Positions 1 to 64,000 of a DNA stretch of 64,000 bases are shown here, one piece after another (the stretch's first letter is position 1; every line of letters begins with the position of its first letter). The stretch lies in assembly GCF_001620265.1 (NCBI RefSeq), contig NZ_CP012661.1, forward strand, positions 4,539,001 to 4,603,000, read 5' to 3'. Below the pieces are notes generated by a model that had not been told where the DNA came from, did not search any database, and worked only from the letters and a program-made list of their open reading frames with translations. This DNA comes from Frigidibacter mobilis. GTDB lineage: Bacteria; Pseudomonadota; Alphaproteobacteria; Rhodobacterales; Rhodobacteraceae. Made by a program: the position numbers and the translations under genes.

Positions 1-847
1 CGGCGAGCCGGTGCAATGCGCGGCGGTTGCCGGGGGTGGAGCTGCCCGAGGCGGTGACGGTCTCGGCGGAGCTTGCCGATTTCGCGGGGGCGCAGACCGT
101 GCTGCTGGCGATGCCGATGCAGCAGATGGCGGCGGCGCTGGGCGCGCATTGCGCGGCGCTGAGCGGGCGGGCGCTGGTGGCCTGCTCCAAGGGCATCGAC
201 CTTGGCACGCTGGAGGGCCGACCGGGCTGATCGCGCGGATCTGCCCGGGGGCGGCGCCGGCAATCCTGACCGGGCCGAGCTTTGCCGCGGATATTGCGCG
301 GGGGCTGCCGACGGCGCTGACGCTGGCCTGCGCCGACGCGGCGCTGGGGGCGGGGCTGCAGGAGGAGCTGTCGGCGCCGACGCTGCGGATCTACCTGTCG
401 GGCGACCCGCTGGGGGCGGAGCTGGGCGGGGCGCTGAAGAATGTGATCGCCATTGCCGCGGGCGTGGTGATCGGGGCGGGGCTGGGCGAATCGGCGCGGG
501 CGGCGCTGGTGACGCGCGGCTTTGCCGAGATGAGCCGGCTGGCGCTGGAGCTTGGCGCGCGGGCGGAAACGCTGGCGGGGCTTTCCGGGTTGGGCGATCT
601 GGTGCTGACCTGCACCTCGGCGCAGTCGCGCAACTTCCGGTTCGGGCAGGCGCTGGGGCGCGGCGAGGGGTTCGACCCGGGCGTGACCGTGGAGGGCGTG
701 GCGACCGCGGCGGCGGTGGCGCGGCTGGCGGCGCAGCGCGGGGTGGACATGCCGCTGGCCGCGATGGTCACGGCGCTGTGCCAGCACAAGATTACCGTGG
801 CAGAGGCCGCCGAGGCCCTGCTGTCCCGTCCCCTGAAGAAGGAATGA
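1..847 (+). CDS. gpsA: NAD(P)H-dependent glycerol-3-phosphate dehydrogenase, 5'-truncated by window edge, one frameshift
   Basis: Reduces dihydroxyacetone phosphate to sn-glycerol-3-phosphate for phospholipid synthesis in the cytoplasm. The N-terminal Rossmann glycine motif lies before the window. Visible are [14 protein letters not shown], the MPMQQM strand and [12 protein letters not shown], then in another frame [22 protein letters not shown], the catalytic-region [10 protein letters not shown] and [13 protein letters not shown], and the C-terminal [14 protein letters not shown]. The frame breaks at about 218; adding one C gives LEGPTGLIA, the family sequence, so I read it as one gene with a base missing. 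The YciI gene follows after 4 bases. Confidence 0.93.
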
Positions 848-851
848 CCTG

Positions 852-1118
852 ATGCTTTATGCCGTGATCTGCCGCGACAAGCCCGGCCATCTGCAAACCC
901 GGCTTGATACGCGCGAGCGCCATGTGGCTTACCTGAAATCCACGCCGGTGGTGCTGGCCGGGCCGTTCCTGGAGAATGGCGAGATGTGCGGATCGCTGGT
1001 GGTGGTGGAGCAGCCGGACCTTGCGGGCGCGCAGGCCTGGGCGGCAGGCGACCCCTATGCGGCGGCGGGGCTGTTCGAGAGCGTGAGCGTGACCGAGTGG
1101 AAACGGGTGATCGGCTGA
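852..1118 (+). CDS. YciI family protein
   Basis: An 88-residue single-domain protein of the YciI/DGPF-like family (ferredoxin-like fold), whose biochemical role is generally unknown. The start LYAVICRDKPGHLQTRLDTR, a conserved R-x-x-HVAYL segment and the GPFLENGEMCGSLVVVE strand pair fit the family and its usual length of 85-100 residues. It sits between gpsA and the EVE gene. Its TGA overlaps the next ATG by one base (TGATG), which implies translational coupling in one operon. Confidence 0.85.
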   Translation: MLYAVICRDKPGHLQTRLDTRERHVAYLKSTPVVLAGPFLENGEMCGSLVVVEQPDLAGAQAWAAGDPYAAAGLFESVSVTEWKRVIG

Positions 1119-1537
1119 TGGCATACTGGCTGTTCAAGTCGGAGCCCGATGTCTGGGGCTGGGATGCGCAGGTCGCCAAGGGTGACGTGGGCGAGGAATG
1201 GGGCGGGGTGCGCAACTACCAGGCCCGCAACCATATGCGCGCCATGAAGATCGGCGATCTGGGGTTCTTCTACCATTCGAACATCGGCAAGGAGATCGTC
1301 GGGATTGTCGAGGTCTGCGCCGAGAGCCACCCGGACAGCACCACCGAGGATGCGCGCTGGGACTGCGTGGATATCCGGGCGGTGCGGCCGCTGGCCCGGC
1401 CGGTGACGCTGGCCGAGGTGAAGGCAGATCCGCGGCTGAAGGACATGGCGCTTGTCACCTCGATGCGGCTGTCGGTGCAGCCGGTGACGCCCGAGGAATG
1501 GCGGATGATCTGCGAGTTGGGCGGGGTGGAACCCTAG
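1118..1537 (+). CDS. EVE domain-containing protein
   Basis: A 139-residue protein made of a single EVE domain, a PUA-like fold that in studied members binds modified bases or RNA. Seen: AYWLFKSEPDVWGWD at the N-terminus, the GVRNYQARNHMR segment that lines the nucleotide pocket, FYHSN, GIVEV and the distal SMRLSVQPVTPEEW. It overlaps the YciI stop by one base. Its TAG (1535-1537) overlaps the stop codon of the converging GT39 gene (1534-1536), leaving no room for a terminator between them. Confidence 0.9.
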   Translation: MAYWLFKSEPDVWGWDAQVAKGDVGEEWGGVRNYQARNHMRAMKIGDLGFFYHSNIGKEIVGIVEVCAESHPDSTTEDARWDCVDIRAVRPLARPVTLAEVKADPRLKDMALVTSMRLSVQPVTPEEWRMICELGGVEP

Positions 1538-2986
1538 CCCCAGCAGGCCGCGGGCACGCGCCACAGGGTGATGGTCTTGCCCTGCCAGTTGCCGCGGGCG
1601 GGGGTGATGGTCTGCAGCGGGGCGGCGGGGGTGCAGTCGGGCGCGTCGCCCAGGCTGACCAGCAGCACATCGCCGGGCTGGCCGGGTCCAGGGGAATTTC
1701 AGCGCGTAGTGATGCTGGGGCCGGCCGGGCTGCGGTTCGGCCCGGTAGCTGAGGCCGGCATCTCGGCCGGTGTAGAACAGGTCTGCAAGCACGTCGCGGT
1801 TGCGGGCGACGATGGTGTGCAGGCCCTCGGCCTCGGCTTCGGCGATGATCTGGCGCGAGAGCTCGGCTTGGCCGATGTAGCGGGACAGCAGCAGATGGTC
1901 GGGGTTGCCGAGGCTGAGCCGGTCGGCGAAGATGGCGGCGAACGGCAGGGCGAGGCAGAGCGCGCCGTTGAGGGCGAAGGAGATGGCCAGCCAGGTGCGG
2001 GCGCGGGCCAGCAGCCAGGGCACGACGGCGACAGTGCCGGCGAGGTAGGCGGAGGCGGCCCAGTTGGCATAGGCGCCCGACAGGAAGGCCTGCGCGGTGA
2101 CGACGGCGAGGGCGGGCAGGGTGAAGGCCAGCAGCAGCGGCACCGGGGCGCCGGTGCGGCGGCGCAGGGTGGAGAGGGTCAGCGCCACGAGGCCGCCGAA
2201 CAGCACCGGGCCGAAGACGGCGAGTTGCTCACCCAGGAAAACGCCTGCCTCGGCGGGGGACAGGCTGACACGGGCGGCGGGGTCGCGGACCCAGTCGGCA
2301 TTGTCGAGCGTGTGCTCCAGCGTGGAGAAGCCGTTGGCGACGTTCCACCAGATGTTCGGGGCGATGGTGGCGGCGAAGGCGAGCAGGGCCAGCAGCGCGA
2401 GGCCGGGCCTGACCCGCGCGGCAGGAGAAAGCAGCGGAGCGATCACGGCGCCGATCAGGAAGTAGATAGCGGCGTATTTGGCCAGCAAGGCGAGGCCGAG
2501 GCAGACCCCTGCGGCAATCGCCGTTGCCGGGCGGCCGCGTTCCGCGGTTTGCAGCCAGAGCAGCAGCGCGGCGGCGAGGAAGGGGAACATCACGCTGTCG
2601 GTCGAGATCAGCAGCGAGGCGACGCCGACCATCGGCAGCGTGGCATAGGCCAGCGCGGTGAACAAAGCGGCGCGGGGCGACCAGAGCCGCGCGGCGATGG
2701 CGCCGAGCAGCAGCGCGGTTGCCATATGCAGCAGCGGGCCGGGCAGGCGTACCCAGAACGGCGCGTCGGAGCCGGCAAGCTCCGTCACCGCGCGGATCAG
2801 CCAGGCGATCAGGGGCGGCTTGGAATAGTAGCCGAAGGCGAGGTCCTGGCCCCAGAGCCAGTATTGCGCCTCGTCGACGAACAGGTCCATCGGGGTGAGG
2901 GCAAGCGCCGCGATGCGCAGGGCGGTGATGGCGGTGAGGGCAACCAGCGCCGGACCGAGCCAGACGCCGCGCAAATCAGGCCGCAC
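1534..2986 (-). CDS. GT39/ArnT-like glycosyltransferase, two frameshifts near the 3' end
   Basis: An integral membrane protein of the GT-C class that would move a sugar from a polyprenyl-phosphate carrier to an envelope acceptor. The N-terminal DLFVDEAQYWLWGQDLAFGY with the acidic pair after the first membrane helix, the SKPPLIAWLI loop and about ten hydrophobic segments are typical of the ArnT/PMT group. The last 50 codons are out of frame. Adding one base at about 1691-1694 and one at about 1673 gives a continuous end reading ITLWRVPAACWG and then a stop. It overlaps the LABN gene by 11 bases and belongs to a three-gene cluster with a GT2. The acceptor is unknown. Confidence 0.85.
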
Positions 2987-3281
2987 GACGCTCTGCCCGG
3001 ATCAGCCAGAGGTTGCGCACGTAGATGAGCAGACCCATCGACTGGCCGAGGATGAAGACCGGGTCCTTGCGGTAGATGGCATAGGCCAGGAGGATCAGCC
3101 CGCCGCCGATGGAGAACCACCAGAACATGACCGGCACCACCGAGCGGCGGGCGCGTTCGGAGGCGAGCCATTGCACCAGGAAGCGGCCGGTGAACAGCAG
3201 TTGCCCGACAAGGCCGATGACGACCCACCAGAACTCGGTCCAGCTCTGGACATGCAGGAAGGCGAAGACGGCATCGGTCAT
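2976..3281 (-). CDS. Lipid A biosynthesis N-terminal (LABN) domain small membrane protein
   Basis: A 101-residue protein with three hydrophobic segments and the LAB_N signature: WTEFWWVVIGLVGQLLFTGRF, QWLASERARRSVVP, FWWFSIGGGLILLAYAIYRKD and a final GQSMGLLIYVRNLWLI. LAB_N domains are found fused to LpxB in some bacteria or free-standing beside glycosyltransferases. I believe the family is grouped with SWEET/PQ-loop-like small transporters, so a role in flipping a lipid-linked sugar is possible but is inference. It overlaps both neighbours (GT2 and GT39) by a few bases, so the three are co-translated. Confidence 0.85.
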   Translation of the reverse strand: MTDAVFAFLHVQSWTEFWWVVIGLVGQLLFTGRFLVQWLASERARRSVVPVMFWWFSIGGGLILLAYAIYRKDPVFILGQSMGLLIYVRNLWLIRAERRAA

Positions 3282-4018
3282 GCGCTGGCTCCGGGCAGGG
3301 TGACTTCGGCGGGGCGCGCGGTCTTGCGGCGGCGGATCAGCCAGGCGACGCCGATCAGGTCATAGACCCCGACCAGCGCGCGCTGCAGGTTGGAATAGTT
3401 CGACCGGCCGGCCTGGCGGTTGCGGTGGCTGACATCGACATGGGCGATGTCCCAGCCGTCGCGGCGGAACAGGGCGGGCAGGTAGCGGTGCATGTGGTTG
3501 AAATAGGGCAGCGCCAGGAACGCCTCGCGCCGGAAGGCCTTGAGCCCGCAGCCGGTGTCGCGGGTGCCGTCCTTGAGCATCGCGGCGCGCAGGCGGTTGG
3601 CGGCGCGCGAGGCGAGTTTCTTCGACCAGGTGTCCTGCCGCGCCACCCGCTGCCCGGCGACAAGGCCAAGCCGCCCGGTGCCGTCGGCCAGCAGCGGCGC
3701 CATCAGGCCCGGCAGCTCGGAGGGCGGGTTCTGCCCGTCGCCATCGAGCGTGCAGCAGATCGCGCCGCGCGCCGCCAGCACGCCCGAATGCACCGCGGCG
3801 GATTGCCCGCCCGACACCGGATGGCGCAGCAGGCGCAGGTTCGGCAGGGTCGCGGCAAGGCGGGCCACAGCCTCGCCGGTGCCGTCGGTGGACCCGTCAT
3901 CGACCACGATGATTTCAAAGGCAGGACCGGCCGCGCAGGCGGCGGCGATGTCCGTCACCAGGGCGGTGACGTTCTCGGCCTCGTTCTTCATCGGGATCAC
4001 GATGGATATTTCTGTCAT
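3278..4018 (-). CDS. Family 2 glycosyltransferase (dolichyl/undecaprenyl-phosphate sugar synthase type)
   Basis: A cytoplasmic-face enzyme that would attach a nucleotide-activated sugar to polyprenyl phosphate. Seen: EISIVIPMKNEAENV, IIVVDDGSTDGT (first Asp motif), CTLDGDGQNPP (DxD-type metal site), DTGCGLKAFRREAF and the HRNRQAGRSNYS loop. These match DPM1/ArnC-like GT2 enzymes. I chose the ATG at 4016-4018 because the family motif starts three residues later; an upstream ATG at 4087 would add 23 unlikely residues. With LABN and GT39 it forms a charge-flip-transfer set. Confidence 0.88.
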   Translation of the reverse strand: MTEISIVIPMKNEAENVTALVTDIAAACAAGPAFEIIVVDDGSTDGTGEAVARLAATLPNLRLLRHPVSGGQSAAVHSGVLAARGAICCTLDGDGQNPPSELPGLMAPLLADGTGRLGLVAGQRVARQDTWSKKLASRAANRLRAAMLKDGTRDTGCGLKAFRREAFLALPYFNHMHRYLPALFRRDGWDIAHVDVSHRNRQAGRSNYSNLQRALVGVYDLIGVAWLIRRRKTARPAEVTLPGASA

Positions 4019-4099
4019 CGTGCCCGTCCGGATCTGGCCAGTTGTCATTGCCGCGCCGTTAAACACCAGCAGGCGCGGCTTGTCCATCGGAGCGGGCGA

Positions 4100-5167
4100 T
4101 CACGGCTTGCGGATCGTGTCGCCGGGTTGCAGGCGCGGGGTCAGTTCCACCCGCTCGCCGCCGACGAGGCCGCTGCCGCTTTGCCCCGCCACGATCTGCG
4201 CCGCGCGCTGGCCGATCTCGCGCCGGCAGGCATCCATCGTGGCCAGCTTGCGCGGCAGACCGTCCAGCAGGTCAACGCCGTTGAAGCCGGCAAGGCCCAG
4301 CTTGCCCGGCACGTCGATGCCCTTTTCCAGGCACCACAGCAGGCCGCCCGCGCCGATCATGTCATTGGAGTAATAGAGGAAATCGAGATGCGGGCTGCGG
4401 GCCAGCATTGCTGCCGTCATCTCGCGGCCCTTGGCGAGCGCCGAGCCGCCGGAATAGAACTCGCGGTCCTCGAGGTTCAGCCCGGCCTCGGCCAGCTCTG
4501 CCTCGAAGCCCTGCATCCGTTTGCGGGCCCGGTAATCCTCGGGCATCTTGGTGCCCAGAAAGCCGATGCGGCGATAGCCCGCCGCGATGATTGCCCGCGC
4601 CATCTCGCGCCCGGCCCGCACATGCGAGATGCCGACGACCGAATCGATGGGGTCGCCATCGACATCCATGATCTCGACAATCGGGATGCCGGCATTGCGC
4701 AGCATGGCGCGCGAGGCGTCGGAATGTTCCAGCCCGGCGACGATCACCCCCGAGGGGCGCCAGGACAGCATTTCATACAGCACCGCTTCCTCGCGCTCGG
4801 GCGAGTAGTTGGTGACGCCGAAGACGGGCTGCAGGCCGGTATCTTCCAGGGTTTCGGAAATGCCGCCGAGCACTTCGGGGAAGACGAGGTTCCCCAGCGA
4901 GGGCACCACCACCGCCACCAGGTTGACCCGCTGGCTGGCGAGCGCGCCGGCGATCTTGTTGGGCACGTAGCCCAGCATCTTGGCGGCGACCAGAACCTTG
5001 TCGCGCGTTGCATTCGACACGTCGCCGCGGTTGCGCAGCACCCGGCTGACCGTCATCTCCGACACGCCCGAGGCCTCGGACACATCGCGCAGGGTCAGCG
5101 GCCGCAGGGCCGGATTGCGCAAGGAGGGCCGGTTCGGGTCGGAAACGGGCGGTCGGCTCACGGGCAC
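4100..5167 (-). CDS. LacI family transcriptional regulator (GntR/IdnR-like)
   Basis: A 355-residue DNA-binding repressor. After a proline-rich lead, residues about 24-47 form the LacI helix-turn-helix (LTLRDVSEASGVSEMTVSRV), followed by the hinge segment YVPNKIAGALAS and a periplasmic-binding-like effector domain (GVIVAGLEH, MDVDGDPIDSVVGIS, FLYYSNDMIGAGGL). The sequence resembles gluconate-type regulators, but no gluconate genes are beside it, so its targets lie elsewhere. A GntR-like palindrome sits about 77 bases upstream of the start, suggesting autoregulation. Confidence 0.9.
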   Translation of the reverse strand: MPVSRPPVSDPNRPSLRNPALRPLTLRDVSEASGVSEMTVSRVLRNRGDVSNATRDKVLVAAKMLGYVPNKIAGALASQRVNLVAVVVPSLGNLVFPEVLGGISETLEDTGLQPVFGVTNYSPEREEAVLYEMLSWRPSGVIVAGLEHSDASRAMLRNAGIPIVEIMDVDGDPIDSVVGISHVRAGREMARAIIAAGYRRIGFLGTKMPEDYRARKRMQGFEAELAEAGLNLEDREFYSGGSALAKGREMTAAMLARSPHLDFLYYSNDMIGAGGLLWCLEKGIDVPGKLGLAGFNGVDLLDGLPRKLATMDACRREIGQRAAQIVAGQSGSGLVGGERVELTPRLQPGDTIRKP

Positions 5168-5243
5168 ATCCTTGTTGCAGCTTGGTCACTGTCCCTGCTT
5201 AGCGCCAAAGGAAATCCTTGTGCAAGCGAGGCGGTGATGGCTA

Positions 5244-5257
5244 TGTGACCGCTAACA
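5244..5257. promoter_or_regulatory. Candidate GntR/LacI-type operator
   Basis: TGTGACCGCTAACA is an imperfect dyad: TGTGA, four central bases, TAACA. The E. coli GntR consensus is TGTTA-N4-TAACA, so one position of the left arm differs. It lies upstream of the LacI-family gene that starts at 5167, where an autoregulatory operator is expected. The assignment rests on motif similarity only. Confidence 0.45.
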
Positions 5258-5560
5258 GCCCCGGCTGACAAGATCCCGCGCGCCTTCCATCCATAGGCGC
5301 GATGGACCTGAAGGGGGAGCGGTGGGCCAAAAATCTGCTCCCCCGCCTTTCTGCCGCACCGCGCCCAGGCTGTTCCGCCCGGGCTTCATGGCTGGCACGC
5401 CGCGTGCGCCGGGAAGGATTGCTGCTGTGGCGCGGCTGCCCGGGGGAAGGATTGCTGCCGTGCGGACCGGACTTCGGGCACGGCTTTTGCCAGCAATGCC
5501 GGCGCAGACCCCGCCGTGCGGCTTGCAACGCGCCCCGTTTCCCGGCAGGAAGAGGCCCGT
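5258..5560. other. Intergenic stretch between regulator and tRNA gene, no gene seen
   Basis: No reading frame here looks like a protein. It holds an inverted repeat GGGGGAGC (5313-5320) / GCTCCCCC (5337-5344) and two direct copies of GGAAGGATTGCTGC (5412-5425 and 5445-5458). The tRNA promoter must be in the last part, but I see no clear -35/-10 pair. Confidence 0.5.
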
Positions 5561-5636
5561 GGCCCCGTAGCTCAGGGGATAGAGCGGCCGCCTCCTAAGC
5601 GGCAGGTCGATGGTTCGAATCCATCCGGGGTCACCA
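5561..5636 (+). tRNA. tRNA-Arg (anticodon CCT)
   Basis: A full cloverleaf can be drawn: acceptor GGCCCCG with CGGGGTC, D-arm starting TAGCTCAGGGGATAGAGC, anticodon stem GCCGC/GCGGC around the loop CTCCTAA (anticodon CCT, decoding AGG), T-arm GATGG-TTCGAAT-CCATC, discriminator A at 5633 and an encoded CCA at 5634-5636. AGG is a rare codon in this GC-rich genome. The sequence changes to lower GC directly after the gene, which makes it a likely former integration site. Confidence 0.97.
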
Positions 5637-6032
5637 GCAGGTGGATTTGATAGTGGTAGGTGCCCGGCGCACGTACTTCGAGGCTGCAAAACGCGTTGAC
5701 ATCAGCACCGAGTCTGATTCACATGCAAATCAGTGGCGCCCGTCGTCATCTTAGCTATTCACCATTCCGGCTCTGGTAAGCCTTAGGAAGGGTAAGAACG
5801 GCAGTGGGAGCAAACTTGCTCCCACTTTCCGAACCTGTAACGCCAGTACATTGTTACGTGTACAGGCTTAGGCCAAGAACAAGTAGCCATCGGCTACCTC
5901 CTTATCCGGTTCACCAGGAAAATGCTGGCTCTCGGAAAGCACCGCATGCGCTTCCCATACGGAAGCTTGTGCAGTGATCAAGAAGGCGACGACGGGCGTC
6001 TCCGTAGTGAATCCACATCTAGTGGGTGCATG
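5637..6032. other. Low-GC non-coding start of the tRNA-adjacent island
   Basis: About 400 bases with visibly lower GC than the flanks and no convincing gene. It contains a perfect 10-bp hairpin, GTGGGAGCAA (5804-5813) and TTGCTCCCAC (5816-5825), followed by TTTCC. This could end minus- or plus-strand transcripts or be a remnant of a lost integrase region. I found no second copy of the tRNA 3' end up to 7130. Confidence 0.45.
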
Positions 6033-6584
6033 TCAATCTGCTACTGAACGTTCGCCGTTGTGGCCGGCCCTCCGGGCTGACGGACGCACCTTGGCGCGAG
6101 CCTCCTTACTTCCACGGCTTGTAATCAACACCCAAGCAGCGAACGCAACTATGTCGGGCTTTTCTGCTTCCTGAAGAGCGGCGATGGCACTCTCAGCCAA
6201 GCTCACATATTGCAAGGTACCGGCGGCGTCAAAGCGCTCGACCGGGTCGTAGTCGGCGCTCTGACGGGCGAGCATAAGTTGTTGGAACGCATCCGCAACA
6301 TGTTGAATTGGCTGCGGGAAATCTACCTCAGATGCTTTCTTGCAAGCCTCCTTGCAGGCGCCGTGGTCTACTCCGCGATAGACTTCAACCCATGCTTTGC
6401 GCGGCCTGCCTTCATCTTCACCGACGATAGCATTTGCGAACGCTCGAGCGAGGGCATGAAAGAGCGCGTAGTAGCTGCTGCTTATCGCCCGGCGCAGTGA
6501 GGCCTGATCGCAAATCGAAGGGTCCTCTGGAAGAAGCGTTCTCGCCGTTGCGAGAAAACCTTCTGCCAACCCCGTGTCAGGCAT
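6033..6584 (-). CDS. HEPN-like domain protein
   Basis: A 183-residue helical protein. Residues about 28-46 read SLRRAISSSYYALFHALAR, the helix typical of HEPN-like proteins, followed by VYRGVDHG (Arg and His close together, as in the HEPN RNase site) and later ARQSADYDPVERF, the R-x-x-ADYDP signature of this group. Many HEPN proteins are RNase toxins or RNA-linked defence proteins; activity of this subfamily is unproven. It overlaps its upstream partner by 8 bases, giving a two-gene operon that could be toxin-antitoxin-like. The C-terminal tail is Arg/Ala rich and may be non-conserved. Confidence 0.7.
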   Translation of the reverse strand: MPDTGLAEGFLATARTLLPEDPSICDQASLRRAISSSYYALFHALARAFANAIVGEDEGRPRKAWVEVYRGVDHGACKEACKKASEVDFPQPIQHVADAFQQLMLARQSADYDPVERFDAAGTLQYVSLAESAIAALQEAEKPDIVAFAAWVLITSRGSKEARAKVRPSARRAGHNGERSVAD

Positions 6585-6954
6585 GCGCGTCCGCTGCGAC
6601 AGGTCGAATCACCGGGAAAACGCCAGCGTATTCTGAGCCTAAGGCCTTCCGAAGGAGCGCGGTGAGCCCAAACAGATAGTTGCCCTCCTCGCGTGCGCGC
6701 CGCGCTCTGGACATCACGACGGTGATGGTGAAGTGCATCTCTCCGTCAACGTCCGTTGAGGCGTCGATGATGGCCTGCTCTGCCACCTCACCAAAGCGAT
6801 CTTCAATCACACGCTGGATCTCGGTTAGAATCAAGTCACTTACCGGCGAACTGCCCGGCGTCATCTTGCATTCGACCATGATACTTCCTTCCCGCCACAG
6901 GCCAAGCGTAGCCAAGGCTATCCTCCCAAACAGCCTAACGATCCGCTCTTGCAT
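6577..6954 (-). CDS. Hypothetical protein, partner of the HEPN-like gene
   Basis: I do not recognise the family. The likely core is SDLILTEIQRVIEDRFGEVA, a helix, followed by strands DGEMHFTITVVMS, a size suggesting a small alpha/beta fold. The ATG at 6952-6954 is preceded by AGGGGA, while an internal ATG at 6877-6879 is preceded by AAGGAAG, so the start is uncertain (125 or 100 residues). Its end overlaps the HEPN-like gene, implying co-expression. As the upstream gene it could be the antitoxin of a pair, which is inference. Confidence 0.6.
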   Translation of the reverse strand: MQERIVRLFGRIALATLGLWREGSIMVECKMTPGSSPVSDLILTEIQRVIEDRFGEVAEQAIIDASTDVDGEMHFTITVVMSRARRAREEGNYLFGLTALLRKALGSEYAGVFPVIRPVAADAHA

Positions 6955-7131
6955 CGGTTCCCCTACAAGGAAACACCGCAACAATGAATAGGTCACGCAA
7001 AATATTCACTACAGTAAGATGTCCACCCCTTCTGCACACAATCAAGGCATCTACACTAGCTAAGTTAGGCAACCGTGAACGAAATTTCGGTTTGTGCGTG
7101 CGAATACCTGCCACGCAAAGTTCCGCAACCC

Positions 7132-8415
7132 TCACACCGGATGCACATCCCTCCCCATCCCCGGCGCGGCCTCGTCGCCGGAGCCCGGGACGCCGTCCTC
7201 GCCGCGGATCTCGTCGCCTTCGGGGCCGAGGGGGGCCGGGCGCTCGCCGCCGAGGAAGTTGCCGAGCCGCTCCAGCCCCGGGATGTGGTCGCACAGCACG
7301 CGGAACACCACCAGCATCGGCACGGCGACGATCATCCCCGCCACCGACCACAGCCAGGCCCAGAGCGCGACGGTGATGAACACCACCACCGTGTTCATCT
7401 CCAGCCGCCGGGACACGCTGTAGGGGGTGACAAGCTGGCCCTCGATTGAGGAGAGGCCGGCATAGGTGGCGCCGACAAGGATCGGCGCGAGAAAGCCGTC
7501 CATCGTGACCAGCGCGATGGCGGTGGCAAGCGCGGTGCCGAGGATCAGCCCGATATAGGGGATGAAGTTCAGAAGGAACGCCCCCACCCCGAACATCGCC
7601 GGGGCGGGCATGCCCCACCACCACATCGCCAGGCCGATGGAGGTGCCAAGCCCGGCATTGATGATGGTGATGGTGCCAAGATAGCTGCCGAGGCTTTCCT
7701 CGATCTGGCGCAGCGCGGCATAGGCGCGGCGCTTTTGCGCCATCGTGGCGAAGCTCTGCACGATCTTGAGGTAGAGCAGGTCGCCCGAGGCCAGCATGAA
7801 GAACAGCAGCAGCAGCACGAAGCCGATCTGCCCCAGCAGCGCCGGGGTGGAGCTGGCGATGGACATGATGAGGTTGGTGCCGTCGACCGGCATCAGGTCC
7901 TCCTGGGGGGCGGGCGGGGCCTCGGCCTTCGTGGCGGGGTCCTCGAGGCCGAGGGAACTGGCGACAGAGCGCTGGCGGCCCTCCTCGTCGCCGTCCTCGC
8001 CGTCGAGCCGGTTCAGGAAGCCGCGCATGTCGGACAGCTTGTCGCGCAGGCCGCCGAACTTCTGCTCCAGCCGGTCGGCGATCTGCGGGGCGCCGCGCAC
8101 CAGGTCGCTGGCCGGGCCCGACAGCACCAGGCCGATGGCGAAGATCACCCCGATCAGCCCGAAGGTCACGCCGATGGCCGTGAGCGCCGATGGCACGCCG
8201 AGCCGGTCCATCCGGCGGCGCAGCGGCGCGAAGACGAAGTAGAGCAGGATGGCCATCGTCAGCGGCATCAGGAACACCCGCGCCAGCATCAGCGAGGCGA
8301 AGAGCAGGATCACGAAGATGCCGATCACCGCCCAGCCGGGGGCCCAGTTCGGCGGGGCAGATACCGGGCCGGGCGGCGGCAGATCTGGATCGTAAGAGCC
8401 TGGCGCCTGCGACAT
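7132..8415 (-). CDS. AI-2E family transporter (PerM/YdiK type)
   Basis: A 427-residue inner-membrane protein with about eight hydrophobic segments. Typical features: PLTMAILLYFVFAPLRRRMD near the N-terminus, a central soluble insert (about residues 105-175), FMLASGDLLYLKIVQ, and the family core NFIPYIGLILGTALA with SIEGQLVTPYSVSRRLEMN. The family was named for autoinducer-2 export in one member, but most members are uncharacterised, so the substrate is unknown. The C-terminal tail is Gly/Glu rich and cytoplasmic. The IS110-type element lies 115 bases upstream and may have displaced its promoter. Confidence 0.88.
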   Translation of the reverse strand: MSQAPGSYDPDLPPPGPVSAPPNWAPGWAVIGIFVILLFASLMLARVFLMPLTMAILLYFVFAPLRRRMDRLGVPSALTAIGVTFGLIGVIFAIGLVLSGPASDLVRGAPQIADRLEQKFGGLRDKLSDMRGFLNRLDGEDGDEEGRQRSVASSLGLEDPATKAEAPPAPQEDLMPVDGTNLIMSIASSTPALLGQIGFVLLLLFFMLASGDLLYLKIVQSFATMAQKRRAYAALRQIEESLGSYLGTITIINAGLGTSIGLAMWWWGMPAPAMFGVGAFLLNFIPYIGLILGTALATAIALVTMDGFLAPILVGATYAGLSSIEGQLVTPYSVSRRLEMNTVVVFITVALWAWLWSVAGMIVAVPMLVVFRVLCDHIPGLERLGNFLGGERPAPLGPEGDEIRGEDGVPGSGDEAAPGMGRDVHPV

Positions 8416-8534
8416 CGGTCACTCCCATTGCAGCGAAGGGCTGCGCATCGCCAACCGGCTGCCCGGCGATTGGTTGCATGGACGCGGCAGGCGCAAGCGG
8501 ATATTTTCGCAAGGCGCCCGCAAGCGCGAGTCAT

Positions 8535-8547
8535 ATGTGGACACCCC
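8535..8547 (+). repeat. IS110-type element, left subterminal inverted repeat
   Basis: ATGTGGACACCCC, an exact inverted match of 9873-9885. It lies on the downstream side of the transposase gene. Confidence 0.85.
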
Positions 8548-8589
8548 TTCGTCAAGTCTTTCCTCAAAGCGCGTCGAATCCGGTTGGGT

Positions 8590-8786
8590 GCTTGCATATG
8601 TCCGGCCTCGTAGTGCGGCCGGTTGGCCGCGGGCCCTGATGATATCCGCGGATCATGGTCCCTATCAAATCATCGCGCTTTTAGGCGCTGTCTCGCGAAC
8701 GGGTTTTCCTGATCCCGGCAAAACCGGTAGTCATCACGCTTCTTGGGCAGACCCTCCGAACTGTTGCGACGCCAGCGCGTCGTATT
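8590..8786 (-). ncRNA. Candidate bridge/seek RNA of the IS110-type element
   Basis: IS110-group elements use a non-coding RNA that pairs with target and donor DNA; in the IS1111 subgroup it is encoded downstream of the transposase, as here. Read on the minus strand, the region holds four short segments that fit the element's junctions: 8673-8680 matches the left flank 8522-8529 inverted (8 bases), 8651-8657 matches the right flank 9891-9897 directly (7), 8636-8643 matches the right element end 9884-9891 inverted (8), and 8595-8601 matches the left element end 8532-8538 directly (7). A 6-bp stem (8602-8607 with 8617-8622) adjoins the last. The RNA ends are not determined. Confidence 0.6.
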
Positions 8787-9815
8787 CTATGCGGCTGCTT
8801 CTCCGTAGACGGTTTTCCGTGCCATCACGGCCCAGCAAATCCGTGCCATCTTGTTGGCCAGGGCCACCGTTGTCAGGCGTGCCGATTTCGCCTGCAGGAG
8901 CTTTCTGACCCAGCTCATCAATGGCCCTTCGGTTGTGCGCCTCGAGAATCCGACGACGGCTGTCGCCCCGATGACCAGCAAGGTTCTCAGATATCGGTTT
9001 CCGGCCTTTGTAATCCTTCCCAGCCGTTCCTTTCCGCCAGATGAGTTGGATCGCGGAGTCAGGCCGAGCCATGCGGCAAGATCTCGTCCCGATCTGAAGG
9101 CAGCAGGATCCACCACACTGGCCGCCATTGCAGATGCGGTGATCACGCCGACGCCGGGGATCGTCGCCAGCCGTTGGCTGGCTTCGCTCGTGCGGTGCCA
9201 TTCCAGGATTTTCCTCTCGAGCTCCTTAATCTCGGCATTCAAGGAGCCGATCTGTCGGGCAGAGGACAACACGATGTCACGCACGAGTGGCGGCAAGTCG
9301 ATCTCGTCTGCGCCGTGTGCGAGCACCCGCTCGACGAGATCGGCATGCCGTCTGATCCCCTTTGGCGCTACGACGCCCATCTCGGTGAGATGGCCTCGCA
9401 GGGCGTTCACAAGCATTGTTCTTTGGCGGACCAACAGGGCGCGGGTCTTGTGGACCATGAGAATGGCCTGCTGCGATTCAGATTTGATCGGGACAAACCG
9501 CATGGTCGGCCTGGTCACCGCCTCGCAGATGGCTTCGGCGTCGACCATGTCGTTCTTCTGGCGCTTGACGTAGGGCTTCACGTAGGACGCGACCATCAAC
9601 CGGACTTCGTGGCCCAAGGCAGAAAGCTCGCGCGCCCAATGGTGCGCGGAGGGGCAGGCCTCCATGCCAACCAGGCACGGATCCAATCTCGCAAAGAACT
9701 CGAGCATCTGGGAGCGCCGCACCTTTCGCGTGATGACGACTTTTCCGTCAGCATCGACAGCGTGGACCTGAAAAACGCTCTTCGCGAGATCGAGGCCAAT
9801 GATCATTCTGGACAT
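8787..9815 (-). CDS. IS110 family transposase (DEDD plus Tnp_20 serine domain)
   Basis: The RuvC-like N-terminal domain shows IGLDLAKSVFQVHA (first Asp), VGMEACPSAHHWAR (Glu) and KRQKNDMVDAEAICEA (Asp pair). The C-terminal Transposase_20 domain has LATIPGVGVITASA, LAAWLGLTPR and SSGGKERLGRITKAGN, containing the proposed catalytic Ser. About 342 residues, the normal length, with no frameshift, so it looks active. I prefer the ATG at 9813-9815 (AAGGAG nine bases upstream) over a TTG two codons earlier. Confidence 0.95.
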   Translation of the reverse strand: MSRMIIGLDLAKSVFQVHAVDADGKVVITRKVRRSQMLEFFARLDPCLVGMEACPSAHHWARELSALGHEVRLMVASYVKPYVKRQKNDMVDAEAICEAVTRPTMRFVPIKSESQQAILMVHKTRALLVRQRTMLVNALRGHLTEMGVVAPKGIRRHADLVERVLAHGADEIDLPPLVRDIVLSSARQIGSLNAEIKELERKILEWHRTSEASQRLATIPGVGVITASAMAASVVDPAAFRSGRDLAAWLGLTPRSNSSGGKERLGRITKAGNRYLRTLLVIGATAVVGFSRRTTEGPLMSWVRKLLQAKSARLTTVALANKMARICWAVMARKTVYGEAAA

Positions 9816-9872
9816 ATCCAACCACTCCTTCTTCCCGGGGAACCGTTGAAACCAGATTCGACGGTTGGGGTG

Positions 9873-9885
9873 GGGGTGTCCACAT
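9873..9885 (-). repeat. IS110-type element, right subterminal inverted repeat
   Basis: GGGGTGTCCACAT, the exact reverse complement of 8535-8547, on the upstream side of the transposase gene. Confidence 0.85.
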
Positions 9886-9887
9886 CA

Positions 9888-10592
9888 TCAGATCATGCGG
9901 ATCGTATCCTTGCCGACCGAGAGGACATAGCCCTTGCGGGCGATATTCTTGACCAGCAGTTCCGACACCAGCTGATTGCCAAGCGCATCGCGCAGCCGCT
10001 TGATGCGGGTCGCGCCCGCAGCCTCGTCGCAATCGGCGGCGTCGCGGCCCGAGATCACCGCCTCGATCTGGGCGCCGGTCATCACCTCGTCATCCATGCG
10101 CGCCTCGGCCAGCACGGCCAGGGTCTCGATGGCAGCCTCGGTCAGCTTGAAGGTCATGTCGTTCAGCACCACGGCATTCTCGGCGCGGCTGATGAGCAAG
10201 GACGATACCTCGATCCCCTGCCGCTGAATTTCCGACATGCGGCGGTTGAGCCCCAGGATGACGACGAGAAACACCAGCGCCGCGATCAGCAGGGCGGCGG
10301 CGAAGACCAGCAGCACGAAGATGATGATCCGGTAGGAGGTGAGCACATCGGCGAAGGCGGTGCCGGACTGGGCGAGGATCTCCAGCAGGCGGATCACCTC
10401 GGGGCCGATCAGCGCGTCATTCTCGATGAAGATCCGCTCGACCCGGGCGTTGAAGGCATTGGCATCGGGCAGCGAGAGGAACAGCAGCACCGCGGCCCCG
10501 AGCAGCAGCAGGACGATGGCGGCAAGGCCGAAGCCCAGCACCCGGCTGCCGCGGCGCAGGGTCTCAGTAGCGGAGGAAGAATTGTCCGGCAC
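9888..10592 (-). CDS. Membrane protein with C-terminal winged-helix-like domain, 3' end abuts the IS
   Basis: A 234-residue protein: a short Ser-rich start, a membrane helix at about residues 19-42, an extracytoplasmic segment, a second membrane helix at about 88-113, and a cytoplasmic C-terminal part. That part (FKLTEAAIETLAVLAEAR, then TRIKRLRDALGNQLVSELLV, then IARKGYVLSVG) follows the layout of the OmpR-type winged helix, so it may be a membrane-tethered regulator. The stop codon lies at the IS junction: T of the presumed core plus GA from the element. The native C-terminus may have been longer. The winged-helix call is from pattern only. Confidence 0.65.
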   Translation of the reverse strand: MPDNSSSATETLRRGSRVLGFGLAAIVLLLLGAAVLLFLSLPDANAFNARVERIFIENDALIGPEVIRLLEILAQSGTAFADVLTSYRIIIFVLLVFAAALLIAALVFLVVILGLNRRMSEIQRQGIEVSSLLISRAENAVVLNDMTFKLTEAAIETLAVLAEARMDDEVMTGAQIEAVISGRDAADCDEAAGATRIKRLRDALGNQLVSELLVKNIARKGYVLSVGKDTIRMI

Positions 10593-10854
10593 TGTCTTTC
10601 CTTTGCTCCAAACCGTCGGGGCCGAAGATCGACAGGACGTTTAGAAGGGTCCACCCCTCGCCGGCAAGGCGGGGGGCGAGGGCGTCGGCGGCATCTCGCT
10701 TGGAACTGCAGGCGCGGTCCGGCAGTTCGGCGACGCCGTAATGCAGCTTGAGCGAGCCGCCCTCGCGCTTGGCCTTGTAATCGGCAAAGCATCCGGCGGC
10801 TGCCGGGGCGGCGGTGGCGAGCATGAGGGCGAGGGTGAGGGCGATGCGGGTCAT
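10564..10854 (-). CDS. Small exported protein of unknown function
   Basis: The start MTRIALTLALMLATAAPAAA is a clear signal peptide with an AxA cleavage site, leaving a mature protein of about 75 residues with two Cys that could form a disulfide (CFADYK and RACSSK). It ends GPDGLEQRKDSAGQFFLRY. I do not recognise the family. It overlaps the start of the 9888-10592 gene by 29 bases, so the two are co-transcribed. The start could be either of two adjacent ATGs (10854 or 10857). Confidence 0.65.
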   Translation of the reverse strand: MTRIALTLALMLATAAPAAAGCFADYKAKREGGSLKLHYGVAELPDRACSSKRDAADALAPRLAGEGWTLLNVLSIFGPDGLEQRKDSAGQFFLRY

Positions 10855-11064
10855 CATGGGCTGAACTCTGCCGGTCTGCGCGATGATATTCAATCACAAC
10901 GCGGCCGCGAGGGGCAGCGCCCGGGCTGTTATCGGATAACCGGGGGCCGATATTGCCCGACGGTGGCGGTTCGGCGCTTCTGGATCCATCGCATCGGGCT
11001 GCCCACCGGCACATCGCCGCGGCCCGCCCGCCCCCTGAAGCTGCCACATGGAAGGATCTCCCCC

Positions 11065-11565
11065 ATGAACCGTCTTGTAACCGCCGCCAGTGCCCTTGCC
11101 ATCGCGCTGACCTCGTTCACTGCCGCCCCGGCCGCTGCGCAGGGCAATGGCGACCGGGATGCCCTTGCGCTGGTGCTGGGACTCGCCGCCATCGGCGTGA
11201 TCGCGCATCAGGCCGACAAGAACCGCGACAAGGACAAGAAGAACAGCAACTACTACTATGATGACCGCAATGACGGGCGCCACGGCAGCCATAACGGCGG
11301 CCACAAGGGCCGCGACGACTGGCGCCATGACAGCCGCGGCAAGCCGCGCTTCGACCAGCGCAAGCTGATCCCCGAGCAGTGCGTGGTGCAGGCGCGGGTC
11401 AATGGCCGCAACACCGATGTGGTGTCGGAACAATGCTTCCGCCGGGCGCAGGGCGCCAGCCTGCCGGGGGCCTGCGAATTCCAGATCCGCACCAATCGCG
11501 GCCGCCAGGACGTGTACGGCATGAACTGCCTGCAGGATCGCGGATTCCGCGTTTCCCGGCGCTGA
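11065..11565 (+). CDS. Exported hydrophilic protein of unknown function
   Basis: A 166-residue protein with a signal peptide (LVTAASALAIALTSFTAAPA, cleavage after AAA-Q), a short hydrophobic segment LALVLGLAAIGVIAHQ, then a very polar linker rich in His, Asp, Lys, Asn and Gly (about residues 52-95). The C-terminal part has four Cys (EQCVVQ, EQCFRR, GACEFQ, MNCLQD) that probably form disulfides in the periplasm. The His/Asp-rich linker could bind metal, which is inference. GGAAGGATC precedes the ATG. A strong terminator follows. Confidence 0.75.
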   Translation: MNRLVTAASALAIALTSFTAAPAAAQGNGDRDALALVLGLAAIGVIAHQADKNRDKDKKNSNYYYDDRNDGRHGSHNGGHKGRDDWRHDSRGKPRFDQRKLIPEQCVVQARVNGRNTDVVSEQCFRRAQGASLPGACEFQIRTNRGRQDVYGMNCLQDRGFRVSRR

Positions 11566-11648
11566 CCCCAGTTACAGGCAAGAGGGCCGGGCAACGGCCC
11601 CGGGCAGCCGGCCGGCACCACCCCCCTTGGTCGCCGAGCCGGATGCGG

Positions 11649-11681
11649 GACGGGGGCGGAGAAATCCGCCCCCGTCTTTTT
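11649..11681 (+). terminator. Rho-independent terminator
   Basis: Perfect 12-bp stem GACGGGGGCGGA / TCCGCCCCCGTC with a GAAA tetraloop, followed by TTTTT. It ends the 11065-11565 transcript ahead of rnhB. Confidence 0.9.
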
Positions 11682-11745
11682 GTGTTTGCGTGTCCCCGGC
11701 CAGTTTTCCGTTGAAGCACGGCGCGGTTTGCGGTTTGCAGGGGCC

Positions 11746-12391
11746 ATGTCCGTGTTTGCGCTCTCTGCCCCCGATTTTACCCGCGAAGATGCCGCCCGCG
11801 CCGCCGGGGCGCTGTGCATCGTCGGGCTGGACGAGGCGGGACGCGGCCCGCTCTGCGGCCCCGTCACTGCCGCGGCGGTGCGGCTGTTTCCGGGGCGGAT
11901 CCCGGCGGGCCTCAACGATTCCAAGAAGTTGACCGCTGCCGCGCGGGAACGGCTGCATGACGAGATCCTGGCCAATGCCGAATGCGCCATCGCCCATGCC
12001 AGCGTGGAAGAGATCGACGAGCTGAACATCCTGCGCGCCTCGCATCTGGCGATGTGCCGGGCGGCGGCGGCGCTGCCGACCCCGCCCGACCATGCGCTGA
12101 TCGACGGCAACATGATCCCGAACGGCTTTGGCTGCCGGGCCGAGGCGGTGGTGCGCGGCGATGCGCTGTGCCTGTCGATTGCCGCGGCCTCGATCCTGGC
12201 CAAGGTGGTGCGCGACCGGATCATGGTGGGATTGGCGCAACAGCATCCGGGCTATGGCTGGGAGCGGAACTGCGGCTACCCGACCAGGCAGCATCTGGAG
12301 GCGCTTCTAAATCTTGGTGTGACCCCACACCATAGGCGTTCGTTCAAGCCGGTCCACAACATCTTGTATCAAGAAGTTTCTGTAAGCCTTT

Positions 12392-12393
<2 letters not shown>
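11746..12393 (+). CDS. rnhB: Ribonuclease HII
   Basis: Removes ribonucleotides and RNA primers from DNA-RNA hybrids. Catalytic motifs are visible: CIVGLDEAGRGPLCGPV (Asp-Glu), LNDSKKLT, HALIDGNMIPNGF (third Asp) and SIAAASILAKVVRDR (fourth acidic region), then GYGWERNCGYPTRQH. 215 residues from the ATG at 11746. An upstream in-frame start at 11680 would overlap the terminator and is rejected. ccrM lies directly downstream, a common alphaproteobacterial arrangement. Confidence 0.95.
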
Positions 12394-13602
<1,209 letters not shown>

Positions 13603-13700
13603 GCATTTCCTGACATTTTCGATTTTGGCGCCCGCGGCCCCCGGCTGCGGCGCTGACGAACCGCCGGTGCCGGTGGCCTTCTGGCCACGGCACGCAACTG

Positions 13701-13730
13701 CCCCGCCGCACTTTGCCGGCGGGGTTTTTT
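13701..13730 (+). terminator. Rho-independent terminator after ccrM
   Basis: Stem CCCCGCCG / CGGCGGGG with an 8-base loop, followed by TTTTTT. It lies between ccrM and the converging TPR gene. Confidence 0.88.
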
Positions 13731-13738
13731 CGTTGAGG

Positions 13739-15685
13739 TTAGGAGAGTTCGCTGAGCTTGGCCCGGACGCGCGCCAGGGAGGCGCTCGCCTTGTGGAAGT
13801 TGTACGGCATATGCTCGGGATCGAAGACCCTTAGCGCTGCCTCGAAACATTCCGCCGCCTGCATCAGCGGGGGGCGCTTGTCGGCACAGGCCTCGTTTTC
13901 GGCCAAAGCTTCAAGTGCGAGCCCAAGGTTCTCCTGCGTCAACCCCCAGTGCACCGGATGCTCGCGCTCGGTATGGACGCGAAGGGCGGCGCGGTAGGTA
14001 GCCACTCCCTGTGCCAGCAGCGCTGCGCCCCCCGAGCCGCCGGTGTGGCTGCCCTGCAGCATAAGCGCGGCGCCAAGATTGTTCTGCGTCCCGGCCCATT
14101 CCACCGGGTGCTCCGCCTCGGTGCGGACGCGGAGCGCTTCGCGGAAGGCCGTAACTGCCCCTGCCAGCAGCGCCGTGCCCTCCGCGCCGCCAGTCCGGCG
14201 TCCCTGCTCTGCAAGTGCAGCACCGAGATTGCTTTGCGTCATCGCCCAATCCACGGGCTGCTCTCGCTCGGTGCGCACGCGGAATGCGGCGCAATATGCA
14301 CTCACCGCCTCAGCTAGCAGCGCCGCGCCCTCGGCGATCCCAGTCCGGCTGGCCTGCTCGTTAAGCGCAGTGCCGAGATTGTTCAGTATCATCGCCCAGT
14401 CCCGTGGATGCTCGCGCTCGGTGTGGATTCGGAGCGCGGCGCGGTAAGCCATCACGGCCTCTGCCAGTAGTTCAGGACCGGTTGCACCGCCAACGCGTTC
14501 CCCGAGCCTCTGGAGGGCGGTGCCGATGTCGTTCTGGCACATCGCCCACATGTCGGCGTCTGCGGTTTCATCAAGGGCGTCGAGGTTGACCCTCCCGAGT
14601 GCGATTGCGCCGGCTAGCGCGATTCCACCATAGCGGAGGCCGTGCTCGCAGAGGGTGTCCAAATAGCCACTGCGCCGCCTCACGCCCTCCAACCTGTCAA
14701 ACGGCGCGAAGCTCTCCGCCGCGCCCGACAGCAGCCGGAGCGCCTCATCGGCATCGCCTTCCAGCAGCGCGATCTCGGCCTCGGTCTCGACAAGCGCGGC
14801 GTCGTCGCGCAGGGCGGTGAGGGTGCGTTCCGCGCGCTGCACGACGATGGCGTCGCGGATCAGCTGTTTCGCCTCATCAAGCCGCAGGGCGCGGATGGCG
14901 TCTTCGGCGGCGGCCTTGAGGTTGGCGATTCGGCCCTCTCGGTCCTGAAGGGCCTGCACCTGCGCGAGCAGGCGATGGTAGTCCTTGGCCTTCTCGATCA
15001 GGAAGCCGCGCAGGTCGGCCAGGGGCATGTCTTCGGGCTCTGCCACGCCGAAGCGCAGGGCGAGCGCCTCCAGCGTATCGCGGGACTGCGCGGCGATGTC
15101 GCCGAGCTGGGCGCCGATATCCGCGACGGCGCGCTGGGTGGCCTCGGTGCGCGCGTCGATCCGCTGCAGAAGCTGCAGTTGCAGGCCGTGCTGGCGGGCG
15201 GCGTCGATCAGCAGATCCTGGGTCAGGTCGCGGTGGAAATCCGCATCGCGGCGGCAGGTGGCGATGGCGGCGAGGAAGACCGGCATCAGGATTGCGCGCA
15301 GCGCGTGGTCATCGGGTTCCGCAAGCGCCCCGGTCAGGCGCAGGGCGATGCTGCGGTCGAAATCCTCGGTCGCCGCGGCCTCGCGCAGGGTGGCGGCGGA
15401 CAGATCGACGGGGCGCTGGGCCTCCTTCAGCAGCAGCGCGGCGCGGGTGAGGTCTTCGGGCGCGAAGTCGGGGTTTGCGCGCAGCTGCGCCAGCGCCGCG
15501 CCCGAGGCCCGGTCGCAGGCGCGGCGGCCGCAGCTTTTCCAGATCGTGTAGCCGATCGCCGTCAGCACCGCGACCGGCGCGGCAACGGCGGCCAGGCCGG
15601 ACGCCGCCGGCGATGTGACGATGAATGGCAGCGCGGCGGCGCAGAAGGCGGTACCCTGCTCGGCGATGTCCTTGACGTTGCTCAT
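13739..15685 (-). CDS. TPR-repeat protein with N-terminal membrane segment, unknown function
   Basis: 648 residues. Residues about 14-50 contain two hydrophobic stretches (ALPFIVTSPAASGLAAVAAP, LTAIGYTIWK) that may anchor it. The middle (about 130-330) is helical with coiled-coil character around QLQLLQRIDARTEATQRAV. The C-terminal third has four near-identical 50-residue TPR units with the pattern ALLAEAV-x-AYRAALRVHTEREHP-x-DWAMTQNNLG-x-AL. Such sharply periodic TPRs suggest recent duplication and a protein-binding role. I do not recognise a catalytic domain. It converges on ccrM. Confidence 0.75.
   Translation of the reverse strand: MSNVKDIAEQGTAFCAAALPFIVTSPAASGLAAVAAPVAVLTAIGYTIWKSCGRRACDRASGAALAQLRANPDFAPEDLTRAALLLKEAQRPVDLSAATLREAAATEDFDRSIALRLTGALAEPDDHALRAILMPVFLAAIATCRRDADFHRDLTQDLLIDAARQHGLQLQLLQRIDARTEATQRAVADIGAQLGDIAAQSRDTLEALALRFGVAEPEDMPLADLRGFLIEKAKDYHRLLAQVQALQDREGRIANLKAAAEDAIRALRLDEAKQLIRDAIVVQRAERTLTALRDDAALVETEAEIALLEGDADEALRLLSGAAESFAPFDRLEGVRRRSGYLDTLCEHGLRYGGIALAGAIALGRVNLDALDETADADMWAMCQNDIGTALQRLGERVGGATGPELLAEAVMAYRAALRIHTEREHPRDWAMILNNLGTALNEQASRTGIAEGAALLAEAVSAYCAAFRVRTEREQPVDWAMTQSNLGAALAEQGRRTGGAEGTALLAGAVTAFREALRVRTEAEHPVEWAGTQNNLGAALMLQGSHTGGSGGAALLAQGVATYRAALRVHTEREHPVHWGLTQENLGLALEALAENEACADKRPPLMQAAECFEAALRVFDPEHMPYNFHKASASLARVRAKLSELS
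13905..14500 (-). repeat. Four tandem 150-bp units inside the TPR gene
   Basis: The DNA repeats with a 150-bp period, each unit encoding one 50-residue TPR; short words such as CTCGCGCTCGGT and CCAGCAGCGC recur at the same phase. Boundaries are approximate. The copies differ by several substitutions, so this is an old array that could still change copy number by recombination. Confidence 0.75.
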
Positions 15686-15809
15686 TGTCTCAGCCGCGAT
15701 GCCCCCGATGCCTTGCGTGAGGTTGACGAGCCGTCAGCCGATCAGCAAGAGATTCGTCGGCCACGGCGGACCTGAACGTCCCTGCCCTGGGCCGCCGCGA
15801 CCGAACGCC

Positions 15810-16976
15810 TCAGGCCCCGCGCGGCAGCGGGGTTTCGCCGCGGTTGTAGGGCTTCCAGTCGGTGATCTCGGGGTAGTATTTCTTGCGCCAGGCCCGCACC
15901 CGCGGGTTCATCCGCCGACGCCACAGCGGCGGGATCAACGCCATCGTCGTCATCGCCGGATAGCCGAAGGGCAGCTGCGGGGCGTCCTCCTCGGTATAGG
16001 TCTGCAGCAGGGGGAAGCGGCGGTCGGGTTTGTAATGGTGGTCCGAATGGCGCTGCAGGTTGATGAGCAGCCAGTTCGACGCGGTGTGCGAGGCGTTCCA
16101 GCTGTGCCGGGGCAGGACATGTTCATACCGGCCCTCGCCCAGATGCTTGCGGGTCAGGCCGTAATGCTCGACGTAATTGGTCAGCTCCAGCTGCCAGACG
16201 GCGATGAAGGCCTGGAACAGGAACAGGCCGAGCCCCATCCAGCCGCCCAGGATCAGCGCCAGCGCCAGCATCGCCAGCTGCAGCGCGGCGTAGCGCCAGA
16301 ACGGGTTGCGCGCATCGAAGGGTCCCTTGCCGGCGCGGGCCAGCATCTGCACCTCGGCCCGCCAGGCCGAGGCGGGGCATTCGCGCAGCACCCGGAAGAA
16401 GAAGTGGTGGAAGCCCTCGTTGTAGCGCGCCGTCACCGCATCGCGGGGCGTGCCGACATGGCGGTGATGCACCAGCAGATGCTCGGTGCGGAAATGGCTG
16501 TAGAGCACCGAGGCCAGCAGCAGGTCGCCCAGCCAGCGCTCCAGCCGGTTCTTCTGGTGCAGAAGCTCGTGGCTGTAGACGATGCCGACGGTGCCGGAAA
16601 TGACGCCGACGCCGAAGAACAGCACCAGGATTTCCAGCGTGCCGAGGTGGCTGGTATGCGTCACCCACCAGATCAGCCCGAAGATGGTGACGAACTGGAT
16701 CGGGAACCAGATCATGGTGATGGTGCGATACCACAGCAGGTCGGATTCCGGCGTGGCGGGATCGGGGTTTTCATCGTTCAGGCCCAGGATCGCGTCCAGC
16801 ACCGTGACCAGCATCCAGCCATAGACCGGCAGCAAGGCGGTGGTCCAGCCGCCGACCGTGGCCCCCAGCACCGCCAGCGGGATCATCCCCAGCGACAGCC
16901 AGAACGGCAGCGCACGGCGAAGCGAGCGCATCGTGGCGGCCTCGGGCCGGGATGTGGGTGAAGACGGGTCGGTCAT
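15810..16976 (-). CDS. AlkB-like alkane 1-monooxygenase
   Basis: An integral-membrane di-iron hydroxylase. All four conserved His motifs are present: HELLHQK, EHLLVHHRHVGTP, NYVEHYGL and LQRHSDHH, with about six membrane helices. 388 residues, near the usual 400. The start is set by AGGAGGT seven bases before the ATG at 16974-16976. Its second motif has Val where AlkB has Gly (EHxxGHH), so the substrate may not be a medium-chain alkane; related enzymes act on fatty acyl or other long chains. No rubredoxin gene is in the window. Confidence 0.85.
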   Translation of the reverse strand: MTDPSSPTSRPEAATMRSLRRALPFWLSLGMIPLAVLGATVGGWTTALLPVYGWMLVTVLDAILGLNDENPDPATPESDLLWYRTITMIWFPIQFVTIFGLIWWVTHTSHLGTLEILVLFFGVGVISGTVGIVYSHELLHQKNRLERWLGDLLLASVLYSHFRTEHLLVHHRHVGTPRDAVTARYNEGFHHFFFRVLRECPASAWRAEVQMLARAGKGPFDARNPFWRYAALQLAMLALALILGGWMGLGLFLFQAFIAVWQLELTNYVEHYGLTRKHLGEGRYEHVLPRHSWNASHTASNWLLINLQRHSDHHYKPDRRFPLLQTYTEEDAPQLPFGYPAMTTMALIPPLWRRRMNPRVRAWRKKYYPEITDWKPYNRGETPLPRGA

Positions 16977-17095
16977 GGCAACCTCCTGCGGCGGGCCGGT
17001 TTTGCCTTGGGGCTGGCATGGGCGGGCTGGCGGCTGGAGGCAAGGATAGCGCGGCGCGGGGCTCGCCGCAAATCCCGCGCGCTGCGGCAAAGACG

Positions 17096-18159
17096 TCAGG
17101 CCAGATGCGGTTCCGCCGCCTGCCAGACCTTCAGCATCAGCGTCGGCAGGTCGCCGGGGCGGAAGGCCTCGCGCGGGGTGAAGCTGCCGCGGGTGGGGCG
17201 GCGTCTTGCGGGACGGCTGCCAGATGCACCGTCAGCTCCAGATGGAAATGGGTGAAGGTGTGGCGTACGGCAGAGGGGGCGGGCGTCCAGCGGGCATCCA
17301 GCGGCGGGGCTGGGGCCGGGTCCGGCGACCAGTCGCTGCCGGGAAAGCCCAGCATTCCGCCCAGCAGGCCCCTGGCGGGGCGGGTTTCCAACAGCACCGC
17401 GCCATCGGCCCGCAACGCGACATAGGCGATGCCGCGGCGGGTGGGCTTGGCCGGCTTCGGGCTCTTGCGCGGCAGATCGGCGGCGATGCCGGCGGCGCGG
17501 GCGGCGCAGGGCGCGCAAAGCGGGCAGAGGCTGCAGGCGGGCTTGCGCGGGGTGCAGATGGTAGCGCCAAGGTCCATCATCGCCTGCGCGAAATCTCCGG
17601 GCCGCTGCTGCGGGGTCAGGCCTGCGGCCAGCGCCACCAGCGCGGGTTTGGACGCCGGCAACGGAGCCTCGACCGCGAATAGCCGCGAGACCACCCGTTC
17701 CACATTGCCATCCACCACCACCGCCGGTTCGTCGAAGGCAATCGCGGCGACGGCGGCGGCGGTATAGGGGCCGATGCCGGGCAGGGCGCGCAGCCCCGCC
17801 TCGGTGCCGGGGAACTGCCCGCCATGATCCGCCACCACCGCGCGGGCGCATTTCAGCAGGTTGCGGGCGCGGGCGTAATAGCCAAGGCCCGCCCATTCGG
17901 CCATCACATCGGCATCCGCCGCGGCGGCAAGGTCTGCTACCGTCGGCCACCGCTCGGTAAACCGGCGGAAATAGGCGCGCACGGCGGCAACGGTCGTCTG
18001 CTGCAGCATCACCTCGGACAGCCAGACGCGGTAGGGGTCGGGGCGCTGCCCCTCTGCCCGCTCTGCCGGGCCTGTGCGCCAGGGCATCACCCGGGCGTGG
18101 CGGTCATACCAGGCCAGCAGCAGCGCCGAGGTCGCAGGTTCACAGATCCCGTCACGCAT
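17096..18159 (-). CDS. mutY: A/G-specific adenine glycosylase, one frameshift near the 3' end
   Basis: Removes adenine mispaired with 8-oxoguanine. Seen: MPWR-TGP near the N-terminus, VMLQQTTV, the helix-hairpin-helix LPGIGPYTAAAVAAIAF, the catalytic Asp in VVVDGNVERVVSRL, and the iron-sulfur Cys set CTPRKPACSLCPLCAPC. The NUDIX-like C-terminal domain includes RHTFTHFHLEL. The frame breaks at a G run (17195-17198); one more G restores TRGSFTPREAFRPGDLPTLM and a stop at 17096. DUF721 and DsbA genes are divergent neighbours, as in other Rhodobacteraceae. Confidence 0.93.
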
Positions 18160-18249
18160 TCTTTATGGCCCCTTTCGCCGGCCCGGATGCAATTGGCTGG
18201 CATCGGGCGCTCGCCTGCCTAGAATAGGGCCGGAGCGGGGGAAAGCCAG

Positions 18250-18825
18250 ATGCCGACAGATCAGCCAGAGGCGGAGGGACCAGGCCGGGAACGGCCCGAG
18301 CAGCAGCGCCACCAGCGGCGGATGCGCGGCTTTGAATCCGCCTCGGGCCTGCTGCGCGACAAGATCCGCGTGGCGGGCGAGGCGCGGGGCTTTGCCGTTG
18401 CCCGTCTGCTGACCCATTGGGCCGAGGTGGTGGGCGACGAGGTTGCCGCCATCGCCCGCCCGGTGAAGATCGGCTATGGCCGTGGCGGGCTTGGCGCGAC
18501 GCTGACGCTGCTGACCACCGGCGCCGCCGCCCCGATCCTGCAGATGCAGCTCCCCAGGATCCGCGAGCGGGTGAATGCCTGCTATGGTTATAACGCCATC
18601 TCCCGCGTGGCGATCACCCAGACCGCGCCCACCGGCTTTGCCGAAGGGCAGGCGGCCTTCGCCGCGGCCCCGCCGGCGCCGCGCGAGCCCGCTCCTGAAA
18701 TCCTTGCCCGCGCCGCGCAAACGGCACAGGGCGTTTCCGACCCCTCCCTGCGCGCGGCCCTTGAAGCGCTGGGGCAGAATGTCCTATCCCGGCCGCAGGC
18801 CGGCGCCACTGACAGAAAAGGCTGA
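18250..18825 (+). CDS. DUF721 / DciA-like protein
   Basis: 191 residues with the DUF721 core at about 28-115: a leading RRMRGFESASGLLRDKIRVA, the LTHWAEVVGDEVA helix, then VKIGYGRGGLGATLTLLTT and an RIRERVNACYGYNAISRVAI strand-helix. DUF721 proteins include DciA, the replicative helicase-loading factor of many bacteria lacking DnaC, so a role in helicase loading is possible. The C-terminal part is Ala/Pro rich. It lies 5 bases before the DsbA gene and divergent to mutY. Confidence 0.85.
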   Translation: MPTDQPEAEGPGRERPEQQRHQRRMRGFESASGLLRDKIRVAGEARGFAVARLLTHWAEVVGDEVAAIARPVKIGYGRGGLGATLTLLTTGAAAPILQMQLPRIRERVNACYGYNAISRVAITQTAPTGFAEGQAAFAAAPPAPREPAPEILARAAQTAQGVSDPSLRAALEALGQNVLSRPQAGATDRKG

Positions 18826-18830
18826 CCCAC

Positions 18831-19502
18831 ATGAAACGTCGCACCTTCACCCTTGCCGCGCTGTCGGCGACCCTTGTGGCTGGCGGGTCCTACCTGACCT
18901 TCTTCGGCAAGCCGGGCCAGAGCACGGGCGCGCTGCCGGGGGCCGCCTTCGCGCAGGACGCGGGCGCCGAGCCGGTGATCCGCCCCGATTTCGTGCTGGG
19001 CCAGGCCGATGCGCCGATCGAGGTGATCGAATACGCCTCCTACACCTGTCCGCATTGCGCCCACTTCCACACGCAGGTCTTCCCGCAGCTGAAGGCCAAT
19101 TACATCGACACCGGCAAAGTGAAGTTCATCCACCGCGAGGTGTATTTCGACAAGTTCGGGCTCTGGGCCGGGATGGTTGCGCAATGCTCGGGCGAGATGC
19201 GTTATTACGGTGTGTCGGGGATGATCTATGACACGCAGGCCGAATGGATCGGCAAGGGCGATGCCGGCGCCATCGCCGACAACCTGCGCAAGATCGGCGC
19301 CAAGGCGGGCCTGAGCAAGGAACAGCTGGATGCCTGCATGAACGATGGCGCGATGGCGCAGTCGATGGTCGCCACCTACCAGAAACACGCCACCGATGAT
19401 GACGTGCAGGCGACGCCGACCCTGATTATCGACGGCGAGAAGCACTCGAACATGAGCTATGACGATCTGGCGGCGATCCTTGACGCGAAACTTGCGCAAT
19501 AA
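18831..19502 (+). CDS. DsbA family thiol:disulfide oxidoreductase
   Basis: A periplasmic thioredoxin-fold protein. The N-terminal RRTFTLAALSATLVAGGSYL is a signal or anchor with a twin Arg, EYASYTCPHCAHFHTQV holds the CxxC (Cys-Pro-His-Cys) active site, and VQATPTLIIDG supplies the cis-Pro loop. 223 residues. The helical insert QLDACMN carries an extra Cys, and another sits at VAQCSG. It may oxidise or isomerise exported proteins. It is in tandem with the DUF721 gene and followed by a CoA-transferase 3 bases downstream. Confidence 0.92.
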   Translation: MKRRTFTLAALSATLVAGGSYLTFFGKPGQSTGALPGAAFAQDAGAEPVIRPDFVLGQADAPIEVIEYASYTCPHCAHFHTQVFPQLKANYIDTGKVKFIHREVYFDKFGLWAGMVAQCSGEMRYYGVSGMIYDTQAEWIGKGDAGAIADNLRKIGAKAGLSKEQLDACMNDGAMAQSMVATYQKHATDDDVQATPTLIIDGEKHSNMSYDDLAAILDAKLAQ

Positions 19503-19505
19503 GCC

Positions 19506-20642
19506 ATGCATCCGCTGCAAGGACTGAAGGTTGTCGAACTGGCGCGGATCCTGGCCGGTCCCTGGGCGGGGCAGGTGCTGGCCGATCTGGGCGCAGAGGT
19601 CATCAAGGTCGAGGCGCCCGAGGGCGACGATACCCGCCGCTGGGGCCCGCCGTTCATCGAGCGGGGCGAGGAACGCAGCGCCGCCTATTTCCATGCGACC
19701 AACCGCGGCAAGCAATCGGTGCTGGCCGACTTCCGTGACCCGGACGATTGCGCAATGGTGCGGCGGCTGGTGGCCGAGGCGGATATCCTGATCGAGAATT
19801 TCAAGGTCGGGGGCTTGAGGAAGTACGGGCTGGACTATGACAGCCTGCAAAAGGTGAACCCGCGGCTGATCTATTGCTCGATCACCGGCTTCGGGCAGGA
19901 CGGCCCCTATGCCCACCGCGCCGGGTATGACTACATCATCCAGGGCATGTCGGGGCTGATGAGCGTGACCGGCGAGCCGGACGGCCAGCCGCAGAAGGTG
20001 GGCGTGGCGGTGGTGGACGTGTTCACCGGCATCTATGCCTCGACCGCGATCCTGGCGGCGGTGGTGCAGCGGCAGAGCACCGGGCGCGGCCAGCATATCG
20101 ACATGGCGCTGTTCGACGTGGCGACGGCGGTGATGGCCAATCAGGCGATGAACTACCTCGCCACCGGCACCTCGCCGCAGCGGCTGGGCAATGCGCATCC
20201 GAACCTGGTGCCCTATGCGGTGTTCGGCTGCGCGGATGGCTGGATCATCATTGCCACCGGCAATGACGGGCAGTACCGGCGGCTTTGCGCGCTGCTGGGC
20301 CTGCCGGAGCTGGCCGAGGCGGCAGAGTACCTGTCGAACGCGGCCCGCATCGCCAATCGCGCCGCACTGACCGAGGCGCTGAGCGCCGCGACAACCCGCT
20401 GGAGCAAGGCCGACCTGCTGGCCGCATGTGAAGAGGCAGGCGTCCCCGCCGGCCCGATCAACGAGATGTCCGAGGTTTTCGCCGATCCGCAGATCAGCGC
20501 GCGCGGAATGCAGATCGCCCCGGAAGGCGTGCGCGGCGTGCGCAGCCCAATGGTGTTCTCGGATGCAGAGCTGGCACTGGACCGCGCCTCGCCGAAGCTG
20601 GGCGAGCATGACGCGATGGTGCGGGCGCGGCTGAAGGGTTAG
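19506..20642 (+). CDS. CaiB/BaiF (family III) CoA-transferase
   Basis: Transfers CoA between carboxylic acids through a covalent Asp intermediate. Seen: [72 protein letters not shown] and, for the catalytic Asp, [18 protein letters not shown]. 378 residues, normal for the family. The donor and acceptor cannot be told from sequence. Its stop overlaps the lpxK stop on the other strand by three bases. Confidence 0.92.
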
Positions 20643-21627
20643 AGCCCGAGACCGGCCAACGCCGCATCCAGCGGTGCCCAGTCGTCCAGCTCCAGCCGCA
20701 CCGGCAGGGTGAGCACCTTGCGGCGGAAGGCGTGCGGCATCCTTGCGGCATCCTTCTCGGTCGTGACCAGCTGCGCGCCGCGCAGGCGGGCCTCGGCCTC
20801 CAGCCGGTTCAGCAGGGCGGGCGTATAGGGCTGGTGATCCTCCAGCGCCTCGGCGCGCACCAGATCGGCGCCAAGGCCGCGCAGGGTGGCGAAGAACTTC
20901 TCGGGTGGCCGATCCCGGCAAAGGCCAGCGCGCGCAGGCCCTGCCAGTCCATTCCGGTCTGCAAGGGCGCCAGATGGCCGGTCAGGTGCGGCAGGTGGAT
21001 GCGGGCACCCCATGCGGCGCGGAAGGCCGCCTGTGCCGCGGCGGGGCCGATCGACAGCAGCAGATCGGCGCGCGCGAGGCCCACCGGCACCGGCTCGCGC
21101 AGCGGGCCGGCGGGCAGGCAGCGGCCATTGCCGAAGCCCTTGGCGGCATCGACCACCACCAGCGCCAGATCCTGCATCAGCGCCGGGTTCTGGAACCCGT
21201 CATCCAGCAGCACCGCCTGCGCCCCTGCGGCCACCGCTGCCCGCGCGCCCGCCGCCCGGTCCTTCGCCACCCAGACCGGCGCGAAAGCGGCCAGCAGCAG
21301 CGGTTCATCCCCGACCTGCGCCGCGCTGTGGCGGCGTTCGTCCACCCGCACCGGGCCGGGCAGGCTGCCGCCGTGGCCGCGGCTGACCACATGCACCGCC
21401 ACCCCCCGCGCCTGCAGCCGCATCGCCAGCGCAATCACGGTCGGCGTCTTGCCGGTGCCGCCGGCGTTGATATTGCCCACGCAGATCACCGGCACATCCA
21501 GCTTCAGCCCCGCCTTTGCCAACCGCCGTGCCGTGGCGCGGGCATAGAGCGCCCCCAGCGGCGCCAGCGCCCGCGCCTGCCAGCCGGGCGCGTCCGGCGC
21601 ATTGAACCAGAACCGCGGCGCGGCCAT
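20639..21627 (-). CDS. lpxK: Tetraacyldisaccharide 4'-kinase, one frameshift
   Basis: Phosphorylates the 4' position of the lipid A disaccharide at the inner membrane. The N-terminal helix with [21 protein letters not shown], the P-loop [19 protein letters not shown] and [12 protein letters not shown] (DDGFQ) identify it. After [13 protein letters not shown] the frame is lost at a G run (20903-20905); adding one G on the plus strand gives [18 protein letters not shown] and continues to [11 protein letters not shown] and the end. ATG at 21625-21627 overlaps the waaA stop by one base. waaA and lpxK form an LPS operon. Confidence 0.93.
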
Positions 21628-22853
21628 CACTCCGTCCCCCTTGCGATGCGGGCATCCAGCGCAGCGAAGACCGCGCGCATCACCTGCTCTGTCGCGCCCG
21701 CGCCGACCGAGGACACCTGCCAGGCGTTATGCGCCAGCGTCGCCGCCCGGTCTGCCGCGATCAGGTCGACCAGGGCATCGGCCAGTTCCGCCTCGCCGCT
21801 GACGCGCCGCGCCGCCTGCGCCGCCGCCAGCCTTGCATAAGCGGCCTGCTGCGGCACCTCCTGCGGGCCATAGAGGATGGCCGAGCCAAGCGCCGCGGGC
21901 TCGAACGGGCTGCGCCCGCAGGTGCCCGGATGCAGGGTGCCGCCCATGAAGGTGACGGGGGCCAGCCGATACCACAGCCCCATCTCGCCCTCGGTATCGG
22001 CGATCAGCACCTGCACCGGCTCTTCGGGCTCTTCCTCGCGTGAGCGCAGGGCGACCTCCCAGCCTTCCGCCGCCAGTCGCGCAGCCAGCTCCGGGCCGCG
22101 GGCGGGATCGGCAGGGGCCAGGATCAGCAGCATCCGGTGTGCGTGCTGGCTGGCACGGGCATGGGCGGCCAGCACCGCCTGTTCATCCTCGGGCGCGCAG
22201 GAGGAGGCGAACCAGACCGGCCGGGTGCGCAAGAGGCCCGCGAGCGACTCGCGTTCCGTCTCGTTGCAGGGCAGGGGCTCACTGGTCTCTTCGATCGGGC
22301 CTGTCACCTCGACCGCCAGCCGGCGCCCGCCAAGCCGCCGCAGCCGGCGCGCGCTGTCCCCGTCCTGTGCCAGCACGGCCGCAAAGCGCGACAGCAGCGC
22401 CGAGGTCAGCCCCGACCGCCAGCGCAGCGCCTTCCAGCCCGCCAGTGTCATCTGCGCATCGGCCAGCACCAGCGGTACCCCGCCGGCATGGGTCTCATGG
22501 ATCAGCACCGGCGGCAGTGCCGATCCGGTCAGCACTGCCACATCGGGGCGCAGCCGGTCCAGAAAGCCGCGTATGGCTGGGACATTGGCCGCAGGGGCCG
22601 GCAGCACCGCGGTGGCCGCGGGAAAGCCGGGCGGGGCATCCTCGCCCGGCGCCAGCGTCAGGGCGAAGCGCAGATCCCGCCGGGCGCGGCGCATCTGCTG
22701 GGCCAGTTGCGCAAGCCCCGCCACCCGCGCGCCGGGCCCCGGGTTCAACCAGACCAGCGGCCCAGACCCTTCGGGCAGGGCCGGTCCGTCCGGTGCCGGG
22801 GCACCGCCCCGCGCCGAGAACAGGGCCAGCCACAGCGCGAGGGATCTTGCCAT
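21627..22853 (-). CDS. waaA: 3-deoxy-D-manno-octulosonic acid (Kdo) transferase
   Basis: Adds Kdo to lipid A precursor at the cytoplasmic face of the inner membrane (GT30). A short N-terminal membrane-associating helix is followed by the N-terminal GT domain ([40 protein letters not shown]), and the C-terminal nucleotide-sugar half shows [52 protein letters not shown] and [14 protein letters not shown]. 408 residues, slightly short for the family. Overlaps lpxK. Confidence 0.92.
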
Positions 22854-22862
22854 GAGGGAGCC

Positions 22863-23108
22863 TTACGCGCCCAGTTCCTCGGTCGCGCTGGCCGCGGCCG
22901 CCTCATCGCGCAGCCGGTGCAGGTGCGCGATGAAATAGCGGGTCTGCGCGTCATCGACGGTGCGTTGCGCCTCGGCCTTCCAGGCCCGGTAGGCGCTGGC
23001 ATAATCCGGGAAGATCCCGACGACATGGATCTTGCTGACGTCCTTGAACGTCGTTGCGCCGGTCGAAACCAGTTCGCCGCCGAAGACAAGGTGAAGACGC
23101 TGTGCCAT
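22863..23108 (-). CDS. DUF4170 domain-containing protein
   Basis: An 81-residue protein: RLHLVFGGELV, then FKDVSKIHVVGIFPDYASAYRAWKAEA and QRTVDDAQTRYFIAHLHRLRDE. DUF4170 proteins sit next to waaA and lpxK in many alphaproteobacteria; their function is unknown. Only 9 bases separate it from waaA, so it is the first gene of the LPS operon here. Confidence 0.88.
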   Translation of the reverse strand: MAQRLHLVFGGELVSTGATTFKDVSKIHVVGIFPDYASAYRAWKAEAQRTVDDAQTRYFIAHLHRLRDEAAAASATEELGA

Positions 23109-23380
23109 GTGAGGGGCTCCTGTGGGCTGCCGGGGCAGGGGCCAACCTACATGAGCGGGGTGTGCGCCTCAAGCGGGAGTGAGGGGCTCCTGCTTCCCCG
23201 CCCTGCAATGGCGAAGGCCACCGCCTTCGCCACGCATCGCGCTCTCATCCCAACCGGACGGGCCCCAAAGGGCCCGGCCAGCGCCCGTCCCGATCTGGCG
23301 GGCGCTGGCCTCCCCCGGTCTCGTGCTGCGGGCGGCTCCGGGTGAACTGTCCCGCCCGTGCGAGGGTTCTTGTCTGCCAA
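23109..23380. other. Intergenic region with a long inverted repeat
   Basis: No gene seen in 272 bases. It holds two copies of TGAGGGGCTCCTG (about 23110-23122 and 23181-23193) and a perfect 12-bp inverted repeat, GGCCAGCGCCCG at 23276-23287 and CGGGCGCTGGCC at 23299-23310 with an 11-base spacer. No T tract follows the hairpin on either strand. The promoter of the DUF4170-waaA-lpxK operon must be here. Confidence 0.5.
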
Positions 23381-24172
23381 TCACTCTGGCCAGGCGGCCA
23401 GACGTTCCATCACCGGGGCGTGCAGCGCGGGCGCGGCGGCGACCAGTCCCTGCGCCTGGCCGGCGGGGCTGTTGTAGCGCACGCGCCGGCCGGCGCGGTC
23501 GGTGACCACGGCGCCCGCCTGCCGCGCGATCAGGTCGCCTGCCGCCAGATCCCATTCCCAGATCGGCCGGAACGACAGCGCCGCATCCTTCTGCCCTGCC
23601 GCTACAAGGCACAGTCGCCAGGCCAGCGCGGTGCGGAACGAGCGGCGGAAGCCCGGCGCGATACCGCCGCGCCAATGCACCGGGTCCAGCGCCTGATGCG
23701 GGGCCAGCAGCCGGGCGCCTTCGGGATGTGCGGCCCCTGACGCGACAATGGCTGCGCCGTTCAGCGTGGCGGGGCCGTCCAGCGCGGCGGCATAGGTCTC
23801 GCCCCGCGCCGGCAGGTGGATCACCGCCGCCGTGATCTCACCCCGGTGCGCCACGGCCAGCGCGACGGCAAACCCGTCCTCGCCGGCGATGAAGGCGCGG
23901 GTGCCGTCGATGGGATCGACGATGAACACCGTCTCGGCCGCCAGCCGTGCGGCGGGGTCGTCCTCGGTTTCCTCGGACAGCCAGCCATAGCCGGGGCGCG
24001 CGGCCAGCAACTCGCTGCGCAGCATCCGGTCCACCGCGATGTCGGCCACCGTTACCGGGCCTGCGCCGCCGGCCTTCTCCCAGGCCTCGGGCGCCTGGCG
24101 CCAGTGGCGCAGGGCGATGGCGCCGGCCTCGTCCGCCGCTGCCGTCAGCAGGGCCAGATCATTCGCCGGCAA
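23381..24172 (-). CDS. Inositol monophosphatase family protein (CysQ-like)
   Basis: A Mg-dependent phosphatase. The metal-binding signature is complete: GWLSEETEDD (Glu), FIVDPIDGTRAFI (Asp-x-Ile-Asp-Gly-Thr) and WEWDLAAGDLI (Trp-Asp). This layout fits 3'(2'),5'-bisphosphate nucleotidases or inositol/fructose bisphosphatases; sequence alone does not decide. 263 residues. It overlaps the pmbA 3' end by 14 bases. Confidence 0.9.
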   Translation of the reverse strand: MPANDLALLTAAADEAGAIALRHWRQAPEAWEKAGGAGPVTVADIAVDRMLRSELLAARPGYGWLSEETEDDPAARLAAETVFIVDPIDGTRAFIAGEDGFAVALAVAHRGEITAAVIHLPARGETYAAALDGPATLNGAAIVASGAAHPEGARLLAPHQALDPVHWRGGIAPGFRRSFRTALAWRLCLVAAGQKDAALSFRPIWEWDLAAGDLIARQAGAVVTDRAGRRVRYNSPAGQAQGLVAAAPALHAPVMERLAAWPE

Positions 24173-25503
24173 GGGTCAGCCCCTCCACCAGCAGCGAGGG
24201 CACCACATGGCTTTGATGCGCGCGCCCGTCATTGGCGGGGGTGATGCGCAGCAGCATGTCACGCAGATTGCCGGCGATGGTGCATTCGTTCACCGGATAG
24301 GCGATCTGCCCATTCTCGACCCAGAAGCCCGAGGCGCCGCGCGAGTAATCCCCTGTCGTCGGGTTGATCGACGAGCCGATCAGCTGCGTGACGATCAGCC
24401 CGGTGCCCATGTCGCGGATCAGGTCCTCGCGGCTGGCGGTGCCCGGCGTCAGCGCGATGTTGGAATGGCCCGGCGAAGGCGGGGCCGAGGTGCCGCGGCT
24501 GGCATTGCCGGTGCTGGCCATCCCCAGCTTGCGCGCCGTGGCAAGGTCCAGCGTCCAGCCGGTCAGCACACCATCCGCCACGATGTCGCGCGGCTGCGTC
24601 GGCAGGCCTTCGGCGTCGAACGGGCGGCTGCCGCCGATCCGCACCCGGCGGGGTCTTCGCGCACCGACAGCCCGGCGGGCAGCACCTGCGTGCCAAGCGC
24701 GTCGCGCAGCCAGGAGCTGCCGCGGGCGATGGCGCTACCGTTCACCGCTGCCAGCAGATGCCCGATCAGCGAATTGGCGATGCGTTCGTCATAAAGCACC
24801 GGGAACGCCCCGGTCGGCGGCTTGCGCGAGCCGATCCGGGCCGCGGCCCGTTGCCCGGCGAGGGTGCCGATCTCCTCGGCCGCCGGCAGGTCCACCTGCC
24901 AGACCCGGCTTTCGGCGGCCCAGTCCCGCTCCATCCCCAGCCCCTCGCCGGAGATGGCCACGGCCGAGATATGGCGCGACGTGCGGGAATAGCCGCCCGT
25001 GAAGCCGTTGCTGGCGGCGATGTGGATGGCGCGGCGCGAATAGGCGGCCGAGGCGCCCTGCGCCTTGCTGACGCCGGGCACCGCCAGCGCCGCGGCTTCG
25101 GCCCGCAGCGCGTCCTGTTCCAGATCGGCGGCGGAGGGTTCCGCCGAGGGGTCCGCCAGTTCCAGCGCCGCGATGTCCCAGTCCTGCGCCAGCTGCGCGG
25201 GTCGGCCAGCCCGGCATTGGGATCATTCGGCGCCTCGCGCGCCATCGCCACGGCGCGTTCGGCCATTTCCGCCATCGTGCGGGGGGAGATGTCGGAGGCC
25301 GATACGCAGGCCTGCCGCCCGCCGATCAGCACGCGCAGGCCGATCTCTATGCCCTCGGAGCGTTCCGCCTGCTCCAGCTTGCCCTCGCGCACGTCGATGG
25401 ACAGGGCGGTGCCGTCCACCGCCATCGCATCGGCGGCCTCGGCGCCCGCCTTGCCGGCGGCACCCAGCAGGGCGGCAGTCAGGCTTTCGAGACGGTCGGA
25501 CAT
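24159..25503 (-). CDS. pmbA: TldD/PmbA family protein, PmbA (TldE) type, two frameshifts
   Basis: PmbA pairs with TldD to form a peptide-processing protease (microcin maturation, CcdA turnover). Start ATG at 25501-25503 with SDRLESLTAALLGAAG. Domain 1 has LEQAERSEGIEIGLRVLIGG and SDISPRTMAEMAERAVAMAR. Frames break at 25199-25201 and 24650-24653, both in G runs; one added base each joins IHIAASNGFTGGYSRTSRHI, VLYDERIANSLIGHLLAAV and the PmbA-type end GDYSRGASGFWVENGQIAYP. TldD itself is not in the window. Confidence 0.9.
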
Positions 25504-25556
25504 GGTGGTCTCCCTCTTTCGTCCAGCACTTACGCCTTCGGGCCGGCGTTGCAAGA

Positions 25557-25594
25557 GCGGGGGGCCGGCCCCCCGCACCCCCCGGGATATTTCC
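25557..25594. repeat. GC-rich palindrome with GGGATATTT tail
   Basis: A perfect 20-bp palindrome (25557-25576, arms GCGGGGGGCC) is followed by CACCCCCCGGGATATTT. The same CCCCGCACCCCC-GGGATATTT arrangement occurs at about 58355-58377 and, inverted, at 58423-58437. It sits after pgm on the minus strand and probably acts as that operon's terminator; it looks like a dispersed intergenic element of this lineage. Confidence 0.6.
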
Positions 25595-25683
25595 GCCAGC
25601 AAGAAAGGCGGATCAGGTGATGACGTCCGGCGCCGGGCGCCCGGTGCGGGCGGAGATGCCGATGATCGCCTCGGCCGCGGCAA

Positions 25684-27300
<1,617 letters not shown>

Positions 27301-27313
27301 CTAGGCGGGGCAC

Positions 27314-29452
27314 CTAGGCGGGGCATTGGGCAAAGACGGCAACCGATTGCGCCGCGACCTGCACCACCCTGGCGGCCACAGGCACATCGGCCTGCGCCGG
27401 CTGGGCGGTGTCGAGGATCTGGGTCCAGCCGCGCCCTTGCAGGCAGTCCGGCAGGTGCACCTCGGCGGCGCCATCGGCATTGAACACCGCGAAGAGCACG
27501 TCATCGGTCATCGAATAGGCCGGCGTGAAGCTGGAGGCGCGGATCTCCACGCAGAGCGTGCGCCAGGCCGGATCGTGCCAGTCCTCGGGCGAGGGCGTCT
27601 CGCCGCAGGGCTTGCGCCAGTAGAGATCGGGGATGCCATCGGTGCCGCGGGGCAGGGCGTGCAGGAACAGGCGCTGGCGCAGCACCGGATGTTCGCGGCG
27701 CAGCTTTGCCAGCCGTGCGACGAAGGCGGTCAGCGCCTTGTCGGGGCGGTCCCAGTTGACCCAGCCGATCGCGTTGTCCTGGGCATAGGCGTTGTTGTTG
27801 CCGCCCTGGCTGTTGCCGGCCTCGTCCCCGGCCAGCAGCATCGGTGTGCCCTGGCTGAGGAACAGCGTCGCCAGCAGGTTGCGCTTGCGACGCGCGCGCG
27901 CGGCGCGGACCTCGGCATCCTCGGTCGGCCCTTCCACCCCCATGTTATCGGAGTGGTTCGGCTCGTGCCCGTCGCGGTTGTCCTCGCCATTGGCCCAGTT
28001 GTGCTTGGCGTTGTAGGAAACCAGGTCGTGCAGCGTGAACCCGTCATGCGAGGTGATGAAGTTCACCGAGGAGGTGGCTCCCCGCCCGTCATGGTCGAAC
28101 AGCTCTGCCGAGCCCAGCAGGCGGCTGGCCAGATCGGCCGTCGCCAGCGCCTCGCCCTTCCAGAACCGGCGCACCCCGTCGCGGTAGCGGTCGTTCAGCT
28201 CCATGAACGGATGCGGGAAGGCGCCCAGCTGATAGCCGCCCGGGCCGATATCCCAGGGCTCTGCCACCAGCTTGACGCGGTTGAGCACCGGGTCCTGCCG
28301 GATCGCGGAAATGAACCCGCGCGACGGGTCGAACCCCGCTGGCCCGCGGCCCAGGGTGGCGGCCAGATCGAAGCGGAAGCCGTCGACATGCATCGCCTCG
28401 ACCCAGTAGCGCAGGCTGTCCATCACCAGCCGCAGCACCGCGGGATGTTCGAGGTTCAGCGTGTTGCCGGTGCCGGTGACATCGTCATAGAAGCGCGGAT
28501 TCTGTGCCAGCCGGTAATAGGCGCGGTTGTCCAGCCCGCGGAAGCACACGGTCGGCCCCAGCTGGTTGCCCTCGCCGGTGTGGTTGTAGACCACGTCGAG
28601 GATCACCTCGATGCCCGCCGAATGGAAGCGGCGCACCATCGTCTGAAACTCCCACAGCTCTCCTTGTCGCAGGAAGCGCGGATCGGGCGCGAAGAAGCCG
28701 ACGGTCTGGTAGCCCCAGTAGTTGAGCAGGCCCTTTTCCTGCAGGAATCGCTCGTCCAGATGGGCCATCACCGGCATCAGCTGCACCGTGGTCACACCCA
28801 GCGTGTCCAGATGGTCCAGCACCGGCGCCGAGCACAGGCCAAGGAAGCTGCCGCGGCGCTTGCGGTCCACGCCGGGATGCTGCGCGGTCATGCCCTTTAC
28901 ATGCGCCTCATAATGCACCGAGACCGACCGGCGATGCCGCGGCGCGCGGTCCTCGCCCCAGGCAAAGCTGGGATCGGTGACGATGCTCTTGGGCACCGCA
29001 AAGGCGCTGTCGCGGGTATCGAAGGACAGATCGGCGCGGGTCGATTTCGCCATGTAGCCCAGCAGCGCCTCGGAGTTGCGGAACTTGCCGGACAGGCGCC
29101 TTGCATAAGGGTCGATCAGCAACTTGTTGGGATTGAAGCGAAACCCTTCATCCGGGGCATAGCGGCCGTGGGCGCGAAACCCGTATTGCGTGCCCGGTGT
29201 CAGCCCGGCGACATAGACGTGCCACACGTCGCCGTCCCGCTCGCGCAGCGGAATGCGCGCCAGCTCCTTGCGGCCATCGTCCGAGAACAGGCACAGCTCC
29301 ACCAGGGTCGCATCGGCCGAGAACACGGCGAAGTTCACGCCCTCGCCATCCCAGGTCGCGCCCATCGGGTCCGGGCGCCCTGCCGACAGCCCGTGATGGG
29401 GCAGCTTGGCGGGGATGGTCCGGGCCTCGGCCGGGCGGGCCTGGGATTGCAT
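27314..29452 (-). CDS. glgX: Glycogen debranching enzyme GlgX
   Basis: Hydrolyses alpha-1,6 branches of phosphorylase-limit dextrin. N-terminal CBM48 (PMGATWDGEGVNFAVFSADA), then a GH13 barrel with VVYNHTGEGN, the nucleophile in VDGFRFDLAATLG, the acid in LVAEPWDIG and the third acidic site FITSHDGFTLHDLVSYN. 712 residues. The ATG at 29452 lies two bases after the glgA stop; a TTG two codons upstream is the alternative start. Between glgA and pgm. Confidence 0.96.
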   Translation of the reverse strand: MQSQARPAEARTIPAKLPHHGLSAGRPDPMGATWDGEGVNFAVFSADATLVELCLFSDDGRKELARIPLRERDGDVWHVYVAGLTPGTQYGFRAHGRYAPDEGFRFNPNKLLIDPYARRLSGKFRNSEALLGYMAKSTRADLSFDTRDSAFAVPKSIVTDPSFAWGEDRAPRHRRSVSVHYEAHVKGMTAQHPGVDRKRRGSFLGLCSAPVLDHLDTLGVTTVQLMPVMAHLDERFLQEKGLLNYWGYQTVGFFAPDPRFLRQGELWEFQTMVRRFHSAGIEVILDVVYNHTGEGNQLGPTVCFRGLDNRAYYRLAQNPRFYDDVTGTGNTLNLEHPAVLRLVMDSLRYWVEAMHVDGFRFDLAATLGRGPAGFDPSRGFISAIRQDPVLNRVKLVAEPWDIGPGGYQLGAFPHPFMELNDRYRDGVRRFWKGEALATADLASRLLGSAELFDHDGRGATSSVNFITSHDGFTLHDLVSYNAKHNWANGEDNRDGHEPNHSDNMGVEGPTEDAEVRAARARRKRNLLATLFLSQGTPMLLAGDEAGNSQGGNNNAYAQDNAIGWVNWDRPDKALTAFVARLAKLRREHPVLRQRLFLHALPRGTDGIPDLYWRKPCGETPSPEDWHDPAWRTLCVEIRASSFTPAYSMTDDVLFAVFNADGAAEVHLPDCLQGRGWTQILDTAQPAQADVPVAARVVQVAAQSVAVFAQCPA

Positions 29453-29454
29453 GT

Positions 29455-30900
29455 TCAACGGGCAATGTCCTCATAAAGCCGGGCATAGGCGGCGGCGGAC
29501 CGGCGCCATCCCATGTCCTGCTTCATACCCGCCCGCTGCATGGCGCGGAAGACCCCGGGTTCGGCATATAGGTTACAAAGTTGATCGAGCGCCTGCGAAA
29601 GCCCCAGCGCATCCACCTGGGTGAACACGATGCCCGTTGCGCAACCGGCATCGAGCGCCGCCTTGTTGGCATGGATCACGGTATCGGCCAGCCCGCCCAC
29701 CGCAGCCACCACCGGCACCGCGCCATAGCGCAGCCCGTACATCTGCGTCAGCCCGCAGGGCTCGAACCGCGAGGGCACCAGCACCGCGTCGCCGCCCGCG
29801 AACATCCGGTGCGGCAAGGCCTCGTCATAGCCGGTGCGCAGCGCCACCCGGCCCGGATAGCGCGCCGCGACTCCCGACAGCGCCGCGGCGATATCGGCAT
29901 CGCCAGCCCCCAGCAGCGCCAGCCCGCCGCCGCGCGCCACGAACCCGTCCAGCACCTCTGGCAGCAGGTCGAGGCCCTTTTGCCAGCTCATCCGGCTGAC
30001 CACCACGGCCAGCGGGCCGGGCACGTCCGTCAGCCCGAAATCGCCCTTCAGCCGCTCACGGTTCGCGGCCTTGGCCTTCAGCGTGCGGACCGAGAAGGGC
30101 AGGATCCCCGGATCGGTCCCGGGGTTCCAGACTGTCTCGTCAATACCGTTGAGGATGCCCTGCATCGCGGCGCCGCGGGCGGCGATCACCCCCTGCAGCC
30201 CCATCCCGAACTCTGCCCGCAGCAATTCGCGCGCATAGGTCGGTGAGACAGTCGTGACCCGGTCGGCGAGCAGGATCCCCGCTTTCAAAGCCGAGATCTG
30301 GCCGTAATATTCCAGCGTGCCATCGTTGAACGCGCCCTCGGGCAGGCGCAGCGCGCCGATGCGCTCGCGCGCCGTCACACCCTGGAAGGCGATGTTGTGG
30401 ATGGTCAGCACCGAGGGCACCGGGATATCGCCATAGGCCAGGTAGGCTGGCACCAGCGCGCCCTGCCAGTCATGCGCGTGAACCAGTTCGGGCCGCCAGC
30501 CGTCGGACAGGCCTTCCCGGGCGATCTCGGCCGCGACCCAGCACAGGGCGGCAAAGCGTTCGGGGTTGTCGGGATGGTCATAGCCGTCGGGGCCAAGGTA
30601 GGGCCCGCCGCGCCGGTCATAGAGGTGGGGGGCCTCCAGCAGCAGCATCTCCAGCCCGGCATGGCGCAGCGCCACCACCCGCGCCGGGCCGCCGAACAGG
30701 TTGTCGGTCTGCCAGACCGGGCTGCGCGCGCCCTTTGCCGAGATCCCGGCATAGGCCGGCATCAGCACCCGCATCTGCCAGCCATGCGGGGCCAGTGCCG
30801 CCGGCAGGGCGCCTGCCACATCGGCCAGCCCGCCGGTCTTTATCAGCGGCACACATTCCGAGGCGACAGACAGCACCCGCCGCACCGCCGAAATAGTCAT
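29455..30900 (-). CDS. glgA: Glycogen synthase (ADP-glucose)
   Basis: GT5 enzyme that extends alpha-1,4-glucan from ADP-glucose. Seen: RRVLSVASECVPLIKTGGLADVAGALP (KTGGL motif binding ADP), HAHDWQGALVPAYL, VTTVSPTYARELL, VVSRMSWQKGLDLLPE and the C-terminal PSRFEPCGLTQMYGLRYG with its catalytic Glu. 481 residues. 72 bases downstream of glgC. Confidence 0.97.
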   Translation of the reverse strand: MTISAVRRVLSVASECVPLIKTGGLADVAGALPAALAPHGWQMRVLMPAYAGISAKGARSPVWQTDNLFGGPARVVALRHAGLEMLLLEAPHLYDRRGGPYLGPDGYDHPDNPERFAALCWVAAEIAREGLSDGWRPELVHAHDWQGALVPAYLAYGDIPVPSVLTIHNIAFQGVTARERIGALRLPEGAFNDGTLEYYGQISALKAGILLADRVTTVSPTYARELLRAEFGMGLQGVIAARGAAMQGILNGIDETVWNPGTDPGILPFSVRTLKAKAANRERLKGDFGLTDVPGPLAVVVSRMSWQKGLDLLPEVLDGFVARGGGLALLGAGDADIAAALSGVAARYPGRVALRTGYDEALPHRMFAGGDAVLVPSRFEPCGLTQMYGLRYGAVPVVAAVGGLADTVIHANKAALDAGCATGIVFTQVDALGLSQALDQLCNLYAEPGVFRAMQRAGMKQDMGWRRSAAAYARLYEDIAR

Positions 30901-30972
30901 CTGTCACACCCCTCCGCCAGTTCCCGGGCAGGCGCCGTGCCCCCCGTTTCCCGCACAACCCCGCCGCGGGCG

Positions 30973-32247
30973 TCATGTTCCCAAGGCTGCCGCCCGGGCA
31001 TCCAGCATCGGCTGGGTTATCAGCACCACCCCGCCCTCGCTGACGCGGAACCACCTGGCATCTTCCACCGGATCCTCGCCCACCACCAGCCCGGCGGGCA
31101 CATCCACCCCCCGGTCCAGCACCACACTCGACAGCCGTGCATGGCGGTTGACCTGCGCGTAGGGCAGCGCCACCACCCGGTCCAGCATGGAATAACTGTG
31201 GGTCCGCACCCCGGTGAACAGCAGCGATTCCCGCACCTCGGTGCCCGAGATGATGCAGGCCCCCGATACCATCGAAGAGATGGCAGATCCGCGACGGCCA
31301 TCCTCGTCATGGATGAATTTCGCCGGTGGCACGATCTCGCCATAGGTCCAGATCGGCCAGTCGGTATCGTAGATGTCCAGCTCCGGGATGAAATCGGTCA
31401 GGTCGATATTCGCCTGGTGAAAGGCGTCGATGGTGCCGACGTCGCGCCAGTAGGGCTTGGGGCTGGCGCCGGTGCACACGGCGCTGTCGGTGAAGAAATG
31501 CGCCATTGCACGGCCGTTCTTCACGATCTCGGGGATCAGGTCGGTGCCGAAATCGTGGCTGGAGTTCGGATCCTCGGCATCGCGGATCAGCAGGTCGCGC
31601 AGGAAGGGCCAGCTGAACACGTAGATCCCCATCGAGGCCAGCGCGTGATCGGGGTCGCCGGGCATGCCAGGCGGATCCTTCGGCTTTTCCAGAAATTCCA
31701 AAACGCGCTTGGCCTCGTCGATCTTCATCACGCCAAAGGCGGTTGCGTCCATGCGCGGCACGGTCAGGCAGCCGATGGTCACATCGGCGCCGCTTTCCAC
31801 ATGCTCGCGCAGCATCACCTCGTAATCCATCTTGTAGACATGGTCGCCCGCCAGCACGACGATGAAGTCCACGCCATAGCTGTCGACGATGTCGATATTC
31901 TGCGTCACCGCATCGGCGGTGCCCATGTACCACTTGTTCTCGCTCACCCGCTGGCTGGCAGGCAGGATGTCGAGATACTCGTTCCGCTCGGCGCGGAAGA
32001 AGGTCCAGCCGCGCTGCAGGTGGCGGATCAGGCTGTGCGCCTTGTACTGCGTCGCCACCGCCATCTTGCGGATGCCGGAGTTGAAGGCGTTCGACAGCGC
32101 GAAGTCGATGATCCGGGTCTTGCCGCCGAAATAGACCGCGGGCTTGGCGCGCAGGTCGGTCAGCTCTTTCAGCCGGCTGCCGCGCCCGCCGGCCAGCACG
32201 AAGGCCATCGCGCGGCGGCTGAGCCTGTCAGTCTGTGGGTGCCTCAT
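30973..32247 (-). CDS. glgC: Glucose-1-phosphate adenylyltransferase
   Basis: Makes ADP-glucose, the committed and allosterically regulated step of glycogen synthesis. Seen: [17 protein letters not shown] (nucleotide loop), [60 protein letters not shown] and [16 protein letters not shown], plus a C-terminal left-handed beta-helix. ATG at 32245-32247 is chosen because GGAGGAGG lies five bases upstream; a TTG five codons earlier is in frame. It overlaps the glgB end by 20 bases. Confidence 0.97.
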
Positions 32248-34447
32248 CCGGTCCTCCTCCAAGTGGGTGCGCGTCCCGTCCCTTGCGGAACATGACGACC
32301 GACAGCGGCGGCAGCGTCAAGAGCGCGGATTGGCCCTGCCCGTGCCAGGGCACATCTTCCGTGCTGACCCCGCCCAAGTTGCCCCGATTTCCGCCGCCAT
32401 AGACGGCTGAATCGGTGTTCAGCACCTCGGTCCAGGGCCCCGCCTCGGGGAAACCCACGCGAAAGCCGGTTCGTTCCATCGGCGTGAAATTTGCGACCAC
32501 CACCACCGGGCCATCGCCCGCCGCGCCGTGGCGGCTGAAGGCCAGGATCGACTGTTCCGCATTGTCGGCATCGAGCCAGCCGAACCCCTCGGGCCGGGTG
32601 TCGTTGACATGCAGCGCCGGCAGCTCCCGGTAGACGCGGTTCAGATCGCGCACCAGCCGCTGCACCCCGGCATGGGCCGGATCGTCCAGCAGGTGCCAAT
32701 CCAGGCTGATGTCATGGTTCCACTCGCGCCGCTGCGCGAAGTCCTGGCCCATGAACAGCAGCTTCTTGCCCGGATGCGCCCACATGAAGGCATAGTAGGC
32801 GCGCAGGTTGGCGAATTTCTCCCACTCCGTGCCCGGCATCTTGCCCAGCATCGATCCCTTGCCATGCACCACCTCGTCATGGCTGATCGGCAGGATGAAG
32901 TTTTCCGACCAGGCATAGGACATGCCGAAGGTCATCTGGGTATGGTGCCATTTGCGGAAGAGGGGATCGCGCTGCATGTAGTCCAGCGTGTCGTTCATCC
33001 AGCCCATGTTCCACTTGAAGCCGAAGCCAAGCCCGCCCTCATGCACGGGCCGCGACACGCCCGGAAAGCTGGTGCTTTCCTCGGCGACGGTCATGATGCC
33101 GGGCACACGTTCATAGGTGGCGATGTTCATCTCGCGCAGGAAGGCGATGGCCTCCAGGTTCTCGCGCCCGCCGTGGATATTGGGCACCCACTCGCCCTGG
33201 GGCCGCGAATAGTCGCGGTAGAGCATCGAGGCGACGGCATCGACGCGCAGCCCGTCGGCGCCATATTCGGCCAGCCAGTAGACGGCATTGGCGATCAGGT
33301 AGTTCTTCACCTCGCGCCGGCCGTAATTGTAGATCAGGGTGTTCCAGTCGCGGTGGAAGCCCTCTTTCGGGTCGGCATGTTCATAGATCGGGGTGCCGTC
33401 GAACTGGCCAAGCCCATGCGCGTCGGACGGGAAATGCCCCGGCACCCAGTCGAGGATCACGCCCAGGCCGGCCTCATGCGCGGCATCGACCAGCGCGCGG
33501 AATTCGGCCGGCGTGCCGTGGCGCACGGTGGGCGCGAACATGCCAACCGGCTGATAGCCCCAGGAGCCATCGAAGGGAAACTCGCTGACCGGCAGCAGCT
33601 CGATATGGGTAAAGCCCATGTCCCTGGCATAGCCCACCAGCTCCGCCGCCAGCTCGGGATAGGACAGGCGGCGATTGCCGTCCTCGACCTTGCGGCGCCA
33701 CGATCCCAGATGCACCTCGTAGATGGAAATCGGCGCGTCCACGCTGTTGGCCGCGGCGCGGCTGGCAGGCAGCGGTGGCTGGGGAGGAATGGGCAGGCGC
33801 CGTACCACCGACCCGGTTGCGGGGGGATGCTCGGCGCCAAAGCCTACCGGGTCGGCCTTTTGCGGCACCGGCGCGCCGTCCGGGCCCAGCAGGTCGTATT
33901 TGTAGACCGCCCCTTCGCCGATCCCGGGCAGGAAGATCTCCCACACCCCGGTCGCGCCGCGCTTGCGCATCACCGCGCGCCGCGCGTCCCAGAAGTTGAA
34001 GTCACCGACGACGGACACCCGCTGCGCATTCGGCGCCCAGACGGCGAAATGCGTGCCCTCCACGCCCTCATGCGTGATCTCATGCGCGCCAAGCCGCTGC
34101 CACAGCCGCATGTGGCGGCCCTCGGCCATCAGGTGCTCGTCCAGCTCGCCCAGGACCGGGCCGAAACGGTAGGGGTCGTCCATCTCCCAGGCCGCGCCAT
34201 GCCCCTCGGCGTGCAGCCGGTAGGGCACGCGCTCCGCCAGCAGCCCGGCGAACAGGCCCGGCACGCCGGCGACCGGCGGCAAGGCCACCTTGCCCGCTTC
34301 GGTCAGGGCCGTCACCCGCTCTGCCCCCGGCACGAAGGCGCGCAGCACCTGCCGCTTGCCCCAGGGATGGATCCCCAGCGCCTTGAACGGCTCGCCATGC
34401 CGGCCTGCGGCAATCGCCTCGGCCTCTGCCCGCCCGATCAGTTCCAT
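32228..34447 (-). CDS. glgB: 1,4-alpha-glucan branching enzyme
   Basis: Forms alpha-1,6 branches. Two N-terminal CBM48-like modules ([39 protein letters not shown]) precede the GH13 barrel with [16 protein letters not shown], nucleophile in [18 protein letters not shown], acid in [13 protein letters not shown] and [15 protein letters not shown]. About 739 residues from the ATG at 34447; the upstream GTG (34456) would abut the GGAAGG ribosome site. Coupled to glgC by overlap. Confidence 0.97.
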
Positions 34448-34486
34448 GCGCAGCACCCTTCCGCTAGCCGGGGTCCGCGCCGCCCG

Positions 34487-36904
34487 TCAGATCGCCGGGG
34501 GAATGGACCAGATATCAGACATGTAGCCCTTAATCGTTCGATCGGAAGAGAAGAAACCCATCCGGGCGGTATTCAGCGCAGCCATGCGGTGCCAGTCTGC
34601 CGGGTCGGTATAGGCGCGGTCCACCGCGCGCTGGGCCTGATAATAGGCCTCGAAATCGGCGGTCACCAGGTAATGGTCATGGTGCCACAGCATGTCGGTC
34701 AGCGCGTGATAGCGGCCCTCCTCGCCGGGGCTGAACATGCCCTCGGCCAGCATCATCAGCACATCGCGCAGCCGCTGACTTTCGCCGATGGCGGCCTTTT
34801 CATGCCCGATCCGCGCGCGCCGGGCCACCACCTCTGCCGCCGTCAGCCCGAACAGGAAGAAGTTCTCGGCCCCCACATGCTCGCGGATCTCCACATTCGC
34901 GCCATCGAGCGTGCCGATGGTCAGCGCGCCATTCAGGCTGAACTTCATGTTGCCGGTCCCCGAAGCCTCGGTCCCCGCGGTCGAGATCTGTTCCGACAGG
35001 TCCGCCGCCGGCACCAGCCGTTCCGCCATGCTGACATTGTAGTTCGCCGGATAGACGATCTGCAGCCAGTCCCGCGTGACCGGGTCATTGTTCACCTTGG
35101 CCGCCACATCGTTGATAAGCCGGATAATCAGCTTGGCCGTGGCATAGCCCGGCGCCGACTTGCCGCCGAAGATCTTCACCCGCGGCACGATGGCGCTGGC
35201 GGGATCCTCGCGGATCTGGTGCCATAGCGCGATGGCTTCGAGGATGTTCAGCAGCTGCCGCTTGTATTCGTGGATGCGCTTTACCTGCACGTCGAACAGC
35301 GCATCGGGGCTGACCTTCGCGCCGCCCGTCGCCGCGATCCAGTCCGCCAGCCGCATCTTGTTCTCGCGCTTGGCCGCCGCGAACCGGTCCAGGAAGCCGG
35401 CATCGGTCACATGCGGCTCCAGCCCCTTCAGCCGGTCCAGATCGGCCTGCCAGCCATCGCCGACGACATCGGTCACCAGCCGCGCCAGCGGCGGGTTCGC
35501 CAGCGCCAGCCAGCGCCGCGGGGTGATGCCGTTGGTCTGGTTGACGATCCGGTCCGGGTGCAGCGCGTTCAGATCGTGGAACACGGTCTTGCGCATCAGG
35601 TCGGTATGCAGCGCCGACACCCCGTTCACCCGATGCGCGGTGACAAAGGCCAGCGTGCCCATCTGCACCTCGTCATGCGCGAGGATCGACAGGCCCGCAG
35701 GGCGGGTGGGGTTCATCCGGCGGTGCCAGTCGTCGATCCGCTCGATGATCTGCATGTGCCGCGGCAGCACCGAGCCCATCGTCCAGGTGGACCAGCGCTC
35801 CAGCGCCTCGGGCAGCAGCGTGTGGTTGGTGTAGCCAAGCACCTGCACCGCCACCTCGCAGGCCTCGTCGAACCCGAGTCCCTCTTCATCCACCATCACC
35901 CGGATCAGCTCGGGCCCGGCAATCGCGGGGTGGGTGTCGTTCATCTGGATCGCCACATGCGCCGGCAGCTTGCGCAGGTCGCCGTGCTGGCCACGGAAAC
36001 GCCGCAGGATATCGGCGATGGAAGCGGCGGTCAGGAAATACTCCTGCTTCAGTCGCAGCTCCTTGCCGGCCTGGGTGTCGTCATTGGGATAGAGCACGCG
36101 GCTGAGCGTGCGGGCCAGCGCCTCGGGCTCGGATGCCGCGGTATGGTCGCCGGCGTTGAAGCGCGCCAGGTCGAACAGCGTCGTCGGCCGCGCCGCCCAC
36201 AGCCGCAGCGTGTTGGCCCAGCGGCCCCGCCAGCCGACCACCGGCATGTCATGCGCCTCGGCGACCACCGTTTCGCCCGGATGCCAGATCGCGCGGGCGC
36301 CCTGCGTTTCCACATGGCCGCGAAAGCCCACCGTCGCCACCGCCTCGGGCCGCTCGAACACCCAGGGGGCGCGGCGGATCAGCCAGTCTTCCGGCGTTTC
36401 CACCTGCCGCCCGCCCTCGAAGCGCTGGCGGAAGATCCCGTGTTCATAGCGGATGCCATAGCCATAGCCGGGGCAGCCCAGTGTCGACATGGAATCGAGG
36501 AAACAGGCCGCCAGCCGTCCCAGCCCGCCATTGCCGAGCGCCGCATCGGGCTCATCCTCGATCAGCGTGCGCAACTCGGGCCCCATGCCCGCCAGCGCCT
36601 CATCGATCATCCCGTGCAGGCCGAGGTTGATCGCCGCATCTTCCAGCATCCGGCCGATCAGGAATTCCATCGACAGGTAATAGACGCGCTTGCGGTCCTC
36701 GCCATAGGTGCGGCGGGTCGCGGCGAACCACGGTTCCATGATGAGGTCGCGCAGCGTGTGGCTGACCGCCATCCGCCAGTCATAGACCGAGGCATGGCCC
36801 GGATCCTTGCCAAGGCTGGTGCGCAGATGCCCCAGGATCGCGGCCCGCAGCATCGGGACGCTGACCCCGGACAGGGTCGGAACGGTGGTCAGCAAATTGG
36901 TCAT
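34487..36904 (-). CDS. glgP: Glycogen/starch/alpha-glucan phosphorylase
   Basis: Releases glucose-1-phosphate from glycogen (GT35, PLP dependent). Seen: RVYYLSMEFLIGRMLEDA, EDEPDAALGNGGLGRLAACF, GYGIRYEHGIFRQ, VAIQMNDTHPAIAGPELIRV, and the PLP-lysine segment AGTEASGTGNMKFSLNGALT. 805 residues from the ATG at 36902-36904. The reading frame continues upstream to 37057 but those residues are not family-like. First gene of the glg operon. Confidence 0.97.
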   Translation of the reverse strand: MTNLLTTVPTLSGVSVPMLRAAILGHLRTSLGKDPGHASVYDWRMAVSHTLRDLIMEPWFAATRRTYGEDRKRVYYLSMEFLIGRMLEDAAINLGLHGMIDEALAGMGPELRTLIEDEPDAALGNGGLGRLAACFLDSMSTLGCPGYGYGIRYEHGIFRQRFEGGRQVETPEDWLIRRAPWVFERPEAVATVGFRGHVETQGARAIWHPGETVVAEAHDMPVVGWRGRWANTLRLWAARPTTLFDLARFNAGDHTAASEPEALARTLSRVLYPNDDTQAGKELRLKQEYFLTAASIADILRRFRGQHGDLRKLPAHVAIQMNDTHPAIAGPELIRVMVDEEGLGFDEACEVAVQVLGYTNHTLLPEALERWSTWTMGSVLPRHMQIIERIDDWHRRMNPTRPAGLSILAHDEVQMGTLAFVTAHRVNGVSALHTDLMRKTVFHDLNALHPDRIVNQTNGITPRRWLALANPPLARLVTDVVGDGWQADLDRLKGLEPHVTDAGFLDRFAAAKRENKMRLADWIAATGGAKVSPDALFDVQVKRIHEYKRQLLNILEAIALWHQIREDPASAIVPRVKIFGGKSAPGYATAKLIIRLINDVAAKVNNDPVTRDWLQIVYPANYNVSMAERLVPAADLSEQISTAGTEASGTGNMKFSLNGALTIGTLDGANVEIREHVGAENFFLFGLTAAEVVARRARIGHEKAAIGESQRLRDVLMMLAEGMFSPGEEGRYHALTDMLWHHDHYLVTADFEAYYQAQRAVDRAYTDPADWHRMAALNTARMGFFSSDRTIKGYMSDIWSIPPAI

Positions 36905-37155
36905 GGTGCGCGCCTGTCCTGTTGTCCTGCGCCCACACGTCCCACAGCGCCGCGCGCGGCGCCAGAACCCCGCCGGAGAATTCGGGTAATCCGTGGCACC
37001 GCCGCCAGCATTCGCGCCCAAAACCGCCAGTCCCGCGGCAGCTTCGCGCGAAAACACGGCATCGTGGCCACGCGGCCCGCATTTTTCGCGCCCGGGCGGT
37101 TGCGGCCACGGCCGCGCGCGTTACCCATTGACCAACGGCATGACAGGAGACCCCG

Positions 37156-38742
37156 ATGAACGAGTGGTGGCGCGGCGCGGTGATCTACCAGATCTATCCC
37201 CGGTCCTTTCAGGATGACGATGGCAACGGCATCGGCGACCTGCCCGGCATCACCCGGCGGCTGGACCATGTCGCCCGCCTTGGCGCCGATGCGATCTGGC
37301 TCTCGCCGATCTTCCCCTCGCCGATGGCCGACATGGGCTATGACGTGTCGGACTATACCGGCATCGAGCCCCTCTTCGGCACGCTGGAGGATTTCGACGC
37401 CCTCATCGCCCGCGCCCATGAGCTTGGCCTAAAGGTCATCATCGACCAGGTGATCTCGCATTCCTCGGACCAGCACCCCTGGTTCGTCGAAAGCCGCAAG
37501 GCGCGCACCGGCCCCAGGGCCGACTGGTATGTCTGGGCCGACCCCAGGCCCGATGGCAGCCCGCCCAACAACTGGCCCTCGGTCTTCGGCGGCCCGGCCT
37601 GGGCCTGGGATGCCGGGCGGCGGCAATACTACCTGCACAACTTCCTGACCAGCCAGCCCGACCTGAACCTGCACAATCCCGAAGTGCAGACAGCGCTGCT
37701 GGACACCATGCGCTTCTGGCTGGAGCGGGGGGTGGACGGCTTCCGCCTCGATACCGTCAACTACTACTTCCATGACGACCGCTTGCGCGACAACCCGGCC
37801 CTGCCCGCCGCCAAGGGCGCGCTGCCCCCCGTCAATCCCTATGACATGCAAAACCACCTCTATTCCAAGACGCGGCCCGAAAACATCGCCTTCCTGCAAA
37901 GGATGCGCGCGCTGACCGACGAGTATTCCGCCCGGATGCTGGTGGGTGAGGTCGGCGAGGCGCACCGCGCGGTCGAGATCATGGGCGAATACACCGCCGG
38001 CAGCGACCGTCTGCACATGGCCTATTCCTTCGACCTGCTCGGCCCCGACTTCACGCCTGCCCATTTCCGCGCCGTCATCGAGGGTTTCTTCAAGGGCGCC
38101 CCCGATGGCTGGCCCTGCTGGAGCTTTTCCAACCATGACGTGAACCGCCACGCTACCCGCTGGGCCAGCCACGACTCGGGCGGTGACGCCCTCGCCCGCC
38201 AGGCCGCCGCGCTGCTGCTGTCCTTCGAGGGCGCCATCTGCCTCTATCAGGGCGAGGAACTGGGCCAGACCGAGACCGACATCCTGTGGGAGGAACTGAC
38301 CGACCCCGTCGGCATGCGCTTCTGGCCCGACAACAAGGGCCGCGACGGCTGCCGCACCCCGATGGTGTGGGAGCGTGACGCCCACGCCGCCGGCTTTTCC
38401 ACCGCCGAGCCCTGGTTGCCGGTCAAACCCCCGCAACGCGCCCGCGCCGTCGACATGCAGGACGGGGTGGCGGGATCGGTGCTGGAAACCTACCGCGCCC
38501 TGATCGCCTTCCGCAAAGCCACCCCGGCCCTGCTGCACGGCGCAACCCGCTTCCTCGACCTGCCCGCCCCGTTGCTGGGGTTTGTGCGCGGCGAGGGCGA
38601 GGGGGCGGTGACCTGTCTGTTCAACCTCTCCGCCAAGGCGGTGAAACTGCCGAAGGGGGTGGGAGGCAAGGCGATTGGGCCGGCGCAGGGGATGGAGACG
38701 GCGGGGGTTTTGGGGGCGAACGGGTGGGGGTTTGTGGGGTGA
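37156..38742 (+). CDS. GH13 alpha-glucosidase (oligo-1,6-glucosidase / AglA type)
   Basis: Cytoplasmic glycoside hydrolase of 528 residues. Seen: WWRGAVIYQIYPRSFQDDDG at the start, IDQVISHSSDQHPWF, nucleophile in GVDGFRLDTVNYYF, acid in MLVGEVGEAH and WSFSNHDVNRHATRW, the four GH13 motifs. It acts on short maltose/isomaltose-type oligomers, so it fits beside the glycogen genes. ACAGGAGA precedes the ATG. It is divergent from glgP with a 251-base gap that must hold both promoters; I see no clear operator. The 3' end borders the accessory island. Confidence 0.93.
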   Translation: MNEWWRGAVIYQIYPRSFQDDDGNGIGDLPGITRRLDHVARLGADAIWLSPIFPSPMADMGYDVSDYTGIEPLFGTLEDFDALIARAHELGLKVIIDQVISHSSDQHPWFVESRKARTGPRADWYVWADPRPDGSPPNNWPSVFGGPAWAWDAGRRQYYLHNFLTSQPDLNLHNPEVQTALLDTMRFWLERGVDGFRLDTVNYYFHDDRLRDNPALPAAKGALPPVNPYDMQNHLYSKTRPENIAFLQRMRALTDEYSARMLVGEVGEAHRAVEIMGEYTAGSDRLHMAYSFDLLGPDFTPAHFRAVIEGFFKGAPDGWPCWSFSNHDVNRHATRWASHDSGGDALARQAAALLLSFEGAICLYQGEELGQTETDILWEELTDPVGMRFWPDNKGRDGCRTPMVWERDAHAAGFSTAEPWLPVKPPQRARAVDMQDGVAGSVLETYRALIAFRKATPALLHGATRFLDLPAPLLGFVRGEGEGAVTCLFNLSAKAVKLPKGVGGKAIGPAQGMETAGVLGANGWGFVG

Positions 38743-38777
38743 ACTGCCATCACAACTACCATTATTCTGCTATATCC

Positions 38778-39748
38778 CTATTCCGTATCGTATGTCGCGA
38801 TATGTCTCGAATACCTAATGTGTCCTGACAGCCGAGCAACGTCTTGAGGTCGGCAACTGCCCGACTGCATTACGTGGCTATAAGCGCGCAATTTGTTCCG
38901 ATACCCCTTTGTCAGCTTTACGGACTTTCCGTCTACCAAAAGTCCGTGAACTTTTAGCCGCGATGGCAACTCGGCAAAATGGGTCTTGTGCTTGGAGACC
39001 GTCCAGGGTGTTCCGTCAAAGAGGCGCAGAACTCTCTCCGGCAAGCTGCTCGGAAATTCGTTCGCCGAGGAAAAAGTGATGTCGTCGGCATATCTCGTAA
39101 CTCTAATGTTGAAACTATTAGCCAACTCCAAGAGAGCCGTATCAAGGCCCATCATTGAGATATTGGACAGGACAGGACTCGAAGGCGCGCCTTGTGCAAG
39201 AGCCCACGATAGCAGCATAGGCTCGTAATCAAAGATGCGCTAACCATATCATAACCCAAACTCATCAGACGAGAGGAGACCCACGTATCGGTGGTGGTCG
39301 GAAAGAAGTCTTGTATGTCGACCGAGTAGATCCATGACGCTTCAGTATGCTGCGCGGCCGCGTCAATGTGCGAGCGGCCTGGGACAAAGCCATAGACATG
39401 ATCGGGAAAAACCGCATTTCGCTGCAGCTGAATAGATATCCACTTTTGGATTATTTTAAGTCCCACTTTTGGAGCCATAATCAGCCTCTCGCCTCGTCCC
39501 TTGGGGATGGAGAACGACCTGTAGTGTCGGTGCGGTCGATTAACAAAAGACCAAATTATCCCTGGGTTCACGCCAATCATCGTGGCCAGAACCTCTTTAG
39601 AGGTGATCGGTATAAGACCTGCTCCCAGCAAGTGATTTATGCGCTCGACCTCAACGTCGTCGGTCACACTTGATACGGCCGCCCAAAATTCCTTTTCTTC
39701 GGAAAAAGAAAAGAACGCTGAATTGGCGAGATGGTGCGGAAGCCTCAT
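38778..39748 (-). CDS. Retron-type reverse transcriptase, one frameshift
   Basis: About 323 residues when joined. Seen in order: YRSFSIPKGRGERLIMAPK, VYGFVPGRSHIDAAAQHTEA, WIYSVDIQDFFPTTTD (first catalytic Asp), SLGYDMVSASLITSLCCYRG, AQGAPSSPVLSNI, RYADDITFSS (YADD catalytic pair) and a VHGLLVDGKSVKL segment in place of the retron VTG motif. It resembles retron RTs such as Ec86. The frame breaks at the C run 39203-39205; one more base gives RGALAQGAPSSP. Directly upstream is a structured non-coding stretch in the retron msr-msd position. Base composition is lower in GC than the core genes. Confidence 0.85.
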
Positions 39749-39883
39749 TTAGCAAACAATCGTTTCAAGAGCGTCGGTCTTCGGACTGGCGCTTCGAAGG
39801 AGCGACGGTCCGAAGATCGACGGCCCTTCTGTGTGTGGTCTTGGCAAGTGGGCATGATACATACCCGCGCCTGAGGCTCCCGC
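39736..39883 (-). ncRNA. Predicted retron msr-msd non-coding RNA
   Basis: About 148 nt between the winged-helix gene and the RT. Read on the minus strand: a1 GCGGGAGCCTCA (39883-39872) can pair with a2 TGAGGCTTCCGC (39747-39736), 12 bp with one G-U. Just inside a1 is an msr-like hairpin, GGGTATG-TAT-CATGCCC. The msd-like part is a long hairpin with arms 39772-39786 and 39808-39822 (15 bp, one G-U), extended by CGCT/AGCG toward the loop. Layout and pairing match retrons. The a2 arm overlaps the RT start codon, which is unusual. Confidence 0.6.
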
Positions 39884-39890
39884 GACAGCA

Positions 39891-40259
39891 TCATAGGTTG
39901 CCTCGCCGAGCAAGGTCAAGCAGGCGTGTGATGTCAGGGCTTGATCGCTTCTTTACAGTTCCCAGAACTTTTAACGCATTCGCAGCAAGGCAGTAGTTTC
40001 CGTCCTTGCGCCGCACCACAAAACTCGTTTTCCTGAGAGCATCCAGATGTCTGCTAAGATAATCAAGTGGAGGACTCGAGAAACCTTTCGAGGCGAGTCT
40101 TTCAGCAAGAACTTCTTGAGTTGCGGGTGCAGCAATTCGTAGTTCGTTCAAGATAGCCGTCCGAGAAGGCAGATTTTCATCGACGGTAAGTCGTACTTCA
40201 GACAGGCGGATGCCTGCATTCTCAAGATAAATAGCAATTCTACCAGATATATCATCCAT
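39891..40259 (-). CDS. Winged-helix protein upstream of the retron-like ncRNA
   Basis: 122 residues. The middle (TAILNELRIAAPATQEVLAERLASKG, LSRHLDALRKTSFVVRRKDGNYCLAANAL) has the order helix, helix, recognition-type helix and beta-wing expected of ArsR-like winged helices. Some retron types include a DNA-binding winged-helix partner. Its stop lies 8 bases before the predicted a1 arm. It could regulate the operon through the palindrome at 43770-43785, or be a working part of the system; both are inference. Confidence 0.7.
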   Translation of the reverse strand: MDDISGRIAIYLENAGIRLSEVRLTVDENLPSRTAILNELRIAAPATQEVLAERLASKGFSSPPLDYLSRHLDALRKTSFVVRRKDGNYCLAANALKVLGTVKKRSSPDITRLLDLARRGNL

Positions 40260-40320
40260 GCTATTCCTGATAGCGTCACCCTTTGGAACAACCCATACAA
40301 CACCCCGTCAGCTTCCAGCG

Positions 40321-40519
40321 TCAAGAATGCGTTTCTAACGAAATCGGGAAAGGCATGTATGAGGGTGGCCCTAAGCCCGCCTCCAAATCCATGTTGGAAA
40401 CGTCATTTAGGACAAAATTAACTAGAACATCATAAGCGGCGAGGTCTTCGGCCACCCTACGTAAGCGCAGGTTGGATGGCTTTTGGTGCCCGTCTGCGTT
40501 CCGAGAAACCTCAACAAAA
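40321..40519 (-). pseudogene. 3' part of interrupted gene X
   Basis: Open frame ending in VEVSRNADGHQKPSNLRLRR, VAEDLAAYDVLVNFVLNDVS and PFPISLETHS. It runs into the left end of the IS1595-type transposon. Removing the transposon and one copy of the 8-bp duplication joins it in frame (GCT TTT GTT GAG) to a segment at 43145 and beyond, so this is the C-terminus of a gene split by the insertion. The family is not recognised. The winged-helix gene starts 61 bases downstream. Confidence 0.65.
40512..40519 (+). repeat. Target-site duplication, left copy
   Basis: CAACAAAA, identical to 43145-43152. Eight bases is the duplication length typical of the IS1595 family. Confidence 0.92.
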
Positions 40520-40545
40520 GGCGATTGTATACTTGACAAACCCAC
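40520..40545 (+). repeat. IS1595-type transposon, left terminal inverted repeat
   Basis: Begins GGCGATTGTA and contains TTGACA (40534-40539) pointing into the element, a possible -35 for the transposase operon. Two mismatches to the right copy (positions 11 and 24). Confidence 0.9.
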
Positions 40546-40588
40546 GGCCGACCGATACCTATAACCTAACAAGTTAGAGGTTTCCGCC

Positions 40589-41556
40589 ATGTCCGTTCTT
40601 TCCGCCCCTACATGCACGACGAAGCCGCAGCCTTTGCGCACGTCGAGGCAATGCTTTGGGCTGATGGTCCGGTCTGCCCCCACTGCGGCGTCGTGGATCG
40701 CGCCTATCGCCTTGAGGGCGTCCGCTCTAAGCCGTCCAAGAAGAACCCGGAAGGTGTCGAGCGTCATGGCCTGTGGAAGTGCCGCGACTGCCGTGGTCAG
40801 TTCACTGTTCGCAAGGGCACCATCTTCGAGGAAAGCCACCTGCCGCTGCACCTGTGGCTCCAAGCGATCCACCTTCTTGTGTCCAGCAAGAAGGGCATCA
40901 GCAGTCACCAGATGCACCGCGTTCTGGGTATCACATACAAGAGTGCATGGTTCCTGACCCATCGCATCCGCGAATGTATGCGCGACGGCGCGCTGGCTGG
41001 CTTTGGTGGCGACGGCGGCATCGTGGAAGTTGACGAGACCTTCATCGGCAAAGAGCCGGGCGTGAAAAAGGCTAAGAACGCCCGTGGCGGCTCCCACAAG
41101 ATGAAGATGCTGACCCTTGTTGACCGCACCACCAAGCGCGCCAAGAGCATCGTCGTCGACGACCTCAAGAAATCCACGCTGATCCCGATTTTGATCGAGA
41201 ATATCGCCCGCGAAGCATATGTCATGACCGACGAAGCCAGTCAGTATCAGGGCATCGGCGCGGGCAAGGTGTTCGAGGCCCATGGCTGGACAAACCACAG
41301 CGCCGGTGAGTATGTGAACCTCAAAGATCGCGAGATGCACACCAACACGGTCGAAGGCTTCTACAGCATCTTCAAGCGCGGCATGAAGGGCGTCTACCAG
41401 CACTGTGGTAAGCAGCACCTGCACCGCTATGCCGCAGAGTTTGACTTCCGTTACAACAATCGCAAAGCAAATGGGATAGACGATTCTCAGCGCGCGCTGA
41501 ACGTGCTATCTTCTGTCAAGCACAAAAGGCTCACATACAAATTGTCTGATTTCTGA
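40589..41556 (+). CDS. IS1595 family (ISXO2-like) DDE transposase, one frameshift near the start
   Basis: Zinc-ribbon N-terminus VCPHCG and WKCRDCRGQFTVRKGTIFE, then the DDE/N domain: GGIVEVDETFIGKEPG (first Asp), YVMTDEASQYQGIG (second Asp) and MHTNTVEGFYSIFKRGMKG (Asn-Thr-Val-Glu). The frame open from 40612 lacks the usual start; adding one C to 40605-40608 joins it to the ATG at 40589 as SVLSAPYMHDEAAAFAHVEA, the family N-terminus. The TGA overlaps the next ATG by one base, so the passenger genes are coupled to it. Confidence 0.93.
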
Positions 41557-42376
41557 TGGCACCTCCCGGCGGAACGGATATTCGGCTGACGATCTACGGT
41601 CTCGACCATCACGGGACGAGGTTGATGCCGCTGTGTTTGCCGACAAGCTGAAAAAGCTTGTTTCCGGGCTTAAAAAGCTTGACGCGTTTTACAACAGCAC
41701 GGGCCAGCACAAGTTTATGATACATGATCTTGAGTTCGCTAGCGCTACGGTAATGCTCCGCGAAAAGGTAATTAAGTCTAGACCCGTGCGCCACTCTCCG
41801 TCTCTTAGGTTTGTCCAGATAGGGGCCGCCGCGAGTAGAGGTGGTGGCTTCCAAATCGAAAACGCCGCTGAAGAATATGCCCTCGGAATCTTTAAGAGCC
41901 TATCCCATGGCGCGGGAGATTCTTTCTCTTATGGCGTAGTCAACGGGAGCGGCGATGATCCTGTTAGGCTTGACAGACTTCTTGAAAGCCGAGTTGATAG
42001 GATAATTTCTGCCGCTGAAGATGCTGCGAAGCAAGCTCCGCCAAGATACTTTAGGGGAGTGGCGCTATCAACATATGATGGGATAATGAAGCTAGTGGAT
42101 ATTCGCGGCATGTTTCCTGAGGCGAAACTGATCCTTTCTGCTGGCGGTAAAGAAGTCAGTTGCGTGATTCCTGCTGAAAACGTTGATGCACTGCGCGCTT
42201 CTCTTGGGAGGCGCGCGCTTGTGAGTGGTCGAGCGCAACACGATGGTCGCAGTATGCTGCCAGAACGTATAGACGTGACCAGCATTAAGTTGATTGAGGA
42301 AAATGCGCCTAACATCATTTCCCTTGGTGGCAGGCTGCATGGACTTGATCCGAATAACGTGAAGGAAGCAGGGTAA
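41556..42376 (+). CDS. Unknown passenger protein of the IS1595 transposon, one frameshift
   Basis: 273 residues when the G run at 41613-41615 is given one more base: TDIRLTIYGLDHHG then DEVDAAVFADKLKKLVSGLK, QHKFMIHDLEFASATVMLRE, FRGVALSTYDGIMKLVDIRG and NIISLGGRLHGLDPNN. The repeated mention of ligand-like strands and a long Lys-rich helix gives no known family. Without the correction only the part from a GTG at 41633 is open. It starts inside the transposase stop and ends inside the PIN start (TAATG). It might be the antitoxin of the PIN protein, or a transposition helper; unproven. Confidence 0.65.
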
Positions 42377-42951
42377 TGGCTTCCGAGAGCTTCCTATGGG
42401 ATACATGTGTCATCTATCGATGGTTTAATCCGAGTCCAGTCGAATACAAAGATCACATTAAGGCATTCCTGAAGGATGCTGAGGAAAAGAAGGTTGAAAT
42501 TTTCGTTTCGACAATTTCTCTTGCTGAAATTGGACCTAGCAAGATGGGTAAGAGCGGCCTAAGCCCCAGGCAGGTCCTAAGCTCAATGAGTAAAGCCCTC
42601 GTGTTTGTAGACACAACGCCAGATATCATGTCACTAGCCGGGCACCTGCGGGATCAGACTTATCGCCACGCCGAAGGCCCCGACGATAAGGCGGCAAGCC
42701 GCTTACTTAGCTTGGGTGATTCAATTCACTTAGCGACAGCGGTGGCCTTGCGCGAAGAATATGGGGTTCAGAACCTATCGTTCCACACTTTTGACGAAGG
42801 TAAGAGGAAGGACAGCGAAATCGGGAAGAAGACCGTTCCGATGATCGGTTTCCAGAATTGGTGCCGTGACTGTCAGGACGATGAAGAAGTCCGAAGGGTG
42901 ATGGATCTTTCACGAAACAAACCGGTGCATCCATCATGTCCACTCCCGTAA
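42376..42951 (+). CDS. PIN-domain protein (passenger of the IS1595 transposon)
   Basis: 191 residues with the PIN ribonuclease acidic set: FLWDTCVIYRWFN (first Asp), STISLAEIG (Glu), LLSLGDSIHLATAVAL (Asp) and FHTFDEGKRK (last Asp). PIN proteins of this size are often VapC-like toxins. It overlaps the upstream gene by one base and the downstream 49-residue gene by 16 bases. GC is lower than in the chromosome core. Whether its neighbours act as antitoxin is not known. Confidence 0.8.
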   Translation: MASESFLWDTCVIYRWFNPSPVEYKDHIKAFLKDAEEKKVEIFVSTISLAEIGPSKMGKSGLSPRQVLSSMSKALVFVDTTPDIMSLAGHLRDQTYRHAEGPDDKAASRLLSLGDSIHLATAVALREEYGVQNLSFHTFDEGKRKDSEIGKKTVPMIGFQNWCRDCQDDEEVRRVMDLSRNKPVHPSCPLP

Positions 42952-43085
42952 AGAAAAGTCAGGCGGATCGCTTCAAGGAGGCCGCCCGCGAACTTGAAGC
43001 GGACGACGACGAAGCCACCTTCAACGAGAAGCTTCGGAAGCTGGTGAAGCAGAAGCCGGACGACAAGAGGCCGTCCGACGACTGA
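42936..43085 (+). CDS. 49-residue charged protein downstream of the PIN gene
   Basis: Starts within the PIN gene (ATG at 42936) and encodes MSTPVKKSQADRFKEAAREL followed by EADDDEATFNEKLRKLVKQK and a DDKRPSDD end. Strongly charged and helical, with no hydrophobic core of note. Its GC is higher than the rest of the passengers. I recall similar short RFKEAAREL proteins beside PIN or phage genes in other alphaproteobacteria, but the function is unknown. It ends 33 bases before the right terminal repeat. Confidence 0.7.
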   Translation: MSTPVKKSQADRFKEAARELEADDDEATFNEKLRKLVKQKPDDKRPSDD

Positions 43086-43118
43086 TGCCGCCTGTCACGC
43101 AGGCCGCTTGTGTCAAGG

Positions 43119-43144
43119 GTTGGTTTGTCAAGTGTACAATCGCC
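43119..43144 (-). repeat. IS1595-type transposon, right terminal inverted repeat
   Basis: Inverted copy of 40520-40545 with two mismatches; followed directly by the right target duplication. Confidence 0.9.
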
Positions 43145-43152
43145 CAACAAAA
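43145..43152 (+). repeat. Target-site duplication, right copy
   Basis: CAACAAAA, identical to 40512-40519. Confidence 0.92.
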
Positions 43153-43251
43153 GCGTAAAGTGTCGTTGATTCCCCATCCTTATGCGCTAGGGCCCAGAGA
43201 GCTTAAGCCCTCATAATGCAAATAATCTTCGATCTGAGCTAAGCTAAGCAT
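43145..43251 (-). pseudogene. 5' part of interrupted gene X
   Basis: An ATG at 43249-43251 overlaps the stop region of the HEPN-like gene and opens MLSLAQIEDYLHYEGLSSLG. In another frame the stretch nearer the transposon reads LAHKDGESTTLYAF and continues into the 3' part across the removed element. Joining the two frames needs two extra bases near the GGGCCC run at 43190-43195, so this half is less certain than the 3' half. The intact protein would have about 98 residues. Confidence 0.5.
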
Positions 43252-43741
43252 TTTCTTGTTTCACCAACTGTAGCACTCTCGAAGACCAAAAGTTTGCCTT
43301 CCCCATCCACCCGTGTGCTTCGGTCACGGGCACGCCCGACAGTGTAAATCGCTCCGAGCGGAAATCAACTCGTGCGTCGGGGGTGTAGTCAGCAACCACG
43401 CGTATTGCATACGCCTTCTCTAGGTCTGCGGCAAAGGCTAAGTTTTGTGCGCTGACCTGATGGCATTCCCTCACAAGTTTCGCATCACCGATTTTGTTAG
43501 CTCTACTTTTTATCGAGATTATTTTTCTTTGGACTTTCCCTCTAAGTGTTTCGGGAATGGCCTTGTGGCTCAGTGAGCGTCCATAACCATCGTCGAGCGT
43601 GATTAGTGTTTCTCTTACGCAAAGAAATGTGGCGTAATAATATCTGTTGAATGCCGATCGAGCGTAGGCATCTGCATCCGCCTCCGATGCGGGCAGAAGC
43701 TTCATTGCCTCAACTTGAAGGTGGCGCGCGACGTTATGCAT
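43244..43741 (-). CDS. HEPN-like domain protein, first gene of the RT-linked operon
   Basis: 165 helical residues. YARSAFNRYYYATFLCVRETL and IRVVADYTPDARVDFR match the two signature regions of HEPN-like proteins (Arg/Tyr-rich helix; R-x-x-ADY). The classical RNase R-x4-6-H motif is not clear; VRECHQ is the nearest His. HEPN domains serve as RNase effectors in many defence systems. Gene X starts inside its stop codon. The start at 43741 lies 28 bases from a perfect palindrome that could be the operon's operator. It shares the fold, not close sequence, with the HEPN-like gene at 6033-6584. Confidence 0.7.
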   Translation of the reverse strand: MHNVARHLQVEAMKLLPASEADADAYARSAFNRYYYATFLCVRETLITLDDGYGRSLSHKAIPETLRGKVQRKIISIKSRANKIGDAKLVRECHQVSAQNLAFAADLEKAYAIRVVADYTPDARVDFRSERFTLSGVPVTEAHGWMGKANFWSSRVLQLVKQENA

Positions 43742-43769
43742 GCCTCAGTCATACGACAATGGAACTCTA

Positions 43770-43785
43770 AGAAAAGTACTTTTCT
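43770..43785. promoter_or_regulatory. Perfect 16-bp palindrome upstream of the HEPN-like gene
   Basis: AGAAAAGTACTTTTCT, self-complementary over all 16 bases, 28 bases upstream of the HEPN-like ATG. Its AT-rich dyad and position fit an operator for a small DNA-binding protein such as the winged-helix product encoded downstream in the same operon. That link is inference. Confidence 0.5.
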
Positions 43786-43804
43786 GAGTTGAGAGCAACC
43801 CAAA

Positions 43805-43826
43805 GGGGCGCCCTCCCGGACGCCCC
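43805..43826 (-). terminator. Terminator of the DUF2125 gene
   Basis: Hairpin with arms GGGGCG (43805-43810) and CGCCCC (43821-43826), which read on the minus strand is followed by TTTGGGTT. It lies just after the DUF2125 stop and marks the right edge of the lower-GC island. Confidence 0.6.
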
Positions 43827-43851
43827 CTCCCCTTCCTCCCGTCACAGCCCC

Positions 43852-45348
43852 TTACTTCAGCCGCTGACCGTTCGCATAGAGCCCGCCATCCTCGCGGACC
43901 TCGATGGTGGAGTTGAGCTCGTCCGGCCCCGGGCCGGTATTGGCGAACAGGCCCGCCATCATCCGCACGCCCATCGCCTGGTCTTCCGGCACCAGGCCCA
44001 TTGCGATCAGATTGTCGAGGAGCCCGTTGCCGCCCAGCAGCTTCAGGCTGACCGAGCCAAGCGGCTTCGGCATCCCGTCGAAGGTCACCATGTCTGAATT
44101 GTCGAAGGTGAAGCTGCCATCGCCGGTCAGCTCCGCGCCGCCGAAGGTCAGTTGCAGCTCGTTCAGGTCCAGCGCGTGCAGCTCGCCGGGTGCCTCCGCG
44201 GTGGCGGCCTGCTCCGGGTCGAGCAGGTCGATCAGCATCTTCGCCGCGCCGCTGACATCGAGGATCAGCGTCGCCGGGTCGCGCGGCAGCTGCGCCATCG
44301 GGTCCAGCATCGACCAGACCTCGTCGTTCACCGCCAGGTCCACCAGCCGCATTTCAAACCCGAACGGCGCGGGTGCGTCGGACTTCGACACCGGCATCAG
44401 CAGGCTGAACGCCGATTCCGCCAGCGAGATATCCACCGGGAACGGGAGCTGCGAGCCGGTCAGCGCCATCGTCCCGCCGGTCCCCGCCGCGCCATAGCTC
44501 AGGGCCTCGGCATCCATCGCCAGCTCGAAGCTGCCGCCGTCGCCCGCCGCCTCGATGGTCATCGTGTCGGTCGCGTCCACCACCTCCATCGTATAGCTGC
44601 CGGCGCCATAGCTGAGGCTGCCCTCGATCTTCAGCCCGGCCCCCAGCGCCGCCGCCATGTCGGCCATGTCCACGCCCTCGGGCATCACGGTCGTGCTGGT
44701 GCCCTCCAGGTCCGACAGGCTGCCTTCCATCGAGAAGGTGCCGTCGGTTTCCGGATCGGTCGCCGACACGGTGAAGGTCACTTCCGGCGCCGCGATCTGC
44801 TGGGTCGCGGTGATATCCCCCGCCAGCCCCATGACCGAGCTGCCGGTCACATCGCGGGCCGCCATCTCCATCGTCATCTCGACCGGCGTGCCGTTCACCA
44901 CCATCTCGGTGACCGACACGCCCATCGCGGGCGCACTGAACTCATAGGTCATTTCGTCCGGTGTGCCCGAGACGGTCATCACCATGTCGGGCTGCGAGAA
45001 CAGCATCGACATCTCGACCGTCTCGTCCTCGGCCACGGTGGTCATGTCGAACGGGATCTCGGGTGACATCGTCACCTCAACCGCACCGCCGCGCTCGGTC
45101 AGCACCATTTCGGCAATGGTCACGCTGCCGGTCGCCTCGGGCGTGGTGGTGGTGCCGGTCACGTCGCGCAGCGTCAATGTGCCGCCCCGGGCCTCTTCCG
45201 ATCCGGCGGTCAGGGTAAAGCCCATGCCGCCGTAATAGTCCTGCCAGCTCTGCCAGACCTCGGCTGCCGTCACATCGGCCTGCGCCGCGGTGCTGCACAG
45301 CAGGCCTGCCAGCAACGTGCCGCAGCCCAATGATTTCCACTGTTCCAT
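43852..45348 (-). CDS. DUF2125 domain-containing exported protein
   Basis: 498 residues with a signal peptide (GCGTLLAGLLCSTAAQADVT). The rest is beta-rich with alternating short strands, many Thr, Met and Asp residues (VEMSMLFSQPDMVMTVSGTP) and few Lys, typical of DUF2125 proteins of Rhodobacterales. These are predicted periplasmic or outer-membrane-associated; the role is unknown. The gene is core-like in composition. Confidence 0.85.
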   Translation of the reverse strand: MEQWKSLGCGTLLAGLLCSTAAQADVTAAEVWQSWQDYYGGMGFTLTAGSEEARGGTLTLRDVTGTTTTPEATGSVTIAEMVLTERGGAVEVTMSPEIPFDMTTVAEDETVEMSMLFSQPDMVMTVSGTPDEMTYEFSAPAMGVSVTEMVVNGTPVEMTMEMAARDVTGSSVMGLAGDITATQQIAAPEVTFTVSATDPETDGTFSMEGSLSDLEGTSTTVMPEGVDMADMAAALGAGLKIEGSLSYGAGSYTMEVVDATDTMTIEAAGDGGSFELAMDAEALSYGAAGTGGTMALTGSQLPFPVDISLAESAFSLLMPVSKSDAPAPFGFEMRLVDLAVNDEVWSMLDPMAQLPRDPATLILDVSGAAKMLIDLLDPEQAATAEAPGELHALDLNELQLTFGGAELTGDGSFTFDNSDMVTFDGMPKPLGSVSLKLLGGNGLLDNLIAMGLVPEDQAMGVRMMAGLFANTGPGPDELNSTIEVREDGGLYANGQRLK

Positions 45349-45479
45349 AATGAACCCTTGCGGTTTGAAAACGCTCGGGCGGGAGCATCCCGCCCTCGGG
45401 CTGCAAGGTCAAGCGTTTCCCGGGGGCCGGTTTTTCTGCTATTGCATAACGAGTGAACGGCTTTGGCGCGGGGGTGGCG

Positions 45480-46094
45480 ATGATTGCACTGGATTGTGAT
45501 GGCGGCGTGTGGACGGCAACGATCAACCGGCCGGACAAGGCCAACTCACTGACCACCGCGATGCTGGAAAAACTGGAGCGGATCGCGGGGGCCGCCGCCG
45601 AGGAAGGCGCCCGCGTGCTGGTGCTGACCGGCGCCGGCAAGGTCTTCTCGGCCGGTGCCGATCTCGACGAGGCCCGCGCCGGCCTCGCCACCAGCCCGGT
45701 CTGGGAGCGGCTCTCGGCCCGAATCTCCGGCCTGCCCTGCCTGACCATCGCCGCGCTGAACGGCACCCTTGCCGGGGGGGCAATGGGAATGGCGCTGGCC
45801 TGCGATATCCGTATTGCAGTTGAGGGCGCGAAGTTCTTCTACCCGGTGATGAAGCTGGGCTTCCTGCCGCAACCCTCGGACCCGCGGCGACTTGCCGCGC
45901 TGGTCGGGCCCTCCCGCGCCAAGATGATCCTGATGGCCGGTGCGAGGATCGACACCGAGGAGGCGTTGGCCTGGGGCCTGATCGACCGGATGGTGCCCGC
46001 CGCTGACCTCATGGAAACCGTCACCGCTCTCTCGGCCGATGCCCGCGGCGCCAGCCCCGAGCATGTTGCCGGCATCAAGGCGCTGGTTCCCTAA
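45480..46094 (+). CDS. Enoyl-CoA hydratase/isomerase family protein
   Basis: Crotonase-fold protein of 204 residues, short for the family. Seen: VWTATINRPDKANSLTTAML, GAGKVFSAGADLDEA (oxyanion-hole strand), IAALNGTLAGGAMGMALACD (second oxyanion Gly-Gly) and KLGFLPQPSDPRRLAALVG. The Glu pair of true hydratases is not obvious (Met and Pro at those places), so the reaction may differ. ATG at 45480 follows GGGGGTGG; a GTG nine codons upstream is in frame. Its end overlaps the HNH gene end by four bases. Confidence 0.85.
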   Translation: MIALDCDGGVWTATINRPDKANSLTTAMLEKLERIAGAAAEEGARVLVLTGAGKVFSAGADLDEARAGLATSPVWERLSARISGLPCLTIAALNGTLAGGAMGMALACDIRIAVEGAKFFYPVMKLGFLPQPSDPRRLAALVGPSRAKMILMAGARIDTEEALAWGLIDRMVPAADLMETVTALSADARGASPEHVAGIKALVP

Positions 46095-46438
46095 TCCTTC
46101 CGCCGCCGCCCCGGCGGTCCCGGCACTTTCGACAGGAATTCCGGCGGCCGCTTCGCCACCCATTCGGCGAATTTCTGCAGCCGCGGGTGTTCCCGCAGCG
46201 CCTCGGGCGTCGAGAAATTCCGCGCCAGCTCCCCGGCGGTCAGCGCGGCATGAATCTCCTTGTGGCAGATGTCATGCAGCAGCACCGTCGGCCCGCCGCG
46301 CCCGCCCTTCTGCTTGGGGATCAGGTGATGCACGCTTTGCGGCACATCCGGCGGGATCGGCCGCAGGCACAGCGCGCAGATCGGGTCGGTCGCCGCCGCT
46401 GCACCGTCCTCGTCGTCTTCCCAGGTCTTGCGCGCCAT
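46091..46438 (-). CDS. HNH endonuclease family protein
   Basis: 115 residues. CALCLRPIPPDVPQSVHHLI has a Cys pair and the His-His of the HNH motif, and GGPTVLLHDICHKEIHAALT supplies the Cys-His zinc ligands and last His. Free-standing HNH proteins of this size in Rhodobacteraceae have no assigned role. ATG at 46436-46438 is chosen because the longer frame upstream overlaps the divergent flavoprotein gene. Confidence 0.8.
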   Translation of the reverse strand: MARKTWEDDEDGAAAATDPICALCLRPIPPDVPQSVHHLIPKQKGGRGGPTVLLHDICHKEIHAALTAGELARNFSTPEALREHPRLQKFAEWVAKRPPEFLSKVPGPPGRRRKD

Positions 46439-46523
46439 ATCCGCCCTCTTGCCAGCCCTCTTGCCCGCACCGGGCTTCGATGCCACAGGGGGGATATGGC
46501 GGCCGCTTGGCAAGGGGAAAGCA

Positions 46524-47686
46524 ATGACCGATGCGCTGGTGATCGGGGCCGGGCCCGCCGGCCTGATGGCAGCCGAGGCGCTGGCCGCCGCTGGCCGCCG
46601 CGTGGTGCTGGCCGAGGCGAAGCCCTCGCCGGCGCGCAAGCTGCTGATGGCGGGCAAGTCCGGGCTGAACATCACCCATGACGATCCCGCCGCAGAGTTC
46701 GCCCGCCACTATGACACGAGCTGGCTGGCCCCCTCCTCGCCGGCTTCGGCCCGGCCGAGGTGCAGGACTGGTGCCGCGGCCTTGGCCAGGACGTGTTCAC
46801 CGGCTCCTCGGGTCGGGTCTTCCCGCAGGCGATGAAGGCCTCGCCGCTGCTGCGCGCCTGGCTGCGGCGGCTGGAATCCGGCGGCGTGGTGCTGCACACC
46901 CGCTGGCGCTGGACGGGCTGGCAAGATGGCGCGCTGGCCTTCGACACGCCGGAGGGGCTGCATCTGGAACGCCCCGCCGTCACCGTGCTGGCGCTCGGCG
47001 GCGCAAGCTGGCCGCGGCTGGGGTCCGATGCCGCCTGGGTGCCCTGGCTGGAAGGGCAGGGGTTCCCGTCACCCCTTCCGCCCGGCCAACATGGGCTTCG
47101 GTGTCGACTGGTCGGACAAGATGCCGCCGCTCTTCGGCAACCCGGTCAAGGATGTCGCGCTGCGGGCGGGCGATCGGCGCGAGCGCGGCGAGTTCGTGAT
47201 CTCGGCCCGCGGCATCGAGGGCGGCGGCATCTATGCCGTCTCCGCCGCCGTCCGCGACGGCGCGGCCCTCACGCTCGACCTCGCCCCCGCCCGCAGCCTG
47301 GCCGAGGTGGCAGGCCGCCTCGCCCGCCCCCGCGGCAAGGACACGGTGGCAAACTGGCTGCGCAAGGCGCTGCGGCTCGACCCGGTGAAAATCGCGCTGC
47401 TGCACGAATGGGCCCGCCCGCTGCCCGCAGATCCTGCGCGGCTTGCGCAGCTCATCAAGGCGCTGCCGGTCCGCCACAGCGGCCCCGCCCGATTGCCGAG
47501 GCGATTTCCAGCGCCGGCGGCATCCCGCGCGCGGCGCTGACCGAGGGGCTGGAGTTGCTGGCGCTCCCGGGCACTTTCGCCTGCGGCGAGATGCTGGATT
47601 GGGAGGCGCCGACGGGCGGCTACCTGCTTACCGCCTGCCTTGCGACGGGGCTACATGCGGGCCGCGCCGCCGCCGCCAAGGGCTGA
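46524..47686 (+). CDS. HI0933/YhiN family FAD-dependent flavoprotein, four frameshifts
   Basis: Starts DALVIGAGPAGLMAAEALAA (FAD-binding GxGxxG) then LAEAKPSPARKLLMAGKSGL and NITHDD. The rest is spread over frames: VFTGSSGRVFPQAMKASPLL, TVLALGGASWPRLGSD, MGFGVDWSD, FVISARGIEGGGIYAVSAAV and the FAD-end GTFACGEMLDWEAPTGGYLL. One base added at each of 46729-46733, 47059-47062, 47072-47075 and 47488-47490 (all G/C runs) restores one frame of about 388 codons. Function of the family is unclear. Four errors in one gene is high, so true decay is possible. Confidence 0.82.
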
Positions 47687-47727
47687 CCCGGCGGCTGGGC
47701 GCGGGCTGGGGCATCTGCAAATCGTAT

Positions 47728-47753
47728 GTATGGCTCCCATATGGGAACCATAC
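47728..47753. repeat. 26-bp near-perfect palindrome
   Basis: Arms GTATGGCTCCCAT and ATGGGAACCATAC, one mismatched pair, centred at 47740/47741. It lies between the convergent 3' ends of the flavoprotein and LLM genes. AT content and lack of a T tract do not suit a terminator; it resembles a protein-binding dyad. Confidence 0.6.
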
Positions 47754-47769
47754 GGTTTCCAGCAGCTTT

Positions 47770-48774
47770 TCAGGCGGCCTGCGCCAGGTCGGCCATCGCC
47801 CCCGCCGCGATCTCGAACGAGCGTTTGCGCCTGGCGGGATCATGAATCTGCCCGGTCAGGATCACCTCATCAGGCCGGTGCCGCGCAATCAGCGCCGCCA
47901 GATGGTCCCGCACCGTCTCCGGCCCGCCCACCGCCGTGATCGACAGCGCCTGCTCCACCGCGGGCAGGATATGCCGCGGCAGCACCGCCCCCACATCGGC
48001 CACCGGCCGCGGCAGGGGGCCCGGCTTTCCGGTGCGCAGATTGGCGAAGGCCTGCAGCATCGAGGACCGAAGGTAGGCCCCCTCCGCATCATCCTCGCCC
48101 GCGAAGACATTGATTGCCATCATGAAATGCGGTTTGGCCAGATGCTCTGACGGGCGGAACGTGCGCCGGTAGACATCCGCCGCCTGCTCCAGCGCGGCGG
48201 GGGCGAAATGGCTGGCAAAGGCATAGGGCAGCCCCATATGGGCCGCCAGCTGCGCGCCATACAGCGAGGATCCCAGGATCCAGACCGGCACCCGCGTGCC
48301 CATCCCCGGCACCGCGACGATCGGCGCGCGCGGCTTCGGCCCGGCCATATACCCAATCAGTTCAACGACATCCGCGGGAAACTGGTCCTCTTGCGACATG
48401 CCCCGGCGCAGCGCCTGCATCGTCGCGCCATCGGTCCCTGGCGCCCGCCCCAGCCCCAGGTCGATCCGCCCGGGATAGAGCTCGGCCAGCGTCCCGAACG
48501 CCTCGGCCACCTGCAGCGGCGCGTGGTTCGGCAGCATGATCCCGCCGGCGCCCACGCGAATTTCCTGTGTCGCACCAGCCACATGGCCGATCAGCACCGC
48601 CGTCGCCGCGCTGGCGATGCCGGTCATGTTGTGATGTTCCGCCAGCCAGAAGCGCTTGTATCCAAGCGCCTCGGCATGGATCGCAAGGTCGCGCACATTG
48701 GCCAGCGCCTCTGCCACGGTCGCGCCCTCGGGCACCGGTGCAAGGTCAAGCATCGAATAGGGAATCTGGGTCAT
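47770..48774 (-). CDS. LLM-class flavin-dependent oxidoreductase (luciferase-like)
   Basis: Uses reduced FMN; substrates vary in the family. Seen: [20 protein letters not shown], the [20 protein letters not shown] motif with the conserved His pair, [40 protein letters not shown] and [20 protein letters not shown]. 334 residues, close to the MsnO8/YhbW group. ATG at 48772-48774. It stands alone, converging with the flavoprotein gene. Confidence 0.92.
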
Positions 48775-48826
48775 GGAGGGGATCCTTTCCCCTTCCATGT
48801 AGGGCGCCGCGCCGCGGAAAAAACCC

Positions 48827-49303
48827 TCAGCCGCGCAGCCCGGTCGCCTCCAGCATCCCGCGCCGCTTCGCCTCGTAGTAATACCCGCGCGAATACCAGC
48901 CCACGGCCTTGTCATGGCTGCCATCCGACACCAGCCACGCCCCGCGCAGATATTTCACCGCGTATTTCAGGTTGGTCTCGGGGTTCAGCAGGTCGGAAGG
49001 CTGGCCCCGGAACCCCATCGTCGAGGCGGTCTGCGGCAGGATCTGCATCAGCCCGTAATAGGGGCCATTGCGCGCGCCGGGGTTATAGCTGCTCTCGCGC
49101 TGCACCACCCGGTGCACCAGCGCGGGCGGCACGTCATATTCGCGGGCATAGCGATCCACCAGCGCGATCAGTTCGGGCGAGGCGGCGGCGTAGCTGGGCG
49201 TTGCAAAGCGCGTGACCTCTTCTTGCCTGCTGCCGCAGCCGGCCAGCGCGATCACCAGCGCAGAAAGGCCAGCAAGCGCCACGCGGCGGTTCAGTCCTGA
49301 CAT
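48827..49303 (-). CDS. Lytic transglycosylase-like lipoprotein
   Basis: Cleaves peptidoglycan glycan strands. N-terminal [13 protein letters not shown] is a lipobox (Cys lipidated). The SLT domain shows [20 protein letters not shown] (catalytic Glu in ES), [19 protein letters not shown] and [19 protein letters not shown]. 158 residues. It would act in the periplasm anchored to a membrane. Confidence 0.92.
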
Positions 49304-49432
49304 GTCGCGTTTTCCCCTGTCCCCGTGGCCCTTTCCGGGCCTTTCGCGGCGGAGGATAACAGAGCGGAGGGCTTTCGTGAAAGCGGCGGAGTTCTGCCGG
49401 AATGCCGCATCGGCAAAGCACCGCCTATGGCC

Positions 49433-50455
49433 TCAGCGCCGGTTCATCATCGCCAGCCGGATCAGCGCCCGTTCCATCACCGCCATCGCCGGGGCGCGGC
49501 TGGTGGAGCGCAGGGTCAGGTCCGTCTCCACGATGGTGGACAGCGCCTGTTCCAGCCGTTCCATGCCCCAGTTCTGCGCCTGCCGCAGCATCCGGTCGCG
49601 CCGCGGGCCAAAGATCGGCGGGCGCATCCGGGCGATGCCGGCGGCCGGCCCGCCCGGATCGGCGCTGGCGGCGTGCAGGGCGCGGAAATGGCGCAGCGTG
49701 GCGATGCAAAGCGTCACCGGGTTCACGCCCTGCCCCTCCAGCCGCCGCATCATCGGGCCAAGCTCGCCCGCGCGATTTTCGGCAACGATGGCCAGCAGGT
49801 CATCCACCTCGGCCTCGATGGTGGCAGGGGCGCAGGCGGCCACATCCTCGGGGGTCAGCGGCGCCGCGTCGCCATACTTGTAGAGCGCGATCTTCTCGAC
49901 CGTCTGGCGAAAGTCGCCGGGATCGAGGTCCTTCGCCAGCGCCAGCAGGTCGGTCATCGCCTCGCGGTCGATCTCGCCAAGCCCCGACTTGCGCAGGGTT
50001 TCCTCGATCTCCTCGCGGCTTGGCGGGTCGTCGTAGATGCCGATGGCATAGGCATTGGCGTGGTCTTCAAAGATCTTGCGCAGCGCCGAGCGGGCCGTCA
50101 GGTTGCCGGCCGTCACCACGATGGCGGCATCGCCTGGGCGCCAGTCGGCCATTGCGGCCTGAACCACCGGGGCCAGCCCGTCGCTGGCATCCTCCAGGAA
50201 GGCCACCCGCGGGCCGGGGAAAAACCCCTGCGCCTTCACCGCATCCTGCAGCGCGGCCGGGTCGCGGCGCAGATCGCCCGCCGGGATCCGCGCCAGCCGC
50301 ATCTCGGCTTCGCCCTCGGGCCCGACCAGCGCGGCGATCACCTCTTGCCGGCGCAGCGCCACCCGCATCCCGTCGGCGCCAAAGATCAGCAGACCCGCTC
50401 GCGCCGGATCCGGCCGCGCGAAATACCGCACCGCCGCCGTGCCGGACAGTTTCAC
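49433..50455 (-). CDS. holA: DNA polymerase III subunit delta
   Basis: Opens the sliding clamp within the clamp loader. Seen: YFARPDPARAGLLIFGADGM at the start, RIPAGDLRRDPAALQDAVKA, RVAFLEDASDGLAPVVQAAM, EALKRKFEDHANAYAIG-like helix (reads ALRKIFEDHANAYAIGIYDD) and the LTPEDVAACAPATIEAEVDD lid region. 340 residues. It overlaps lptE by four bases, completing the leuS-lptE-holA operon. Confidence 0.92.
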   Translation of the reverse strand: MKLSGTAAVRYFARPDPARAGLLIFGADGMRVALRRQEVIAALVGPEGEAEMRLARIPAGDLRRDPAALQDAVKAQGFFPGPRVAFLEDASDGLAPVVQAAMADWRPGDAAIVVTAGNLTARSALRKIFEDHANAYAIGIYDDPPSREEIEETLRKSGLGEIDREAMTDLLALAKDLDPGDFRQTVEKIALYKYGDAAPLTPEDVAACAPATIEAEVDDLLAIVAENRAGELGPMMRRLEGQGVNPVTLCIATLRHFRALHAASADPGGPAAGIARMRPPIFGPRRDRMLRQAQNWGMERLEQALSTIVETDLTLRSTSRAPAMAVMERALIRLAMMNRR

Positions 50456-50961
50456 GGCACGTTCCAGCCTGCGGAAGAGGCGATCAGCTCGTTGACGATC
50501 TGGTCGGCCAGCAGCCGCATCAGCCGCTCATGGGCGTTCTGCTCGGCGGTGACCGTCGCCACGGTCGAGCCGGAGGCGGAATAGGACACGAAGGTGGTGA
50601 CATCGCCCTGCGCCAGCGGTGTGCCGGACGCTGCATCGCGCAGCAGATAGGTCGCCGTGCCGTCGATATTGTAGCGCGTGGTGGAGTTGTCGGGGGTGAT
50701 TCCCAGCCCCTTGCTGCGGGTGGTGATGCCATAGCTCAGCCGGAAGGCCACGTTCTGCGGCCGGCCCAGCCGCTCTTCCAGCCGCTCGACCAGATCGAAG
50801 GCGTTCTTGTCGGTCGGGTCGTCGATGCGCACCCGGTTCAGCAATTCCTGCGCCGGGCCTCCGCTGCCATAGACCGGCGCAAAGCCGCAGGCGGCCAGCA
50901 GGGCCGGGGCCAGCAGCGCCAGAAAGGCGCGGCGGCCGGATGATGGGTCAGATGACGACAT
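50452..50961 (-). CDS. lptE: LPS assembly lipoprotein LptE
   Basis: Outer-membrane lipoprotein that plugs LptD during LPS insertion. [20 protein letters not shown] has a lipobox with the Cys followed by GFAPVYG, the hallmark GF-x-P-Y of LptE. Later [20 protein letters not shown] and [19 protein letters not shown] fit. 169 residues. It overlaps the leuS end by 14 bases. Confidence 0.93.
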
Positions 50962-53497
50962 TGACGATGCGCCCCGGAACGACGATCAGCTTCTTCACCG
51001 GCTGCCCGGCCAGAAACCTGACCACATCATCCTCTGCCAGCACCAGCTTTTCAACCTCTGACGCGGACATGTCGCGCGGCACGGTGATTTCCGCCCGCCG
51101 CTTGCCGTTGATCTGGATCGGCAGCGTCACCGTGTCTTCGACCAGCATCGCGGGGTCTGCTACGGGCCAGCGGGCGCGGGCCACCAGCCCCTCGCCGCCC
51201 AGCATCGACCAGATCTCTTCGGCCAGATGCGGCACCATCGGCGACAAGAGCTGCGCCATCACCCCCATCGCCTCGCGCTTGGCGGCAGCGCCCGCCTGCG
51301 ATTTCGACAGGGTGTTGGCAAAGCCATAGAGCTTGGCGACCGAGGTGTTGAAGGCAAAACCCTCGATCCCCGCCGTCACATCGGCAATCGCCCGGTGGGT
51401 GGCGCGGATCAGCGCCGCATCCTCGGCGGCATTCTCGGGCGCGGTAGAACCGGCGATGTCATCCGCCAGCCGCCAGACCCGGCCCAAGAAACGGAAGGCC
51501 GCATCGGCACCAGAGGCCGTCCATTCCACATCCCGCTCCGGCGGGCTGTCCGACATCACGAACCAGCGCGCGGTATCGGCGCCGAAGGCGGTGATGATGT
51601 TTACCGGATCGACGACGTTCTTCTTGGATTTGGACATCTTGGCCGAGGGGATGATCTCTACCGGCTCGCCCGTCGCCTTGACCGTCCCGCCCTCGACATC
51701 CTCTGGCAGGTGATAGACCGGGCGGCCCGCCGCATCGCGGGTCATGTAGATCTCATGCGTCACCATGCCCTGCGTGAACAGCGCATTGAACGGCTCGATG
51801 GCCTTGGCCGGCAGGTGGCCGGTCGCGTGCATCGCCCGGGCGAAGAAGCGCGAGTAGAGCAGGTGCAGGATCGCGTGCTCGATGCCGCCGATATACTGGT
51901 CGACGTTCATCCAGTAATCCGCATCCTCGGCCACCGTCGGCGTGGTCGCACGCGGCGCGGTGAAGCGGGCGTAATACCAGCTCGAATCCACGAAGGTATC
52001 CATCGTGTCGGTCTCGCGCCGGGCCTCGCCGTCGCAAGTCGGGCAGGTGGCGCGGGTCCAGGTCGGGTGCCGGTCCAGCGGGTTGCCGGGCTTGTCGAAG
52101 CTGACATCCTCGGGCAGCGTGATCGGCAGGTTTTCCTTCTTCTCGGGCACCACGCCGCATTTGGCGCAATGCACCACCGGGATCGGGCAACCCCAGTAGC
52201 GCTGCCGCGACAGGCCCCAGTCGCGCAGCCGGTAGTTGGTCACGCCGCGGCCGACGCCATTCGCCTCGCAGAACTCGATGGCGGCATTCACCGCCGCCTC
52301 GCCGGTCTGCACGGCCTCTCCGGCGAAGCCGCGGACATATTCCACCTTCTCGGATTTCAGCGGCACGAAGGCCTCGGCCAGCGGCGCCTCCCCGGCGCCC
52401 TCGGGCACGAAGACCGGCGGGATCGGCAGGCCATACTTGCTGGCGAACTCGAAATCGCGCGCGTCATGCGCCGGGCAGCCAAAGATCGCGCCGGTGCCGT
52501 AGTCCATCAGCACGAAGTTGGCGATGTAGACCGGCAGCTCCCACGCGGTATCGAACGGGTGCCGCACCTTGATGCCGGTATCGAGCCCGCGCTTCTCGGC
52601 CTTCTCCAGCGCCTCCTCCGACGTGCCGATGCGCCGGCACTCCGCCACGAACGCTGCCACCGCCGGGTCGCGCCGCTCCAGATGTTTCGCCAGCGGATGA
52701 TCGGGGCTGATCGCGGCAAAGCTCGCGCCCATCAGCGTGTCGGGGCGTGTGGTATAGACCTCCAGCCGGTCGAACCCTTCCGGCGCCTCCACGGTCGAGA
52801 ACGCGAATTGCAGCCCGCGGGACTTGCCGATCCAGTTGGCCTGCATCAGCCGCACCTTCTCGGGCCAGTTCTCCAGCCCGTCCAGCGCCTCCAAGAGCTC
52901 GCCGGCGAAGTCCGAGATGCGGAAGAACCACTGCGTCAGCTCCTTGCGCTCCACCAGCGCGCCAGACCGCCAGCCACGCCCGTCGATCACCTGCTCGTTC
53001 GCCAGCACGGTCATGTCGACCGGGTCCCAGTTCACCTGCGCCGACTTGCGGTAGACCAGCCCCTTGTCCAGCATGTCGATGAACATCGCCTGCTGCTGGC
53101 CATAGTATTCCGGGTCGCAGGTAGCGAACTCGCGGCTCCAGTCGATGGACAGCCCCAGCGGCTTCATCTGCGCGCGCATGTCGGCGATATTGCCATAGGT
53201 CCAGTCGCGCGGATGCCCGCCGCGCTCGATGGCCGCATTTTCCGCCGGCATCCCGAAGGCATCCCAGCCCATCGGGTGCAGCACCGAGAACCCGCAGCTG
53301 GCCTTGTAGCGCGCGATCACGTCGCCCATCGTGTAGTTGCGCACATGGCCCATGTGGATGCGCCCCGACGGGTAGGGGAACATCTCCAGCACGTAATACT
53401 TGGGCTTGGCCGGATCGCGCCGCGCGGTGAACACCCCGGCCTCGTCCCAGGCGCCCTGCCATTTCGGTTCGGTAACGGCGGGATCATAGCGCGACAT
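50948..53497 (-). CDS. leuS: Leucyl-tRNA synthetase
   Basis: Class I synthetase of 849 residues. HIGH motif as [20 protein letters not shown]1 editing domain including [20 protein letters not shown] and [20 protein letters not shown], zinc-binding cysteines in CAKCGVV and CPTCDGEA, and the KMSKS loop [13 protein letters not shown]. Anticodon-binding and C-terminal domains follow. Starts 86 bases after the DUF3576 stop. Confidence 0.98.
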
Positions 53498-53583
53498 TGT
53501 GGGGTAGTCCTTCCATGCGAACGCCGGGCGAAGCGGCCCGGCGTTTATACTCTGCGGCGCAGAGGAATCCAGATGCTGCGGCC

Positions 53584-54096
53584 TCAGAGCTTGCTGTCGC
53601 GGATCCGCAGCTGGCGGGCGCGGGTCAGGATCGCATCCTCGACCGCGCGCACCGTATCGGCAGACACCGGCCCGCCCGAGGTTTCCATCGCCAGCTTCAG
53701 GCTGCGCGCATCCAGCGCCGGGTCCTGCACATAGACGGTGGCGCGATACGCACGCCCGCCGCCCGGAGGCGTGCCATAGCCGGTTACGATCACGCCCGAG
53801 AACGGATCGACCGACTGGATCGGCAGGAAGTTCAGCACTTCAAGGCTCGCCTGCCACAGATACTTGTTCACGCCGACGGTGACGTTCGGGTTCGCATTGT
53901 CGTTGAACAGATCGAACAGCGATGACCGGCTGCTGCGGATCTCGTCCTCGGTGTCATAATCCACCAGCGCGTCCAGATCGCTGCGCTGCTGCGTGTTCGA
54001 CTCGCGCGTGCCAAGCAGCCCGCCCGATCCGCAGGCGGTCAGCGTTGCAAGAAGGGCGGCGATCAGGCCGGCGCGCAGGCTGCGTTGGACGAGCAT
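53584..54096 (-). CDS. DUF3576 domain-containing lipoprotein
   Basis: 170 residues. The N-terminus [20 protein letters not shown] is a lipobox. The core reads [40 protein letters not shown] and [20 protein letters not shown], matching DUF3576 proteins of alphaproteobacteria, which commonly sit just upstream of leuS and are thought to be envelope proteins. Function unknown. Confidence 0.88.
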
Positions 54097-54381
54097 GTTG
54101 AGAAGAGCCCCCGTACATCTTTCCCCGTTGTCTAGCTGAAGCCCCCGGGGGCGACAAGGTTTTTCCCGGCGATGGCCCCCATGCCCTTGCCGGGCGGCGG
54201 GCCATGCACCGGCCGCAAGGCCTCCCCGCGGTCACTGTGGCAAGACTGCACCACGCCCCCCGCCTTTCCGGTGCCGCGGCCCGTTTCCGTTGCAATGAGG
54301 CAGGTGAAGGGCGAAACAAGGGCATACCCAACTCGGATTCCCCTGAGATGGGCACACCTTTTGAGACAACGAGGGAAAACT
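54097..54381. other. Intergenic region upstream of the porin gene
   Basis: 285 bases between divergent genes. It contains the perfect palindrome GCCCCCGGGGGC at 54141-54152 and an AT-richer patch before the porin ATG. Porin genes of this family are usually highly expressed, so a strong promoter is expected here, but I cannot place -35/-10 boxes with confidence. Confidence 0.4.
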
Positions 54382-55368
54382 ATGAAAAAGCTTCTTCTTG
54401 CTTCGACCGCCCTGATCGGCTTCGCTGGCGTTGCCGCCGCTGAAGTTGCGATCGAAGGCACCGCGGAAATGGGCTTCACCGGTGGTGACCTGAAAGAAAC
54501 CCAGTTCCACAACAGCTACACCATCAACTTCAAGATGTCCGGCGAGACCGACACTGGCCTGTCCTTCGGCGCGACCTACCGTCTTGACGCCGATGGCTCC
54601 TCGGAAGAGAACCAGAACCCGGTTGGCGACAACGGCACCGTCTGGATCTCGGGCGCGTTCGGCAAGCTGACCCTCGGTGACACCGATGGCGCGCTCGACT
54701 GGGCCCTGACCGAAACTGCGATGGGCACCGCCATCACCGACGAAGGCACCACCCACGTTGGCTACTCGGGCAACGGCGACAACTACTACGACGACCAGGT
54801 CCTGCGCTACGAATACGCCTTCGGCGATTTCGGCGTGGCTCTGTCGGTCGAGCAGGATGACGGCAATTCTGCCACCAGCACTGGCGATGGCGATCCGATG
54901 ATCGGCCTCGGCGGCAAATACAAAGCCGAACTCGGCGGCGTGGACCTCAGCTTCGGTCTTGGCTACCAGACTGGTGATACCCTGCGTTATGCGTTCCAAG
55001 GGGTCAACTTCCTGGATGCCATCGGCGTGCAATACGTCTCGGTCGACGTTCTGGGTGTCAGCGCCAAAGCGGCGATGGACAACGGCTTCTCGGCCGTCGT
55101 GAACTACGTGACCTACGACTACGGCTCGAGCGTTCCGGATCTGGAGCACTACGGTCTTGGCCTTGGCTACGAAATGGGCGCTCTGCTGGTTCACGCGAAC
55201 TGGGGCAAGTGGGAAATCGAAGATTTCGACAGCTTCGACTCGTTCGGCCTGATCGCCAACTACGACCTGGGCGGCGGCGCCATTCTGGCCGCTGGTTACG
55301 CCTCGGACGTGTCGACCGACGACGGCGACCAGGACCAGTTCTCGCTGGGTCTGTCGCTCTCGTTCTGA
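54382..55368 (+). CDS. Outer-membrane porin (Rhodobacter type)
   Basis: A 328-residue trimeric beta-barrel for passive uptake of small solutes. Signal peptide LLLASTALIGFAGVAAAEVA. The mature protein alternates amphipathic strands with acidic loops, starts EVAIEGTAEMGFTGG and ends with the C-terminal aromatic strand FSLGLSLSF (terminal Phe needed for BAM assembly). Acidic loop 3 region EENQNPVGDNGTVWISGAFG. CGAGGG precedes the ATG. Codon use (GTT, GGC, AAC) looks like a highly expressed gene. Confidence 0.94.
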   Translation: MKKLLLASTALIGFAGVAAAEVAIEGTAEMGFTGGDLKETQFHNSYTINFKMSGETDTGLSFGATYRLDADGSSEENQNPVGDNGTVWISGAFGKLTLGDTDGALDWALTETAMGTAITDEGTTHVGYSGNGDNYYDDQVLRYEYAFGDFGVALSVEQDDGNSATSTGDGDPMIGLGGKYKAELGGVDLSFGLGYQTGDTLRYAFQGVNFLDAIGVQYVSVDVLGVSAKAAMDNGFSAVVNYVTYDYGSSVPDLEHYGLGLGYEMGALLVHANWGKWEIEDFDSFDSFGLIANYDLGGGAILAAGYASDVSTDDGDQDQFSLGLSLSF

Positions 55369-55393
55369 TCCCACGGATCACGACGGTATCTGG

Positions 55394-55425
55394 AAGAGCG
55401 GGCCTTGTGCCCGCTCTTTCTTTTT
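55394..55425 (+). terminator. Rho-independent terminator after the porin gene
   Basis: 10-bp perfect stem AAGAGCGGGC / GCCCGCTCTT with loop CTTGT, followed by TCTTTTT. Confidence 0.92.
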
Positions 55426-55519
55426 GCGCGCTCGGCGCCCGCCGGGCCGCTCCCTCGACAGTCCCGGCACCCGCCGTTATGGTCCGGCCCGAACCTCGGG
55501 CATTTGGATTGCGGCAGAC

Positions 55520-57691
55520 ATGGCGAACCTCAGCGAAGCGCAACTGAAGCAGCTTTACGATCAGGCGATGAAGCTGCAGGCCGCCAGACGGCATGAAGAG
55601 GCGCTGGCCTGCTACGAGCAGATGATCGCCGCCAATCCCCGCATCGCCGAAGTGCATTATCAGGTGGCCCTGATCTTCACCGAGGCCGGCAGACCCGCCC
55701 GCGCGCTGCCGCATCTGCAGGCCGCCGCCGCACTGCGCCCCGCCGAGCCGGCGATCTGGCGGCTTTGGGCCGCTGCCGTGGCGCTGATCGCCGAGCCGGA
55801 GGGCGAGGCAACCTTCCTCGCCGCGCTCAAGCGCTCGACCCTGCCGCCCGCCGTGAAGCTGCGCCTGCAGGACCGCTTCACCCCCGGCCATAAATATGTG
55901 CCGGATGTCCCGCCTGCCCTGCGCGCCGAAGTGCGCAAGGTGATGCCGCTGATGCAGGCCGGCCGCTTTGCCGAGGCAGAGCTTCTGGCCGCGTCGCTGC
56001 TCTCGCGCCATCCCCGCTCAGCCGCCGCCGCGAACCTTCTGGCAACCGCGCAGGCCAGGCAGGGCAAGATCGCTGCTGCGGTGGCCGCCTACGGCAAGGC
56101 CGCGGCGCTGGACCCCGAAGATGCCGAGCCGCTGAACAACCTTGGTCAGGTGCTGATGGAGGCCGGACGCCTGACCGAGGCGCTCGAGGCGTTCCGCGGC
56201 GCGGTGATCGCCGCCCCCTGCATGGGGCCGGCACTGGTGAATCTGGCCAAGGCGATGCAGCGCAGCGGCAAGTGCGCCGCGGCCCTGCCCTATGCAGAGC
56301 GGGCGGCACGGCTTGACCCGAACGACCCGGTGCCGCTGGTCACGCTGGGTAACCTTCACACGCTGATGCGCGACTTCGACACCGCGGAATCGGCGCTGCG
56401 CCGGGCGCTGGCGCTGGCGCCCGCGCGGCCCGATGCGCTGGCCCTGATGGGGCAGGCCCTGTCGCGCCTTGGCCGCGATGACGAGGCGATGCAGCATTAT
56501 GACCGGGCGCTGGCGCTGCTGCCGGATCTGCCGCTGGCGATCAGCGGCAAGGCCGGTCTGCTGCAAACCCTTGGCCGGTTCGATGAGGCCGAGCCCTGGT
56601 TCCGCCGCGCCTTCGCCCTCGATCCGGCGAATGGCGAGCCCTACAGCACCTTCCTTGTCTCGCACAAGGTCAGGCCCGGCGACCCTATCCTGGACGAGAT
56701 GATCGCCCGCTTCGACGATCCGAAGACCAGCGATGCAAGCCGCATCAGCTTTGGCTTCGCCATCGCCAAGGCGCTGGAGGATCTGAAGGACCATGACCGG
56801 GTGTTCCCCTACCTGCGCGCCGCGAACGACCTGACCCGCAAGGCGCATCCCTATGACATCAAGCTGCGCCACAAACGCGTGGCCCAGCTCTTGCGCAGCA
56901 TGGACAGCCGCGACTGGCCGGGCGCCCCGGTCCCCGGCACCAGCGATGCCGCGCCGATCTTCGTGACCGGGATGCCGCGCTCGGGCACCACGCTGGTGGA
57001 ACAGATCATCGCCAGCCATTCCACCGTCACCGGCGCGGGCGAGGTCAACATCCTGGCCGACATGGCCGCGAAGCTGCTGTTCCCGGGCCGCGAGGCGCTT
57101 GCGGCGGCGGATCTTCCGCCGGATGCCATTGCCGGGCTGGGTGCGGATTACCTTGCCGCGCTGCACCAGCGCCACCCCGAGGCCGAGCGCCTTACCGACA
57201 AGTCGATCCAGAGCTACATGTATATCGGCCTGATAAAGCTGGCGCTGCCGAAGGCCCGCATCGTGGTGGTGCGGCGCGACCCGCGCGACAATCTGCTGTC
57301 GATCTACAAGAACAAGTTCACCGACGGCACCCACCTCTATTCCAACAACCTGCGCGACCTGGGCGAATATTACCGCAGCTTCCACGAGGTCATCGAATTC
57401 TGGCGCGCCCGTGTGCCGGACTGGTTCTACGAGGTTCAGTACGAAAATCTGGTGGCGAACCCCGAGGCCGAGACCCGCAAGCTGATCGCCGCCTGCGGGC
57501 TGGACTGGGAAGATGCCTGCCTGGCCTCGCACCGGAACACCCGCAAGGTCGATACGCTGTCGGTGTTCCAGGTGCGCCAGCCGATCAGCAAATCGTCGCT
57601 GAATGCCTGGCAGCGCTACGAGGCGCATCTGGGCGAGATGTTCGAGGCCCTGGGCGACCTGCTGCCGGAGGATGGCAATGCCCCTGCCTGA
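55520..57691 (+). CDS. TPR-sulfotransferase fusion protein
   Basis: 723 residues. The first 400 or so are tandem TPRs (ALACYEQMIAANPRIAEVHY, then AYGKAAALDPEDAEPLNNLG and ALALAPARPDALALMGQALS). The C-terminal domain is a sulfotransferase: PIFVTGMPRSGTTLVEQII is the PAPS phosphate loop, VVVRRDPRDNLLSIYKNKF the 3'-phosphate site and WFYEVQYENLVANPEAETRK a conserved later segment. Such fusions are common in Rhodobacteraceae and Rhizobiales; substrates (polysaccharide or protein Tyr) are unknown. The ATG at 55520 is chosen because upstream codons are not TPR-like. Confidence 0.9.
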   Translation: MANLSEAQLKQLYDQAMKLQAARRHEEALACYEQMIAANPRIAEVHYQVALIFTEAGRPARALPHLQAAAALRPAEPAIWRLWAAAVALIAEPEGEATFLAALKRSTLPPAVKLRLQDRFTPGHKYVPDVPPALRAEVRKVMPLMQAGRFAEAELLAASLLSRHPRSAAAANLLATAQARQGKIAAAVAAYGKAAALDPEDAEPLNNLGQVLMEAGRLTEALEAFRGAVIAAPCMGPALVNLAKAMQRSGKCAAALPYAERAARLDPNDPVPLVTLGNLHTLMRDFDTAESALRRALALAPARPDALALMGQALSRLGRDDEAMQHYDRALALLPDLPLAISGKAGLLQTLGRFDEAEPWFRRAFALDPANGEPYSTFLVSHKVRPGDPILDEMIARFDDPKTSDASRISFGFAIAKALEDLKDHDRVFPYLRAANDLTRKAHPYDIKLRHKRVAQLLRSMDSRDWPGAPVPGTSDAAPIFVTGMPRSGTTLVEQIIASHSTVTGAGEVNILADMAAKLLFPGREALAAADLPPDAIAGLGADYLAALHQRHPEAERLTDKSIQSYMYIGLIKLALPKARIVVVRRDPRDNLLSIYKNKFTDGTHLYSNNLRDLGEYYRSFHEVIEFWRARVPDWFYEVQYENLVANPEAETRKLIAACGLDWEDACLASHRNTRKVDTLSVFQVRQPISKSSLNAWQRYEAHLGEMFEALGDLLPEDGNAPA

Positions 57692-58340
57692 CATCCGCGC
57701 CCGCATCGCCGCCGCCGAACTGGCCGCCGGCCGCGCCCCCGGCTCGGTGCAGCTGATCGCCGTGTCCAAGCTGCAGCCGGCAGAGCGGGTGCGGGGGGTG
57801 CTGGACGAGGGCCAGCGCCTGTTCGGCGAGAATTACGTGCAGGAGGCGGCCCACAAATGGCCCGCCTGGCGCGAGGCCTATCCGGGGACTGAGGTCCACA
57901 TGATCGGCCCGCTGCAGACCAACAAGGCCAAACAGGCGGTGGAACTGTTCGAGTGCATCCACACGCTCGACCGACCCAGTCTGGCGGAACGGCTGGCGCG
58001 GATGGCACAGGCCCGCGGTGTCAGCCCGGCGATGTTCGTGCAGGTCAATACCGGGGCAGAGCCGCAGAAGGCCGGCATCGTGCCGGACATGGCCGATGAT
58101 TTCATCGCCGCCTGCAAGATGATGGACCTGCCGCTGGCCGGCGTGATGTGCATCCCCCCCGATGACCAGGACCCCACCCCGCATTTCGCGCTGCTGCGCG
58201 AGATCGGCGCGCGCAACGGCCTGACCGGCCTGTCGATGGGAATGAGCAGCGATTTCGAGATCGCCATCGCCCACGGCGCCACCCATATCCGCGTCGGCAG
58301 CGCCATCTTCGGCGACCGCGCGCCGCGGCCGGCGCCGTAG
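57678..58340 (+). CDS. YggS family PLP homeostasis protein
   Basis: 220 residues binding pyridoxal 5'-phosphate. Seen: IAVSKLQPAERVRGVLDEGQ (PLP Lys), FGENYVQEA, HMIGPLQTNKAKQAV, FVQVNTGAEPQKAGIVPDMA, LSMGMSSDFEIAIAHGATHI and VRVGSAIFG-type end (reads IRVGSAIFGDR). Start ATG at 57678 is placed six bases after GGAGG, overlapping the sulfotransferase end by 14 bases. Confidence 0.94.
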   Translation: MPLPDIRARIAAAELAAGRAPGSVQLIAVSKLQPAERVRGVLDEGQRLFGENYVQEAAHKWPAWREAYPGTEVHMIGPLQTNKAKQAVELFECIHTLDRPSLAERLARMAQARGVSPAMFVQVNTGAEPQKAGIVPDMADDFIAACKMMDLPLAGVMCIPPDDQDPTPHFALLREIGARNGLTGLSMGMSSDFEIAIAHGATHIRVGSAIFGDRAPRPAP

Positions 58341-58360
58341 CGGGGGTTTCACACCCCCGC
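58340..58360 (+). terminator. GC-rich hairpin after yggS
   Basis: Stem GCGGGGGT / ACCCCCGC with loop TTCAC, overlapping the yggS stop. There is no T tract, so it is a weak terminator candidate on its own. Confidence 0.5.
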
Positions 58361-58368
58361 ACCCCCGT

Positions 58369-58433
58369 GGGATATTTGGAACAAGGCAAAGGGGGCAGGC
58401 TGCCCATGCCCTTTGCCTTGTGGAAAATATCCC
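58369..58433. repeat. Long imperfect inverted repeat with GGGATATTT ends
   Basis: Arms at about 58369-58394 and 58409-58433 (GGGATATTT...CAAGGCAAAGGG against CCCTTTGCCTTG...AAATATCCC), enclosing a short loop. It sits between the converging yggS and YkuD genes and can fold on either strand, so it probably terminates both. Related to the element at 25557-25594. Confidence 0.65.
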
Positions 58434-58481
58434 GGGGGGAGGCCGCAAGGCCGTGGGGGGGCAGCGCCCCCCTGCCACGCC

Positions 58482-58985
58482 TCAGCCGGGCACCACCAGC
58501 CGGGTTTCGGGGCGGATCCTGTTGGCGATCCAGATCAGGTGATGCCGCCGGAACGCCACGCAGCCGGCGGTGGGCGCGCCGGGGCGGCGCCAGCTGTGCA
58601 GGAAGATCGCCGAGCCAAGGCCCGGCTGTGCCTCGGGCCAGTTCCAGTCAGTCATCAGCACCAGGTCATACATCGGGTCCGCCCGGCGCAGCACCTCATG
58701 GCTGGCGGCGAAAGGGGCGGCGACCATCTGGTTGTAATCCTCGTGGTCTGCATCGTCGCACCACAGGTCGAACGGCCGGATCGGTACTGCCCAATTCGGC
58801 AGCGCGGTCCTGGCGATCCGGTCCGGGCGGTAGAGCATGCCGACAATGCGGTGGATGCCGGCGGGGGTGGCGCCGTCGCCCTCGCGCTTGTCCGCCCTGA
58901 TGCCACCGCGGCCGAGGGTGGCGGGAAAGGTCCGGTTCAGGAAGCGCACGCCCATCGGCGTGACGACAAGATCGGTGGGTTTCAC
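58482..58985 (-). CDS. L,D-transpeptidase (YkuD) family protein
   Basis: 167 residues. The catalytic motif AIFLHSWRRPGAPTAGCVAF has His and the nucleophile Cys of L,D-transpeptidases (SxGC as TAGC). Upstream GDGATPAGIHRIVGMLYRPD and MYDLVLMTDWNWPEAQPG match DUF-type L,D-transpeptidase domains without a signal peptide. A GTG at 58983-58985 overlapping the ribA TGA (GTGA) is the likely start. Confidence 0.85.
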   Translation of the reverse strand: MKPTDLVVTPMGVRFLNRTFPATLGRGGIRADKREGDGATPAGIHRIVGMLYRPDRIARTALPNWAVPIRPFDLWCDDADHEDYNQMVAAPFAASHEVLRRADPMYDLVLMTDWNWPEAQPGLGSAIFLHSWRRPGAPTAGCVAFRRHHLIWIANRIRPETRLVVPG

Positions 58986-60072
58986 AGCAGGTGTCCCGAT
59001 TTGGCGGCCTTCGTGGCCAGGTAGGCGGCGTTGTGGCGGGTCTGGCCGACGCGCAGCGGCACCCGTTCGGCCACCGCAATCCCGTTCGCCTCCAGCATCC
59101 TGCATTTGGCGGGGTTGTTGGTCAGCAGCCGCACCGCGCCAAAGCCCATCTGTCGCAAGATCCCGGCGCCGATGCGGAAATCGCGCTCGTCATCCTCGAA
59201 TCCCAGCCGGTGATTGGCCTCGACCGTGTCGAATCCCTGATCCTGCAGCGAGTAGGCGCGCATCTTGTTGGCCAGCCCGATCCCACGGCCCTCCTGGTTG
59301 AGGTAGAGCAGGACCCCGGCACCCTCTGTCCCCATCTGCGCCAGTGCCGCGTGCAGCTGCGGGCCGCAATCGCATTTCAGGCTGCCAAGCACATCGCCGG
59401 TGAAGCAGGCTGAATGCAGCCGTGCCAGCACCGGCGCATCGCGGGGGGGCTGGCCGATCTCGATGGCATAATGCTCCTCGCTGCCATCGCCGGGGCGGAA
59501 GATGTGCAGGCGGCCCTTTTCCGCCGCGGCCATCGGCAAGCGGGCATTCGCCACCGGAGACAGCGGCGTTGCAAGGTCCAGCGCCGGGCCGGCCTCGGCC
59601 ATGTCGATCAGCGTCAGCCCCTCGGCGGTGGCAAGGGCCGCACCGTCCGCGACCGGCAGCACCAGTGCCGCGGGCAGCAGATGCGCCGATTTCGCCAGCC
59701 GGATCGCGGCGCGGTGCAGCTCGGCCGGCCCGCCCCGCAGGCTGTGGAACGGTCCCTTCATCGGCGATTCCAGATCGCGCGCGGGGTCTGCTACGGCCCG
59801 CAGCCAGGCCATCGGAGCCTCCGCCGGCACCGCGATGCGGGCCAGATCGCCGTCATAGGCGCGGGCCTTCAGCGTTGCCGCTCGCCGGTCGGTGATCGCC
59901 AGCGCCAGCTCGCCGCCCATCGCGCGCAGTCCGCCAGCCGGGCGGCGTCGACCTCTTCCGCCGCCACCACCAGCGCCGCGCCCCGCATATCGGCCAGCAC
60001 CACTGGCACGCCCATGCGCAGGTCGGCGCGGGCGCGGTTCAGGCGTTCGATGATCGTGGGGCCAAGCGGCAT
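58982..60072 (-). CDS. ribA: GTP cyclohydrolase II, one frameshift
   Basis: First step of riboflavin synthesis, opening the GTP ring and releasing formate and pyrophosphate. The C-terminal catalytic domain has LHSACFTGDVLGSLKCDCGP with the three zinc Cys, YLNQEGRGIGLANKMRAYSL (catalytic residues), DTVEANHRLGFEDDERDFRI and LLTNNPAKCRML. The N-terminal part, PLGPTIIERLNRARADLRMG, resembles a degenerate DHBP-synthase-like lead found in Rhodobacteraceae RibA. One base added at 59931-59932 joins the halves. ATG at 60070-60072. Confidence 0.9.
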
Positions 60073-60234
60073 GGAAACTCCGGGGCGTCGTACCGCCTCT
60101 AGATAGACCCGACCGACATGAATTGAAACATATCCCGCCCCAGCGACACGTCCGCGTGAGGGTTTTGACGCATGGCTTGCCGCAGCCCTGCACGGCGCGC
60201 ATGTCTGGTCACAGATAAACAAGGAGGCGAGAGC

Positions 60235-60921
60235 ATGCCGAACCTGAAGAAGATCCTGCTGGTAGACGATGAGGAAGACCTGCGCGAGGCACTGGCCGAA
60301 CAACTGGTCGCCACCGAAGATTTCGACGTGTTCGAGGCCGGCACCGGCCATGACGCTGTCGAGAAAGTGAAATCCGGGATCTACGATCTGGTGATCCTCG
60401 ATGTCGGCCTGCCTGATACCGATGGGCGCGAGCTGTGCAAGCGGCTGCGCAAGCAGGGGGTGAAATGCCCGATCGTCATGCTGACCGGCCATGATACCGA
60501 TGCCGATACCATCCTTGGCCTCGACGCCGGTGCCAATGACTACATCACCAAGCCGTTCAAGTTTCCGGTGTTGCTGGCCCGGATCCGCGCGCAACTGCGC
60601 CAGCACGAACAGTCCGAGGACGCGGTGTTCCAGCTGGGGCCCTACACGTTCAAGCCGTCGATGAAGATGCTGATCGACCCGAAGGAGCGCAAGATCCGGC
60701 TGACCGAGAAGGAAACCAACATCCTCAAGTTCCTCTACCGCGCCCCCGATGGCGTGGTGCCGCGCGATGTGCTGCTGCATGAGGTCTGGGGCTACAATGC
60801 CGGCGTCACCACGCACACGCTGGAAACTCACATCTACCGCTTGCGCCAGAAGATCGAGCCCGATCCCTCGAATGCGCGGCTGCTGGTGACCGAGGCTGGC
60901 GGATACCGGCTGGTGGCCTGA
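60235..60921 (+). CDS. OmpR-family response regulator
   Basis: 228 residues. The receiver domain has KILLVDDEEDLREALAEQLV (acidic pair), the phospho-Asp in YDLVILDVGLPDTDG and KPFKFPVLLARIRA (conserved Lys). The winged-helix output domain has RLTEKETNILKFLYRAPDGV, HTLETHIYRLRQKIEPDPSN and TEAGGYRLVA. AAGGAGG precedes the ATG. No histidine kinase is beside it, so it is an orphan here. Divergent from ribA with 162 bases between. Confidence 0.93.
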   Translation: MPNLKKILLVDDEEDLREALAEQLVATEDFDVFEAGTGHDAVEKVKSGIYDLVILDVGLPDTDGRELCKRLRKQGVKCPIVMLTGHDTDADTILGLDAGANDYITKPFKFPVLLARIRAQLRQHEQSEDAVFQLGPYTFKPSMKMLIDPKERKIRLTEKETNILKFLYRAPDGVVPRDVLLHEVWGYNAGVTTHTLETHIYRLRQKIEPDPSNARLLVTEAGGYRLVA

Positions 60922-61064
60922 CCGGCGCGTGGAAAATCTGACCGGCCGTGGGAACCGATATCGGCTTTCGCGGTTGGACCCGGACCGCGCCGCAATATGG
61001 CGCGACGCGAAATTCGAAGCCCTCCCGCGCCGGGGTCATGGCGCGGCTTCCCTCCCTGTTGGAC

Positions 61065-61093
61065 TGCCCGGGCTTCGGCCCGGGCATTTTTTT
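61065..61093 (+). terminator. Rho-independent terminator after the response regulator
   Basis: 9-bp stem TGCCCGGGC / GCCCGGGCA with a TTCG tetraloop and seven Ts. Confidence 0.93.
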
Positions 61094-61104
61094 GCGCTGG
61101 GCGG

Positions 61105-61659
61105 TTATTGCATCGGCGCAGAGCTTGCGGCCGGGAAGCTGACGCCCTTCAGGAACGGATAGGCGATCGACACCAGTTCTTGCTGCTGCGCGCCTTCGAT
61201 CCGCATCATGTACCACTGGCCGCCCTCATTCAGCACCAGCATCGGTTGCCGGTTCAGCACCTTGCCACCGTCGGTTGTCACGCTGAACTGTGTCGGAACC
61301 ACCGTCCAGGTCACGCGGCTGCCATCGGCCAGCACCGAATCCGTGGCATCGACGGCAGAATAATCGGCGGCGAAGTCATCGAATTTCGCGGCGCTCAGCA
61401 GCGCCTTGGTCTGCTCGATCAGCACGCCGTCCAGTTTGCCGGCCTCGATGCCCGCCGAGCCGGCGAAGATATTTTTGATCCGCGGCGGCAAGGCGGCGAC
61501 CACCCGTGCGGCCTCGCCGCGGCCGATGGAGCGCAGGTAGACATCGACCGAGGTCTGCATCTTGCGGGCCTCGGCACCCTCCATCGGGCGGGCCAGGCCG
61601 GGGGCCGCGACGGAGAGCGAGAGCAGCAGGCCAAGGGCGAGCGGAGCAAATTTGCGCAT
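61105..61659 (-). CDS. Exported protein of unknown function
   Basis: 184 residues with a signal peptide (FAPLALGLLLSLSVAAPGLA, cleaved after LA-R). The mature part has VDVYLRSIGRGEAARVVAAL, PPRIKNIFAGSAGIEAGKLD, SRVTWTVVPTQFSVTTDGGK and MLVLNEGGQWYMMRIEGAQQ, giving a mixed helix-strand fold; I do not recognise the family. A run of 17-bp tandem repeats lies in its upstream region. Confidence 0.75.
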   Translation of the reverse strand: MRKFAPLALGLLLSLSVAAPGLARPMEGAEARKMQTSVDVYLRSIGRGEAARVVAALPPRIKNIFAGSAGIEAGKLDGVLIEQTKALLSAAKFDDFAADYSAVDATDSVLADGSRVTWTVVPTQFSVTTDGGKVLNRQPMLVLNEGGQWYMMRIEGAQQQELVSIAYPFLKGVSFPAASSAPMQ

Positions 61660-61729
61660 GGGTCGGTTCCTTCTTTTCTGTTGCGGAAGGTGTCGCATGT
61701 CGGGGGGGGCAGGCCAAGTCACATTGGGG

Positions 61730-61808
61730 TAAGCAGGCCGGAGGGGTAGGCAGGCCGGAGGGGTAAGCAGGCCGGAGCGGCAAGCAGGCCGGAGCGGCAA
61801 GCAGGCGG
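61730..61808. repeat. 17-bp tandem repeat array, about 4.6 copies
   Basis: Units of the form aAGCAGGCCGGAGsGG start at 61730, 61747, 61764, 61781 and 61798, differing by one or two bases, the last one degenerate. It lies between the divergent exported-protein and xth genes, where it could influence promoter spacing. Confidence 0.88.
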
Positions 61809-61874
61809 CAGCCCAGGCCGTTGCCGCCCGCGCCCGCTCTGGCTATGGTCGCGCGCAGCCTACAGGAGAACGCC

Positions 61875-62663
61875 ATGCCCTTCACCATCGCCACCTGGAA
61901 CATCAACTCCGTCCGCCTGCGTGAAGGGCTGGTGGCAAAGCTGTTGACCGATGAGGCGCCCGACATCCTGTGCCTGCAGGAATGCAAGGCACCGGTCGAC
62001 AAGATGCCGCTGCAGGCCTTCGCGGCGCTTGGCTACACGCATTGCGTGGCGCGGGGGCAGAAGGGGTATAACGGCGTCGCCATCCTGTCGAAGCTGCCCA
62101 TCGAGGATGCCGGAGACCGCGACTTTGCCACGCTTGGCCATGCCCGCCACGTGGCGGCGCGGCTGGAGAATGGCGTCACCATCCACAACTTCTATGTGCC
62201 GGCGGGGGGCGACATTCCCGACCGCGAGCAGAACCCCAAGTTCGGGCAGAAGCTGGATTTCCTGACCGACATGCAGCATTGGTTCGCCGCCGAGCGCCCG
62301 CACAAGGCGATCCTGGTGGGTGACCTGAACATCGCCCCGCGCGAGGATGATGTCTGGAGCCACAAGCAATTGCTGAAGATCGTCAGCCACACGCCCATCG
62401 AGGTGGAGCAATTGGGCCGCACGCAAGAGGCCGGCCGCTTCGTGGACATCACCCGCCAGGATATTCCCCAGGGCCTGCTCTACAGCTGGTGGAGCTACCG
62501 CGCCGCCGACTGGGATGCCGCCGACAAGGGCCGCCGGCTCGACCATGTCTGGGCCACGCCCGACATTGCCGGCGCCGCGCATTCCAGCCGCGTGCTGCGC
62601 GATGCCCGCGGATGGGAGCAACCGTCGGACCATGCGCCGGTCTTTGCGACATTTGACCTGTGA
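61875..62663 (+). CDS. xth: Exodeoxyribonuclease III (AP endonuclease)
   Basis: Repairs abasic sites and 3' blocks. Seen: IATWNINSVRLREGLV, LCLQECKAPVDKMPLQAF (metal Glu), HNFYVPAGGDIPDREQNPKF, ILVGDLNIAPREDDVW (catalytic Asp-Asn) and LDHVWATPDI plus QPSDHAPVFATFDL (catalytic His). 262 residues. ATG at 61875 follows CAGGAGAA. Confidence 0.95.
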   Translation: MPFTIATWNINSVRLREGLVAKLLTDEAPDILCLQECKAPVDKMPLQAFAALGYTHCVARGQKGYNGVAILSKLPIEDAGDRDFATLGHARHVAARLENGVTIHNFYVPAGGDIPDREQNPKFGQKLDFLTDMQHWFAAERPHKAILVGDLNIAPREDDVWSHKQLLKIVSHTPIEVEQLGRTQEAGRFVDITRQDIPQGLLYSWWSYRAADWDAADKGRRLDHVWATPDIAGAAHSSRVLRDARGWEQPSDHAPVFATFDL

Positions 62664-62727
62664 CTGACCCCTTGGCGCCGCCAAAGGCAGCGCGCATATA
62701 AGGGCAAACCATCCGAAGGGGGCTGCA

Positions 62728-63639
62728 ATGCTTGGCTTGAACGGGTCCGCCGGAACTGCACCGGCAAAGAACGATTGGGTCCGCGATGTGTCGGAACGCG
62801 ATTTCATGGCCGAGGTCGTGGAGCGCAGCCGCGAGGTGCCGGTGATCGTCGATTTCTGGGCGCCCTGGTGCGGCCCCTGCAAGACGCTGGGCCCGGCGCT
62901 TGAATCTGCCGTGGCCGCGGCCAAGGGCAAGGTCGTCATGGCCAAGGTCAATGTCGATGAAAACCAGATGATCGCCTCGCAGATGCGGGTGCAGTCGATC
63001 CCCACCGTCTATGCCTTCTGGCAGGGCCAGCCGGTCGATGCCTTCCAGGGCGCGCTGCCGGGCTCCGAGATCAAGGCCTTCGTCGAAAAGCTGGCCGCGC
63101 TGGCCGGCGATGGCGGGCTGGCCGACGCGATCGAGGCGGCCGAGGCGATGCTGGCCGAAGGTGCGGCGGTCGATGCCGCCGAGACCTTCGCGGCGATCCT
63201 GGGCGAGGAGCCCGAGAATGCCGATGCCTTCGGCGGGCTCGTGCGCTCGCATATCGCGCTTGGCAACCTCGATCAGGCCGAGGGCTTCCTTGGCGCCGCG
63301 CCGGCCAAGATCGCCACTGCGGCGCCGGTCGAGGCTGCCCGCGCGCAACTGGCGCTGGCCCGGCAGGCAGAGAATGCCGGCCCCGTGACCGAGCTTCTGG
63401 CCCGGACCGAGGCCGACCCGAATGACCATCAGTCCCGCTACGACCTGGCGCTGGCGCTGCACGCCGCCGGTCGGGTCGAGGAGGCGGTGGAGCAGCTGCT
63501 GGACCTCTTCCGCCGCGACCGCGAGTGGAACGAGGGCGCGGCCAAGGCGCAGCTGCTGACGATTTTCGACGCGCTGAAGCCAACCGATCCCATCGTGCTG
63601 AAGGGCCGGCGCAAGCTCAGCTCGATGATCTTCCTGTAG
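62728..63639 (+). CDS. Thioredoxin-TPR chaperedoxin (CnoX/YbbN-like)
   Basis: 303 residues. The N-terminal thioredoxin domain has VIVDFWAPWCGPCKTLGPAL (WCGPC active site) and RVQSIPTVYAFWQGQPVDAF (cis-Pro); the C-terminal part is TPR-like (NADAFGGLVRSHIALGNLDQ, SRYDLALALHAAGRVEEAVE). This architecture is CnoX, a holdase that protects proteins against oxidation and hands them to GroEL or DnaK. In E. coli YbbN the active site is often SxxC; here both Cys are present. Confidence 0.93.
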   Translation: MLGLNGSAGTAPAKNDWVRDVSERDFMAEVVERSREVPVIVDFWAPWCGPCKTLGPALESAVAAAKGKVVMAKVNVDENQMIASQMRVQSIPTVYAFWQGQPVDAFQGALPGSEIKAFVEKLAALAGDGGLADAIEAAEAMLAEGAAVDAAETFAAILGEEPENADAFGGLVRSHIALGNLDQAEGFLGAAPAKIATAAPVEAARAQLALARQAENAGPVTELLARTEADPNDHQSRYDLALALHAAGRVEEAVEQLLDLFRRDREWNEGAAKAQLLTIFDALKPTDPIVLKGRRKLSSMIFL

Positions 63640-63682
63640 GCGCGGGGTTGGCGGGCGCGGCCACCGGACTAGATGCAGGGCC

Positions 63683-64000
63683 ATGATGACATTCGCAGAG
63701 CTGCCCGACACGATCCCGCTGTTTCCGCTGCCCGGGGCGCTGCTGCTGCCCCGGTCGCGGTTGCCGCTGCATATCTTCGAACCACGCTACCTGCAGATGC
63801 TGGAAGACGCGCTGAAAACCCGGCAACGGATGATCGGCATGATCCAGCCGCGCGGAATGCCGGCGGGGGGCGGTGAAAAGCGGCTCAGCGCGATTGGCTG
63901 CGCCGGCCGCCTGACGGCGTTTTCGGAAACCGAGGACGGGCGCTACATGGTCACGCTGACCGGGATCTCGCGCTTCCGCATCAAGCGCGAGCTGCAGGGC
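63683..64000 (+). CDS. LON peptidase substrate-binding domain protein, truncated at window end
   Basis: Open to the window edge for 106 codons: TFAELPDTIPLFPLPGALLL, RLPLHIFEPRYLQMLEDALK, RMIGMIQPRG and a further GISRFRIKRELQG. This is the start of a LON N-terminal (LON_substr_bdg) domain. In Rhodobacteraceae such proteins are often about 210 residues with no protease domain. Two adjacent ATGs (63683, 63686). It follows the CnoX-like gene after 43 bases. Confidence 0.9.
   Translation, partial: MMTFAELPDTIPLFPLPGALLLPRSRLPLHIFEPRYLQMLEDALKTRQRMIGMIQPRGMPAGGGEKRLSAIGCAGRLTAFSETEDGRYMVTLTGISRFRIKRELQG

Follow-up and report, generated by a model that had tools for sequence, protein, structure and literature searches.

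A transposon-broken type IX retron, very probably a non-functional remnant, in Frigidibacter mobilis

Retron types were reportedly defined in a paper by Mestre in 2020. As used here, ‘type IX’ is defined by the names of the PADLOC models together with the accessible text of a preprint on retron-Kva2 (PMC13405049). Kva2 is the type IX system of Klebsiella variicola; it has been solved (PDB entry 36ht) and phage-tested, and cryo-EM shows a complex of a HEPN dimer, the RT, the winged-helix protein (WH) and msDNA (PMC13405049). Mutation of the HEPN residues H64, R122 and Y40-42 abolished defence, and defence was also lost on removal of the msDNA loop. The trigger is protein D5 of phage T5, whose binding to msDNA was predicted by AlphaFold3 and whose remodelling of the complex was seen by mass photometry; according to the authors, D5 by itself is also toxic and depletes tRNA, and designed triggers led to smaller RNA fragments only with an active HEPN (PMC13405049). 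They propose that remodelling of the complex is brought about by a WH-like phage DNA-binding protein that attaches to the msDNA loop, upon which HEPN cuts tRNA and growth stops (PMC13405049). Besides this preprint, no type IX retron paper stood among the matches listed, in a search that lay mostly outside the subscription literature.

The locus described here lies in a window (the whole stretch analysed) of 64,000 nucleotides of F. mobilis DNA and is very probably a decayed type IX retron, broken by a transposon and left as a non-functional remnant. An earlier reading, made from the letters and open reading frames alone (the ‘sequence-only reading’), had seen five elements in a compact minus-strand row, namely a HEPN-like gene, a gene X, a winged-helix gene, a structured msr-msd RNA and a retron-type RT, disrupted by a transposon. 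The minus-strand row holds good, but it consists of four elements, not five, because gene X and the winged-helix gene read as the two ends of a single WH gene, and two of the four (WH and RT) are broken. The features, in window positions, are:

43244..43741, minus strand: HEPN RNase effector gene (HEPN_IX), 165 aa, open; from PADLOC profile, alignment and PDB match
43153..43251, minus strand: WH 5′ remnant (gene X); ATG 8 bases into the HEPN end, frame closing after 23 codons
43145..43152, minus strand: target-site duplication, copy 1, 8 bp
40520..43144, plus strand: IS1595-family transposon, 2625 bp; 26-bp terminal inverted repeats, 92% complementary
42376..42951, plus strand: transposon cargo gene, PIN domain below the Pfam cut-off (21.4 of 23.6 bits)
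41633..42376, plus strand: cargo gene of the transposon, 247 aa; unmatched in Pfam and PADLOC
40612..41556, plus strand: IS1595 transposase, 314 aa, open; from Pfam
40512..40519, minus strand: target-site duplication, copy 2, 8 bp, identical to copy 1
39891..40519, minus strand: WH 3′ remnant in three frames, whose matches follow one another along the WH profile (35-84, 79-104, 109-241)
39735..39883, minus strand: retron ncRNA between WH and RT, from alignment, fold and covariation; its parts, below, by hand count from alignment columns
39883-39872, minus strand: ncRNA a1
39871-39843, minus strand: ncRNA msr hairpins
39827-39768, minus strand: ncRNA long msd stem-loop
39747-39736, minus strand: ncRNA a2, overlapping the RT start codon
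39152..39748, minus strand: RT first part, 198-aa ORF with about 185 residues homologous
38778..39218, minus strand: RT second part, with YADD, in a frame different from that of the first part

The best PADLOC models for the pieces are HEPN_IX, HTH_IX and RT_IX, which point to a type IX retron. Further features of the type are present as well, namely WH (HTH_IX) between HEPN and ncRNA, partly as pieces, and an ncRNA with a1/a2 and an msd stem-loop upstream of the RT. Open WH and RT genes are not, as WH runs over at least three frames and carries the transposon while the RT runs over two, and the locus is therefore filed as a decayed member of type IX, not a working one. Kva2 and the window are alike in having HEPN, WH, ncRNA and RT in one operon, the H/R/YYY active site of HEPN and the GAAG msd loop, whereas in the window WH and RT are broken and a transposon sits inside WH. 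The Kva2 proteins can also be reached in the PDB: those of an intact relative (L016), used as queries, match all three of them (PDB 36ht), and the window HEPN and WH piece match their Kva2 counterparts directly. The proposed retron with a HEPN RNase effector and a winged-helix partner is thus borne out by type IX and its Kva2 matches, but the idea of a possible new type falls, since PADLOC holds type IX models and Kva2 is solved and phage-tested (PMC13405049). The sequence-only reading had set against its proposal an RT of a well-studied type with a different effector; the RT does belong to a known type, but the effector is the same. The system, with its HEPN RNA-cutting toxin, is already described, so that as a system the locus adds little, and new at most is an intact HEPN surviving without its partners.

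By analogy, the ancestor of the window locus presumably worked like Kva2. In the intact operon the RT would have copied part of the ncRNA into msDNA; a HEPN dimer would have been kept inactive, complexed with RT, msDNA and WH; a DNA-binding phage protein similar to WH would have attached to the msDNA loop and remodelled the complex; and HEPN would then have cut tRNA, stopping growth. The window copy, in which WH and RT are broken, retains the HEPN gene and the RNA. With those two genes broken, no msDNA, no RT/WH/HEPN complex and no defence are to be expected of it.

Intact relatives were found in three genomes and on two plasmids, namely L008 (G034), L009 (G562), L016 (G802, where an identical protein, P0046, carries the name Methylobacterium sp. 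Leaf112), L014 (Leisingera caerulea plasmid) and L015 (Photobacterium plasmid); all of these type IX loci are open, whereas the window copy is broken. The order HEPN - WH - ncRNA gap - RT is kept in 5/5, with WH as one gene of 239-245 aa and an open RT of 320-333 aa. HEPN and WH overlap by 8 bases in all five and in the window (WH of L015 starting with TTG, not ATG), and the gap between WH and RT that holds the ncRNA measures 143-157 nt in the relatives vs 142 in the window. The first RT piece was found in 2/295 genomes of the family sample (the window's and G034) and RT_IX in 3/385 of the class sample (the window's, G562 and G459); HEPN_IX was found in 2/398 of the phylum sample (the window's and G802), and the HEPN homologue P0009 in 2/394 of the family sample (the window's and G034) and in only two plasmid records. 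Among 29 plasmid records with an RT match, two, the very ones that the HEPN search gave, were taken into the comparison and the other 27 are untyped.

Of 19 loci searched with the HEPN and WH profiles, the same seven matched both; as L017 and L018 are repeats of L008 and L009, these amount to five distinct places, and an RT is present at all five. The remaining 12 loci, distant RTs and sister-species flanks among them, showed neither HEPN nor WH. These five are not an unbiased count, since they were partly found through their RT; HEPN-led searches gave four of them (L016, L008, L014 and L015), all with an RT. The earlier view that HEPN belongs with the RT is upheld by WH and RT standing in the same order at all five intact HEPN_IX loci examined. 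Six distant RT loci (L002-L007) came from the genome-contig scan. The four of them run through PADLOC are assigned to other types (L002 and L006 to XIII, L003 to XI and L004 to I-C), and HEPN_IX and WH_IX are absent from the DNA examined for all six. G459 (L011), which passed the RT_IX threshold, is really a type III-A retron (RT + PRTase, PADLOC), again with no HEPN_IX or WH_IX in the DNA examined.

The HEPN-like gene of the sequence-only reading (43741-43244) proved correct. Its product matches HEPN_IX with E=2e-45 (152.8 bits, positions 1-158 of 161) and the Kva2 HEPN with E=4.5e-20, at only 75.8 bits (PDB entry 36ht), and Pfam gave no match to it. The active site is kept: residues Y34-36, H59 and R114 align to Y40-42, H64 and R122 of Kva2 and are invariant in all 14 sequences of an alignment made of the window, the five intact relatives and 8 of 45 HEPN matches (counted as proteins, the first of which, P0001, is probably the window's own). 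Against decay, then, part of the locus looks undecayed, with a full-length HEPN bearing its active site and an ncRNA that pairs well. It is improbable that HEPN has been retained beyond the break-up of the retron, whether as an RNase acting alone or in combination with something else. All catalytic residues in a full-length gene, while WH and RT are broken, would suit such a role, but at 165 codons the gene is a small target that damage may so far have missed. In addition, the genome has no second relative of the window RT at E <= 0.001 (one match only), and a scan for one promoter type found no promoter-like site upstream of HEPN at 43700-43900. Since the cell survives with this gene in place, the HEPN of a decayed retron is probably either produced in small amounts or innocuous outside the complex. 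That the orphan HEPN is still made and tolerated, either because it is not lethal alone and needs the retron complex for activity or because it has another job, is unlikely. An intact effector without partners is a natural test of HEPN toxicity on its own, and a toxicity test of HEPN by itself was not seen in the accessible text of the Kva2 preprint (PMC13405049).

The transposon cuts the WH gene, with 8-bp target duplications on both sides, and has no second copy in the genome (one match only). It does sit between gene X and the winged-helix ORF, as had been noted, but it is not the sole damage, because WH remains in at least three frames; the RT, too, lies in two. Although the call of a retron-type RT with YADD was right, RT_IX being the best model for both pieces (E=9.8e-68 and 1.7e-58), the gene is split: tblastn with the L008 RT gave two collinear matches that lie in different frames, each with 45% identity, one covering residues 1-185 and the other 185-318. 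Placement in the IX clade was by PADLOC profile scores, 226.5 vs 110.9 and 196.2 vs 97.6 bits for RT_IX vs the next RT model (leads of 116 and 99). A recoded (programmed) RT frameshift is unlikely, because the RT is open in one frame in 5/5 intact relatives. In all, there are at least three breaks (at least two in WH, one in the RT) within about 1.7 kb of retron DNA. Their clustering is what sequencing errors might look like, leaving the transposon alone to break the operon, and such errors could in principle cause frame breaks; but no break interrupts the chromosomal neighbours or the three larger genes of the transposon, and over the flanks four sister species can be aligned at 71-93% DNA identity, which makes this account very unlikely.

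The sequence-only reading had placed a gene X starting in the HEPN stop codon and a winged-helix gene at 40259-39891. The ATG of gene X does lie inside the HEPN end, with the 8-base overlap (ATGCTTAG), but judged from the sequence it is no gene of its own; together with the winged-helix ORF it makes up the two ends of one WH gene of ~240 aa. That 122-aa ORF (minus strand) does match HTH_IX, with E=1.6e-42 and 143.9 bits, but only at positions 122-239 of 240, and it is thus just the 3′ end of WH (PADLOC). In a WH profile built from the five intact relatives, with E-values computed for a search space of 1, the inner pieces score weakly, at 13.5 bits (positions 35-84) and 7.9 bits (79-104), each in its own frame; tblastn with the L008 WH found the first inner piece at E=0.004 and the last piece at E=4e-26. 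The 23 residues of gene X gave no score at their expected place in the profile, and X was assigned to WH from its location and because 5/5 relatives share the 8-base overlap. A search with an intact WH returned 3 proteins only, the query itself among them, so WH is poorly covered by such searches. As read from the alignment and the numbering in the accessible text of the preprint, the WH piece keeps four of five residues named for contact with the msDNA loop region, D190, D197, R200 and K201, with a serine at the place of N193 (PMC13405049). That the locus represents a novel retron type or variant encoding X and the winged helix as two proteins can be dismissed as extremely improbable: the window mechanically yields separate ORFs for the two, but their pieces match a single 240-aa WH profile one after another, WH is one gene in 5/5 intact relatives and the RT scores far best with RT_IX.

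The structured msr-msd RNA announced between WH and RT was confirmed by fold and by strong covariation. An alignment by sequence of six ncRNAs (window and five relatives) gave, by RNAalifold, an outer a1/a2 helix, two stacked msr helices and a 25-pair msd stem. In this structure, which was derived from the same alignment and is somewhat favoured by it, 91.0% of cells are paired vs 73.9% in shuffles, and both-side changes occur in 28/48 pairs vs 12.4 in shuffles (0/500 shuffles reaching either value); sliding the partners by 1-3 columns left 31-46% of cells paired. The window ncRNA alone has z = -2.56, with 2/200 shuffles folding at least as well. The msd loop CTTC, invariant in 6/6, is the complement of the GAAG that is reported to contact WH at msdDNA positions 26-29 of Kva2 (PMC13405049). 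No Rfam family matches at the locus. The ncRNA of the window is well preserved and still looks whole, and one use of the locus is that it yields a small collection of covarying type IX ncRNAs.

The genes that flank the locus, one presumably alpha-glucosidase-like and the other of 498 aa, adjoin in four sister species with other content between them: PDC-M04A/B in G205, DarT-DarG (DarTG) in G1025, ~1.1 kb in G1024, where PADLOC gives no match to the one ORF tested, and 83 bp in G1023. Because sister species carry other content there, defence genes included, the retron was probably acquired at a site prone to receiving defence genes, and a chromosomal spot with differing defence genes among sister species is one point of use.

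The IS1595-family transposon inserted in the winged-helix gene of the retron carries as cargo an unknown 247-aa gene, a PIN-domain gene (its match lying below the Pfam cut-off) and, after the latter, a small ORF of ~50 codons. The same succession (transposase, unknown gene, PIN gene and small ORF) occurs on a Roseomonas marmotae plasmid, where it is bounded by 38-nt inverted repeats that are 76% complementary, and TTGACAAAC is common to one arm of these repeats and to the ends of the window transposon.

Window 40520-43144: IS1595-family transposon with cargo
L031 1879-4510: counterpart on the Roseomonas marmotae plasmid

Among 289 genomes sampled from the class, only the window's own encodes the 247-aa protein, and a search of plasmid records gave a match in a single record. 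The two elements look like a recurring transposon carrying a PIN operon, which is perhaps a toxin–antitoxin pair.

The chromosomal spot of the retron, between a gene we take to be alpha-glucosidase-like and a 498-aa gene, varies in content among sister species (L026-L029), which hold PDC-M04A/B, DarTG, a stretch without defence match or next to nothing.

Window 38743-43851: spot with the retron
L026 8552-9738: same spot, sister species
L027 4283-6123: same spot, sister species
L028 5138-6228: same spot, sister species
L029 8086-8168: same spot, sister species

A perfect 16-base palindrome, AGAAAAGTACTTTTCT (window 43770-43785), ends 28 bases ahead of the HEPN start codon; in the five relatives, inspection by eye did not find it within 100 bases ahead of the HEPN gene, and it is possibly an operator or a chance occurrence. 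On the Leisingera plasmid, a DUF3800 gene (L014 1207-2313) lies immediately upstream of the type IX retron.
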